Positions 1-46,946 of a DNA stretch of 46,946 nt are shown piece after piece. Every line of letters starts with the position of its first letter. The first letter of the stretch is position 1. The position numbers and the translations under genes were made by a program. Source of the DNA: Nocardioides sp. (GTDB taxonomy: Bacteria > Actinomycetota > Actinomycetes > Propionibacteriales > Nocardioidaceae); the NCBI GenBank assembly GCA_025965275.1, contig JAOPXG010000041.1, forward strand, positions 1 to 46,946. Direction: 5' to 3'. Below the pieces are notes generated by a model that was not told the DNA's origin, did no database searches, and saw only the letters and a program-made list of their open reading frames with translations.

Positions 1-58
1 CGGAGGCCCGGGCGGACAGCAGGTCGGTGTCAGAGGTGGAGAGAAGCGCGATCTTCAC
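1..58 (-). CDS. cobN: Cobaltochelatase CobN-like, first 19 codons only (runs off left edge)
   Basis: Minus strand GTG at 58 reads VKIALLSTSDTDLLSARAS, typical of CobN N-termini (LLSTSDTDLL.ARAS), preceded by a GAGGAGG ribosome-binding site and a cobalamin riboswitch. Confidence 0.7.
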   Translation of the reverse strand, partial: MKIALLSTSDTDLLSARAS

Positions 59-84
59 AGGATGCCTCCTCGGGGTTCTCGCCC

Positions 85-215
85 CGGCTCGTGGAAGGAG
101 GTCCCGTGGCCAGTGTCTGGCTGAGGCGCCTGCTCGTCGGAGCAGGTGCCTTCACAGTGGCGGAACCGCCCCGGACTCGCACCGGGTTCCTGCTCCACGA
201 GACGTGTGCGGACAG
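85..215 (-). ncRNA. Cobalamin riboswitch upstream of cobN
   Basis: Minus strand contains GGAACCCGGTGCGAGTCCGGGGCGGTTCCGCCACTGTGA followed by the B12-box-like GCGCCTCAGCCAGACACTGGCC. Outer boundaries are approximate. Confidence 0.82.
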
Positions 216-296
216 ACTAGTGCCCGCGCGAGCTCACCCGAAGCGGGTGGCGAACAGGTGCCTCCGACCTGGGTACGTTCTCGCCATGGGCCGGCC

Positions 297-1114
297 TCAG
301 GCGGCGAAGGTGACCTGGGCCTCGACGGTGCGCAGCAGGTCGGGAGTGACCTCGTTGACGCCGTGCACCGACGCGGCGTGCGCGGCGACCTGGGCGACAC
401 CGGTGCCGTCGTCGTTGAGGTCGAACGGCTCGAAGAGCGCCTGCAGCACCTCGAGATCGATGGGGTCGGCGTCGCGGACCACCCGCAGCTCGATCCAGGG
501 CGGTACGTCGGCGACCTCCAGTCGCAGCGACCGCGGGGTCGGGATGGAGCTCCCGGCCACCCACAGGTCGCGCAGCACCAGCCGGAACAGCGCAGGGTCG
601 ACCAGCAGCTCGACATCGGGTCCCAGACCGCCGATCTCGCCGACGTCGGGCAGCCCGGCCGCGAGCTCGCCGACCGTGACCGGGGCCGGGCCCACCGACA
701 GCAGGCCGAGCGACGCGGCCGCGAGGATCTGCACGTCGACGACCCGGTCGGCGAGGCGGTTCAGCGCCTCGTCGAGGCGGGCCACCGTGCGCGCCGCCGA
801 CGCCAGCGGCACGTCGTCCTCCAGCAGCATCGCGACCCAGCCCTGGGCAACCGCCAGCGGGGTGCGCAGCTCGTGGGCGAACGCCGCCAGGAACCGGTCG
901 CGCTGGCTGGCGGCGTCCGGGTCCGGTGTGTTGGTGACCTGTGCGGTGCCGGCATCGACGAACGACCGGACCCAGCGGTGCAGCACGGCCGGGTCGACCG
1001 ACCACTGCTGCGCCACTCGGGCGCCGACCGGCCGGCGAGCACCGCGAGCACGGCCGCGACCCGCCCGTCGACGGCTTCGTCGGCGCGGCCGCCCGGGATC
1101 ATACGGGGCCGCAT
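297..1114 (-). pseudogene. HTH plus HisKA-like protein with one apparent frameshift
   Basis: MRPRMIPGGRADEAVDGRVAAVLAVLAGRSAPE (frame of ORF 761..1342) continues in the frame of ORF 297..1016 as (V)AQQWSVDPAVLHRWV...FAHELRTPLAVAQGW. One missing base near 1015-1018 restores a single reading frame. Confidence 0.65.
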
Positions 1115-1182
1115 CGCGGTGTCGTCGTCCACCGGGCGAGCCTCGGGTGCGGCCCGGAGCCGACCCCGCCAGGCTCGGCCGG

Positions 1183-2364
1183 TCAGGGCTTGAAGACCAC
1201 CTTGACGGTGCCGTCGAGCTTCTTCTGGAAGTTCTCGTAGGCCTCCGGCGCCTCGGACAGCGGCACCTGGTGGGTGGCGAACAGCTCGGTGCCGAGCGGG
1301 TCGGCGTCGTCGACGAGCAGCGGCATGATGTCGTCGACCCAACGCTTGACGTTCGCCTGCCCCATCCGGAACTGGAGCTGCTTGTCGAACATCGTCATCA
1401 TCGGCATCGGGTCGGTCTCCCCGCCGTACACGCCGATCAGCGAGACGGTGCCGCCGCGTCGGACTGCGTCGATCGCGGTGTAGATCGCCGACATCCGGTC
1501 GAGACCGACCCTGCCCATGATCGCGGCCGAGAGCCGCTTCGGGAGTGCGTTGAACACCCGCTGGCCGACCTCGGCGACGGGCGAGCCGTGCGCCTCCATG
1601 CCGACGGCGTCGATCACGGAGTCGGCGCCGCGGCCCTGGGTCAGCGACCGGACCTCCTCGCCGACGTCGTCGACCGCGTCGAGGTCGATCACCTCGGCGC
1701 CGCGGGCCTTCGCCCGGGCGAGCCGCTCAGGCACCCGGTCCACCGAGATCACCCGGAAGCCCTGGTGCAGCGCGATCCGGGTGGCCATCTCGCCGATCGG
1801 ACCGAGGCCGAGCACCAGCAGGGTGCCGCCCTCGGGGACGTCGGCGTAGACGACGGACTGCCACGCCGTCGGGAGCACGTCGGAGAGGAAGAGGAAGCGC
1901 TCGTCGGCCGGGCCCTCGGGCACCTTGATCGGCATGAACTGCGCCTGCGGGACACGCAGGAACTCCGCCTGCGCGCCGGGCACCTCGCCGTACAGCTTGC
2001 TGAAGCCGAAGAGCGCGGCGCCGCTGCCCTGCTCACGGACCTGGGTGGTCTCGCACTGCGTGTAGAGCCCGCGGTCGCACATCCAGCACGAACCGCAGCA
2101 GATCTGGAACGGCATGACGACGCGGTCGCCGACCTTCAGGTCGCCGGTCGCCGAGCCGACCTCCTCGACGATGCCCATCGGCTCGTGGCCGAGGACGTCG
2201 CCCTCGCCCATGAACGGACCCAGCGTCTCGTAGAGATGCAGGTCGGAGCCGCAGAGGCCGCTGGACGTGATCCGGACGATCGCGTCCGTCGGCTCCTGGA
2301 TGGTCGGGTCGGGCACGTCCTCGACCCGTACGTCGCGTCGGCCGTGCCAGGTGACTGCCTTCAT
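1183..2364 (-). CDS. Zinc-dependent alcohol dehydrogenase (MDR superfamily)
   Basis: 393 aa; GLCGSDLHLYE, GHEPMGIVEEVG, Cys cluster CCGSCWMCDRGLYTQC, Rossmann VLGLGPIGEMA. Confidence 0.9.
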   Translation of the reverse strand: MKAVTWHGRRDVRVEDVPDPTIQEPTDAIVRITSSGLCGSDLHLYETLGPFMGEGDVLGHEPMGIVEEVGSATGDLKVGDRVVMPFQICCGSCWMCDRGLYTQCETTQVREQGSGAALFGFSKLYGEVPGAQAEFLRVPQAQFMPIKVPEGPADERFLFLSDVLPTAWQSVVYADVPEGGTLLVLGLGPIGEMATRIALHQGFRVISVDRVPERLARAKARGAEVIDLDAVDDVGEEVRSLTQGRGADSVIDAVGMEAHGSPVAEVGQRVFNALPKRLSAAIMGRVGLDRMSAIYTAIDAVRRGGTVSLIGVYGGETDPMPMMTMFDKQLQFRMGQANVKRWVDDIMPLLVDDADPLGTELFATHQVPLSEAPEAYENFQKKLDGTVKVVFKP

Positions 2365-2444
2365 GGTGGAGCTCCCTCGATGTCGTGGGTGCTCCCGGTA
2401 CCCGTGGCTGTCGGCCGCATGCCGACCCGTTCGGGTGAAGGCGG

Positions 2445-3857
2445 CTACTGGGTCTCGGTCGCCGCGGGCTCGGCCGGGGCCGGCACGGGCTCGGAGGGCG
2501 CGGGCACGGTCGCCGCCGCAGGCTCGGCGGCCGTGGAGGTGGCCTCCCCCTTGATCGACGCGATCAGGTTCTGGGCCAGGCCGAGGCCGGCGCCGCCCAT
2601 CGTGAGCGCCTTGCCGAGCATGTCCTCCATGCCCTGGGCGCCGTTGAGGACCACCAGGTTGTCGATGTTGCCGAGCGCGGCGGCGCCGGCGCGCACGATC
2701 TCCGGGTAGCTCTCGGCGATCGTCTGCGCGATGACGGCGTCCTGGTTCTCCGCGAGCGCCTCGGCGCGCGCCTTGATGCCCGCGGCCTCGGCCAGTCCCT
2801 TGGCCTGGATGGCCTTCGCCTCGGCCTCACCGGTGGCCGCGGTGGCCGACGCCTCGGCCTGGCCGCGCAGCTTGGTCTCCTCGGCCTCGGCCTGGGCGCG
2901 GGCGATCTTCGCCTGCCGGTCGGCGTCGGCGAGGGTGATCTGCCGGTACGCCTCGGCGTCGGCGGGCTTGCGGATCTCGGTGTTCAGCACCTTCTCCGCG
3001 CGCTGGGCGTCCAGCTCGGCCGCGGCCGTCTCGGCCCGGACGACCTCCTGGCGGGCCTGGGCCTCGGTGAGCGGACCGGCCTGGGCCGACTGCGCCTTGG
3101 CGGTGTCGACCTCGGCCTGGTAGCCGGCCTGCTCGATCTGCGACTGGCGGACGGCCTCGGCCTTGCGGGCGTCCGCGATCTGCTCGGCCTGGGTCGCCTC
3201 CTGGTCGCGCTGGGCGGCGGCGATGCGGGCGGCCGCCTCGATCGCGGCGGCCTGCGGCTTGCCGAGGTTGTTGATGTAGCCGACCTCGTCGTCGATCTCC
3301 TGGATCTGCAGCGAGTCGACGATGAGACCCAGCTTGCCCAGGTCGTCGGCGAGCGACGTGCGGATGTTGGCGGTCAGCGACTCTCGGTCGTGGAGCATCC
3401 CCTCGACGGTCATGCCGCCGACGATGGCGCGCAGGTGTCCGGCGAACAGCTCGTGGATGGTGCTGACCAGCGTCTCCTCGTTCTGCTCGAGGAAACGGCG
3501 GGCGGCGTTGGCGATGCTGGCCTTGTCGTCGGCGACCTTGAAGACCACGACGCCCTTCACCGTCAGCGGGATCGACTGGCTCGAGACCGCCTTGACGGTC
3601 AGCGTGGTGGTCCGCAGCCCGAGGTAGAACCGGCGCACGGTCTGGAAGCCGGGGATGACCGCCGTGCCGCGCCCGACGACGATCTTGAAGCCACGCCCCG
3701 TGTCGCCGGGCATGTCCGCCGACGTCTCCCCGTGCGCGCCGAGGCCCGAGATGATCAGCGCCTCGTTGGGCTCGGCGACCCGCCAGATCACCTTGAAGAC
3801 CAGGACGATGAACAGCAGGACGACGAGGGCTGCGATGCCCGTGAAGAGAAGCGTCAT
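2445..3857 (-). CDS. SPFH/flotillin family protein
   Basis: 470 aa; N-terminal TM helix, SPFH domain, Ala/Glu-rich coiled coil (AEAKAIQAKGLAEAAGIKARAEAL). Confidence 0.9.
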   Translation of the reverse strand: MTLLFTGIAALVVLLFIVLVFKVIWRVAEPNEALIISGLGAHGETSADMPGDTGRGFKIVVGRGTAVIPGFQTVRRFYLGLRTTTLTVKAVSSQSIPLTVKGVVVFKVADDKASIANAARRFLEQNEETLVSTIHELFAGHLRAIVGGMTVEGMLHDRESLTANIRTSLADDLGKLGLIVDSLQIQEIDDEVGYINNLGKPQAAAIEAAARIAAAQRDQEATQAEQIADARKAEAVRQSQIEQAGYQAEVDTAKAQSAQAGPLTEAQARQEVVRAETAAAELDAQRAEKVLNTEIRKPADAEAYRQITLADADRQAKIARAQAEAEETKLRGQAEASATAATGEAEAKAIQAKGLAEAAGIKARAEALAENQDAVIAQTIAESYPEIVRAGAAALGNIDNLVVLNGAQGMEDMLGKALTMGGAGLGLAQNLIASIKGEATSTAAEPAAATVPAPSEPVPAPAEPAATETQ

Positions 3858-3899
3858 GGGATGACTTTCTGTGGCGGATGACGGGCGGATGACAGGGCG

Positions 3900-4136
3900 T
3901 CAGAGCGCAGCGGAGACGTACACGATGCGCGGCTGCGTGTACTCCATGACGCGGACCAGCGTCCCGATGGGCAGCGTGTCCGTGCCGATGTACGGGTAGG
4001 CGTTGAACGCCTCGCTGCCGCCCCGGATGGGCAGGATCACCTCGCCGACCAGCCCGGGACCGACGGTGCCGGTCACTCGGCCCTCGCGACCCACGACGCT
4101 GTCGTCACCACGATCGACCGGCGACCTGCGCGTCAT
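3900..4136 (-). CDS. Short NfeD-like/OB-fold protein upstream of SPFH gene
   Basis: 78 aa; GREGRVTGTVGPGLVGEVILPIRGGSEAFNAYP...GTLVRVMEY resembles the NfeD C-terminal OB fold; adjacent to the SPFH gene, same strand. Confidence 0.6.
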   Translation of the reverse strand: MTRRSPVDRGDDSVVGREGRVTGTVGPGLVGEVILPIRGGSEAFNAYPYIGTDTLPIGTLVRVMEYTQPRIVYVSAAL

Positions 4137-4248
4137 GGGTGCTCCTTCGTCCTCGTCCGAGCGAGTGAGCGCTCATCAGATCACATCGGGGGGCCCGCCA
4201 CGACGCCCTTCTGCGGATGGACCCTGCAGGCTCCCGCATCCCGGCGCG

Positions 4249-4359
4249 TCAGATCCGGCCGGTGAGGCGGACCCGGACGGCGCTGCCCGCGCACGCGACC
4301 AGCACCAGGCCTCCGACGATCGTCGCCCAGGACAGGTCCTCCCCGAGCCACAGGCCGAG
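4249..4359 (-). pseudogene. C-terminal remnant of EamA/DMT family transporter
   Basis: Minus strand frame reads LGLWLGEDLSWATIVGGLVLVACAGSAVRVRLTGRI-stop, a typical last TM helix of EamA transporters, with a stop immediately upstream and no remaining N-terminal part. Confidence 0.6.
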
Positions 4360-4369
4360 TCAGCGGGCC

Positions 4370-4607
4370 TGTCCACTCATTGAGCATGACCCGGGTGACG
4401 GGGCCGTTCTTCGGGAGTGGCCCGCCGGCCGCCTCGACGACGAGTTGCCGTGGGTGACCACGACGACTGGTCCACGGACGCCTGGCACTCGTCCGTGGTC
4501 GGGGAGGGGACGCGTCGCCCGGGCTGGCTTCGGCACTGTCGCTGCTTGCATGCGCCCGGCGCGTTCCAGCTCGACTCGCCATGCCGGACCAGCAACAGCT
4601 CCATCAT
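4370..4607 (-). pseudogene. Decayed histidine phosphatase (phosphoglycerate mutase/CobC-like) remnant
   Basis: Starts MMELLLVRHGESSWNA; after frame changes VVVVTHGN and VVEAAGGPLPKNGPVTRVMLNEWTGPL follow. The central part of the domain is missing; start overlaps the bluB-cobT stop (ATGA). Confidence 0.7.
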
Positions 4608-6304
4608 GGCGCCGTGCGCCCGGTCCCCTGGCGAAGCTTCAGCCCGCTGATCAGCATGGCGGCCGCCAACGACGCGCCGACGCCCTCCCCGGCCCGGAGT
4701 CGCAGGTCGAGCAGCGGCTCGAGACCCAGGTGCTCCAGGACCGCAGCGTGCGCGCGTTCGCGGCTGCGCTGGCCGGCTACGAGGTACGCCGCAGCACCGG
4801 GCTCGATGCGCACAGCGACCAACGCGGCGACGCTCGTGGCGAGACCGTCCAGGACGCTGACCGCTCCGGTCGACGCGGCGCCCAGCACCGCGCCGGCGAG
4901 GACGCAGAACTCCGGCCCGCCGACGGCGGCCAGCACCTGTTCAGGGAGCGGCCGGTCTCCTCCGCGCCCTGCCCGCATCCGCGCGACCGCGGCTTCCACG
5001 ACTTCGGTCTTGCGTCGCAGCATCGTGGTGTCCGCGCCTGCCCCGAGCCCCACCACCTCGGCGGCGGACAGGTCGAGCAGGGCTGCCGCGAGGGCCGCGG
5101 CCACGGTGGTGTTGCCGATCCCGACCTCTCCGAGAGCCACCAGGCGGTGCTCCTGTCCCGCAGCTGCCCCGAGTCGTCGGCCGCGCTCGATCAGGTCCGA
5201 GACCTGCTCGGCGGACAGGGCGTCAGTTGTCACGAGGTCACCGGTCGCCGAACCCGCGTCGACCACCTCGAAGTCGAGGCCGGCGGCTGCCGCGGCGACC
5301 GCACCGGCGGACTCCCCGACGTGGCTCGCTGCGAGCACGTCCTCAGTCACCGAGTCGTGGTAGGCGGAGACGCCGTGGCCGGTCACCGAGTGCCGTCCGG
5401 CCACCAGCAGCAACCGGCCTGTGGGGATGTCGTGCGCGCGTCCCTGCATCGCGGCCTCGACCCGGTCGACGTAGCGGTCCAGCACGCCGAGGGAGCCCGG
5501 CGGCGAGAGCAGCAGGTCGGCCCGGTCCCGGACTCCCACCACGGCGTCGTTCTGCGGAGCCCGCAGGTGCGAGGGCGGTGCCGGCGTGGACTCGCTCCAC
5601 CGCTCGGCGAAGATCACCTCCTCGACCGGCTGACGCCGCGACCAGCCCGCCCGCTCCAGTCCCGGGGCCGGCGGCCGCTCGTCGGGCCACCCCAGGCAGA
5701 GCCAGCCCAGGGTGACCACTCCGTCGGGCACGCCGACCAGACCCTCGAGGTCCTGCTGCTCGAACAAGGTGACCCAGCCGACGCCCAGGCCCTCGGCGCG
5801 CGCGGCCAGCCAGAGGTTCTGGATGGCGCATGCGCACGACCACACATCGGCGTCGGGGAAGGTCGCCCGGCCGAGCACCCCCGCAGCCGCCGTACGCCGG
5901 TCGCAGGCGACGACCACGCCGAGCGGAGCCTCGCGGATGCCTTCGAGCTGCAGGTCGAGCAACCGCCGGCCCGCCTCGGAGTCCATCTGCCGGGCCTGAC
6001 GCAGCCGCTGCTCGTCGGCCATCCGGGCCGCCCGGTCCCGGGTGGCCGGATCGGAGACCACGATGAACCGCCACGGTTGGCTGTGCCCGACCGACGGCGC
6101 CATGTGTGCGGCCGCCAGCACCCGGCGCACCGTCTCCGGATCGACCGGGTCGGGCCGGAAGCGGCGAACGTCTCGACGGGCACCGACGACGTCGTAGAAC
6201 GTCTCCCGGACGGTCTCCGGGAACGCCCATCCCTCGACCTCGGCGGCCCGCTCGGCCGCCGAGCTCTGGTCACCGAGGAGGGGTACCGGGCGGTTCCAGG
6301 TCAT
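4604..6304 (-). CDS. Fused BluB (DMB synthase) - CobT (nicotinate-nucleotide:DMB phosphoribosyltransferase)
   Basis: 567 aa from MTWNRPVPLL. N-terminal nitroreductase-like BluB (FYDVVGARRDVRRFRPDPV...HMAPSVGHSQPWRF); C-terminal CobT (PPGSLGVLDRY, GEVGIGNTTVAAAL, GAGADTTMLRRK). Confidence 0.9.
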   Translation of the reverse strand: MTWNRPVPLLGDQSSAAERAAEVEGWAFPETVRETFYDVVGARRDVRRFRPDPVDPETVRRVLAAAHMAPSVGHSQPWRFIVVSDPATRDRAARMADEQRLRQARQMDSEAGRRLLDLQLEGIREAPLGVVVACDRRTAAAGVLGRATFPDADVWSCACAIQNLWLAARAEGLGVGWVTLFEQQDLEGLVGVPDGVVTLGWLCLGWPDERPPAPGLERAGWSRRQPVEEVIFAERWSESTPAPPSHLRAPQNDAVVGVRDRADLLLSPPGSLGVLDRYVDRVEAAMQGRAHDIPTGRLLLVAGRHSVTGHGVSAYHDSVTEDVLAASHVGESAGAVAAAAAGLDFEVVDAGSATGDLVTTDALSAEQVSDLIERGRRLGAAAGQEHRLVALGEVGIGNTTVAAALAAALLDLSAAEVVGLGAGADTTMLRRKTEVVEAAVARMRAGRGGDRPLPEQVLAAVGGPEFCVLAGAVLGAASTGAVSVLDGLATSVAALVAVRIEPGAAAYLVAGQRSRERAHAAVLEHLGLEPLLDLRLRAGEGVGASLAAAMLISGLKLRQGTGRTAP

Positions 6305-6315
6305 GGGGCGCGAGT

Positions 6316-10354
<4,039 letters not shown>

Positions 10355-10364
<10 letters not shown>

Positions 10365-11497
10365 GGTTCCTCATTCCTGTCCGTGTCGCTGTCTCTGGCT
10401 GTGTGGCTGTCGAAACGGTTGGGGTCGAATGCCTGCGTCGCCGGCGGCACCCGGAGGCCGTCGACGTGGGCGCGCACCGTCGCCGCGGTGATCGGCGCAA
10501 GCAGGACGCCGCCCCGGTGAAATCCACCGGCGATCAGCAGCCGGGCGCTTCCCGTGCCTGACACCGGTCCGAGCAGCGGACCGTTGTCGGGGCTCCCGGG
10601 TCGGTCCCGGGCGACCACCTCCAGAAGCTCGGCGGTGGCGAGTCCGGGCACCAGGGCGCGGGCGGTCTCGACCAGCCGGCCCACCGCGCCGAGGGTCGGC
10701 AACGGGTCACCCTCGCCGACCGGGTGCTCCTCCTCGGTCGCACCGATCAGCAGCTCGCCGTGCGCGCGCGGCACGACGTAGACCCGCTCGCCGTGGACGC
10801 GCGCCCGCAGCACCCGGATCGGCGCCTGCCTGCAACGCACCCGGACGACCTCGCCGCGCACCGGGCGCACGTGCGGAATCCCGGTCGCGCCGGTGGCGAG
10901 CACCACCACGTCCGCTCGCAGATGGGAGCCGCCGTCCAGGACCACGCCGTCCGACTCGGGTGTCGCCCGAGCACGAACCACGCGGTCACCCAGCACCGCG
11001 AGCAGCGCGTCGGTGACCCGCCGCGGATTGACGTGGCGGTCGTCGGGCAGCACCGCCCCGCCGACGACGCGCCCCGAGATCACCGGCTCAGCCGCTCGCA
11101 GGGTGCGCCCGTCGAGCTCCTCCACACGCACCCCGCTGGCGTTCAGCAGTCGGCAGGCACGATGCACCTCGGCGAGGTCGTCGCGGTCGGCGGCGACGAG
11201 CATGGTGCCGGTCGAGCGCAGGTCGAGGTGGTGCCCCGACCGTTGCTCCAGCGAGGCCGCGAAGGCCGGCCACCTCTCGAGCGAGTCGATCCCCAGACGC
11301 AGCAGGGCCTCCTCGCCGAACCACGCCTCGCCACCGGGCGCGAGCATCCCCGCGGCCGCGTACGTCGATCCGCAGGCGGGTCTCGGGTCGCAGACGGTCA
11401 CGTCGTGCCCGGCCCGGACCAACTCGTCGGCGCAGGCCAGCCCGATCACCCCGCCACCGACGACCACCACCCTGAGCCCGCGCGTCGCCGCGCTCAC
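10355..11497 (-). CDS. thiO: Glycine oxidase ThiO
   Basis: 380 aa DAAO-type FAD oxidase; VVVVGGGVIGLACADEL; lies within the thi operon. Confidence 0.93.
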
Positions 11498-12123
11498 GAC
11501 GTGTGGACGAGCTCAGCGATCTCCCGGGCCGCGCCGGGTGGGTCGGGGTCCTTCCAGACGGCGGCGACCACGGCGACGCCATGGGCACCGGCGGTCATGA
11601 CGTCGCGCACCCGAGCGGCGGTGATCCCGCCGATCGCGATCGCCGGGATCTCCCGCGCGGTCGCGGCGAGCACCTCGAGTCCGAGGGGGTCAGGCAGCCC
11701 GTCCTTGGTCGAGGTGGCGTGCACCGGACCTACCCCGGCGTAGTCGGCGCCCACAGCCCGCGCGGCGATCGCGTGCTGCGGACCCCGGCAGGTGGCACCG
11801 ACCAGGAAGCCCGCCGGGGCGAGCGCCCGCGCGTCGGCCACGGACAGGTCGTTCCGGCCGAGATGCACTCCGTGCGCCCCGGCGGCGAGGGCGAGGTCGA
11901 GGCGGTCGTTCACGATCACCCGCGTCCCCCGTGGCGCGAGCTCGGCCAGCAGCTCACGCGTCCAGGCGACGACCTCGCGGTCGCTGGCCTGCTTCGCGCG
12001 GATCTGGATCGCGTCGACGCGCGGTGTGCCGACGGGGCCCTCGCCGACGACGGCGAGCAGGTGCGTCAACGCGTCCCGATCGAGGGTTTCGAAATCGGTG
12101 ATCAGGTGGAACCGAGGCAACAC
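11494..12123 (-). CDS. thiE: Thiamine phosphate synthase ThiE
   Basis: 209 aa; VNDRLDLALAAGAHGVHLGRNDL, YAGVGPVHATSTKDG, AIGGITAARV. Confidence 0.93.
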   Translation of the reverse strand: MLPRFHLITDFETLDRDALTHLLAVVGEGPVGTPRVDAIQIRAKQASDREVVAWTRELLAELAPRGTRVIVNDRLDLALAAGAHGVHLGRNDLSVADARALAPAGFLVGATCRGPQHAIAARAVGADYAGVGPVHATSTKDGLPDPLGLEVLAATAREIPAIAIGGITAARVRDVMTAGAHGVAVVAAVWKDPDPPGAAREIAELVHTS

Positions 12124-12127
12124 GTCG

Positions 12128-12222
12128 ATCTCACTTCCTTCGCCGGCATGATCCGGAGCAGGTTCGACGGTCGGGGCGGCATCAGCCCCATCTCAGCCCG
12201 ATGCATCGGGCTCCCGTGTGGA
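12128..12222 (-). ncRNA. TPP (THI box) riboswitch
   Basis: Minus strand CCACACGGGAGCCCGATGCATCGGGCTGAGATGGGGCTGATGCCGCCCCGACCGTCGAACCTGCTCCGGATCATGCCGGCGAAGGAAGTG, directly upstream of thiE. Confidence 0.97.
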
Positions 12223-12616
12223 TGAGAGGACACTAGCACCGGTCCGGTCCGTGCCCACGGGTGTCGTCCACGCGCGGGTCTTGGTAGCTGCCATGAGACC
12301 CGGTGGAAGACCGCCCTTCGGTACTGAGGGACCGGATTCCACAGCGGGCAGGAGTTGAACCTGAAGCCTCCGGCTCAGAGGTCGGACGAGCACGAGCGCA
12401 ATCGCGACAGGCACCGTGCGGAGAACGCCGAGCTCCGGATAAGGAGCGTGATGTCCTCAAGCGATCCGTGGTCCTGTGGGTCAAGGAGGCGACGACGTGA
12501 GCGTGGCATGCTTCATCGCCGACCAAATCGCGCGCGGAGCGGGCGCGCGCGGCGCACCTTCAAGGCCGAGACGACGGCTCTCCTCGACGATGACGACGGC
12601 GCCGAACGGCCACCGG

Positions 12617-14263
12617 TCAGTCGACCCGTTCGGCCTCGACTCGAGCGCCCATCGTGGCGACGAGCTGCTCGGCGCACCGTAGAGCCAGGGCACCGATGGT
12701 CGAGGTCGGGTTGCCCGCGCCGCCGGTGACCATGGAGCTGCCGTCGCACACCACGAGGCCGGGGGTGTCCCATACGCGGTTCCACGGGTCCGTGACGCCG
12801 TCCTCGGGGCGGCTGCTCATGCGCGCCGTCCCCATGAGGTGCCACCCGGGCTGGCAGAACGTCTCATCCATCGGCTGGAGGTCCAGGCCGACGGCGCCGG
12901 CTGCACGGGCGATCTCCTGGAGCCGATCGCTGCCGAACTCGAGGAGGCTTCGGGTGTTCGGATGCAGGTCGTAGTTGACCTTCGCCGAGGGCAGTCCGCT
13001 CGAGTCGAGGACCGAGTGGTCGAGAGTGACCCGGTTCGTGGCCACCGGCAGGTCGTCCGCCTGGATCGCGCAGAAGACGTGGCGGTCGAAGCGTTCCTCG
13101 AACTCCTGGTGGTGCCCCTCGCCCCAGGGGGCCGGGCGTTGTCCGGTCGTGCCACCGAGCGAGCTGAAGGCAGGCCCCCAGGCACCACCGAACGTGATCG
13201 TGATGCCGTTGACGAAGCCGCGGGAGGTGTCGGTGTCGTACCACTCCTGGCAGTAGGGACCGGCGCCGAACGGTCCCTTCCAGTGGCCGGTCGGCTGGTC
13301 GAACCACATGTCGGCCAAGCGATAGCCGTGCGTCATGAAGTGGCGACCAACCTGGTCGTGATTGTTGCCGAGGCCGTTCGGCTGGTGCGCCGATGTCGAG
13401 AGAAGCAGCGTGCGTGGGGTCCCGATGCCGTTGCACGCCACGACCACCAGGGGCGCGGTCAGGCGATGGCTGGATCCGGTAATCAGATCCTCGTAGACGA
13501 CGCCGTCGACTGCTCCGGACTTGTCGGTCGTGATGTCGGTGACCCGCGACAGAGCTCGGAGATCGAGGCCATGGGCCAGGGCCGGCTTGATATAGGCCTG
13601 GGTGGCCGTGCCGAGTGATCCTCGTGGGCAACCGACGTTGCACTGCCCGCACGAGTTGCAGGCCAGACGGTCGCCGCGATCCTCGGTCAGGATGGCGTTG
13701 TCTGCCGGCCACCAGTGCAGATCGAGCTTCTCCAGAGCGGCGGCGAGCAGGTTGTAGTACTCCCCGTGCTTCGGGATGGGCTGGCGCTCGGCGCCCGGCC
13801 GCGGAGGGTACGCCGGGTCTCCCGGGAGCCCGGAGATACCGACGTCCAGATCGTTCTGGTCGTAGTACGGCGCGAGGTCCTCGTAGCTGATCGGCCAGTC
13901 GATGGTGCTCTCGAGGCCGTGCTCGGTTCCCTTGAGGAAGTCCACCGGCTTCAGCCGGTGCCAGAAGCCGGAGTAGTGGTTGGTGCTCCCTCCCACGGCG
14001 TTGTACAGGTACGGGACGAACGTGCCGTTCGTGGCGACCGGGAAGTCGTACGGCATGTCGCGCTGATTGGGCGTGAACGCCCAGTCGCGCCGCATCGAGA
14101 ACTCCCAGTCGTCCCCGAAAGTCGGGTGGTCGACCGGACGGATCATCGGACCCTGCTCGAGGCAGACGACCCGAGCCCCGGCCCGGGCAAGGACATAGCT
14201 GATCGCGGCACCCGCCATGCCGGCGCCGACGACAATGACGTCGGGTGAGTCAGTGCGAGACAT
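12617..14263 (-). CDS. GMC family FAD oxidoreductase (copy 1, four-Cys motif)
   Basis: 549 aa from MSRTDSPDVIVVGAGMAGAAIS; GGSTNHYSGFWHRL, CNSCGQCNVGCPRG, C-terminal GWHLMGTARM...VCDGSSMVTGGAGNPTSTIGALALR. Confidence 0.92.
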   Translation of the reverse strand: MSRTDSPDVIVVGAGMAGAAISYVLARAGARVVCLEQGPMIRPVDHPTFGDDWEFSMRRDWAFTPNQRDMPYDFPVATNGTFVPYLYNAVGGSTNHYSGFWHRLKPVDFLKGTEHGLESTIDWPISYEDLAPYYDQNDLDVGISGLPGDPAYPPRPGAERQPIPKHGEYYNLLAAALEKLDLHWWPADNAILTEDRGDRLACNSCGQCNVGCPRGSLGTATQAYIKPALAHGLDLRALSRVTDITTDKSGAVDGVVYEDLITGSSHRLTAPLVVVACNGIGTPRTLLLSTSAHQPNGLGNNHDQVGRHFMTHGYRLADMWFDQPTGHWKGPFGAGPYCQEWYDTDTSRGFVNGITITFGGAWGPAFSSLGGTTGQRPAPWGEGHHQEFEERFDRHVFCAIQADDLPVATNRVTLDHSVLDSSGLPSAKVNYDLHPNTRSLLEFGSDRLQEIARAAGAVGLDLQPMDETFCQPGWHLMGTARMSSRPEDGVTDPWNRVWDTPGLVVCDGSSMVTGGAGNPTSTIGALALRCAEQLVATMGARVEAERVD

Positions 14264-14729
14264 GACAAACGTCTGAGGTCGGGATGTAGGACCCACGCGA
14301 CTTCGTCGGCACGGCCATCACGTCCGTGATCTTGTAGCCGAGTGGTTGCGGTGCACCGTGGTAGGCGTAACCGCGATCGGCCATCGCGGCCAGGACCCGG
14401 TGGGACGAGTAGTACCCGTGGAAGACCAGCTCCCGGAGATAGGCGAACGAGGACGGATCGCCCTCCTCCATCGCCTGGAGCGCGAGGGTCGCCTCGGGGT
14501 CCGAGTCGGCCGGCCAGCGGACCATCAGCCTCTCGAGGAACACCTGGTCCTGGGCACTCGACCGGTCCTGGATGAACGTGTTCACCTGCGCCTGGCGACC
14601 CGACGGGTAGTCGTCGGAGCCCGGAACGAGCGCTCCGGCGACCGCAGCCAGGTAGGCCAGGAGCTCGGGCGTGAAACGGATCCCGTAGTGGCCGGCTCGC
14701 GACGGATGCGGGAAGTTCTCGCCCGTCAC
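14250..14729 (-). CDS. Gluconate 2-dehydrogenase subunit 3-like protein (copy 1)
   Basis: 159 aa; small helical protein with YY...GY...P.PLGY C-terminal pattern; overlaps the GMC start. Confidence 0.65.
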   Translation of the reverse strand: MTGENFPHPSRAGHYGIRFTPELLAYLAAVAGALVPGSDDYPSGRQAQVNTFIQDRSSAQDQVFLERLMVRWPADSDPEATLALQAMEEGDPSSFAYLRELVFHGYYSSHRVLAAMADRGYAYHGAPQPLGYKITDVMAVPTKSRGSYIPTSDVCHVSH

Positions 14730-15145
14730 GATGAGGCCTCAGCGGGCGCGTCGCGGTAGACCTGCCCTCGTTCCAGGACGTTCTCAAGCAGGTCGAAGTA
14801 GGTGTCCGTGTCGTCCTTGGGAGGAGTCGCCACCTGACCGGGGTAGCCGATCAGCCTCTTGATCTCGGGGTTCATGTAGTAGGCGCCCGCGAGCAACGTG
14901 CCGAGCGCCTCGAACGCCGGGATGTGGTCGGTGTTGAGCAGGTCGATGGCCTCGGCCGGCGGCAGGTCACCTGCGACAGTAAGGGCCTGCAGCAGACCCG
15001 CGGTCAGGTCGGGGCGATGGGTCAGGGCTACGTCGAGCCACGTGGTCGGGACGTCGGCCTGGCTCGCCGAGGGCATCCCCTCGGCCTCCGGAATCAGCAC
15101 GTCGGCGATCGCGGCGAACCGCTGGCGTTCTGCGTCTGACAGCAT
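14726..15145 (-). CDS. Gluconate 2-dehydrogenase subunit 3-like protein (copy 2)
   Basis: 139 aa; LSDAERQRFAAIADVLIPEAEGMPSAS...AYYMNPEIKRLIGYPGQ. Confidence 0.68.
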   Translation of the reverse strand: MLSDAERQRFAAIADVLIPEAEGMPSASQADVPTTWLDVALTHRPDLTAGLLQALTVAGDLPPAEAIDLLNTDHIPAFEALGTLLAGAYYMNPEIKRLIGYPGQVATPPKDDTDTYFDLLENVLERGQVYRDAPAEASS

Positions 15146-15155
15146 TCGGGGCTCC

Positions 15156-16805
15156 TTAGCGAGCGGAAGACGACGAGACGAGCTGGTCCCGACGGGTGGC
15201 GATCAGGTGTTCGACCGAGCGCAGGGCGAGCGCCATGATCGTGGCGGTCGGGTTGACGCCCGACGACGTCACGAAGGCACTGCCGTCGATGACGAAGAGG
15301 TTCGGGACGTCGTGTGCACGGCCCCACTGGTCGATGACCGAGGTGGCTGGGTCGTTGCCCATCCGCGCGGTGCCGAGCAGGTGCCAGCCACAGTCGCGCA
15401 TCAGGCGGGTCTCCGAGGTCGAAACAGCGCCGGCCGCCTCATGTGCCTCGCGGGCCCGGTCGACGTGGAAGTCGATGAGCTTGCTGGTGTTCTCCGAGCT
15501 CTTGTAGATGAGCTTGGGGGCGGCGATCCCGTCTCCGTCGACCAGTGTCGGGTCGAGGACGACTCGGTTGCTCTCGTCGGGGAGGTCCTCGGCGATGATC
15601 CCCCACTCGAAGGAGCGCCCGAGGGTGGCCTTCACGTTGCGGTGGAAGTTGACGCCCCAGGACTCGTCGATCGGGCCGCCGCCGTACCCGACGCGCATGC
15701 CCAGCGGACCGCCCGAAGGCATGACGTTCCACTTGGCGCCGCGCACGAACCCGCGCGAGGTGTCGGTCTCGTAGAACTGCATCGACTCGATCGACTGCCC
15801 GGCTGGACCGAGCCAGCTGTCCAGCGGCTCGTCGTAGGTCCCGACGACGGCCCCGTAGGGGTGCATCATCAGGTTCTTGCCGACCAGCCCCGAGCTGTTG
15901 GCCAGCCCGTCCGGGAACAAGTTCGAGGTCGAGAGCTGGAGGAGCCGCGGCGTGCCGATCCCGTTGCCGGCGACGATGACGACGGCTGCTTTCTGGCGAC
16001 GCTCGGTGCCGTTGCGGTCGATGTAGAGGGCGCCGCTGGCCAGACCTCTGTCGTCGACGGTGATCTCGCGGACCCGCGCACCCGTCACCAGGCGGGCGCC
16101 GGCCTCGAGCGCAGCGTGCCAGTGCGTGATGTCGGTGCTGGCCTTGGCGCCAGCGGGGCAACCTGTGAGGCAGGTCCCGTAGCGCAAACAGCTTGGCCGG
16201 TGGCGGTACTCCCTTGAGGGGATCGAGTTGGCACCGGGCCACCAGTGCCAGCCCAGCTTGTCCATGCCCTCGGCGGCCTTGCGGCCGATCTTGCCGATCG
16301 GCAGTGGCGGCAGCGGGTATCCCTCGCCCTCGGGGTACGCCGGGTTGTCACCGAGGCCGGAGACACCCATCTCGCGGTCCATCCGCTCGTAGAAGGGCTG
16401 CAGCTCGGCGTAGTCGAAGGGCCAGTCGTCGGCGATCCCGTCCATGGTGCGGACCCGGAAGTCAGAGGGCAGGAAGCGCGTCCAGTGCGCCGCGTAGAGG
16501 ATCGTGCTGCCCCCGACGCCGGAGTACATGAGCGGGTTGACATCCGATTCGCTCGTGTCGACCGGATAATCGGCGGCACCCGCCCGCACGTTCGGGTTGG
16601 GGTGCCATTGCTTCTGCTTGACCAGCTCCCACTCGGGCTTGTCCCCGGCGAAGGCACTCGGCGGGGTCCAGTCGCCCTGCTCGAGGCAGACGACCGAGAA
16701 GCCGCTCTCGGCGAGAGCCTTCACGGCAACGGAGCCGGAGGCCCCGGCCCCCACGACGAGTACGTCGGCGACATCGGGCAGGTCCAGGCTCTGGTTGATC
16801 GTCAC
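15156..16805 (-). CDS. GMC family FAD oxidoreductase (copy 2)
   Basis: 550 aa from GTG (VTINQSLDLPDVADVLVVGAGASGSVAVKAL); GGSTILYAAHWTRF, CLRYGTCLTGCPAG, C-terminal GWHLLGTARMG. Confidence 0.92.
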   Translation of the reverse strand: MTINQSLDLPDVADVLVVGAGASGSVAVKALAESGFSVVCLEQGDWTPPSAFAGDKPEWELVKQKQWHPNPNVRAGAADYPVDTSESDVNPLMYSGVGGSTILYAAHWTRFLPSDFRVRTMDGIADDWPFDYAELQPFYERMDREMGVSGLGDNPAYPEGEGYPLPPLPIGKIGRKAAEGMDKLGWHWWPGANSIPSREYRHRPSCLRYGTCLTGCPAGAKASTDITHWHAALEAGARLVTGARVREITVDDRGLASGALYIDRNGTERRQKAAVVIVAGNGIGTPRLLQLSTSNLFPDGLANSSGLVGKNLMMHPYGAVVGTYDEPLDSWLGPAGQSIESMQFYETDTSRGFVRGAKWNVMPSGGPLGMRVGYGGGPIDESWGVNFHRNVKATLGRSFEWGIIAEDLPDESNRVVLDPTLVDGDGIAAPKLIYKSSENTSKLIDFHVDRAREAHEAAGAVSTSETRLMRDCGWHLLGTARMGNDPATSVIDQWGRAHDVPNLFVIDGSAFVTSSGVNPTATIMALALRSVEHLIATRRDQLVSSSSAR

Positions 16806-16931
16806 TGGCACTTCGCTTTCAGGCTCGAGGCGCAAGGCGCCACCCCAACAATTGAGTCGACCAGTCGGCCGGCGCACTGCGTCACCATGCCTGCATGTGA
16901 CGTCCACCACGCACGCCCGACGTTACGCTGA

Positions 16932-16972
16932 TGTTTCGCCTGACGCAACCACCCCCACGAAAAAGAAACAAG
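16932..16972. promoter_or_regulatory. Candidate operator: TGTTTCG-N25-AGAAACAAG upstream of GMC unit
   Basis: TGTTTCG at 16932-16938 and AGAAACAAG at 16964-16972, matching the pair at 30335-30374 upstream of the cyclase gene. Confidence 0.45.
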
Positions 16973-17052
16973 GATCTTCTCGCGCCACGTCACGTGGACG
17001 TCACCGACCGCCCGGACGCCGCCTCCGTGCGCCGGTGTGGTGCCTCAGTCGC

Positions 17053-17874
17053 TCAGCGTCCGAGCTGGACGGGGGCGGCAGGCGTGCCGGGGCCGCGAAA
17101 GCCGAGCCGTGCGCTGGCGCGTGCGGCGACATCAGCCATCAGCTCGCCGAGGGCGTCTTCGTCGTCATCACGGCGCGCCTCGGGCATCATCAGACCCAGT
17201 GCGGCGATCGCCCGACCGGTCGCGTCGTAGACAACCGAGCTGATCGCGAAGACGCCTTCCCGCCACCACGAGTGGTTGACCGCGTACCCCTGGTCACGCA
17301 CGACTCGGGCCATCTCCCGCAGTTGGTCGGGATCGGTGATCGTGTGCTCGGTCGCGGCATCGAGGTCTTGTTCGAGGTAGAGATCCATGAACGGCGCGTC
17401 CGCAGCCATGAAGGCCAGGCCGGTCGCGCATGCGTGGACAGGCCAGACCTCGCCGACGGTCGTCGGCGAGACGACCGAGGTGCGCTTGGACGGGATGGAG
17501 TCGATGCAGACACACTCACGTCCGGCGAGCACGGTCAGGAACGCGGTCTCCCCCGTGCGCTCGTGGAGCTCCTCTTCTGCCCAGCGAAGCTCACGGCGGA
17601 TGTCGATGCGACCGAACGCCCAGGCCGCGAGCATCAGGCAGCGAGGACCGAGGGTGTAGCGGCTGTCCTCGAGCTGGACGACGTACCCCTCGCCCTGCAG
17701 CGTCCGAGCAAGGCGGAATGCGGTCGCCTTGCTGACATTGAGCTGCGCGGCTAGGGCAGTGGCTCCGACGGGCCCCTCGAGGAGCGCCTCCATGAGGTGC
17801 AACGCCCGCTTCACGGAGGCGACGCCACTGTCCGTCCCCGGACCCCGATGGTCGGGTTGCGGATCGATTGCCAT
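17053..17874 (-). CDS. IclR family transcriptional regulator
   Basis: 273 aa; N-terminal wHTH VKRALHLMEALLEGPVGATALAAQLNVSKATAFRLARTLQGEGYV plus IclR effector domain. Confidence 0.93.
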   Translation of the reverse strand: MAIDPQPDHRGPGTDSGVASVKRALHLMEALLEGPVGATALAAQLNVSKATAFRLARTLQGEGYVVQLEDSRYTLGPRCLMLAAWAFGRIDIRRELRWAEEELHERTGETAFLTVLAGRECVCIDSIPSKRTSVVSPTTVGEVWPVHACATGLAFMAADAPFMDLYLEQDLDAATEHTITDPDQLREMARVVRDQGYAVNHSWWREGVFAISSVVYDATGRAIAALGLMMPEARRDDDEDALGELMADVAARASARLGFRGPGTPAAPVQLGR

Positions 17875-17886
17875 GGCGTTCCTACT

Positions 17887-19020
17887 CTAAACGGAGTATC
17901 GGGCGACCGTCTCTTCGGCCAGGACGATCCCGATTCCTGGGACATCGGGGATCACCACGTGACCATTGTCGAACCTCATTCTGCTCTCGGGTTGAAGAAG
18001 GAGTTCGAAGTTGTAGATGTCTTTCTCGACGATGAAGTGCTCGACGGTCAGGCAGTTGGTGCTTGCGGCCGCTAGATGAGCATGGAGATTCGCGTGCCAG
18101 TGCGGTGCGACCGGGAGGCCAAAGGTAGCGGCCGCGGCCGCCACCCGCAGGTACTCGGTGACGCCTCCCAGGACTCCCGCATCCGGCTGCAGGATGTCTG
18201 CGGCCCCCAATTCGATCAGGTCTCGGAACTCCCAGCGCCCGGCAGCGATCTCTCCCGTCGCAATCGGCGTGTCGGATCTCGCTCGGAGACGCGCATGACC
18301 TCGAAGGTCATCAGGCGAGAGCGGCTCCTCGAACCACCAGAGCCCGTGATCTCCGGCCGCCTTCTCGAAGGCACGCAGTGCTTCACGCGCCACGGTGTCC
18401 GAGCCATAGGCGTTGTTCGCGTCGAGCGCCAGACGACCGACGCCATCCATCGTCGCGATGGCAGCCGCGACCCGCTGCGCGTCCTCGCGGATGGACAGCC
18501 CACCGACCTTGATCTTGTGGTCGGTGAACCCGTGGGCGACGTTCATGCTGATCTCAGCGGCCACCGCTTCTGGCCACGGCCCGTCCTCGGCCACGTAGTA
18601 CCCGCCCGAGGCGTACGCCGGGACCGGTTCGAGCCCGCCGCCGAGGACCACGGCGAGCGGCGCCCCGGCCTTCTTGGCGGCTAGGTCCCAGAGAGCGATG
18701 TCGACCGCAGAGATGGCGCGGAGCAGGGCGCCTCTCCGACCGTGCAGGAGCGTCTCCTGGTACATCGCGTCCCAGGCACCGACGATGTCGTCGGCGCTGC
18801 GTCCGACCAGAAGCGGGGCGATCATCGTGTTGATGGCCTGGGCGACCACTGCTCCGCCGCTGGTCCCGGCGTAGACGTAGCCGATGCCCTCGACATCGAG
18901 GTCAGCGCGCCTCACCCGGACGAGCACGTAGTCGCGCTTGTCGAGGACTCTCGTCGAGATGCGCGTCGGTCGCGCCACGGGCACGCGAACAGCTGTGGCG
19001 TCGATACAGGCGATGGTCAT
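17887..19020 (-). CDS. Mandelate racemase/muconate lactonizing enzyme (enolase superfamily)
   Basis: 377 aa; KIK (HKIKVGG), metal ligands in LALDANNAY, WWFEEPL, ATGEIAAG, and His-containing APHWHANLHAH. Confidence 0.93.
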   Translation of the reverse strand: MTIACIDATAVRVPVARPTRISTRVLDKRDYVLVRVRRADLDVEGIGYVYAGTSGGAVVAQAINTMIAPLLVGRSADDIVGAWDAMYQETLLHGRRGALLRAISAVDIALWDLAAKKAGAPLAVVLGGGLEPVPAYASGGYYVAEDGPWPEAVAAEISMNVAHGFTDHKIKVGGLSIREDAQRVAAAIATMDGVGRLALDANNAYGSDTVAREALRAFEKAAGDHGLWWFEEPLSPDDLRGHARLRARSDTPIATGEIAAGRWEFRDLIELGAADILQPDAGVLGGVTEYLRVAAAAATFGLPVAPHWHANLHAHLAAASTNCLTVEHFIVEKDIYNFELLLQPESRMRFDNGHVVIPDVPGIGIVLAEETVARYSV

Positions 19021-20360
19021 CGCGTGGACTTCCTACTGGATGGGGCGGTGCTCGGCCAGGGCCGGATGTTGCCGGCAGGGTCGAAGAGGTCGGCCTCGCG
19101 CTCCGCATCCACGGGCTCCAGCCCAGGGGTCTCGACCAGGTTCGCGGTCACCATCAGCTCGTCGAGCGCGAGGGTGCTGCGGATCCGAGCCACGCGCGCA
19201 GTGCGCAGGTCAGGTAGTCCAGCGGTCAGCAGGGCAGCGTGGACGGCGTCTCGGTCGGTCGCCAGGACGATCGGAATCTGCGCCCGCTGAACCCCTTGGA
19301 GACCAGCAGTCAGAGCGTTGGCGTACGTCGCTCGCAGGTCGACCTGGTCGAGCGCCGCGACGGGTGCGAAGTCGGCGAGACCGAGGCCGACCGCGTTGCC
19401 CTCCGACCCCTCGCTGACATGGAGCACGACCACGTTGGTGATCGTGACGCCAGGGGGCTCCGGGCTGCCGCGCACCATCCGTCGTCCGAGGACGTTGGTG
19501 TCCATGCCGGTCCCGGAGATCTCCTTGCCCATCGTGTCCACGATCAGGACGTCGATCTGGTCGAAGGGCAGCCGGCCCTCGTGTGCACGGGCCGTATCGA
19601 GCAGGGTCGCCTCGCGCGGGCCGCCGATGTCGTCGGCCGCCAGGAAGTCGATGGCGTCGATTCCCTTGCTGCGGTTCTCGATGACGGCCAGACCACCGAG
19701 GACCGGCAACGACGACGTGATCAGCGAGCAGGCCGCGACAATCCGCGCCTCGAGGTGGAGCGGCCCCAACTGGTGGAGGATCTCGGCGCCGCGCTGCTTG
19801 CCGAGACCGATGGCGACCATCTTGGCCACGCCGCTCTCGACCTTGCCGGAGAACGAGGTATGGCTCTTCAGCCGGTTGACCACCAGGACGTGGTCTGCGT
19901 CGAACACGGCCTCGGCGCAGTGCACCTCCAAGCCGTCCACCTCGCCCACGATCCGGGTCTCCATACCGGCCCGGATCGGGACGCCGGTCGAGGCCTCGGT
20001 GATACCGAGATCGGCCAGCACAGCAAGCTGTCCGGCCGGCGATGCTCCGCCGTGGGAGCCCATGGCGGGCACGATGAAGGGTCGGGCACCGGCCGACGTC
20101 AGGACCTCGAGCACCGCGTCGACCAGTTCGGCGATGCGAGCGATACCGCGACTGCCGACCCCCACAGCCACCGAGTCTCCGCGCTGGATCTTCTCCACTG
20201 CCGGAGCAAGCGCCCGCGCTACCGACTCGTGCACGTCGATGGGCACGGCAGGCGGCCCGGCGACACGGCGGACGAGGTGCAGCCGCGGGCTCGGGATCTC
20301 GCGCGAGACGAGCGAGTCGAGAGAGATCGAGGGCACGACGTACGGGCTGGGCTCAGGCAT
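19017..20360 (-). CDS. LarA-like (DUF2088, nickel-pincer racemase superfamily) protein
   Basis: 447 aa; PAMGSHGGASPAGQ and VNRLKSHTSFSGKVESGVAKMVAIGLGKQRGA are typical of DUF2088/LarA homologs. Confidence 0.85.
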   Translation of the reverse strand: MPEPSPYVVPSISLDSLVSREIPSPRLHLVRRVAGPPAVPIDVHESVARALAPAVEKIQRGDSVAVGVGSRGIARIAELVDAVLEVLTSAGARPFIVPAMGSHGGASPAGQLAVLADLGITEASTGVPIRAGMETRIVGEVDGLEVHCAEAVFDADHVLVVNRLKSHTSFSGKVESGVAKMVAIGLGKQRGAEILHQLGPLHLEARIVAACSLITSSLPVLGGLAVIENRSKGIDAIDFLAADDIGGPREATLLDTARAHEGRLPFDQIDVLIVDTMGKEISGTGMDTNVLGRRMVRGSPEPPGVTITNVVVLHVSEGSEGNAVGLGLADFAPVAALDQVDLRATYANALTAGLQGVQRAQIPIVLATDRDAVHAALLTAGLPDLRTARVARIRSTLALDELMVTANLVETPGLEPVDAEREADLFDPAGNIRPWPSTAPSSRKSTR

Positions 20361-22098
20361 CGGCGGTCAGCCCGGGCGCAGGCGACAAGAAGTCCAGATC
20401 GGCACCGAGATGGGCCTGCAGGACGGTGGTGGCGTAGAGCCGGTGCCAGCCGCGGCGTGGTGCCGGCGACGGCTGGAAGTCCTGACGGCGGCGGTCGAGC
20501 TCGGCCTCGTCGACGAGCAGGTCGATGGATCGGCTCGGGACGTCGAGACGGATGAGGTCGCCGTTCCTCACCAGTCCCAACGGCCCACCCACAGCGCTCT
20601 CCGGCGAGCAGTGCAGCACGACCGTGCCGTACGACGTCCCGCTCATCCGCGCGTCGGAGACCCGGACCATGTCGGTGACACCGGCCTCGGCGAGCCGCCT
20701 CGGGATGGGCAGGGACCCGGCCTCCGGCATCCCGGCCGCCACCGGCCCGGCATTGCGCAGGACCAGGACGGAGTCGGCGGTGATCTCGAGGCTCGGGTCG
20801 TCCAGGCGGAGCGCTGCGTCCTCGGGAGACTCGAACACCACAGCAGGGCCGGTGTGCGCCAGCAGGGCCTCGGTCGCGGCTGACACCTTGATGACCGCCC
20901 CGTCGGGTGCCAGCGAGCCGGTGAGCACTGCCAAGGCTCCGCTGGGCCGCAGCGGAGCCGAGGTGGGGCGGATCGTGGTCTGCCACCGAGCCGGCCTGCC
21001 CTGGTCCGCGAGCAGGGACCGGAGCGACGTCCCCGACACGCCGACATGGTCGAGCCGGAGCATCCCTTCGAGCTCCTTGAGGAGCACCGGGACGCCGCCG
21101 GCCCGGTGGAAGTCCTCCATGTAGCCCGTGCCGGACGGCTTGAGGTCCAGCAGCAGCGGTGTCTCGCGGGACGCGACGTCGAAGTCCGGCAGCGCGAGGT
21201 CGACCCCGGCTCTGCGCGCGATGGCCAACAGGTGGACGACGGCGTTCGTCGACCCGCCGATGGCCGACAGCACCCGCAGGGCGTTGTGGAAGGCGTCAAC
21301 GGTCAGGATCTGGGAGGGTAGGAGCGGGTCACGAGCCAGCTCCACGGCTCGTCGCCCCGTCTGCAGCGCGTGCCTCAGTCGGTCGCCGGTCGGTGACGGG
21401 GGGGTCGCGCCGCCGGGGAGCATCATGCCGAGGGTCTCGGCCATGGTGGCCATGGTGGAGGCGGTGCCCATGACCATGCAGGTCCCGGACGTGGTGGCGA
21501 GCGCCCCCTCCGCGTTCTGGATCTGCGCGGTGTCGAGGTCACCCGCGCGATGCTTCGCCCAGAGTCGGCGGCAGTCGGTGCAGGCCCCGACGCGTTCACC
21601 CTCGAAGGTGTTGGTGAGCATCGGCCCGGTGACCTCCACGATGACCGGGACCTCGCTCGAGGCGGCGGCCATCAGCTGAGCGGGGACTGTCTTGTCGCAG
21701 CCGCCGATCAGTACGGCGGCGTCCATGGGCTGCGCGCGGATGAGCTCCTCGGTCTCCATCGCGAGCAGGTTGCGCAACAACATGGAGGTGGGTGAGAGGA
21801 GCAGCTCGCCGAGGCTCATCGTCGGGAACACCATGGGGAGCCCGCCGGCTTCGAGCACTCCCCGTTTGACGTGTTCGACGATCGCGGGCACGTCGCGGTG
21901 GCAGGGGTTGTAGTCGGATCTCAGATCAGCGATGCCGATGATCGGTTTGTCGAGCTCCTCGCGGTCGAAGCCAGCACCCGAGAGGAAGACCCCGCGCAGG
22001 AAGCGGCTGAACCCCGCGTCGCCGTACGACGTGAGTCCGCGGGCGGCACCGGTCGGTGGGGGCATGGGTCGGTCTCCTGACGTCGAAGGCGGGGTCAC
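20353..22098 (-). CDS. IlvD/Edd family [Fe-S] dehydratase
   Basis: 581 aa; Cys motifs NPCHRDV, GGCDKT, TSGTCMVMGTAST. Confidence 0.94.
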   Translation of the reverse strand: MTPPSTSGDRPMPPPTGAARGLTSYGDAGFSRFLRGVFLSGAGFDREELDKPIIGIADLRSDYNPCHRDVPAIVEHVKRGVLEAGGLPMVFPTMSLGELLLSPTSMLLRNLLAMETEELIRAQPMDAAVLIGGCDKTVPAQLMAAASSEVPVIVEVTGPMLTNTFEGERVGACTDCRRLWAKHRAGDLDTAQIQNAEGALATTSGTCMVMGTASTMATMAETLGMMLPGGATPPSPTGDRLRHALQTGRRAVELARDPLLPSQILTVDAFHNALRVLSAIGGSTNAVVHLLAIARRAGVDLALPDFDVASRETPLLLDLKPSGTGYMEDFHRAGGVPVLLKELEGMLRLDHVGVSGTSLRSLLADQGRPARWQTTIRPTSAPLRPSGALAVLTGSLAPDGAVIKVSAATEALLAHTGPAVVFESPEDAALRLDDPSLEITADSVLVLRNAGPVAAGMPEAGSLPIPRRLAEAGVTDMVRVSDARMSGTSYGTVVLHCSPESAVGGPLGLVRNGDLIRLDVPSRSIDLLVDEAELDRRRQDFQPSPAPRRGWHRLYATTVLQAHLGADLDFLSPAPGLTADA

Positions 22099-22102
22099 CG
22101 GG

Positions 22103-23302
22103 TCACGCGGTGAGCTCGTGAGCGATGTGCTCGCCGATGGGAAGACACGCGGTCGCGGCGGGCGAGGGCGCGTTCAGGACATGCAGCACGGCCCCGGCAC
22201 GGAGGAAGAGGAAGTCATCGACGAGGTCGCCGGTGCGGGTCACGGCCTGGGCGCGGACCCCGGAGCCCGACTTGCGCACGTCGTCGACGCGGAGCTCAGG
22301 CAACATGGGCTGCGCTGCCTTGACGAGGGCCCTGCCCGTGATCGATCGGATGATCTCCCGGGCACCGGTCGGCCCGTACTTGCGGGCCAGGCGCCACGAC
22401 CCGGGGAACGACAGCGACTCCCAGACATCGCGCGGCACGACGTCCGACCACGAGTAGCCCTCGCGCGCCAGCGCCGGTACCGCGTTGGGACCGATGTGCA
22501 CGGTGCCGTCGATGCCACGGGTGAGGTGGACACCGAGGAACGGGAGGTCCGGGTCCGGGACGGGATAGACCAGACCGCTGACCAGGAAGGCCCGGTCCGG
22601 GATCAGCTCGCTGTACTCGCCTCTGAAGGGCAGGATGCGGATCTGCGGATCCAACCCTGACGCCCGAGCGATCCGGTCGCTGTGGAGGCCGGCGCAGACC
22701 GCCACCCGCTCCGCTTCGAGATCGTCGTCCACCAGGTGGACGCGTGCGGTCGTGCCGACGGTGGTCACCGACCTGACGCTCACGCCGGTGCGCACCTCTC
22801 CCCCGCCGTCGACCACGTCGCGCGCCAGGGCAGCCGCGACGTCGCGGTAGTCGACTCGGCCCGTGGAGGCGACCTCGATCGCGGCCAGCACTCGCAGATG
22901 GGGCTCGCGCTCGGTGATCTCCTCTGCGCTGACCCGGCGGGCAGGGACCCCGTTGCGGCGTCCGAGCTCGAGCAGCCGATCGAGCTGGTCGAGCTCGCGG
23001 CGGCTCGTGGCGACGACGAGCTTTCCGGGGACGTCGAAGTCGACGCCCTTCTCGACGCAGTACGCCTTGAGCGACGCCGCCCCGGAGACCGCCAGCCGGG
23101 CCTTGAGCGAACCCGGCTTGTAATACAGCCCTGAGTGGATGACACCGGAGTTGTGCCCCGTCTGGTGAGCGGCGGGGCCGGACTCCTTCTCAAGCACGAT
23201 CACCGGGCGTGCCGGTTCGGCGCGCTGCAGGGACCGGGCGACCGACAGTCCGACCACGCCCGCGCCCACCACGACATGGGGGCGCATCAGAAGAGGTCCC
23301 AC
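22103..23302 (-). CDS. L-2-hydroxyglutarate oxidase-like FAD oxidase (LhgO family)
   Basis: 399 aa; VVGAGVVGLSVARSLQ, HNSGVIHSGLYYKPGSLKARL, PFRGEYSEL, PFLGVHLTRGIDG. Confidence 0.88.
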   Translation of the reverse strand: MGPLLMRPHVVVGAGVVGLSVARSLQRAEPARPVIVLEKESGPAAHQTGHNSGVIHSGLYYKPGSLKARLAVSGAASLKAYCVEKGVDFDVPGKLVVATSRRELDQLDRLLELGRRNGVPARRVSAEEITEREPHLRVLAAIEVASTGRVDYRDVAAALARDVVDGGGEVRTGVSVRSVTTVGTTARVHLVDDDLEAERVAVCAGLHSDRIARASGLDPQIRILPFRGEYSELIPDRAFLVSGLVYPVPDPDLPFLGVHLTRGIDGTVHIGPNAVPALAREGYSWSDVVPRDVWESLSFPGSWRLARKYGPTGAREIIRSITGRALVKAAQPMLPELRVDDVRKSGSGVRAQAVTRTGDLVDDFLFLRAGAVLHVLNAPSPAATACLPIGEHIAHELTA

Positions 23303-24033
23303 CAGATCTCACGCTGCTGAGCCTCGGCCCCGGTCTCCTCGAGCACGATTGCACCGTTGCGCAGGACGTAGACCCGGTCCACGATCGACGTGATCGCCTT
23401 GACGTTCTGCTCGACGATCAGCACGCTCATGTCGCGCTCGCGAGCCAGGTCCTTGATGATCTTGAACGTCGTCTCGACGACCGCAGGCGAGATACCGAGC
23501 GACGGCTCGTCGAGCAGCATCAGCTTGGGGTGCGCCATCAGCGCGATACCCAGAGAGAGCTGCCGCTGCTGGCCGCCGGAGAACCTTCCGGCGATGCTCT
23601 CCCGACGGTCGCCGAGGATCGGGAAGATCTCGAAGACCTCATCCATCCGCCGTCGTACCTCGGTGCGGTCGGTGACACCTGAGGCACCCAGCTCGAGGTT
23701 CTGACTGACCTTGAGATCGCGGAAGATCGGTGTCGTCGCGGGGGTGATGGACATTCCCTGGCGCACCATCTTGACGCTGCTCGTGCGGCTGACCGATCGG
23801 CCCTGGAACTCGATCTCACCACTCGTGAGAGGAACCATCCGGATCAGGGTCTTGAGAAGCGTCGTCTTGCCGGCACCGTTGTGGCCGAGCACGCCGACGA
23901 CCTCGCCGGCGGCAACGTGCAGGCTCACGTCGGAGAGCACTCGCTGCTTGCCGTAGCCGGCCGTGATGCCGGTTGCCGTGAGTAGTGAGGTAGTGGTCTG
24001 GGGGTCTGTCGGTGTCTGCAACATGGTCCTCAC
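23287..24033 (-). CDS. Branched-chain-type ABC transporter ATP-binding protein (LivF family)
   Basis: 248 aa; Walker A GHNGAGKTT, signature FSGGQQRQLSLG, Walker B LMLLDEPSLG. Confidence 0.94.
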   Translation of the reverse strand: MRTMLQTPTDPQTTTSLLTATGITAGYGKQRVLSDVSLHVAAGEVVGVLGHNGAGKTTLLKTLIRMVPLTSGEIEFQGRSVSRTSSVKMVRQGMSITPATTPIFRDLKVSQNLELGASGVTDRTEVRRRMDEVFEIFPILGDRRESIAGRFSGGQQRQLSLGIALMAHPKLMLLDEPSLGISPAVVETTFKIIKDLARERDMSVLIVEQNVKAITSIVDRVYVLRNGAIVLEETGAEAQQREIWWDLF

Positions 24034-25808
24034 GTCCCGAAGTAGAGCTCGGCGAGTTCACGACGGCCCATCAGCTCGTCGACGGTGCCCTCGGCGATGA
24101 CGGTGCCTTGGTCCAGGAAGACGGCGCGATCGGCGAGCCGCTGGACGAAATGGACGCTGTGCTCGACCAGGCACACCGTGTGGCCCAGGTCGCGGAGCCG
24201 TCCGATGCCGCTGATCACCTTCTCCACGCTTGCCGGGTCGACGCCGCTGGTGGGTTCGTCGAGCAGCAGGACGTCGCAGTCGGTGGCAAGAAGCCGAGCG
24301 ATCGCCACCAGCTTCTGGTCCCCGTAGGAAAGCTCACTGACTCGGACGTTGGCCCGGTCCGCGATGCCGAGGAGTGCCATGCAGTCCAGAGCCTTCTGCC
24401 GGACGAGGCGCTCGTTGCGTCGTACCGCCAAGGGTGTGAACACCAGTCGGAGGAACTTCTCCCCGGCCTGCCCCTGGACGCCCATGGCGACGTTGTCCCA
24501 TGCGGTCAGCTGCTGACAGACCCGCACGTCCTGGAAGGACCGCGCCAGGCCCCGCTGGGCCAGGTCGTACGCCGGCTTGCCCGTCACCTCGACACCGCGC
24601 AGATGCACACGACCCGAGTCGGCCCGCAGGCCGCCGCACATCATGTTGAAGATCGTCGTCTTGCCTGCCCCGTTGGGACCGATCAGAGCGGTGACCTGGC
24701 CGCGCTCGAGCGTGAAGGTCGCTCCGTTCACCGCCTTGAGCCCACCGAAGCTCTTCTGCAGGTCGAAGACCTCGACGATCGGAACTGAATCCGGGCCCGA
24801 GTCTCGCGACTCGACGTGCCGCAACCGTCCGAGCGCCTCCTCCTCGGTCGGGATGACCTTCGGAGGCTTGCCGCCGCCGCGGCCGAGCAGTCGGCCGAAG
24901 CCGACGCCTTCGGGCAGGATGCCCGCAGGCCTCAGCCGCATCATCACGACCAACGCAGCACCGTAGATGACGGCCTGCCACGGGATCGCGGAGTCGCCGA
25001 CGAACTGACGCAGGAAGGGCTCGAGCGAGCCCAGCACGATGGCTCCGATGACGGTGCCCCACAGGTTGCCGACGCCACCCAGCACGACGACCGCGACGAT
25101 CAGGATCGAGAGGTTCAGGTTGAAGTTGCTCGGCACCACGGAGCCGTAGTAGAAGGCCGACAGCGCTCCCACCCCTCCCGCGATCGCGGCGCTGATGCTG
25201 AAGGCGAGGAGTTCGGGGAAGACCGGGTTCTTGCCGACGCTTGCCACCGCGGACTCGTGCTCGCGGATGCCCTTCAGCAGCCGGCCGAACGGCGACTCCC
25301 CCAACGCCCAACAGGCGGCGAAGGCGAAGACCGTGGCGATGAGCATGATCCAGATGAACTTCTCCGGCTCGAAGAAGACCGTTCCGCCGATGGTGATGGG
25401 CGGGATCCCCGACAGTCCGTAGGGCCCACCAGTGACGTTGTCGAGGACGCCCATGAGCTGATTGGCCACGAGCTGGAAGGCCAGGGTCAGCAGGATGAGG
25501 TACTCGCCGCGGACCAGTCGTACGGCGGGGATGGAGATCAGCAGCGCCGCCAGGAACGCGACGACCATCGCTGCGAGAAGGGCGGGGAACCAGCTCCAGC
25601 TGTAGCCCGTCTGCAGGCCTGCCGTCGCGACGCCACCGAGTTCGTCGACGGTCGGCAGTGTGAGCCGGGCCGCGGTGAACGCGCCGATGCCGTAGAACAC
25701 GGCGTGCGCCATCGACACGCGGCCGGCATAGCCGAGGAGCAGGTTGAGCGACAGCGCCAGAGTCATCAGGATCAGGACGGAGATGGCGATGTCCGAGTAG
25801 TAACTCAT
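24030..25808 (-). CDS. Fused LivM permease - LivG ATPase
   Basis: 593 aa from MSYYSDIAISVLILMTLALSLNLLLGYAGRVSMAHA (LivM) continuing into a LivG ATPase (GPNGAGKTTIFNMM, LLLDEPTSGVDP). Confidence 0.94.
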   Translation of the reverse strand: MSYYSDIAISVLILMTLALSLNLLLGYAGRVSMAHAVFYGIGAFTAARLTLPTVDELGGVATAGLQTGYSWSWFPALLAAMVVAFLAALLISIPAVRLVRGEYLILLTLAFQLVANQLMGVLDNVTGGPYGLSGIPPITIGGTVFFEPEKFIWIMLIATVFAFAACWALGESPFGRLLKGIREHESAVASVGKNPVFPELLAFSISAAIAGGVGALSAFYYGSVVPSNFNLNLSILIVAVVVLGGVGNLWGTVIGAIVLGSLEPFLRQFVGDSAIPWQAVIYGAALVVMMRLRPAGILPEGVGFGRLLGRGGGKPPKVIPTEEEALGRLRHVESRDSGPDSVPIVEVFDLQKSFGGLKAVNGATFTLERGQVTALIGPNGAGKTTIFNMMCGGLRADSGRVHLRGVEVTGKPAYDLAQRGLARSFQDVRVCQQLTAWDNVAMGVQGQAGEKFLRLVFTPLAVRRNERLVRQKALDCMALLGIADRANVRVSELSYGDQKLVAIARLLATDCDVLLLDEPTSGVDPASVEKVISGIGRLRDLGHTVCLVEHSVHFVQRLADRAVFLDQGTVIAEGTVDELMGRRELAELYFGT

Positions 25809-26683
25809 CAGGCAGCGGCCTTTCCGAGCAGACCCTGCGGCCTGATGAGGAGGACGAGGAACATGGCACCGAAGACGACGACAGGTCCGTAGTCGACCTG
25901 GAGGTAGAGCGCGCTCCAGCTGCTGAGCAGACCGAGCGCCAGCCCGCCGAGCGCTGCGCCCCACTGGGAGCCGATGCCTCCGAGGAACGCAGCGATGAAG
26001 CCGGTGAGGGTCGGTTGGAGTCCCATCGTCGGTGTCGCTACTCCTCGTGTGGTGAAGAGGAGCCCGGCCACCGCGATGAGGAAGGAGCCGATGACGAAGA
26101 CGACCGTGTAGACGCGGTTGCCGTCGATGCCGACCGCCTCAGCCATGGTGGGGTTGGTGCGCATCGCGGTCACGGACCGGCCGAACCTGGTCTTGACGAT
26201 GAAGGTTGCGACGGCGGCGATGAGCGCCCAGGCGACGAGCACGGCGATGACGTCCTGGCGCGAGATCGTCACCGAGCCGAGCTCGTAGGTCGGGTTGTCC
26301 GGCCGAGGGAGCGTCTTGTTGTCAGGTCCGAACACGATCTGCAGGAGGTTGGGGAACGCGACGCTGATGCCGAGTGACACCAAGAAGATGGTCAACAGCG
26401 TCGCGTTCCTCTTCCGCATCGGGCGGTAGAACACGATCTCGATCAGCACACCCAGGACCACCCCGGTCGCCAGGCCGAAGAGCAGGGCCAGGCCGAAGGG
26501 CAGGCCCAGCGCCTCCGACGCCCAGACCGCGCCGTACGCGGCACCGGCGTACGCCACGGCGTGTGCCAGGTGGAAGATCCTCGTCGTCGCGTAGATGACT
26601 CCGAAGCTCACACCGAGCAGTGCGTAGGTCGACCCGACGACGATGCCCGAGACGGTCAGTTGGGCGAACAGATTGAGATCCAT
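25808..26683 (-). CDS. Branched-chain-type ABC transporter permease (LivH family)
   Basis: 291 aa hydrophobic protein; ALLGVSFGVIYATTRIFHLAHA; stop/start overlap with LivM-LivG. Confidence 0.94.
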   Translation of the reverse strand: MDLNLFAQLTVSGIVVGSTYALLGVSFGVIYATTRIFHLAHAVAYAGAAYGAVWASEALGLPFGLALLFGLATGVVLGVLIEIVFYRPMRKRNATLLTIFLVSLGISVAFPNLLQIVFGPDNKTLPRPDNPTYELGSVTISRQDVIAVLVAWALIAAVATFIVKTRFGRSVTAMRTNPTMAEAVGIDGNRVYTVVFVIGSFLIAVAGLLFTTRGVATPTMGLQPTLTGFIAAFLGGIGSQWGAALGGLALGLLSSWSALYLQVDYGPVVVFGAMFLVLLIRPQGLLGKAAA

Positions 26684-26706
26684 GAGACTCCCCGATGTCG
26701 GTCAGG

Positions 26707-28071
26707 TCAGGAGACGAGGGCGGTCGTGGGATCGGCGTCGGCGCTGATCTTCACGATGTCGGCGATCTTCTTCGGCTGGCCGTTCGTCACGCTGAACACG
26801 CCCATCGGCTTGGAGATGGTGTGGTCGGCGGGGTTGAAGGTGACCTCACCCGTGGACTTCGCGTCACCGCCGTAGAGCGACTTGAAGGTCGGGTTCTCCA
26901 CCAGGGAGTTCTGCAGCTGCGTCGTGTCGGTCGCGTCGCCACCCGCCGCGAGCACGCGACGGACCAGCTCCCACACGAAGAAGACCTCTTCGTAGTAGTT
27001 CGCGCCGTAGTACTCAGGTGCCTCGCCGTAGGAGTCCTGGTAGCCCTTGACGAAGATCTTGTTCCACGGGTTGGGGTTCGCCGGGTCGTAGAAGTCGGTC
27101 GCGAAGTTGTAGGTGTCGTACGAGGCGCCGGCGACCTTGGCCGCCTGCTCGGTGAACTCGATGCCGATGATCGGGACGGTCACGTTGGCCTCGCGCATCT
27201 GCTTGACCAGGTAGCCGACGTCGTCGCCGAAGCTGAAGGTCAAGATCGCGTCCGGTGAGGTCGACTTGATCCGGGCGACGATCGAGCTGAAGTCCGTCGC
27301 GCCGACATCGTGCTGCTCGTTGGCGACGACCGTGCCGCCGGTGAGGGCCTTCCAGGCGGCAGGGCCGATCGTGCTCGCACCGGCGACCCCGTTCTCCTGG
27401 GTGCCGACGATCGCCAGCTTCGTGGCGTCGGGGAACTGCTTCGCGACCCACGCCAAGGCGCCCGGGCAGGGGTCGTCGCCGAAGATCATGCGGGTCTGCC
27501 ACAGGAAGTCCTTGCCGACCTGACCCGGGCTCGAGCCGCCACCGTTGAAGGACAGCAGCTTGCTCTGGGCGATCTGCGGGACGATGGCCTCACTCGGGGC
27601 CCCGTACGACGTCTGCAGGATCTTGATCTTCTCCTGGGTGATGAGCTGACGGGTCGCGGCGATGGCGGTCGGGACGTCCCCGCTCTTGTGGTCGGCCACG
27701 TGGACGTCGTAGGTGATCCCGTCGGCGGCCTTGATCTGCGCAGCGGCCAGCTGGGCGCCCTGACTCATCACCTTGCCGAAGAAGGAGCCCTGGCCCGTCA
27801 TCGCCAGGAGCATTCCGGCGGAGAGGGTGACCTCGGAGCCGCCGGTCTTACCGCCGGGCCCGAAGATCGCCGTCAGACCGTTGGCGGCCTGCGGGTCGAC
27901 GTTGCTGGTGTTGATGCTGCTGGAGGATCCCGAGTCGCTCCCGCCGCATGCGGCCAGGAGGCTCACGCCGCCGAGGACGGCGGCGCCGCTCAGGAAGCCG
28001 CGACGCGAGACGTCGACGGACGGAAAGCTCAGACGAGACGGGGTGCTCGCTGACATACGACGCTTGCTCAT
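26707..28071 (-). CDS. Liv-type ABC transporter substrate-binding protein (RR motif plus lipobox)
   Basis: 454 aa; VSRRGFLSGAAVLGGVSLLAACGG followed by a periplasmic-binding type 1 domain. Confidence 0.93.
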   Translation of the reverse strand: MSKRRMSASTPSRLSFPSVDVSRRGFLSGAAVLGGVSLLAACGGSDSGSSSSINTSNVDPQAANGLTAIFGPGGKTGGSEVTLSAGMLLAMTGQGSFFGKVMSQGAQLAAAQIKAADGITYDVHVADHKSGDVPTAIAATRQLITQEKIKILQTSYGAPSEAIVPQIAQSKLLSFNGGGSSPGQVGKDFLWQTRMIFGDDPCPGALAWVAKQFPDATKLAIVGTQENGVAGASTIGPAAWKALTGGTVVANEQHDVGATDFSSIVARIKSTSPDAILTFSFGDDVGYLVKQMREANVTVPIIGIEFTEQAAKVAGASYDTYNFATDFYDPANPNPWNKIFVKGYQDSYGEAPEYYGANYYEEVFFVWELVRRVLAAGGDATDTTQLQNSLVENPTFKSLYGGDAKSTGEVTFNPADHTISKPMGVFSVTNGQPKKIADIVKISADADPTTALVS

Positions 28072-28151
28072 TCTCTACTCCTCATGGCTGCGCGGGATTG
28101 CGCCTGGTTGGTTCGATGGGGTGGTGCCGGTTGTTCGTCTTGCGGTGTCCC

Positions 28152-28176
28152 CGTGCACGAGCCGTGGCTCGGCACG
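28152..28176. repeat. 11-bp hairpin with one bulge between SDR and substrate-binding protein genes
   Basis: CGTGC-a-CGAGCC-GT-GGCTCG-GCACG read directly. Confidence 0.7.
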
Positions 28177-28197
28177 TCGCGAGAGGGACGGCACTGC

Positions 28198-28959
28198 TCA
28201 GCTCACGCCGCCGTCGATGACGAGGATCTGGCCCGTCATGTAGGACGCGGCGTCGGAGGCGAGGAAGAGAACGCCGCCGGCGATCTCGTCCGGGCTTCCC
28301 TGCCGTCCAAGAGGCACCACCTGACGAACGGCGGACTCCTGCGACTCTCGACCCCCCATGAAATCGATGGCCGGTTGGTTGAACGGGGTGTCGATCCAGC
28401 CCGGGCAGATGGTGTTGACACGGATCCGGCTGGGGGCGAGCTCGGCGGCCAGCGCCTTGCTGAACCCGACGATCGCGCCCTTCGAGGCGGAGTACCCGGT
28501 CATGCCGGGACCGCCCTTGATCGCTGCCAGCGACGCCGTGAAGACGATCGCGCCGCCGCCCTGCAGATGGGGCGTGATGTGCTTGGCGCCGAGGAAGCAG
28601 TGCCGCGGATTCACCCGGAAGAGCGCATCCCACTCGTCGACCTCGAAGTCGGTGACCGGGCCCGAGCGCTGCAACCCGGCGTTGAAGAATCCGACGTCGA
28701 GACCACCCAGCCGGTCAGCGGCCGTGTCGATGAGGTTCTTCATCGCGGTCTCGTCGGTGACGTCCGTCTCGACGAAGGACGCCGTCCCGCCGGTGGCGGT
28801 GATCAGGGAGATCGTCTCGGCAGCGCCGGCGGTGTCGATGTCGCCGATCACGAGATGGGCTCCGTGCAGGGCGAGCAGCTGAGCAGTGGCGCGCCCGATG
28901 TTGGCGGCACCACCGGTCATCACGACGCGCTTGCCGACGAGCTGGCGAAGTTCAGTCAT
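28198..28959 (-). CDS. Short-chain dehydrogenase/reductase
   Basis: 253 aa; TGGAANIGRATAQ, YSASKGAIVGF, C-terminal ILVIDGGVS. Confidence 0.94.
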   Translation of the reverse strand: MTELRQLVGKRVVMTGGAANIGRATAQLLALHGAHLVIGDIDTAGAAETISLITATGGTASFVETDVTDETAMKNLIDTAADRLGGLDVGFFNAGLQRSGPVTDFEVDEWDALFRVNPRHCFLGAKHITPHLQGGGAIVFTASLAAIKGGPGMTGYSASKGAIVGFSKALAAELAPSRIRVNTICPGWIDTPFNQPAIDFMGGRESQESAVRQVVPLGRQGSPDEIAGGVLFLASDAASYMTGQILVIDGGVS

Positions 28960-28965
28960 GAGGGA

Positions 28966-29382
28966 TCACGCACCGAGGGCCGCGGCGCCTGCGGCGGCGA
29001 CCTCGTGGTCCTGATCCGGTGTCCCGCCGGCGACGCCGATCGCGCCGAGGACCACGCCGTCGACGGTGACCAGCACTCCGCCACCGAAGGTGATGAGGGC
29101 TCGGCCGACCGCCAGGTGGGCGGTGTGCAGCCCGTACAGCGGGCCGCCCGGCTGCGCGAGGCTCTCGGCGTCGCGGGTGTCGCAGCCGAGCGATCGCGAC
29201 GTGTATGCCTTGGCCTGCGAGATCGCCACGCTGGCGAGCAGAGCGTCATCCATGCGGGCGAAGGCGAGCAGCTCGCGACCGTCATCGATCACGGAGATCG
29301 AAGACGGCGACGCGATCTCGGCAGCCTTCGCGATGCTCGCGGCGAGGGCGGACTGGGCCTGGTCGAGGGAAAGCGATGCCAC
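28966..29382 (-). CDS. GlcG/HbpS-like heme-binding domain protein
   Basis: 138 aa; ARMDDALLASVAISQAKAYTS...GGVLVTVDGVVLGAIGVAGGTPDQDHEVAAAG. Confidence 0.88.
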   Translation of the reverse strand: MASLSLDQAQSALAASIAKAAEIASPSSISVIDDGRELLAFARMDDALLASVAISQAKAYTSRSLGCDTRDAESLAQPGGPLYGLHTAHLAVGRALITFGGGVLVTVDGVVLGAIGVAGGTPDQDHEVAAAGAAALGA

Positions 29383-29407
29383 TGTTGCTCCTTGTGGTTG
29401 GGGTGAG

Positions 29408-30220
29408 TCAGGTGATGGTGAGCGCGATGGGACGCACCGGAGATCCGGTGACGCCCTCGAACTTGAGCGGCAGGCAGACGAAGAGGAACTCGGTCGATCC
29501 GCTGGCCGAGAGGTCCTCGAGGTCGACGTTCTCGAGGATGTAGATCCCCGACTCGTAGATCAGGATGGTGTGACAGGGCAGCGATCCCAGGTCCGGGTCG
29601 ACGTGGTCGGTCACGTCGAAGGCGACGTTGTCGGCGCCGCACAGATGGGGCTTGTGGGACGCGAGCCAGCGCGCTGCCTCCGGCCCAACACCCGGGCCGT
29701 TCAGGTAGGTCTCCGGGTCGTTGTAGTGGCGACCGTTGCCGGTGCGCACCAGGACGCAGTCCCCCTCCGCCAGGGTGACGCCTGCCTTGGCCGCCGTGCT
29801 GACCAGGTCGTCCTCGGTCACGAGATACTCGGCAGGCAGGCAGTCGACGCCCTTCGCGGCAGCGACGTCGAGCAGGATGCCGCGTCGGAAGATGGGCTTG
29901 ATCGTCTCGACCCCGAGCTCCGTGAACCCACGCGGCGTCTGGATCTCCGGGGTGACCTGGATCCCCCCGAACATCTGCATCTCCACGGCCTGGTGACACA
30001 AGGCGTCGATGTGCGTGCCCGAGTGCTCCTGCATTGTGATCGTGCCCGAGGCGCTGGTCCGGCTGCCGCCGCCCTCCGCCAGCTCGTGGCGGCGGTGCAA
30101 CGCGTAGATGAAGCCGGGCCAGTGCGCGTGGTAGATCGGAGCCCCGATGTAGCGGACGTGCTCGAGCTCGAAGGTGCGAGCCTGTCCAAGGCTCTGGACG
30201 AGCGTCTCCAGGTCAGCCAC
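29408..30220 (-). CDS. Cyclase family protein (kynurenine formamidase-like metal hydrolase)
   Basis: 271 aa from GTG at 30220 (VADLETLVQSLG); metal motif EHSGTHIDALCH. Confidence 0.87.
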   Translation of the reverse strand: MADLETLVQSLGQARTFELEHVRYIGAPIYHAHWPGFIYALHRRHELAEGGGSRTSASGTITMQEHSGTHIDALCHQAVEMQMFGGIQVTPEIQTPRGFTELGVETIKPIFRRGILLDVAAAKGVDCLPAEYLVTEDDLVSTAAKAGVTLAEGDCVLVRTGNGRHYNDPETYLNGPGVGPEAARWLASHKPHLCGADNVAFDVTDHVDPDLGSLPCHTILIYESGIYILENVDLEDLSASGSTEFLFVCLPLKFEGVTGSPVRPIALTIT

Positions 30221-30332
30221 GTGTCGCCGCCAGCACCGGCGCGACGAGCTCGCGCAATGAGCCAGCACCCACGCTGACATCCAGAATCCGCATGTTTCGA
30301 CATCCTCAGATCGGTGAGACGGGCACCACATT

Positions 30333-30355
30333 CGTGTTTCGGTATAGTAAACACG
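30333..30355. promoter_or_regulatory. Perfect 7-bp inverted repeat CGTGTTT-N9-AAACACG enclosing TATAGT
   Basis: Read directly in the intergenic region between the divergent cyclase (-) and MFS (+) genes. Confidence 0.6.
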
Positions 30356-30374
30356 TATCGCACAGAGAAACAAG
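30335..30374. promoter_or_regulatory. Candidate operator: TGTTTCG-N24-AGAAACAAG upstream of catabolic unit
   Basis: TGTTTCG at 30335-30341 and AGAAACAAG at 30366-30374; same pair at 16932-16972. Confidence 0.45.
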
Positions 30375-30445
30375 AGGGTTGTCTGGACGGCGCCGGGAAT
30401 GACGGGCGTGGGCCTAGTCCGGCGCGAGGAGGGAGCACCAAAGCC

Positions 30446-31618
30446 TTGCTGGACAAGGGGTCTGACCGGGGGCGCGTCGTTGCGGCGTACGGCGTGGTCG
30501 TCGCGGGCGTCACCCTGCCGACCCCGCTGTACGTCGTCTACCAGGACCGCTGGGACCTCTCCGTCGGGCAGATCACCGGCCTCTACGCGCTGTATCCGGT
30601 CGGCGTGCTGCTCGTACTCCTGACCGCCGGGCACCTCCCTGACCAACTGGGCCGACGGCCGGTCGTCCTGCTCGCCATCGCCGCCAGCTTCGCGAGCGCG
30701 CTCGCCTTCGCGATCGGGACGTCTCCCGTCGTCCTGGCGGCCGGCCGCCTGCTCACCGGCATCGCGTCAGGCGTCGTGGTCGGCGCTGCAACCCTGCTTC
30801 TGGTCGAGCTGTCGGCGCCGTCCCAGCGACGCCGCACCTCGGTGCTCGCCACGACCGTCAACCAACTCGGACTCGGCCTCGGCGCGCTCGTCTCCGGCGT
30901 CCTCGTGCAGTACGTCTGGCAGCCGACCCGGCTGGTCTTCGTCATCGACCTGGTTGCGCTCGCCGTGGCCGCACGACTCATGCGTGCCGTCCCGGAGACC
31001 GCCCCCTCGGCGGGGCGGGTCCGCTTCGAGCTGCGCTCCCTGCGACTGCCCGAGAGGCGGCGACGAGAGTTCGTCGCGGCCAGCCTCGCGGCGTTCGCCG
31101 GATTCGCGCTCTGCGGGCTGCTGGCCGCGCTCGCGCCCAGCATCGTCCGACACGAGCTCGGCAGCGACAACGCGCTCCTCGGTGGCGCTGCCGTCTTCGT
31201 CGTCTTCGGGGTCTCGGGCATGAGCCAGCTGGGCTGGCATCGCCTCCCCGATCTCGCGGTCATGCGCACCGGACTCGCCCTGCTCGTCGCGAGCCTGGCG
31301 ATCATCACCGTGGGCCTCGAGCTCGGCTCCGTGAGCCTCTTCTTCGTCGGTGTGACGATCGGCGGTTCGGCGGTCGGTGCGGTGTTCATGAGCAGCCTGG
31401 CTCGCGTCAACGCCCAGTCCACGAGCGAGGAGAGGGGAGCGACGACTGCCGCCTACTTCGCCATCACCTTCTCGGGACTCATCGTTCCCGTCGTCGCGAC
31501 GGGAGTGGCGGCCGACCTGATGTCGCAGCTGGCGGCCATCACCTTGTTCTCGGTCGTGGTCAGCGTCGTGGCCTTGACTTCCGCGGTGCTGACGATTCCC
31601 ACGCGCGCCCGGAGCTGA
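30446..31618 (+). CDS. MFS transporter
   Basis: About 391 aa from TTG (LLDKGSDRGRVVAAYGVVVAGVTLPTPLYVVYQ); multiple TM helices; DQLGRRPVVL motif. Start codon uncertain. Confidence 0.88.
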   Translation: MLDKGSDRGRVVAAYGVVVAGVTLPTPLYVVYQDRWDLSVGQITGLYALYPVGVLLVLLTAGHLPDQLGRRPVVLLAIAASFASALAFAIGTSPVVLAAGRLLTGIASGVVVGAATLLLVELSAPSQRRRTSVLATTVNQLGLGLGALVSGVLVQYVWQPTRLVFVIDLVALAVAARLMRAVPETAPSAGRVRFELRSLRLPERRRREFVAASLAAFAGFALCGLLAALAPSIVRHELGSDNALLGGAAVFVVFGVSGMSQLGWHRLPDLAVMRTGLALLVASLAIITVGLELGSVSLFFVGVTIGGSAVGAVFMSSLARVNAQSTSEERGATTAAYFAITFSGLIVPVVATGVAADLMSQLAAITLFSVVVSVVALTSAVLTIPTRARS

Positions 31619-31636
31619 TCCAGGCCTCGCAGTGGC

Positions 31637-32353
31637 TCACCCCTGCTGGTGGGAGACGACGCTCAGGCCGTGGCGCTCGTACGCCGTGTCGGCCCACGGC
31701 GAGACCAGGAGGTCCGAGAAGGCCTCCTGCGCGACGCTTGCGCTCCCAGCGGAAGCCATCACGACCACTAGCTCCTGCTGGACCTCGGACGGAAGCGGCC
31801 CGAGGATCCGGGCACCGTCGACCAACATCAGCTCCGGCATGAGCTGGACGGCAACGTCTGCGACACCGTCGACGACCGACTGCGCGGCGTACCCACTGGC
31901 GAGGATGGTCGCCCGCGAGTTCACTCGCTCCGCAATGCCGAGCTCGTCGAGGAGCCGGCCGAAGTAGATCCCGCTCGCGCCGGAGCGCGAGTAGGCGACA
32001 GAGGAAGCCCGCAGCACCAGCTCGATGAGATCGTCCACGCTCGAGAGCGGCGGCGACCCCAACGACGGTGCGATGGCGACCCCGATGCCGCAGCGCGCGA
32101 GCGGCACCAGGTCCTGCTGAGGCAGGACAGCACTCGCGACGAGCTCGCCGAGCGCGCCCGCCATGCCCAGCACGAGGTCGGGTGACGTGCCCTCCTGGAT
32201 TCGTTCGCGCAGCGCCGTCGTCGTCAGGTAGGCCGCCTCGACGGATGCGTCGTGCGCCTCCTCGAACCGAGGGATCAACTCGGCGTCGAGCACCGCGGCC
32301 AGCGCGGGCGTGCTCACGATCAGCAGCGGCCTCACTGCGTCTTCCCTGATCAT
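31637..32353 (-). CDS. ModA-like substrate-binding-domain protein without signal peptide
   Basis: 239 aa from MIREDAVRPLLIVSTPALAAVLDAELIPRFEEAHDASVEAAY; SRSGASGIYFGRLLDELGI and DVAVQLMPEL resemble ModA-type binding proteins. Confidence 0.7.
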   Translation of the reverse strand: MIREDAVRPLLIVSTPALAAVLDAELIPRFEEAHDASVEAAYLTTTALRERIQEGTSPDLVLGMAGALGELVASAVLPQQDLVPLARCGIGVAIAPSLGSPPLSSVDDLIELVLRASSVAYSRSGASGIYFGRLLDELGIAERVNSRATILASGYAAQSVVDGVADVAVQLMPELMLVDGARILGPLPSEVQQELVVVMASAGSASVAQEAFSDLLVSPWADTAYERHGLSVVSHQQG

Positions 32354-32435
32354 CTCGGTCGCCTCACTCGCTCGTGGCAGTCCCGTACGCGGTCGGTGTC
32401 TCGCGTCGGACGGCGGCCACTCTAGGGTCAACCAC

Positions 32436-33356
32436 GTGGAGGGAGTCTTCGAGGGTTTCGCGACGATCGGCATCCTCATCGGACTCGGGATCCTGCTCGC
32501 GCACCTCGGGGTCATCGACGCTATCGGACAACACACCCTGTCCACGCTGGCGTTCTATGTCGCCAGCCCGGCCCTGCTGGTCACGGTCCTGGAGTCGAGC
32601 GACCTGACCGAGGTCTTCTCTGGGAACCTCGTGGCGACAGCGGCGGCGGTGCTCGTCACCGGGCTCACCTACGTCGCCGTGGCCGCGGTCCGGCGCCAGG
32701 AGCTCGGAGCGACGGTCGTGGGGACGCTGTGCTCGGCGTACGTCAACGGCGGGAACCTGGGTCTGCCGATCGCCGCCTACGTGTTGGGCGATCCTGCGTT
32801 GGTGGCGCCAGTGCTCCTGCTCCAGCTCCTGCTCCTGCAGCCGCTGGCCCTGGTCCTGCTCGACGTCGACACCAGCCCGACCCGCCTGTCGGTCGGCAAG
32901 GTGCTGATGCGCCCGCTGACCAACCCGATCACGATCGGATCGTTCATCGGGTTGTTGCTCGCGGTGACCGACATCGGCCTCCCGAGCGCACTGCACGACC
33001 CCCTGGTTCTGGTCAGCGGGATGGCCGTGCCGTCGATGCTGCTGGCCTACGGTGTCTCCCTACGGCTCGGGCCCCTGCCAGGTCGCGGAGTACCAGCCGG
33101 CGAGTTGGGCCTGGCGGTCGGGCTCAAGATGGTCGTGCAACCGATCGCGGCGTACGCCGTCGGCCGGTATGCCGTCGGACTCGACACCCCGGCGCTTCTC
33201 GCCGTCACTGTGCTCTCTGCTCTGCCCACCGCACAGAACGTCTTCATCATCGCATCGCGCTACGAGCGATCCGCCCTGCTCGCAAGGGACGCGATCTTCG
33301 TCAGCACGATCGCCTCAGTCCCAATGGTCATCCTGATCACGGTCCTGATCGTCTGA
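32436..33356 (+). CDS. AEC family transporter (auxin efflux carrier/MdcF-like)
   Basis: 307 aa from GTG; YVNGGNLGLPIAAYVLGD, LPTAQNVFIIASRY. Confidence 0.9.
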   Translation: MEGVFEGFATIGILIGLGILLAHLGVIDAIGQHTLSTLAFYVASPALLVTVLESSDLTEVFSGNLVATAAAVLVTGLTYVAVAAVRRQELGATVVGTLCSAYVNGGNLGLPIAAYVLGDPALVAPVLLLQLLLLQPLALVLLDVDTSPTRLSVGKVLMRPLTNPITIGSFIGLLLAVTDIGLPSALHDPLVLVSGMAVPSMLLAYGVSLRLGPLPGRGVPAGELGLAVGLKMVVQPIAAYAVGRYAVGLDTPALLAVTVLSALPTAQNVFIIASRYERSALLARDAIFVSTIASVPMVILITVLIV

Positions 33357-33650
33357 ATCGGTCTGCGAGTCCGGGCTGGATGCGCGCATGCCTTGCGGCG
33401 GTCTCGACGTCACGGCCATGCAGCACAACCGTGACCTTATGCCTGCCGGACCCTTCGGACGTGGCCGTCGACTAGGCCCGTCCGACCAACACGTCCGCCC
33501 AACACGTCCGCAGGTGAGGCGGGTCGCTTCGGTAGGTCGAACCCGGCCATCTGGCCGGGGCGACCGTGTCTGACGGCGGCGAATGTGGGGGGTGCCTGCT
33601 CGACGAGCAGGTCGGATGCGGGCCCGAAGCCCGAGCGCGAAGGAGTCACC

Positions 33651-34770
33651 ATGTCCGGCCATCCCGCATCGCACCCCAGCACCGCGTCGCACCCGGCATC
33701 CGGAACCGAGATCGAGCTGCGCAAGTCATGGGTGCTGCTTGCTGTCGCGCTCGCGGCCCAGATCTTGGTCGTCCTCGACATCTCGGTCGTCAACACTGCC
33801 CTACCGTCCATCGGCCGCTCGTTGAGCCTCGACAGCGGCGAGCTCCAGTGGGTCGTCACCGCGTACCTGATGATGTCCGGCGGCTGCCTCCTCCTCGGCG
33901 GGCGCATCGCCGACCTGCTGTCTCGCCGTGGCGTGTTCCTGACCGGGCTGGTCCTGTTCACCGTCGCGTCCGCGGTCAGCGGTCTCGCCAACACCGGGAA
34001 TCAGCTCATCGCCGCACGTGCCGTCCAAGGACTCTCCGCAGCACTGCTCACCCCGTCCGCGATGTCGCTCATCACGACCCACGACGTCGGCAACCAGCGC
34101 AAGACCGCCCTGGCCGGGTGGGGTGCCGTCGGCAGTCTCGACGTCGCCGCAGGTGTCTCGTCGGAGGAGCGCTCACACGGCGGCGAGCTGGCAGGCCATC
34201 TTCTGGGTCAACGTCCCTGTCGGTGTCGTTGCGCTGCTCGTCGGGCGTCGCATCATCGTCAAGGAGACACGCACCGCACCGTGGCCCAATCTGCGGGGAC
34301 TTCGACCTTCCCGGGACCCTGGCCATCGTCACCGGCCTCGGAACGCTCGTCTACGGCATCTCCGGCACCAGCACCAGCGGCTGGGCCTCCGTCCACACCA
34401 TCGCCGTGTTCACCGCATCCGCGGTCCTGCTGCTCGTGCTCCTCAAGCTCGAGAACCGTGCCGCGGAGCCGCTGTCCCCGCCGCACGTGTGGACGCTCCA
34501 GTCCCTCGTGTCAGGCACCGTGGTCATGCTCGGCGTGTCCGGCATCCTCGTCGGGGCGGAGTTCCTGACCTCGATCTACCTCCAGACTGTCCACGGGTAC
34601 TCCGCACTGGAGACCGGGCTCGCGTTCCTGCCGTTCGCGTTCGCCCTCACCGTCGGCACGGTCGTTGCCAAGCACCTGCTTGCCCACGTCTCTCCGCTTA
34701 GCATCGCCACCATCGGGCTGCTCGTCACCGTGCTCGCGTCCGGGTGGCTGTCGGCGATGGTCGGATCGGC
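33651..34770 (+). pseudogene. EmrB/QacA-type MFS transporter, frameshifted and 3'-truncated
   Basis: Frame 1 to about 34130 (LDISVVNTALPSIGRSL), then SWQAIFWVNVPVGVVALLVG in a second frame, then GTLAIVTGLGTLVYGISG...IYLQTVHGYSALETGLAFLPFAFAL in a third; the reading then runs into the opposing gene. Confidence 0.8.
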
Positions 34771-34781
34771 GAGTCGGTGTG

Positions 34782-35564
34782 TCATGAGCCCTGCACCGGG
34801 AGCGTGACCGGCTTCGGGGGGCCGACCCCGGTCGACATCTGCACGGTGAAGGTGACCTCGGCGGCTCCGTCCGGGACCGGCGCGGGGAGCTGCAGCGTCT
34901 GGGTGGACTCCTCGGCGAGGTGGAACGGCATCGTGCCCAGCTTCGTGTCTCCCGCGGTGACGGCGATGGTGCCGGCGCAGCCCTTGGCACCGCTGCCACA
35001 GGTGAGCTGGACACCGGCGTTGCCGTGCGCATCTGGGGTGATGGTCGTGCTCGCGACGGCGAGCAGCGACGGAAAGACGACCCCGGTCGGCGTGTTGTCC
35101 CCGTTCGGGTCGAAGCAGCCGTCGAACTCGAAGACGGGGTTGGTGACCTCGCGCCCCTCGGCGTCGGTCATGGTCAGGAAGCCGGTGAGCTTGCTGGGGC
35201 TGCCGACGGTGTAGCAGTCGTTGCTGTGCACGTTGAGCTCGAACTTGCCGTAACCCTCGGGGGGCATGGGGACCTCGGGGTCGGTCCAGCTCATCAGGCA
35301 GTTCCAGTCGCCACCGGGTCCGACGTCGTTGTTCTCGGCGCCGGCCTTGTCGCACATGGCCTTGGCATGCAACGACGCGGGAGTGATGCGGCGGCCCTGG
35401 ATACGGGCCTGGTCAGCGTACTGGTTGGCGAAGTTGGTGGTGAGGGACCGCTCGAGCCGAGGCCGGGTGACGGTGCTGGTGTCGCCGCTGGTGGCGACGA
35501 CGGCCGAGCCGAGAGCGATGACTGCGACGAGCGCGGCGAGGATGACGAGGATGGTACGACGCAT
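34782..35564 (-). CDS. Secreted or membrane-anchored Cys-rich protein of unknown function
   Basis: 261 aa; N-terminal hydrophobic segment MRRTILVILAALVAVIALGSAVVA, then six cysteines (AMCDK, WNCLM, NDCYT, FDGCFD, LTCGSGAKGCAG). Directly follows the ABC permease gene. Confidence 0.75.
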   Translation of the reverse strand: MRRTILVILAALVAVIALGSAVVATSGDTSTVTRPRLERSLTTNFANQYADQARIQGRRITPASLHAKAMCDKAGAENNDVGPGGDWNCLMSWTDPEVPMPPEGYGKFELNVHSNDCYTVGSPSKLTGFLTMTDAEGREVTNPVFEFDGCFDPNGDNTPTGVVFPSLLAVASTTITPDAHGNAGVQLTCGSGAKGCAGTIAVTAGDTKLGTMPFHLAEESTQTLQLPAPVPDGAAEVTFTVQMSTGVGPPKPVTLPVQGS

Positions 35565-35569
35565 GGTGT

Positions 35570-36442
35570 TCAGCCTCCTGTGATGTCGCGTCGGCGGAGC
35601 ATGACGAAGGCCGCACCGAGGCAGACGGCACACCAGGCGGCGCTGGTGATCAGTCCTTCGGTGAGTGGCCCGGTGAACCGTGGGTCGGCGAAGAGGCCGT
35701 GCCAGGCCTCGAACGGCGTGGTGAGCAGGAACGGCCGGATCGCCTCGACGCCGCCGAGGGCGCCGACGAGCTGCATGACCATGCCGATCACGACCGGTGC
35801 CGCGATGCCGACGGCGGGGTTGCGCGACCAGACCGAGAGAAGGATCGCGAGGCACGTGAACCCGAGCATCGCCGGCAGCATGGTCGCCCAGGACGCGGCG
35901 ACGAGCCGTAGCGCCTCGGCGGCGGGGATGGTCTGCCCGGACAGCCCGGTCAGCGGCTGGTGCCCGACGATGAGCACGCTCGACACGATCGTCGACGTGG
36001 CGAGCACGGCAAGCACGATGACGGCGAACCCGCACGCCGTCAGGGTCTTCGCCCAGAACAGCTGGGCGCGGCTGGTGGAGCGGGTCAGGACGGTCTTCCA
36101 GGTGCCGTGCTGGTCCTCGCTGGCGAAGATGTCGCCGGCGACGACTGCTGTGAGCAGCGGCAGGACCCACTGGGCGGCGAATCCGAGGACGAGGAGCGAG
36201 AGGGCGAACCCGTTGTCGGTGGCGAAGCGGCCGAACAGGGTGTCCTTCGGCGGTCGGGACTGGCCCTGGATGACGACCACGACGATGACGGGGAGGACGA
36301 GGGCGCCGATGAGGACCGCCTTGGCGCGGTACTGAGCGCGGAGCTTGCGGATCTCCCAGCGCAGCGGCGCGAGTGCGCCCGGATGCCGTCGGGTGGCCGG
36401 GGACGTGTCGACCGGCGCTGCGGCCGTGGTGGTGGCGCTCAT
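35570..36442 (-). CDS. ABC-2 type transporter permease
   Basis: 290 aa; multiple TM helices; PLRWEIRKLRAQYR, GDIFASEDQHGTWKTVLTRSTSRAQLFWAK. Confidence 0.88.
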   Translation of the reverse strand: MSATTTAAAPVDTSPATRRHPGALAPLRWEIRKLRAQYRAKAVLIGALVLPVIVVVVIQGQSRPPKDTLFGRFATDNGFALSLLVLGFAAQWVLPLLTAVVAGDIFASEDQHGTWKTVLTRSTSRAQLFWAKTLTACGFAVIVLAVLATSTIVSSVLIVGHQPLTGLSGQTIPAAEALRLVAASWATMLPAMLGFTCLAILLSVWSRNPAVGIAAPVVIGMVMQLVGALGGVEAIRPFLLTTPFEAWHGLFADPRFTGPLTEGLITSAAWCAVCLGAAFVMLRRRDITGG

Positions 36443-37410
36443 CGGGCTGCCTCGGCCAGCTCGGCCAGCTCGGCCGGACGGTCGAGGGTCTGGTGGGTGG
36501 TGTCGTCGGTGAGCATGAAGAACAGCGCCTCCAGCGGTGTCTGGGTCTGGGTGAGCGTGAGCAGGTCGATGTTGTTGCGGACGAGCGCGGCGACGTACGC
36601 CGAGACGTCGGGCGTCGGCCCGGTCACGACGAGCGCGGCCTCGGGGTCGCGGGTGACCCGCAGTGCGGGGTGCTGCTCGGCCAGGGCGAGTGCGCGGGTG
36701 TCGTCGGTGGTGGCGAGCAGGTGTCCGGGGTCCGGGGCCATCGTGCGCAGCTTCGCGATGGTGCCGTGGAACGCGACGGTGCCGCGCTTCATGATGGTGA
36801 CGTTGTCGCAGATCTCCTCGACCTCGTCCATGTCGTGGGAGCTGAGGAGCACCGTCAGGCCGCTGTTGGCGAGCCGTTTCACCAGGGCACGCATGTCGCG
36901 GATGCCAGCAGGGTCGAGGCCGTTGGCGGGCTCGTCGAGGACCAGGAGTCGCGGCTCGCGTAGCAGGCTCGCCGCGACTCCGAGGCGCTGCCGCATGCCG
37001 TAGGAGTAGCCGCCGACCTTCTGGTCGGCGCGGTCGGTCATCTCGACCAGCTCGAGGAGTTCCTCGAGCAGACCGGGGCGGACGCCGCCATCGAGCAGGG
37101 CGAGACCTTCGAGGTTCTGCCGGCCGGTGAGGTAGGGGTAGAACCTCGGGCTCTCGATGAAGCCGCCGACCCCGTCGAGCACACCGACGCCGTCGGCGCC
37201 CCAGCTCTTGCCCAACACCTCGATGGTGCCGGAGTCGGGTCGGATCAGCCCGAACAGCATGCGCAGGAAGGTCGTCTTCCCGGCTCCGTTGGGGCCAAGG
37301 ACGCCGTAGACCTCGCCTGCTGCGACTCGGATGGTGATGTCGTCGACGGCGAGCACGGACCCGAAGGTCTTGGTCACGCCGGTCGCTTCGACTGCTAGTA
37401 GGTCGTTCAT
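36439..37410 (-). CDS. ABC transporter ATP-binding protein
   Basis: 324 aa from MNDLLAVEATGVTKTFG; GPNGAGKTTFLRMLFG, YSYGMRQRLGVAASLL, LLVLDEPANGLDP. Confidence 0.94.
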   Translation of the reverse strand: MNDLLAVEATGVTKTFGSVLAVDDITIRVAAGEVYGVLGPNGAGKTTFLRMLFGLIRPDSGTIEVLGKSWGADGVGVLDGVGGFIESPRFYPYLTGRQNLEGLALLDGGVRPGLLEELLELVEMTDRADQKVGGYSYGMRQRLGVAASLLREPRLLVLDEPANGLDPAGIRDMRALVKRLANSGLTVLLSSHDMDEVEEICDNVTIMKRGTVAFHGTIAKLRTMAPDPGHLLATTDDTRALALAEQHPALRVTRDPEAALVVTGPTPDVSAYVAALVRNNIDLLTLTQTQTPLEALFFMLTDDTTHQTLDRPAELAELAEAAR

Positions 37411-37432
37411 GATGCGCACCGTAGAAGGGGCA

Positions 37433-37548
37433 ACATGAAGAGACGATGAAGGCGCCTCCACGGGTGGTCGTGCTGCTCGGTACTCGCGTCGTCGGATCGG
37501 CGTACGGACGCCGTCAGCGCCCAAGGCGCCTTCATCGTCGCTTCATGT
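37433..37548. promoter_or_regulatory. 24-bp inverted repeat (one mismatch) around a divergent promoter pair
   Basis: ACATGAAGAGACGATGAAGGCGCC (37433-37456) versus GGCGCCTTCATCGTCGCTTCATGT (37525-37548); 23 of 24 positions complementary. Each arm holds CTTCAT-N5-CTTCAT direct repeats. Confidence 0.85.
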
Positions 37549-37608
37549 GGTCCTGCCTACCCTCAGCTCACCGATCGAATCGAGCCGGGGCAGACGAAGG
37601 AGGCAACA

Positions 37609-37995
37609 GTGACCGCCAGCGACATATCAGTGGTGTGGGGCCACGCCCAGGAGGACTGGTTCGTAGTGGTCAACCACTTCGCGCGCCTCACACCGTGGCT
37701 GCACACCCCGGCACGCCTGTTCGCCGAGTACGGAGTCGTCGCGTTCGCCGGGCTGCTCTTGCTCTCCTGGTTGCTCACCCGCCGCCACGGTGGCCCACGG
37801 CGCGCCACGGCAGCGCTCTGCGCGCCGCTGGGCGTCCTGGTCGCCGTCGGCGTCAACCAGTTCCTCGCGGCAGCAGTTGCTGAGCCACGGCCCTACCGTC
37901 TCGCTCGGCCCCTGTTCTCACGACTGGTGCTCCTCCTGGCACGGACTCCGGTGCGACCGTTCGTGACTGCCCAGCCCGCCTGTGCGTTCCGATGA
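37609..37995 (+). pseudogene. N-terminal half of PAP2 family phosphatase (truncated)
   Basis: MTASDISVVWGHAQEDWFVVVNHFARLTPWLHTPARLFAEYG...AVAEPRPY is PAP2-like, but the PSxH and downstream catalytic motifs are absent before the stop. Confidence 0.65.
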
Positions 37996-38699
37996 GCGCG
38001 CTGATGGAGCACCTGCTGTCCACGCCGGCATGGCTGGTGCTGCTGGTGGTCTTCGCCCTCCCGGCTCTGGAGTCGTCGGCCTTCCTCGGGTTCGTCTTTC
38101 CCGGGGAGACCGCCGTCCTGTTGGGTGGCGTCGCCGCGAGCCAGGGCCACCTGCCGCTGGGCGCGGTGATCAGCGCCGCGGTCGTTGGCGCGATCCTCGG
38201 CGACGGCGCCGGGTACTTGGTCGGGCGTCGATGGGGTCGCAGGATTCTCGACTCGACGCTGGGGCGCTTCACGAATGGCAACCATCTCGACCGAGCGGAG
38301 CGCGCGCTGCTCCGCGGGGGCGGGTGGGCAGTCTTCCTCGGGCGCTTCACCGCAGCGTTGCGGGTCATGATCCCCGGGCTGGCCGGGCTGTCCGAGATGC
38401 CGTACCGGCGGTTCCTCGTGGCCAACGTCGCGGGAGCCGTCGCCTGGGGTGCCCTGGTGGCGACCCTCGGGTACCTCGCCGGTAACAGCTGGCACACCGC
38501 TGCGCACTACGTCACCGGTGCAGGCGTGGGGCTGACGGTCGGCGTGGTGGCGCTGTACGTCGCCAGTCGCGTGACCCGTCGGCTCCTGCGCACTCGGCGC
38601 GCCAGGACCCAGACACATGGTCCGGGTGCGATACGCCGCGGGCTCACGGCGCTTGGCACAGTGTGGAGGCCGAGTCCTCCCGCGTCTCGGCCCGTGTGA
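37992..38699 (+). CDS. DedA/SNARE-associated family membrane protein
   Basis: 235 aa; ESSAFLGFVFPGETAVLLGGVAAS, GDGAGYLVGRRWGRRIL, FLGRFTAALRVMIPGLAG. Confidence 0.93.
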   Translation: MSALMEHLLSTPAWLVLLVVFALPALESSAFLGFVFPGETAVLLGGVAASQGHLPLGAVISAAVVGAILGDGAGYLVGRRWGRRILDSTLGRFTNGNHLDRAERALLRGGGWAVFLGRFTAALRVMIPGLAGLSEMPYRRFLVANVAGAVAWGALVATLGYLAGNSWHTAAHYVTGAGVGLTVGVVALYVASRVTRRLLRTRRARTQTHGPGAIRRGLTALGTVWRPSPPASRPV

Positions 38700-40321
38700 C
38701 GACGCCGATGGAGACCGTCGCGGTGGTCGGCACGGATGCTCGAGAGGTTCTCGAGCACCTGCCGCCGACCCCGGACCTGAGACCGCCCAAGACCCGACGT
38801 TGGGATGTCCCGAGCGTGGTCGGCCTCGGTGTCGCGGTGGTACTCGCGGTGGCGGCCTGGGTGCCCTTCGTGGACGCCCCGCTCTCGCCGGACGAGGGCG
38901 GGTTCCTTCTGCTCGCCCAACACTGGGGCCCCGGGTCCTCGCTGTACGGGTCGTACTGGGTCGATCGTCCGCCGCTGCTCCTGGGGCTGTTCTCGCTGGC
39001 GGCACATCTGGGACCGGTCGGACACTCGACCGCAGGTCTCACCGCGCCCGCGGTCAAGATGTCGGGAGCCCGTCGCAAGCGGACTGGCGGTCCTGCTGGC
39101 CGGGGTCGTCGCGCAGTCCGTCGCATCCGGCCGACGTTGGACGCAGGGTGCCTCGATCCTCGCCGTACTTGCCCTGCTGAGCACCCCGATGCTCGGGATG
39201 CCCGAGACGAACGGCGAACTCCTTGCGCTTCCCTTCGTGCTCGTCGCAGTCGTGTGCCTGCACGCGTCGACCAGGCAAACCTGGAGTCGTCGCGCCCTGC
39301 TCCTCACGGCTGGTGCCGGGGTCGCGGCGACGTGCGCCGTCCTGGTCAAGCAGAACGTCGCCGACGTCTTCGTCCTCGCAGTCGTGCTGCTCGTCGCTTC
39401 CCGTGGACGCCTGCCACACCTACGGCAGCGCGCCGGAGCGTTCCTGGGCGCCGTGGGTGTCACGCTGGCCGCAGCACTGGTCGCCGCCGACCTGCGAGGT
39501 ACCACTCCGGTCGAGCTCTTCGACGCCGTCGTGGTCTTCCGCATCCGCAGCTCAGAGGTCATCGACGCCTCAGCGTCCCCGGCGACCTCCGAGCGAATGG
39601 CGCACCTGGCCCTCGCCTCGCTCACCAGCGGTGTTCCGTGCTCCTCATCGTCGCGGCCGCAGGTGCCGTATGCGCCCTACGCACCCACCGGACTCGTCCG
39701 TCGCTGAACCACACCCGTGCACCCGCAGACCTCACAACGGCCTGGCTGTGGGGCGCGCTGGGGATGACGGTGTGGGAGCTGTGCGGAGTCGCGCTCGGTG
39801 GCAGCTACTGGCTCCACTACCTGACCGGCCTCATCCCCGGCATCGTCCTTCTGCTGGCCCTCCTTCCGCCGACACGGCGGTGGCGGAGTGCGGTCGGCGT
39901 CTGTATCTCCTACGTCGTGATGGCGACGGCCGTGGTGTGGATCCACAACGCCACGTCTCCCGTGACCGCCTCCGAGGACGCTCAGGTCGTCGCATATCTC
40001 CGTGGGCATGCTGCGCCGGAGGACGGGGTGGTCGTCGCCTTCGGGCACGCCGACATCGTCGCGGGAAGCGGTCTGGCCAGCCCGTATGAGTACCTGTGGA
40101 GCCTTCCGGTCCGCGTTCGCGACCCACGACTCGAGGAGCTCAGCGCCGTCATGGACAGCGCCGCGGCCCCGCGGTGGATGGTCGTCGCCGGCGAGAGCGT
40201 CGACTCTTGGGGGCTTGACGCAACCAGGACGCAGCGACTCCTCGACCGGGACTACGTTGAACGCGCAACGGATGGCGACTGGCACATCTGGCAGCACCGA
40301 ACGAGAGGAGCCGACCGATGA
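38696..40321 (+). pseudogene. GT39/PMT-like membrane glycosyltransferase with two frame changes
   Basis: Frame A SPDEGGFLLLAQHWGPGSSLYGSYWVDRPPLLLGLFSLA; frame B LLAGVVAQSVA...LGMPETNGELLALPFVL...LVKQNVADVF; back to frame A LLIVAAAGAVCALRTHRT...GGSYWLHYLTGLIPG. Changes near 39060 and 39635. Confidence 0.8.
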
Positions 40322-41001
40322 GAGTCCTGGTCGCCGAGGACGAGGTTCGGCTGGCCGACCTGCTCGCACAGTCGCTCACCGAGGCAGGCTGGCGCGCCGA
40401 CGTGGTCCATGACGGCCGCTCCGCCTACGACCTGCTGCTCGTCGACGCCGGGTACGACGTCGCGCTGCTCGACTGGATGCTCCCCGGGATGGATGGCGTG
40501 AGCGTCGCACGACGGCTGCGTGGATTCGGGGTGACGACACCCATCTTGATGCTCACCGCCCGTGGCGATGTCCGCGACCGCATCGACGGACTCGACGCCG
40601 GCGCCGACGACTACCTGGCGAAACCGTTCGACCTCGACGAGCTCCTGGCGCGGCTTCGTGCGCTCTTCCGCCGCAGCAGCCAGGCCGGCGAGGGCCCGGT
40701 TCAGGTCGGAGACCTGGTCGTGGACCCTGTCTCCCGGCGCGTGTTCCGGCGCGGGGTCGAGATCACACTCTCGGCGCGCGAGTTCGACATTCTGCACCTG
40801 CTGGCCGTGCATGCCGGAAGGGTCGTCACCCGGCTCGCCATCCTCGACGAGGTGTGGGACGGAGAGACCGACATCAGGAGCAACGTGATCGACGTCCACC
40901 TCGCCGCGATCCGCGCCAAGATCGACAAGCCCTACGGCACCGACACCATCACCACCATGCGCGGGGTCGGCTACCGGCTCGAGACGACGGTGGGCGGCTG
41001 A
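40318..41001 (+). CDS. OmpR/PhoB family response regulator
   Basis: 227 aa; MRVLVAEDEVRLADLL, LLDWMLPGMDG, LAKPFDLDEL, C-terminal wHTH VIDVHLAAIRAKID...TMRGVGYRLE. Confidence 0.96.
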   Translation: MRVLVAEDEVRLADLLAQSLTEAGWRADVVHDGRSAYDLLLVDAGYDVALLDWMLPGMDGVSVARRLRGFGVTTPILMLTARGDVRDRIDGLDAGADDYLAKPFDLDELLARLRALFRRSSQAGEGPVQVGDLVVDPVSRRVFRRGVEITLSAREFDILHLLAVHAGRVVTRLAILDEVWDGETDIRSNVIDVHLAAIRAKIDKPYGTDTITTMRGVGYRLETTVGG

Positions 41002-42443
41002 TGGCGTCGCTGCGAGGCCGGGTCTCGCGGCTGCCGTTGCGGATCCGCCTCGTTGCAGGGTTCTCCCTGGCCACATTCGTGGTCCTGCTCGCGGCAGGAG
41101 TGTTCGTCTACTGGCGTATCGACTACGCGCTCGACCGAGGTCTGGACACAGAGCTCAAGCAGGCCAGCCGAACACTCGACCCCCTCATCGGAGCCGACGG
41201 CACGGTTACCGACCGATCTGCTGCTGAGGCGACCGGGGTGGCCTGGCAGGTGCTCACACCGGACGGGACCGTGCTCGACGACGGCGGACCGGCCGGCACG
41301 CGCCCACTGGTCAGCTCGCGTCAACTGAGCCGGGTCGGGGAGACGGCGAAGACGTACAACGTCGGCGCATTCCTGCCGAGCTCCAACGAGCCGTACCGTG
41401 TCCGGGTCGAGCGGTCCACCACGTCCCCTGAGCACTACTTGCTCGTCGGCGTACGCCGTGACCATCGCGACGAGGCTCTCCGCGAGCTCCTGCTCCAGCT
41501 CAGCCTTGCAGGGCTTGGAGCTCTTGTCGTCACCGCCTTCGTCGGCGAACGACTCGCGCGGGCAGCGCTGAAGCCAGTCGAGCAGTACCGACGGCGCGCC
41601 TCCGCGATCGCCGCAGGCAGGGCAGACCTTCGCCTGGACGTCCCCGCGCAACGCGACGACGAGATCACCCGGCTGGGGCACACCTTCAACGACATGCTCT
41701 CCTCGCTGGAGGAGGCGCTCGACCGGGAGCGACAGTTCGTCAGCGACGCCAGCCACGAGCTCCGCACCCCCGTCACACTGCTGACCAGCCGTATCCAGCT
41801 CGCCCTGCGGCGCCCTCGCACCCAAGCCGACCACGAACGCATCCTGTCCGAGCTCAAGGTCGACCTCGACCGGCTCGCGCTCCTCGCCGACCAGCTCCTC
41901 CAGGTCGGGCGAGTCGACTCCGGAAGCGGCGCCGGGTCGAGCGACATGGTGACCGTTGTCGGAAGAACGATCAGTCAACGTCGCCTGGCAGACCCCCTGC
42001 GCGCCGGTGACGTCGAGGTGAGCGTCCCGTCCGAACCTCTGCCGGTCGGTGTCGTCGACTTCGAGCTCGAGCGGATCCTGACCAACCTTCTCGACAACGC
42101 CGCAACTCACGGTGCGCCCCCGTTCCGGGTCACCGTCGACGAACCCAACCCCGCATGGGCACGCCTGGCGGTCTCAGACGGCGGCGCGGGCATGCCGCAC
42201 AACCTGCTCACCACAGCAACGCAGCGTTTCGCGCGCGCCGACGAAGCCCGAGCTCGCCCCGGAACAGGACTGGGACTCTCACTGGTCGAGGCCCTGGTCA
42301 GCCACGCCTCCGGCGAGCTTCGGCTCTGCTACCAGGGCCAGCACGTCTCACACGGCCGACCGGCGCCAGTGGAATGCGCGCACGGCCCGGAGATGACGGT
42401 GACCGTGCTCCTCCCGACCAGGCAGGGCCATGTCCCGGCCTAG
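41001..42443 (+). CDS. Sensor histidine kinase
   Basis: 481 aa; TM segments, HAMP-like region, FVSDASHELRTPVTLL, LTNLLDNAATHG, GTGLGLSLVEALV. Overlaps the response regulator stop (ATGA). Confidence 0.95.
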   Translation: MASLRGRVSRLPLRIRLVAGFSLATFVVLLAAGVFVYWRIDYALDRGLDTELKQASRTLDPLIGADGTVTDRSAAEATGVAWQVLTPDGTVLDDGGPAGTRPLVSSRQLSRVGETAKTYNVGAFLPSSNEPYRVRVERSTTSPEHYLLVGVRRDHRDEALRELLLQLSLAGLGALVVTAFVGERLARAALKPVEQYRRRASAIAAGRADLRLDVPAQRDDEITRLGHTFNDMLSSLEEALDRERQFVSDASHELRTPVTLLTSRIQLALRRPRTQADHERILSELKVDLDRLALLADQLLQVGRVDSGSGAGSSDMVTVVGRTISQRRLADPLRAGDVEVSVPSEPLPVGVVDFELERILTNLLDNAATHGAPPFRVTVDEPNPAWARLAVSDGGAGMPHNLLTTATQRFARADEARARPGTGLGLSLVEALVSHASGELRLCYQGQHVSHGRPAPVECAHGPEMTVTVLLPTRQGHVPA

Positions 42444-42543
42444 GCCCACCGGCCTGACGCTCGCAGCCCTCATCGGACTGACCGCCGCGTTCCTTCTCCG
42501 GCGGCGCCGCCACAAGAGCCCCCCTGCGATGAGGTGGCCATGA
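42430..42543 (+). CDS. Putative 37-aa single-TM microprotein overlapping the kinase 3' end
   Basis: MSRPRPTGLTLAALIGLTAAFLLRRRRHKSPPAMRWP; hydrophobic core followed by a basic stretch; overlaps the kinase stop. Confidence 0.3.
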   Translation: MSRPRPTGLTLAALIGLTAAFLLRRRRHKSPPAMRWP

Positions 42544-42691
42544 CGATCCGGCTCGGGCCGACCTCATCGGGGAGTCGCACGGGTGTGGACCGGGTCCACG
42601 GCCGGAGGCGCCGGCTCCGCACCCGGTGCGAGACCGGTGCAAGGCCCAGAGTGACAACGGCTCCGGACCCGGTCCGGGACCAGTAGCCCAC

Positions 42692-43873
42692 TCACCCGTC
42701 CACCGGCGGCGCCAGGGAGTCCAGCAGGTCCGCGGTGGCGGGATCCACGATGCCGTCGACCTCGATGTAGTGGGCCTTGGTGATCTCCACCGAGGAGTGC
42801 CCGAGCATCTCGGCCGCCAACTCGGTGGAGACGTCGCGGCTGAGCGCGGTCGCGACCGTCCGACGGAACGCATGTGGGGTCACTCCTTCCACCTGCGCGT
42901 CGGCCAAGGGCCGCCCGGAGGCGCCGGCGGACGTTGTTCGTGGTCAGCGGCGTGCCGTTGCGGCTGGCGAAGAGCAGCGCGTCCTCGGGCTCCCCCGCCA
43001 CCGCGACCAGCCGATGACGCAGCGCCTCCGCGGCGAAGCTGGGCACCGCGACCGTGCGCACCGACGAGGAGGTCTTGGGGTGCTCCTGGCGATAGGTCGC
43101 CACGCCCTTCGGGGAGACGATGGTGCCGCAGATGCACACCCGGGCCGGCGTACGGGTGACGTCGACGTCGCGCTTGCGGGCGAGGACCTCCCCGATGCGG
43201 GCCGAGCTGCCCAGCATCACGTCGACGAATCTGCTCCAGCTGCCCGTCCGGTCTCGGGCCCGGCAGCCCGTCGTCGCGCCTCCAGGCGCGGACCGCCTCG
43301 CGCACGGCGGCGATGTCCGGCCACCGACAGGACCCGCACCTTCGTAGGCGTCTTGCGGAGCCGCCTGGCCTCGCGGACGGGGTTCCGCGCCAGCGCGTCG
43401 TAGCGGACCGCGAGTCCCAAGGCCAGGCTCAGCACTGTGCGGGCGTGCTTGGCCATCGCGTAGCTGCGGTTGGCCGCCAGGTGGCGCAGGAACCGGTCCA
43501 CCAGGTTGACCGTGATCCCGCGGAGCAGGAGGTGCTCGAAGGCGGGCAGCACGATGGTGCGCATGTCGCGCTCGCAGAGGTCCCGGGTGCTGCGCGCCAG
43601 GTCCCGGTCGAGGTCCAGGTCCTCCAGCCAGATCTTCACCAGGGCGCCGAACGAGCTGTCCGGGGAGAGCTCGCCGTACGTACGCCGGCTCTCCCGGTGC
43701 GCGAGCGTGGCCTTGAGCCGGCGGACCGCGTCCGCCTCGCTGGCCCCGGCCGCCTGCACGCGCCGGATCCAGCCGTCGTCATCGCGGTAGCGGGTCCGGG
43801 CGCGGACCTTGCTGCCGACCCGGGCGAACGAGATCTCCCCGAAGGTCCCGATCGGGGTGCGGGGCCTAGCCAT
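42692..43873 (-). pseudogene. Tyrosine site-specific integrase, disrupted by three single-base insertions
   Basis: Pieces in successive frames: MARPRTPIGTFGEI...VRVLSVA; AVREAVRAWRRDDGLPGPRPDGQLEQ; VMLGSSARIGEVLA...NVRRRLRAAL; ADAQVEGVTPHAFRRTVATAL...MLGHSSVEITKAHYIEVDG. R/HxxR/H/Y residues present. Confidence 0.85.
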
Positions 43874-43951
43874 GGCGGGTCACCCCAGCTCTCGGGACTC
43901 CGGGGCGGGCCTGTTTCCGCAGGTCACAGGCCAATTCTGGCCTTGCGGTTC

Positions 43952-43987
43952 GGTCGGGCCGACAGGATTTGATCCTGCGACACCTTG
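43952..43987 (-). other. tRNA-Pro-like 3' fragment (possible att site or decayed tRNA)
   Basis: GGTCGGGCCGACAGGATTTGATCCTGCGACACCTTG closely resembles, from memory, the reverse complement of the 3' part of actinobacterial tRNA-Pro (GGTCGGGCCGACAGGATTTGAACCTGCGACCCCTTGAC). No full cloverleaf is present. Confidence 0.5.
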
Positions 43988-44304
43988 TTCAAGTACCGGA
44001 GCACTTCATGCTTGTCCCCGATGTGCGGAAACATACCCTGACCTGCGGCAACAGTGGATCACTTCATGTGGCGGCTTGCTCAACATGTACTCGCTAGGCC
44101 GGGCTCTGAATGAACAAATGGCGAATAGGTGCGTCACGTCTGGGCTGCGTCTGATCCGTCCAGGCTCAGACTTCAACGATCGTGGCGCCGTCGGCAGCGC
44201 GCTGAACAGCCTCGCAGCCCTTCTTGGCTCCGCTGAGCGACTCATACCCTTCACCAGTGGCGACAACGTCGCCGTTGCCCGCCTCAGGCGGAACCGAAAC
44301 TGCG

Positions 44305-46596
44305 TCAGCGCGGGCGCAGCGCGACCAGCCAACCGGCCCACTCGCGGGCTGCGCTGAAGGTCCACGTCTTGGTGCCGCTCGGCCCGGCCGTGGGCTGGAG
44401 GCCGTCGGCGAGCTCGAAGCGTCGGTCGCCTGTCTCGACGACCTCCGTCATCCCGGCCGGTGAGGAGAGCGTCACTGAGGAGGAGTTGACGCTCATGCAG
44501 CCCACGAGCATGGCGTTCGCCGTCGTCGTCGTCACCTGCCCAACGGTGCCGGAGGCAGCCGCCGCGCCCGAGGCCGAGGTCGCCGTGGTGTCGAGGCCGG
44601 AAGCACCGGAGTACCGGGCGATCACACCGCCGCTGGCGACCGACGAGGTCGTCCAGGAGTAGTCCACCGGCTCGGCGCTGGTCGCGACCTTGTAATAGCC
44701 GTAGACCTTCGGGTTGGCCAGCGAGGTCTGCGAGGCCAGCAGCGTCCAACCCGCCGGCACACCAGCCGCGCCGATGGACCCGCCGTTGAGCGACACACAG
44801 CTCACCAGGACGTCACCCGCCACGACGCCGCTCGGCTTCGCGATTCGCAGGGTTGTCGCGGCGGTGGTGTTCACGGCGGTGCTGAACGAGCTGCGCACGA
44901 TCCCACCGGCCTGCGTCGTGTCGATCGTCCACGTGCGGGTGGCCGGTGTCGCGTCGGTGTTGCCGGCGGCGTCCGTGGCCCGGACGCTGAAGGTGTGCGA
45001 TCCGGCCGACAGCCCCGTGTAGGTCACCGGCGACGTGCACGCGGCGTAGGCAGCAGCGTCCAGCTGGCACTCGAACGTCGAACCCGTCTCGGTGGAGGTG
45101 AAGCTGAACTGCGCACTCGTGCTGGTCACCGTGCCCGACGGACCCGCAGTGATCGTGGTGTCCGGCGGCGTGGTGTCAGGTGGCGTCGTCCCGCCGCTCT
45201 CGAAGTGGTACCAGTACGTCGAGGTCGCGCCCACGTCAGCGATGACCATCAGGCCGCTGTTCGTGGTGCTCGCGCCATCGGTCCGCGCGTTGTTGAGGTT
45301 CTGCTTCGTCGAAGACGCGTTGTGGACATACTGGTCGGCGTCGAGGATCCTCAGCGTCTTGGCGGTCGTGAAGTTGATGCTGTTCATGGGAGTGGACTTC
45401 TCGTAGATCGCACCTCCGGAGGAGCTGCAGACACCTGCGTTCGTGGTGCCGCTCGGCTTGGGGTAGGTGGCGAAGGTGCGGAGCCGCTGCGCGGCCTCGT
45501 CGATGAGCACGACCACCCGGTTGGGGCACTCGGAGACCGTGGCGATCGTGTGCTGCGTCCAGGAGCCGGCGCTGTCCATCGACAGCAACATGATCAGCGG
45601 CTGCGCGGAACCGGTGAACGAGGTCTTCACCGCGGCGAAGACTCGACCGCCGGAGGAGTCGAGCCACTTGAGGTTCATGTGGTCATCGCCCGTCTTCGCC
45701 CCGGTCAGGATCCCCTTGGGCGCGCTCCAGGAGGTCGTGCCGGCTCCGTCGGTGTGGATGCTCCAGTAGAAACCGTCGTCCGCCGCGGTTGCGGCGGACT
45801 GCTTGCTCCACATCAGCCCCATCCTCCCGGGCGCCAGGGCGATCAGGGAGGAGGTGTCATCGAGCGACACGTCGCCGCCGGCGATCGGGAACGGGGTCCC
45901 CCACGTTGTCCCGTCCGTTCCCGTGCTGTTGAGGTAGATCCGGTTGTCCTGCTGCCAGGTGGCCCAGAGCCGGCCGGTCGTGTCCTTGTCGACGCTGAGG
46001 GTCTCGGTCTTGTAGTTGTTGATCTGCGACGAGCTCAACAACGTGTACGTGTTCGTGCTGGTGTTGTAGCTGTACCGGCGCAGGGTGCTCGGAAAGCCGG
46101 AAGCGGCCGGCACACCGTCGTTCACGAACAGGTGGCTCGCGATGTACAGGGTGGTTCCGTCCCAGAGCACGTCGTGGTGGGTGTTCGCCCGCGTCTCGGT
46201 GGTCACCCCGGTGTCGACCCACGCGGTCGTCGCGGCATCGAACCGGAAGATGTGGAAGTCCGAGGTGCCGGTGTCCCACAGGTTCCCCCACCAGTAGCCG
46301 TCGGTGAACCAGAGCACGCTCTCGGCCCGCTTGGTACCCGTCGGCGTTCCCGTGCCCGCGTGAGAGGGCCCCTCCACACCCACGTCACCTGGCGCGCTCT
46401 GCGCAGCAGTCGGAGCCATCACGACACTCGCGGCGAGCAAGACCGCGGCTACCAGCCCCGGCACGACCGCCCGCGATGAGGTACGTCGCCCGGACGGCCG
46501 CCTCGATCCGGGCGCCAACCGCTCGCGCCACCGGGCGAGGAGCGCGCTATCGCCCCAGCCCCGACCTCCGCCGTACACCCCGTTGACCGACATCAC
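44305..46596 (-). CDS. Large secreted protein: propeller-like region, Ig-like domain and C-terminal beta domain
   Basis: 763 aa; N-terminal hydrophobic signal (VVPGLVAAVLLAASVVMAPTAAQSAPG); repeated W-rich blade-like segments; DTTPPDTTITAGPSGTVTSTSAQFSFTSTETGSTFECQLD Ig-like domain. Confidence 0.8.
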   Translation of the reverse strand: MMSVNGVYGGGRGWGDSALLARWRERLAPGSRRPSGRRTSSRAVVPGLVAAVLLAASVVMAPTAAQSAPGDVGVEGPSHAGTGTPTGTKRAESVLWFTDGYWWGNLWDTGTSDFHIFRFDAATTAWVDTGVTTETRANTHHDVLWDGTTLYIASHLFVNDGVPAASGFPSTLRRYSYNTSTNTYTLLSSSQINNYKTETLSVDKDTTGRLWATWQQDNRIYLNSTGTDGTTWGTPFPIAGGDVSLDDTSSLIALAPGRMGLMWSKQSAATAADDGFYWSIHTDGAGTTSWSAPKGILTGAKTGDDHMNLKWLDSSGGRVFAAVKTSFTGSAQPLIMLLSMDSAGSWTQHTIATVSECPNRVVVLIDEAAQRLRTFATYPKPSGTTNAGVCSSSGGAIYEKSTPMNSINFTTAKTLRILDADQYVHNASSTKQNLNNARTDGASTTNSGLMVIADVGATSTYWYHFESGGTTPPDTTPPDTTITAGPSGTVTSTSAQFSFTSTETGSTFECQLDAAAYAACTSPVTYTGLSAGSHTFSVRATDAAGNTDATPATRTWTIDTTQAGGIVRSSFSTAVNTTAATTLRIAKPSGVVAGDVLVSCVSLNGGSIGAAGVPAGWTLLASQTSLANPKVYGYYKVATSAEPVDYSWTTSSVASGGVIARYSGASGLDTTATSASGAAAASGTVGQVTTTTANAMLVGCMSVNSSSVTLSSPAGMTEVVETGDRRFELADGLQPTAGPSGTKTWTFSAAREWAGWLVALRPR

Positions 46597-46599
46597 TGC

Positions 46600-46935
46600 T
46601 CAGTCCCTGCCGTAGTCGTCCGCGAGGCGTTCGATGTCGTCCTCGCCCAAGTAGTCACCGACCTGCACCTCGACGAGGTGGAGCGGCGTGGAGCCTGGGT
46701 TCCCGAGCCGATGGGCACAGCCCACCGGGATGAACACCGACTCGTTCTCATGCAGCACCCGGGACTCCTCACCCCGCACGATGCTGGCTGTTCCCTGCAC
46801 AACGACCCAGTGCTCGGCCCGTTGCCGGTGTCTCTGCAGGGAGAGCCGGTGGCCCGGCTCGACGACGATGCGCTTGACCTGGTGGTGGTCACCGAGGTCG
46901 ACGGACCGGTAGCTGCCCCAGGGAGTGCGGATCAC
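46600..46935 (-). CDS. Cupin protein resembling the mannose-6-phosphate isomerase type II C-terminal domain
   Basis: 111 aa; TPWGSYRSVD, KRIVVEPGHRLSLQRHRQRAEHWVVVQGTA, FIPVGCAHRLGNPG. Confidence 0.9.
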   Translation of the reverse strand: MIRTPWGSYRSVDLGDHHQVKRIVVEPGHRLSLQRHRQRAEHWVVVQGTASIVRGEESRVLHENESVFIPVGCAHRLGNPGSTPLHLVEVQVGDYLGEDDIERLADDYGRD

Positions 46936-46946
46936 TGAGCTCGTGT

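Follow-up and report, generated by a model that had tools for sequence, protein, structure and literature searches.

A conserved direct-repeat operator in putative divergent, activator-dependent promoters beside a two-component system in Nocardioides

What does a nearly perfect inverted repeat do between two transcription units that face apart? We considered this question in a stretch of 46,946 nucleotides from Nocardioides sp., hereafter the window. A repeat search and a count of complementary positions place two 24-bp arms at 37433-37456 and 37525-37548, complementary at 23 of 24 positions, confirming the inverted repeat described in an earlier note on this DNA. The best arm complementarity among 60 shuffles of the intergenic region was 17 of 24, and no second inverted repeat of 23 of 24 (within 120 bp) was found elsewhere in the window. 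The arm pair extends to 37 nt at 84% in the repeat search. Read toward its own gene, each arm is CTTCATCGTC(T/G)CTTCATGT, with CTTCAT-N5-CTTCAT in both. Exact matches define a minus-arm operator, CTTCATCGTCTCTTCAT (37435-37451, minus strand; two half-sites at an 11-bp period), and a plus-arm operator, CTTCATCGTCGCTTCAT (37530-37546, plus strand). From CTTCATGT it is 9 nt to a -10-like box on both sides, or 11 nt when counted from the second CTTCAT. These boxes are TACGGT on the minus strand (37418-37423) for the ABC promoter and TACCCT on the plus strand (37558-37563) for the rightward promoter, again as the earlier note had them. No sigma-70 -35/-10 pair was found in the intergenic interval.

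The leftward genes, all on the minus strand, encode an ABC transporter ATPase (36439-37410; PF00005, TIGR01188/TIGR03740), an ABC-2 type permease (35570-36442; PF12730) and a probable exported protein of unknown family (34782-35564). The nearest models for the ATPase are drrA and gallidermin-type immunity, both under cut-off. The exported protein has no match in a Pfam search; its homologues occur in ABC loci, where the gene comes after the permease in operons led by the same box. On the plus strand, a PAP2-like gene (37609-37995) starts with a GTG that lies 45 nt past the -10 box and is preceded by the Shine-Dalgarno sequence AGGAGG (37598-37603). It is followed by genes for a UptA-like DedA/VTT protein (37992-38699; PF09335, NCBIfam under cut-off), a GT-C glycosyltransferase (38663-40321), an OmpR/PhoB-family response regulator (40318-41001) and its cognate histidine kinase with HAMP, HisKA and HATPase domains (41001-42443). 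The regulator scores above the curated cut-offs for PF00072 (91.4 bits) and PF00486 (79.8 bits). A rightward unit of PAP2, DedA, regulator and kinase had been proposed earlier; those genes do belong to it, but the glycosyltransferase gene was left out.

Comparison with L264 and L240, the closest relatives, shows that part of this right unit is broken or misassembled. The PAP2-like frame encodes 128 residues here and 209 in relatives, with an internal stretch missing, and the glycosyltransferase gene is split over frames by two frame changes in this assembly. The plus-strand -10 box, TACCCT, also deviates from the family consensus TASSGT; both relatives have TACGGT. With these three defects, the right unit may be in decay, or the assembly may be wrong here.

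A genome scan for the box was one of the earlier suggestions. CTTCATN5CTTCAT has exactly two matches in the 4.38-Mb assembly (416 contigs), both in this intergenic region, and the reversed control has none; no additional strict site was found in this genome, whose assembly is 87% complete. When the -10 box is included, the composite pattern CTTCAYN5YTTCAY-N10/11-TANSGT occurs 61 times among 220 Nocardioides genomes, spread over 33 of them. The reversed pattern gives none. Beyond the family, a composite match is present in only two genomes of the sampled order. A set of 64 sites was collected locally from the genus and a small number of related genera in its family. In this set the operator-to--10 gap is 11 nt at 50 sites and 10 nt at 14; the pattern itself excludes other gaps, and earlier unconstrained scans agree with this split. 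The -10 box is TACGGT, TAGCGT or TACCGT at 63 of the 64, TACGGT being the commonest (28 of 64). A homologous box precedes ABC orthologues at the equivalent position in 15 other loci, and the plus-arm box also stands before PAP2 in L264 and L240. The conservation that the earlier note proposed to check is borne out: box, spacing and -10 recur around regulator orthologues. A chance repeat with no regulatory role would have to account for shuffles that fall well short of the observed pairing, for 61 sites against no controls across the genus and for conservation of box, spacing and -10 between species; we give it almost no weight. A box this specific allows the regulon to be listed for each genome in turn. 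No report of it was found in the collection of papers searched.

The mirror-image arrangement itself fares differently. It had been described as one mirror-image divergent promoter, but the closest relatives, L264 and L240, have the plus arm only, and the back-to-back pairs found elsewhere (L186, L187, L188 and L249) have other gaps. A single rigid mirror device was rejected in view of these single arms and differently spaced pairs. Judged by the same comparisons, each arm is an independent putative promoter, the two facing apart. The ABC block of the window is closest to genome G244 (87-89%) and the regulator to G267 and G323 (88%). Since these parts have different closest relatives, the window arrangement seems to have arisen when two conserved promoters came to lie side by side.

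The inverted repeat could still be functional in its own right, as a cruciform, a bidirectional terminator or a pair of arms bridged by a looped tetramer. In its favor, the complementarity of 23 of 24 takes in a flank that is not conserved in relatives. The loop between the arms is 68 nt, though, no terminator signature was found in the interval, and relatives with one arm or with other gaps are hard to reconcile with it. We therefore consider such a role very unlikely; a terminator or cruciform in particular was rejected for its missing signature and long loop. The flank in question is AGGCGC, upstream in both arms (37452-37457 and 37524-37529); relatives with a single arm do not conserve it there. 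Gene conversion or chance may account for its presence in both arms.

If each arm is a promoter, which protein would bind it? The earlier note named the response regulator at 40318-41001 as the binder of both arms, and comparative data strongly support this assignment. An orthologue of the regulator is present in 32 of the 33 site-bearing genomes versus 51 of the 220 overall; in the remaining one, G270, the regulator gene runs off the contig edge. Over the 220 genomes, site and regulator co-occur with a Fisher p of about 4e-24, a value that is overstated because shared ancestry is left uncorrected. The regulator gene lies within 6 kb of 36 of the 61 sites. Site-bearing orthologues hardly vary in the recognition helix, SNVIDV[HY]; paralogues at roughly 50% identity have a different helix there. 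Some genomes with an orthologue have no box at the regulator locus (G136 and G229, for example). Distant regulators at roughly 40-50% identity have no composite box nearby, except L046 of Nocardioides guangzhouensis. In several species a site stands directly before the regulator gene or before an operon that ends in regulator and kinase, and so self-activation of the regulator looks like a recurrent trait.

Taken together, the region is very probably a divergent pair of activator-dependent promoters, each with an operator for this regulator. Two protomers would bind head-to-tail on CTTCAT-N5-CTTCAT, with both, 11 bp apart, facing the same side of the helix. The operator would cover the position of the -35 hexamer, ending 10-11 nt from a TANNNT -10. 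Because of this placement, the phosphorylated regulator would be expected to recruit RNA polymerase and to substitute for the -35 element. Class II activation is implied by a box at the -35 position and the lack of a visible -35 hexamer, and the layout of such promoters, a direct-repeat operator at a fixed -10 distance without that hexamer, is what we find. The minus arm would launch a leaderless ABC-exporter transcript and the plus arm a PAP2-DedA-GT-RR-HK transcript. As the latter includes the regulator and kinase genes, the system would amplify itself.

We infer that binding leads to activation, not repression, at both arms. A repressor is conceivable, as the box is inside the promoter and a bound protein could block polymerase. 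Yet a promoter with no -35 hexamer, and an operator held at 10-11 nt from the -10 over 64 sites, are what contact by an activator predicts. PhoB- and PmrA-type regulators with such a promoter layout activate. We regard repression as unlikely and continue with activation.

The earlier note also suggested a near-leaderless ABC transcript, on the basis of the 7 nt from the end of TACGGT to the ATG in the window. This spacing is a conserved rule: an ATG or GTG lies exactly 6 or 7 nt past the -10 box at 47 of the 64 sites, versus about 5% expected. Leaderless mRNA is thus predicted to be usual for these sites. Transcripts from PAP2 promoters, in the window and elsewhere, would instead retain a leader, of roughly 30-47 nt. 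TA-led leaderless genes of Actinobacteria carry TANNNT about 12 bp upstream of the start codon (PMC3160421). The minus arm, with TACGGT, 7 nt and then ATG, agrees with this layout, as do the 47 sites just mentioned, when TANNNT is expected some 10-12 bp ahead of the start. What sets it apart from plain leaderless TA-led genes is the activator box, which stands where a -35 would be.

The predicted targets may tell us what the regulator does. The genes that start at the sites form a small set and encode ABC ATPases (16), homologues of the window glycosyltransferase (13), DedA proteins (10), PAP2 proteins (5) and proteins with LPG-synthase-TM and GT4 domains (5), followed by two each for the regulator, a polyprenyl-phosphate-type GT2, a DMT transporter and DUF4956; ORFs were picked mechanically and a few are in the wrong frame. 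The DUF4956 membrane proteins (L188:8230-8874 and L269:3273-3941) have a composite box in front and a regulator gene adjacent. Sites unlinked to the regulator lead the same kinds of genes as linked ones, namely ABC exporter, ArnT-fold glycosyltransferase, DedA and PAP2 (for example, G192 contig 14, G227 contigs 7 and 8, G207 and G011 contig 30). The glycosyltransferase family, L203:7510-9000 with ten homologues in alignment A1, has no sequence match in Pfam, NCBIfam or PDB, and its profile has none against PDB and Pfam. The predicted fold of the intact homologue L203 (mean pLDDT 70) matches GT-C enzymes, the top match being ArnT bound to undecaprenyl phosphate (E 1.1e-4). PAP2 and DedA match undecaprenyl-diphosphatase and UptA models below cut-off. 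What the targets share is a link to the polyprenyl-phosphate carrier and to the envelope. They suggest a testable function in remodelling or recycling of the lipid carrier, plus export. Our guess at the inducing signal, drawn from these targets, is disturbance of the envelope or of the polyprenyl-phosphate carrier, for instance by membrane-active peptides.

The targets and the box both recall PmrA. PmrA binds hexamers at 5-bp spacing, and N188 and H193 are reported to contact DNA (PMC3973317). Like the PmrA/BasR box of enterobacteria, CTTAAG-N5-NTTAAT (CTTAAT-N5-CCTAAG in K. pneumoniae), the window box has head-to-tail hexamers with a 5-bp spacer and an 11-bp period. The helix of the window regulator keeps Asn and His at the positions of N188 and H193, and an ArnT-fold glycosyltransferase and DedA are among the targets. 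However, the half-site is CTTCAT, not CTTAAT or a CTTAAG-type hexamer, and His195 and Asn196 of PmrA are Ala in the window regulator. Its score against the PmrA equivalog PRK10643 is 173.6 bits, below the cut-off of 330. The regulon also differs from that of PmrA in its setting, a different phylum without lipid A, in its ABC exporter and PAP2 targets and in its leaderless starts. We tentatively entertain, and would not yet bet on, a dedicated two-component regulon in Nocardioides and its relatives that would be the counterpart of PmrAB/Arn in Gram-negatives. It would combine a PmrA-like hexamer box with polyprenyl-phosphate-linked sugar transfer (ArnT-fold GT-C, GT2 and DMT), carrier recycling (PAP2 and DedA) and a peptide-type ABC exporter, on largely leaderless transcripts, against membrane-active antimicrobials. 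In any case, sequence alone has here given a previously uncharacterised two-component system, one that extends through a large soil genus, a defined operator, a promoter layout and a regulon. The promoter pair in the window is compact, natural and apparently -35-free with leaderless mRNA, and may be useful for studies of OmpR-type activators and the actinobacterial polymerase.

Could a different OmpR-family regulator, such as a CopR-type copper regulator, bind the boxes, with the linked regulator being incidental? The CopR site of C. glutamicum, TGAAGATTTnnTGAAGATTT, has a CTTCA-N6-CTTCA core, and one intergenic region there serves divergent operons (PMC3140484). The same core occurs here with equal period on the complementary strand, and the target operons are likewise divergent. 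A copper-ATPase locus in relatives also has a CopR-like box, although without the composite promoter. TIGR01387 (CztR/SilR/CopR) is the best-scoring NCBIfam model for the window regulator. Its score, 215.9 bits, is below the cut-off of 279.2. In contrast to CopR, where one box serves two operons that carry copper genes, there are two boxes here, and no metal genes were recognised downstream of the 64 sites. With a score short of the cut-off in each family, and with no metal gene recognised among its targets, the window regulator is formally neither PmrA nor a member of the heavy-metal (CopR-type) family. Moreover, composite sites track the linked regulator over genomes and cluster beside its gene, and its recognition helix is common to the site-bearing genomes. 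Another regulator is therefore quite improbable, and the linked regulator remains our candidate for both arms. Copper regulation as such was rejected because no metal genes were recognised downstream and because the CopR-like box of the copper locus is a distinct variant that lacks the composite promoter.

This CopR-like element, CTTCATCGAACCTTCAT, whose reverse complement ATGAAGGTTCGATGAAG is very like the C. glutamicum CopR site, recurs at L272:4027 and in L115, L122, L123, L127, L131 and L137. It adjoins an ATACCCC..GGGGTAT palindrome that resembles a CsoR operator; the next gene in L272 encodes a heavy-metal P-type ATPase. CTTCATCGAACCTTCAT is probably a copper-responsive relative of the window box.
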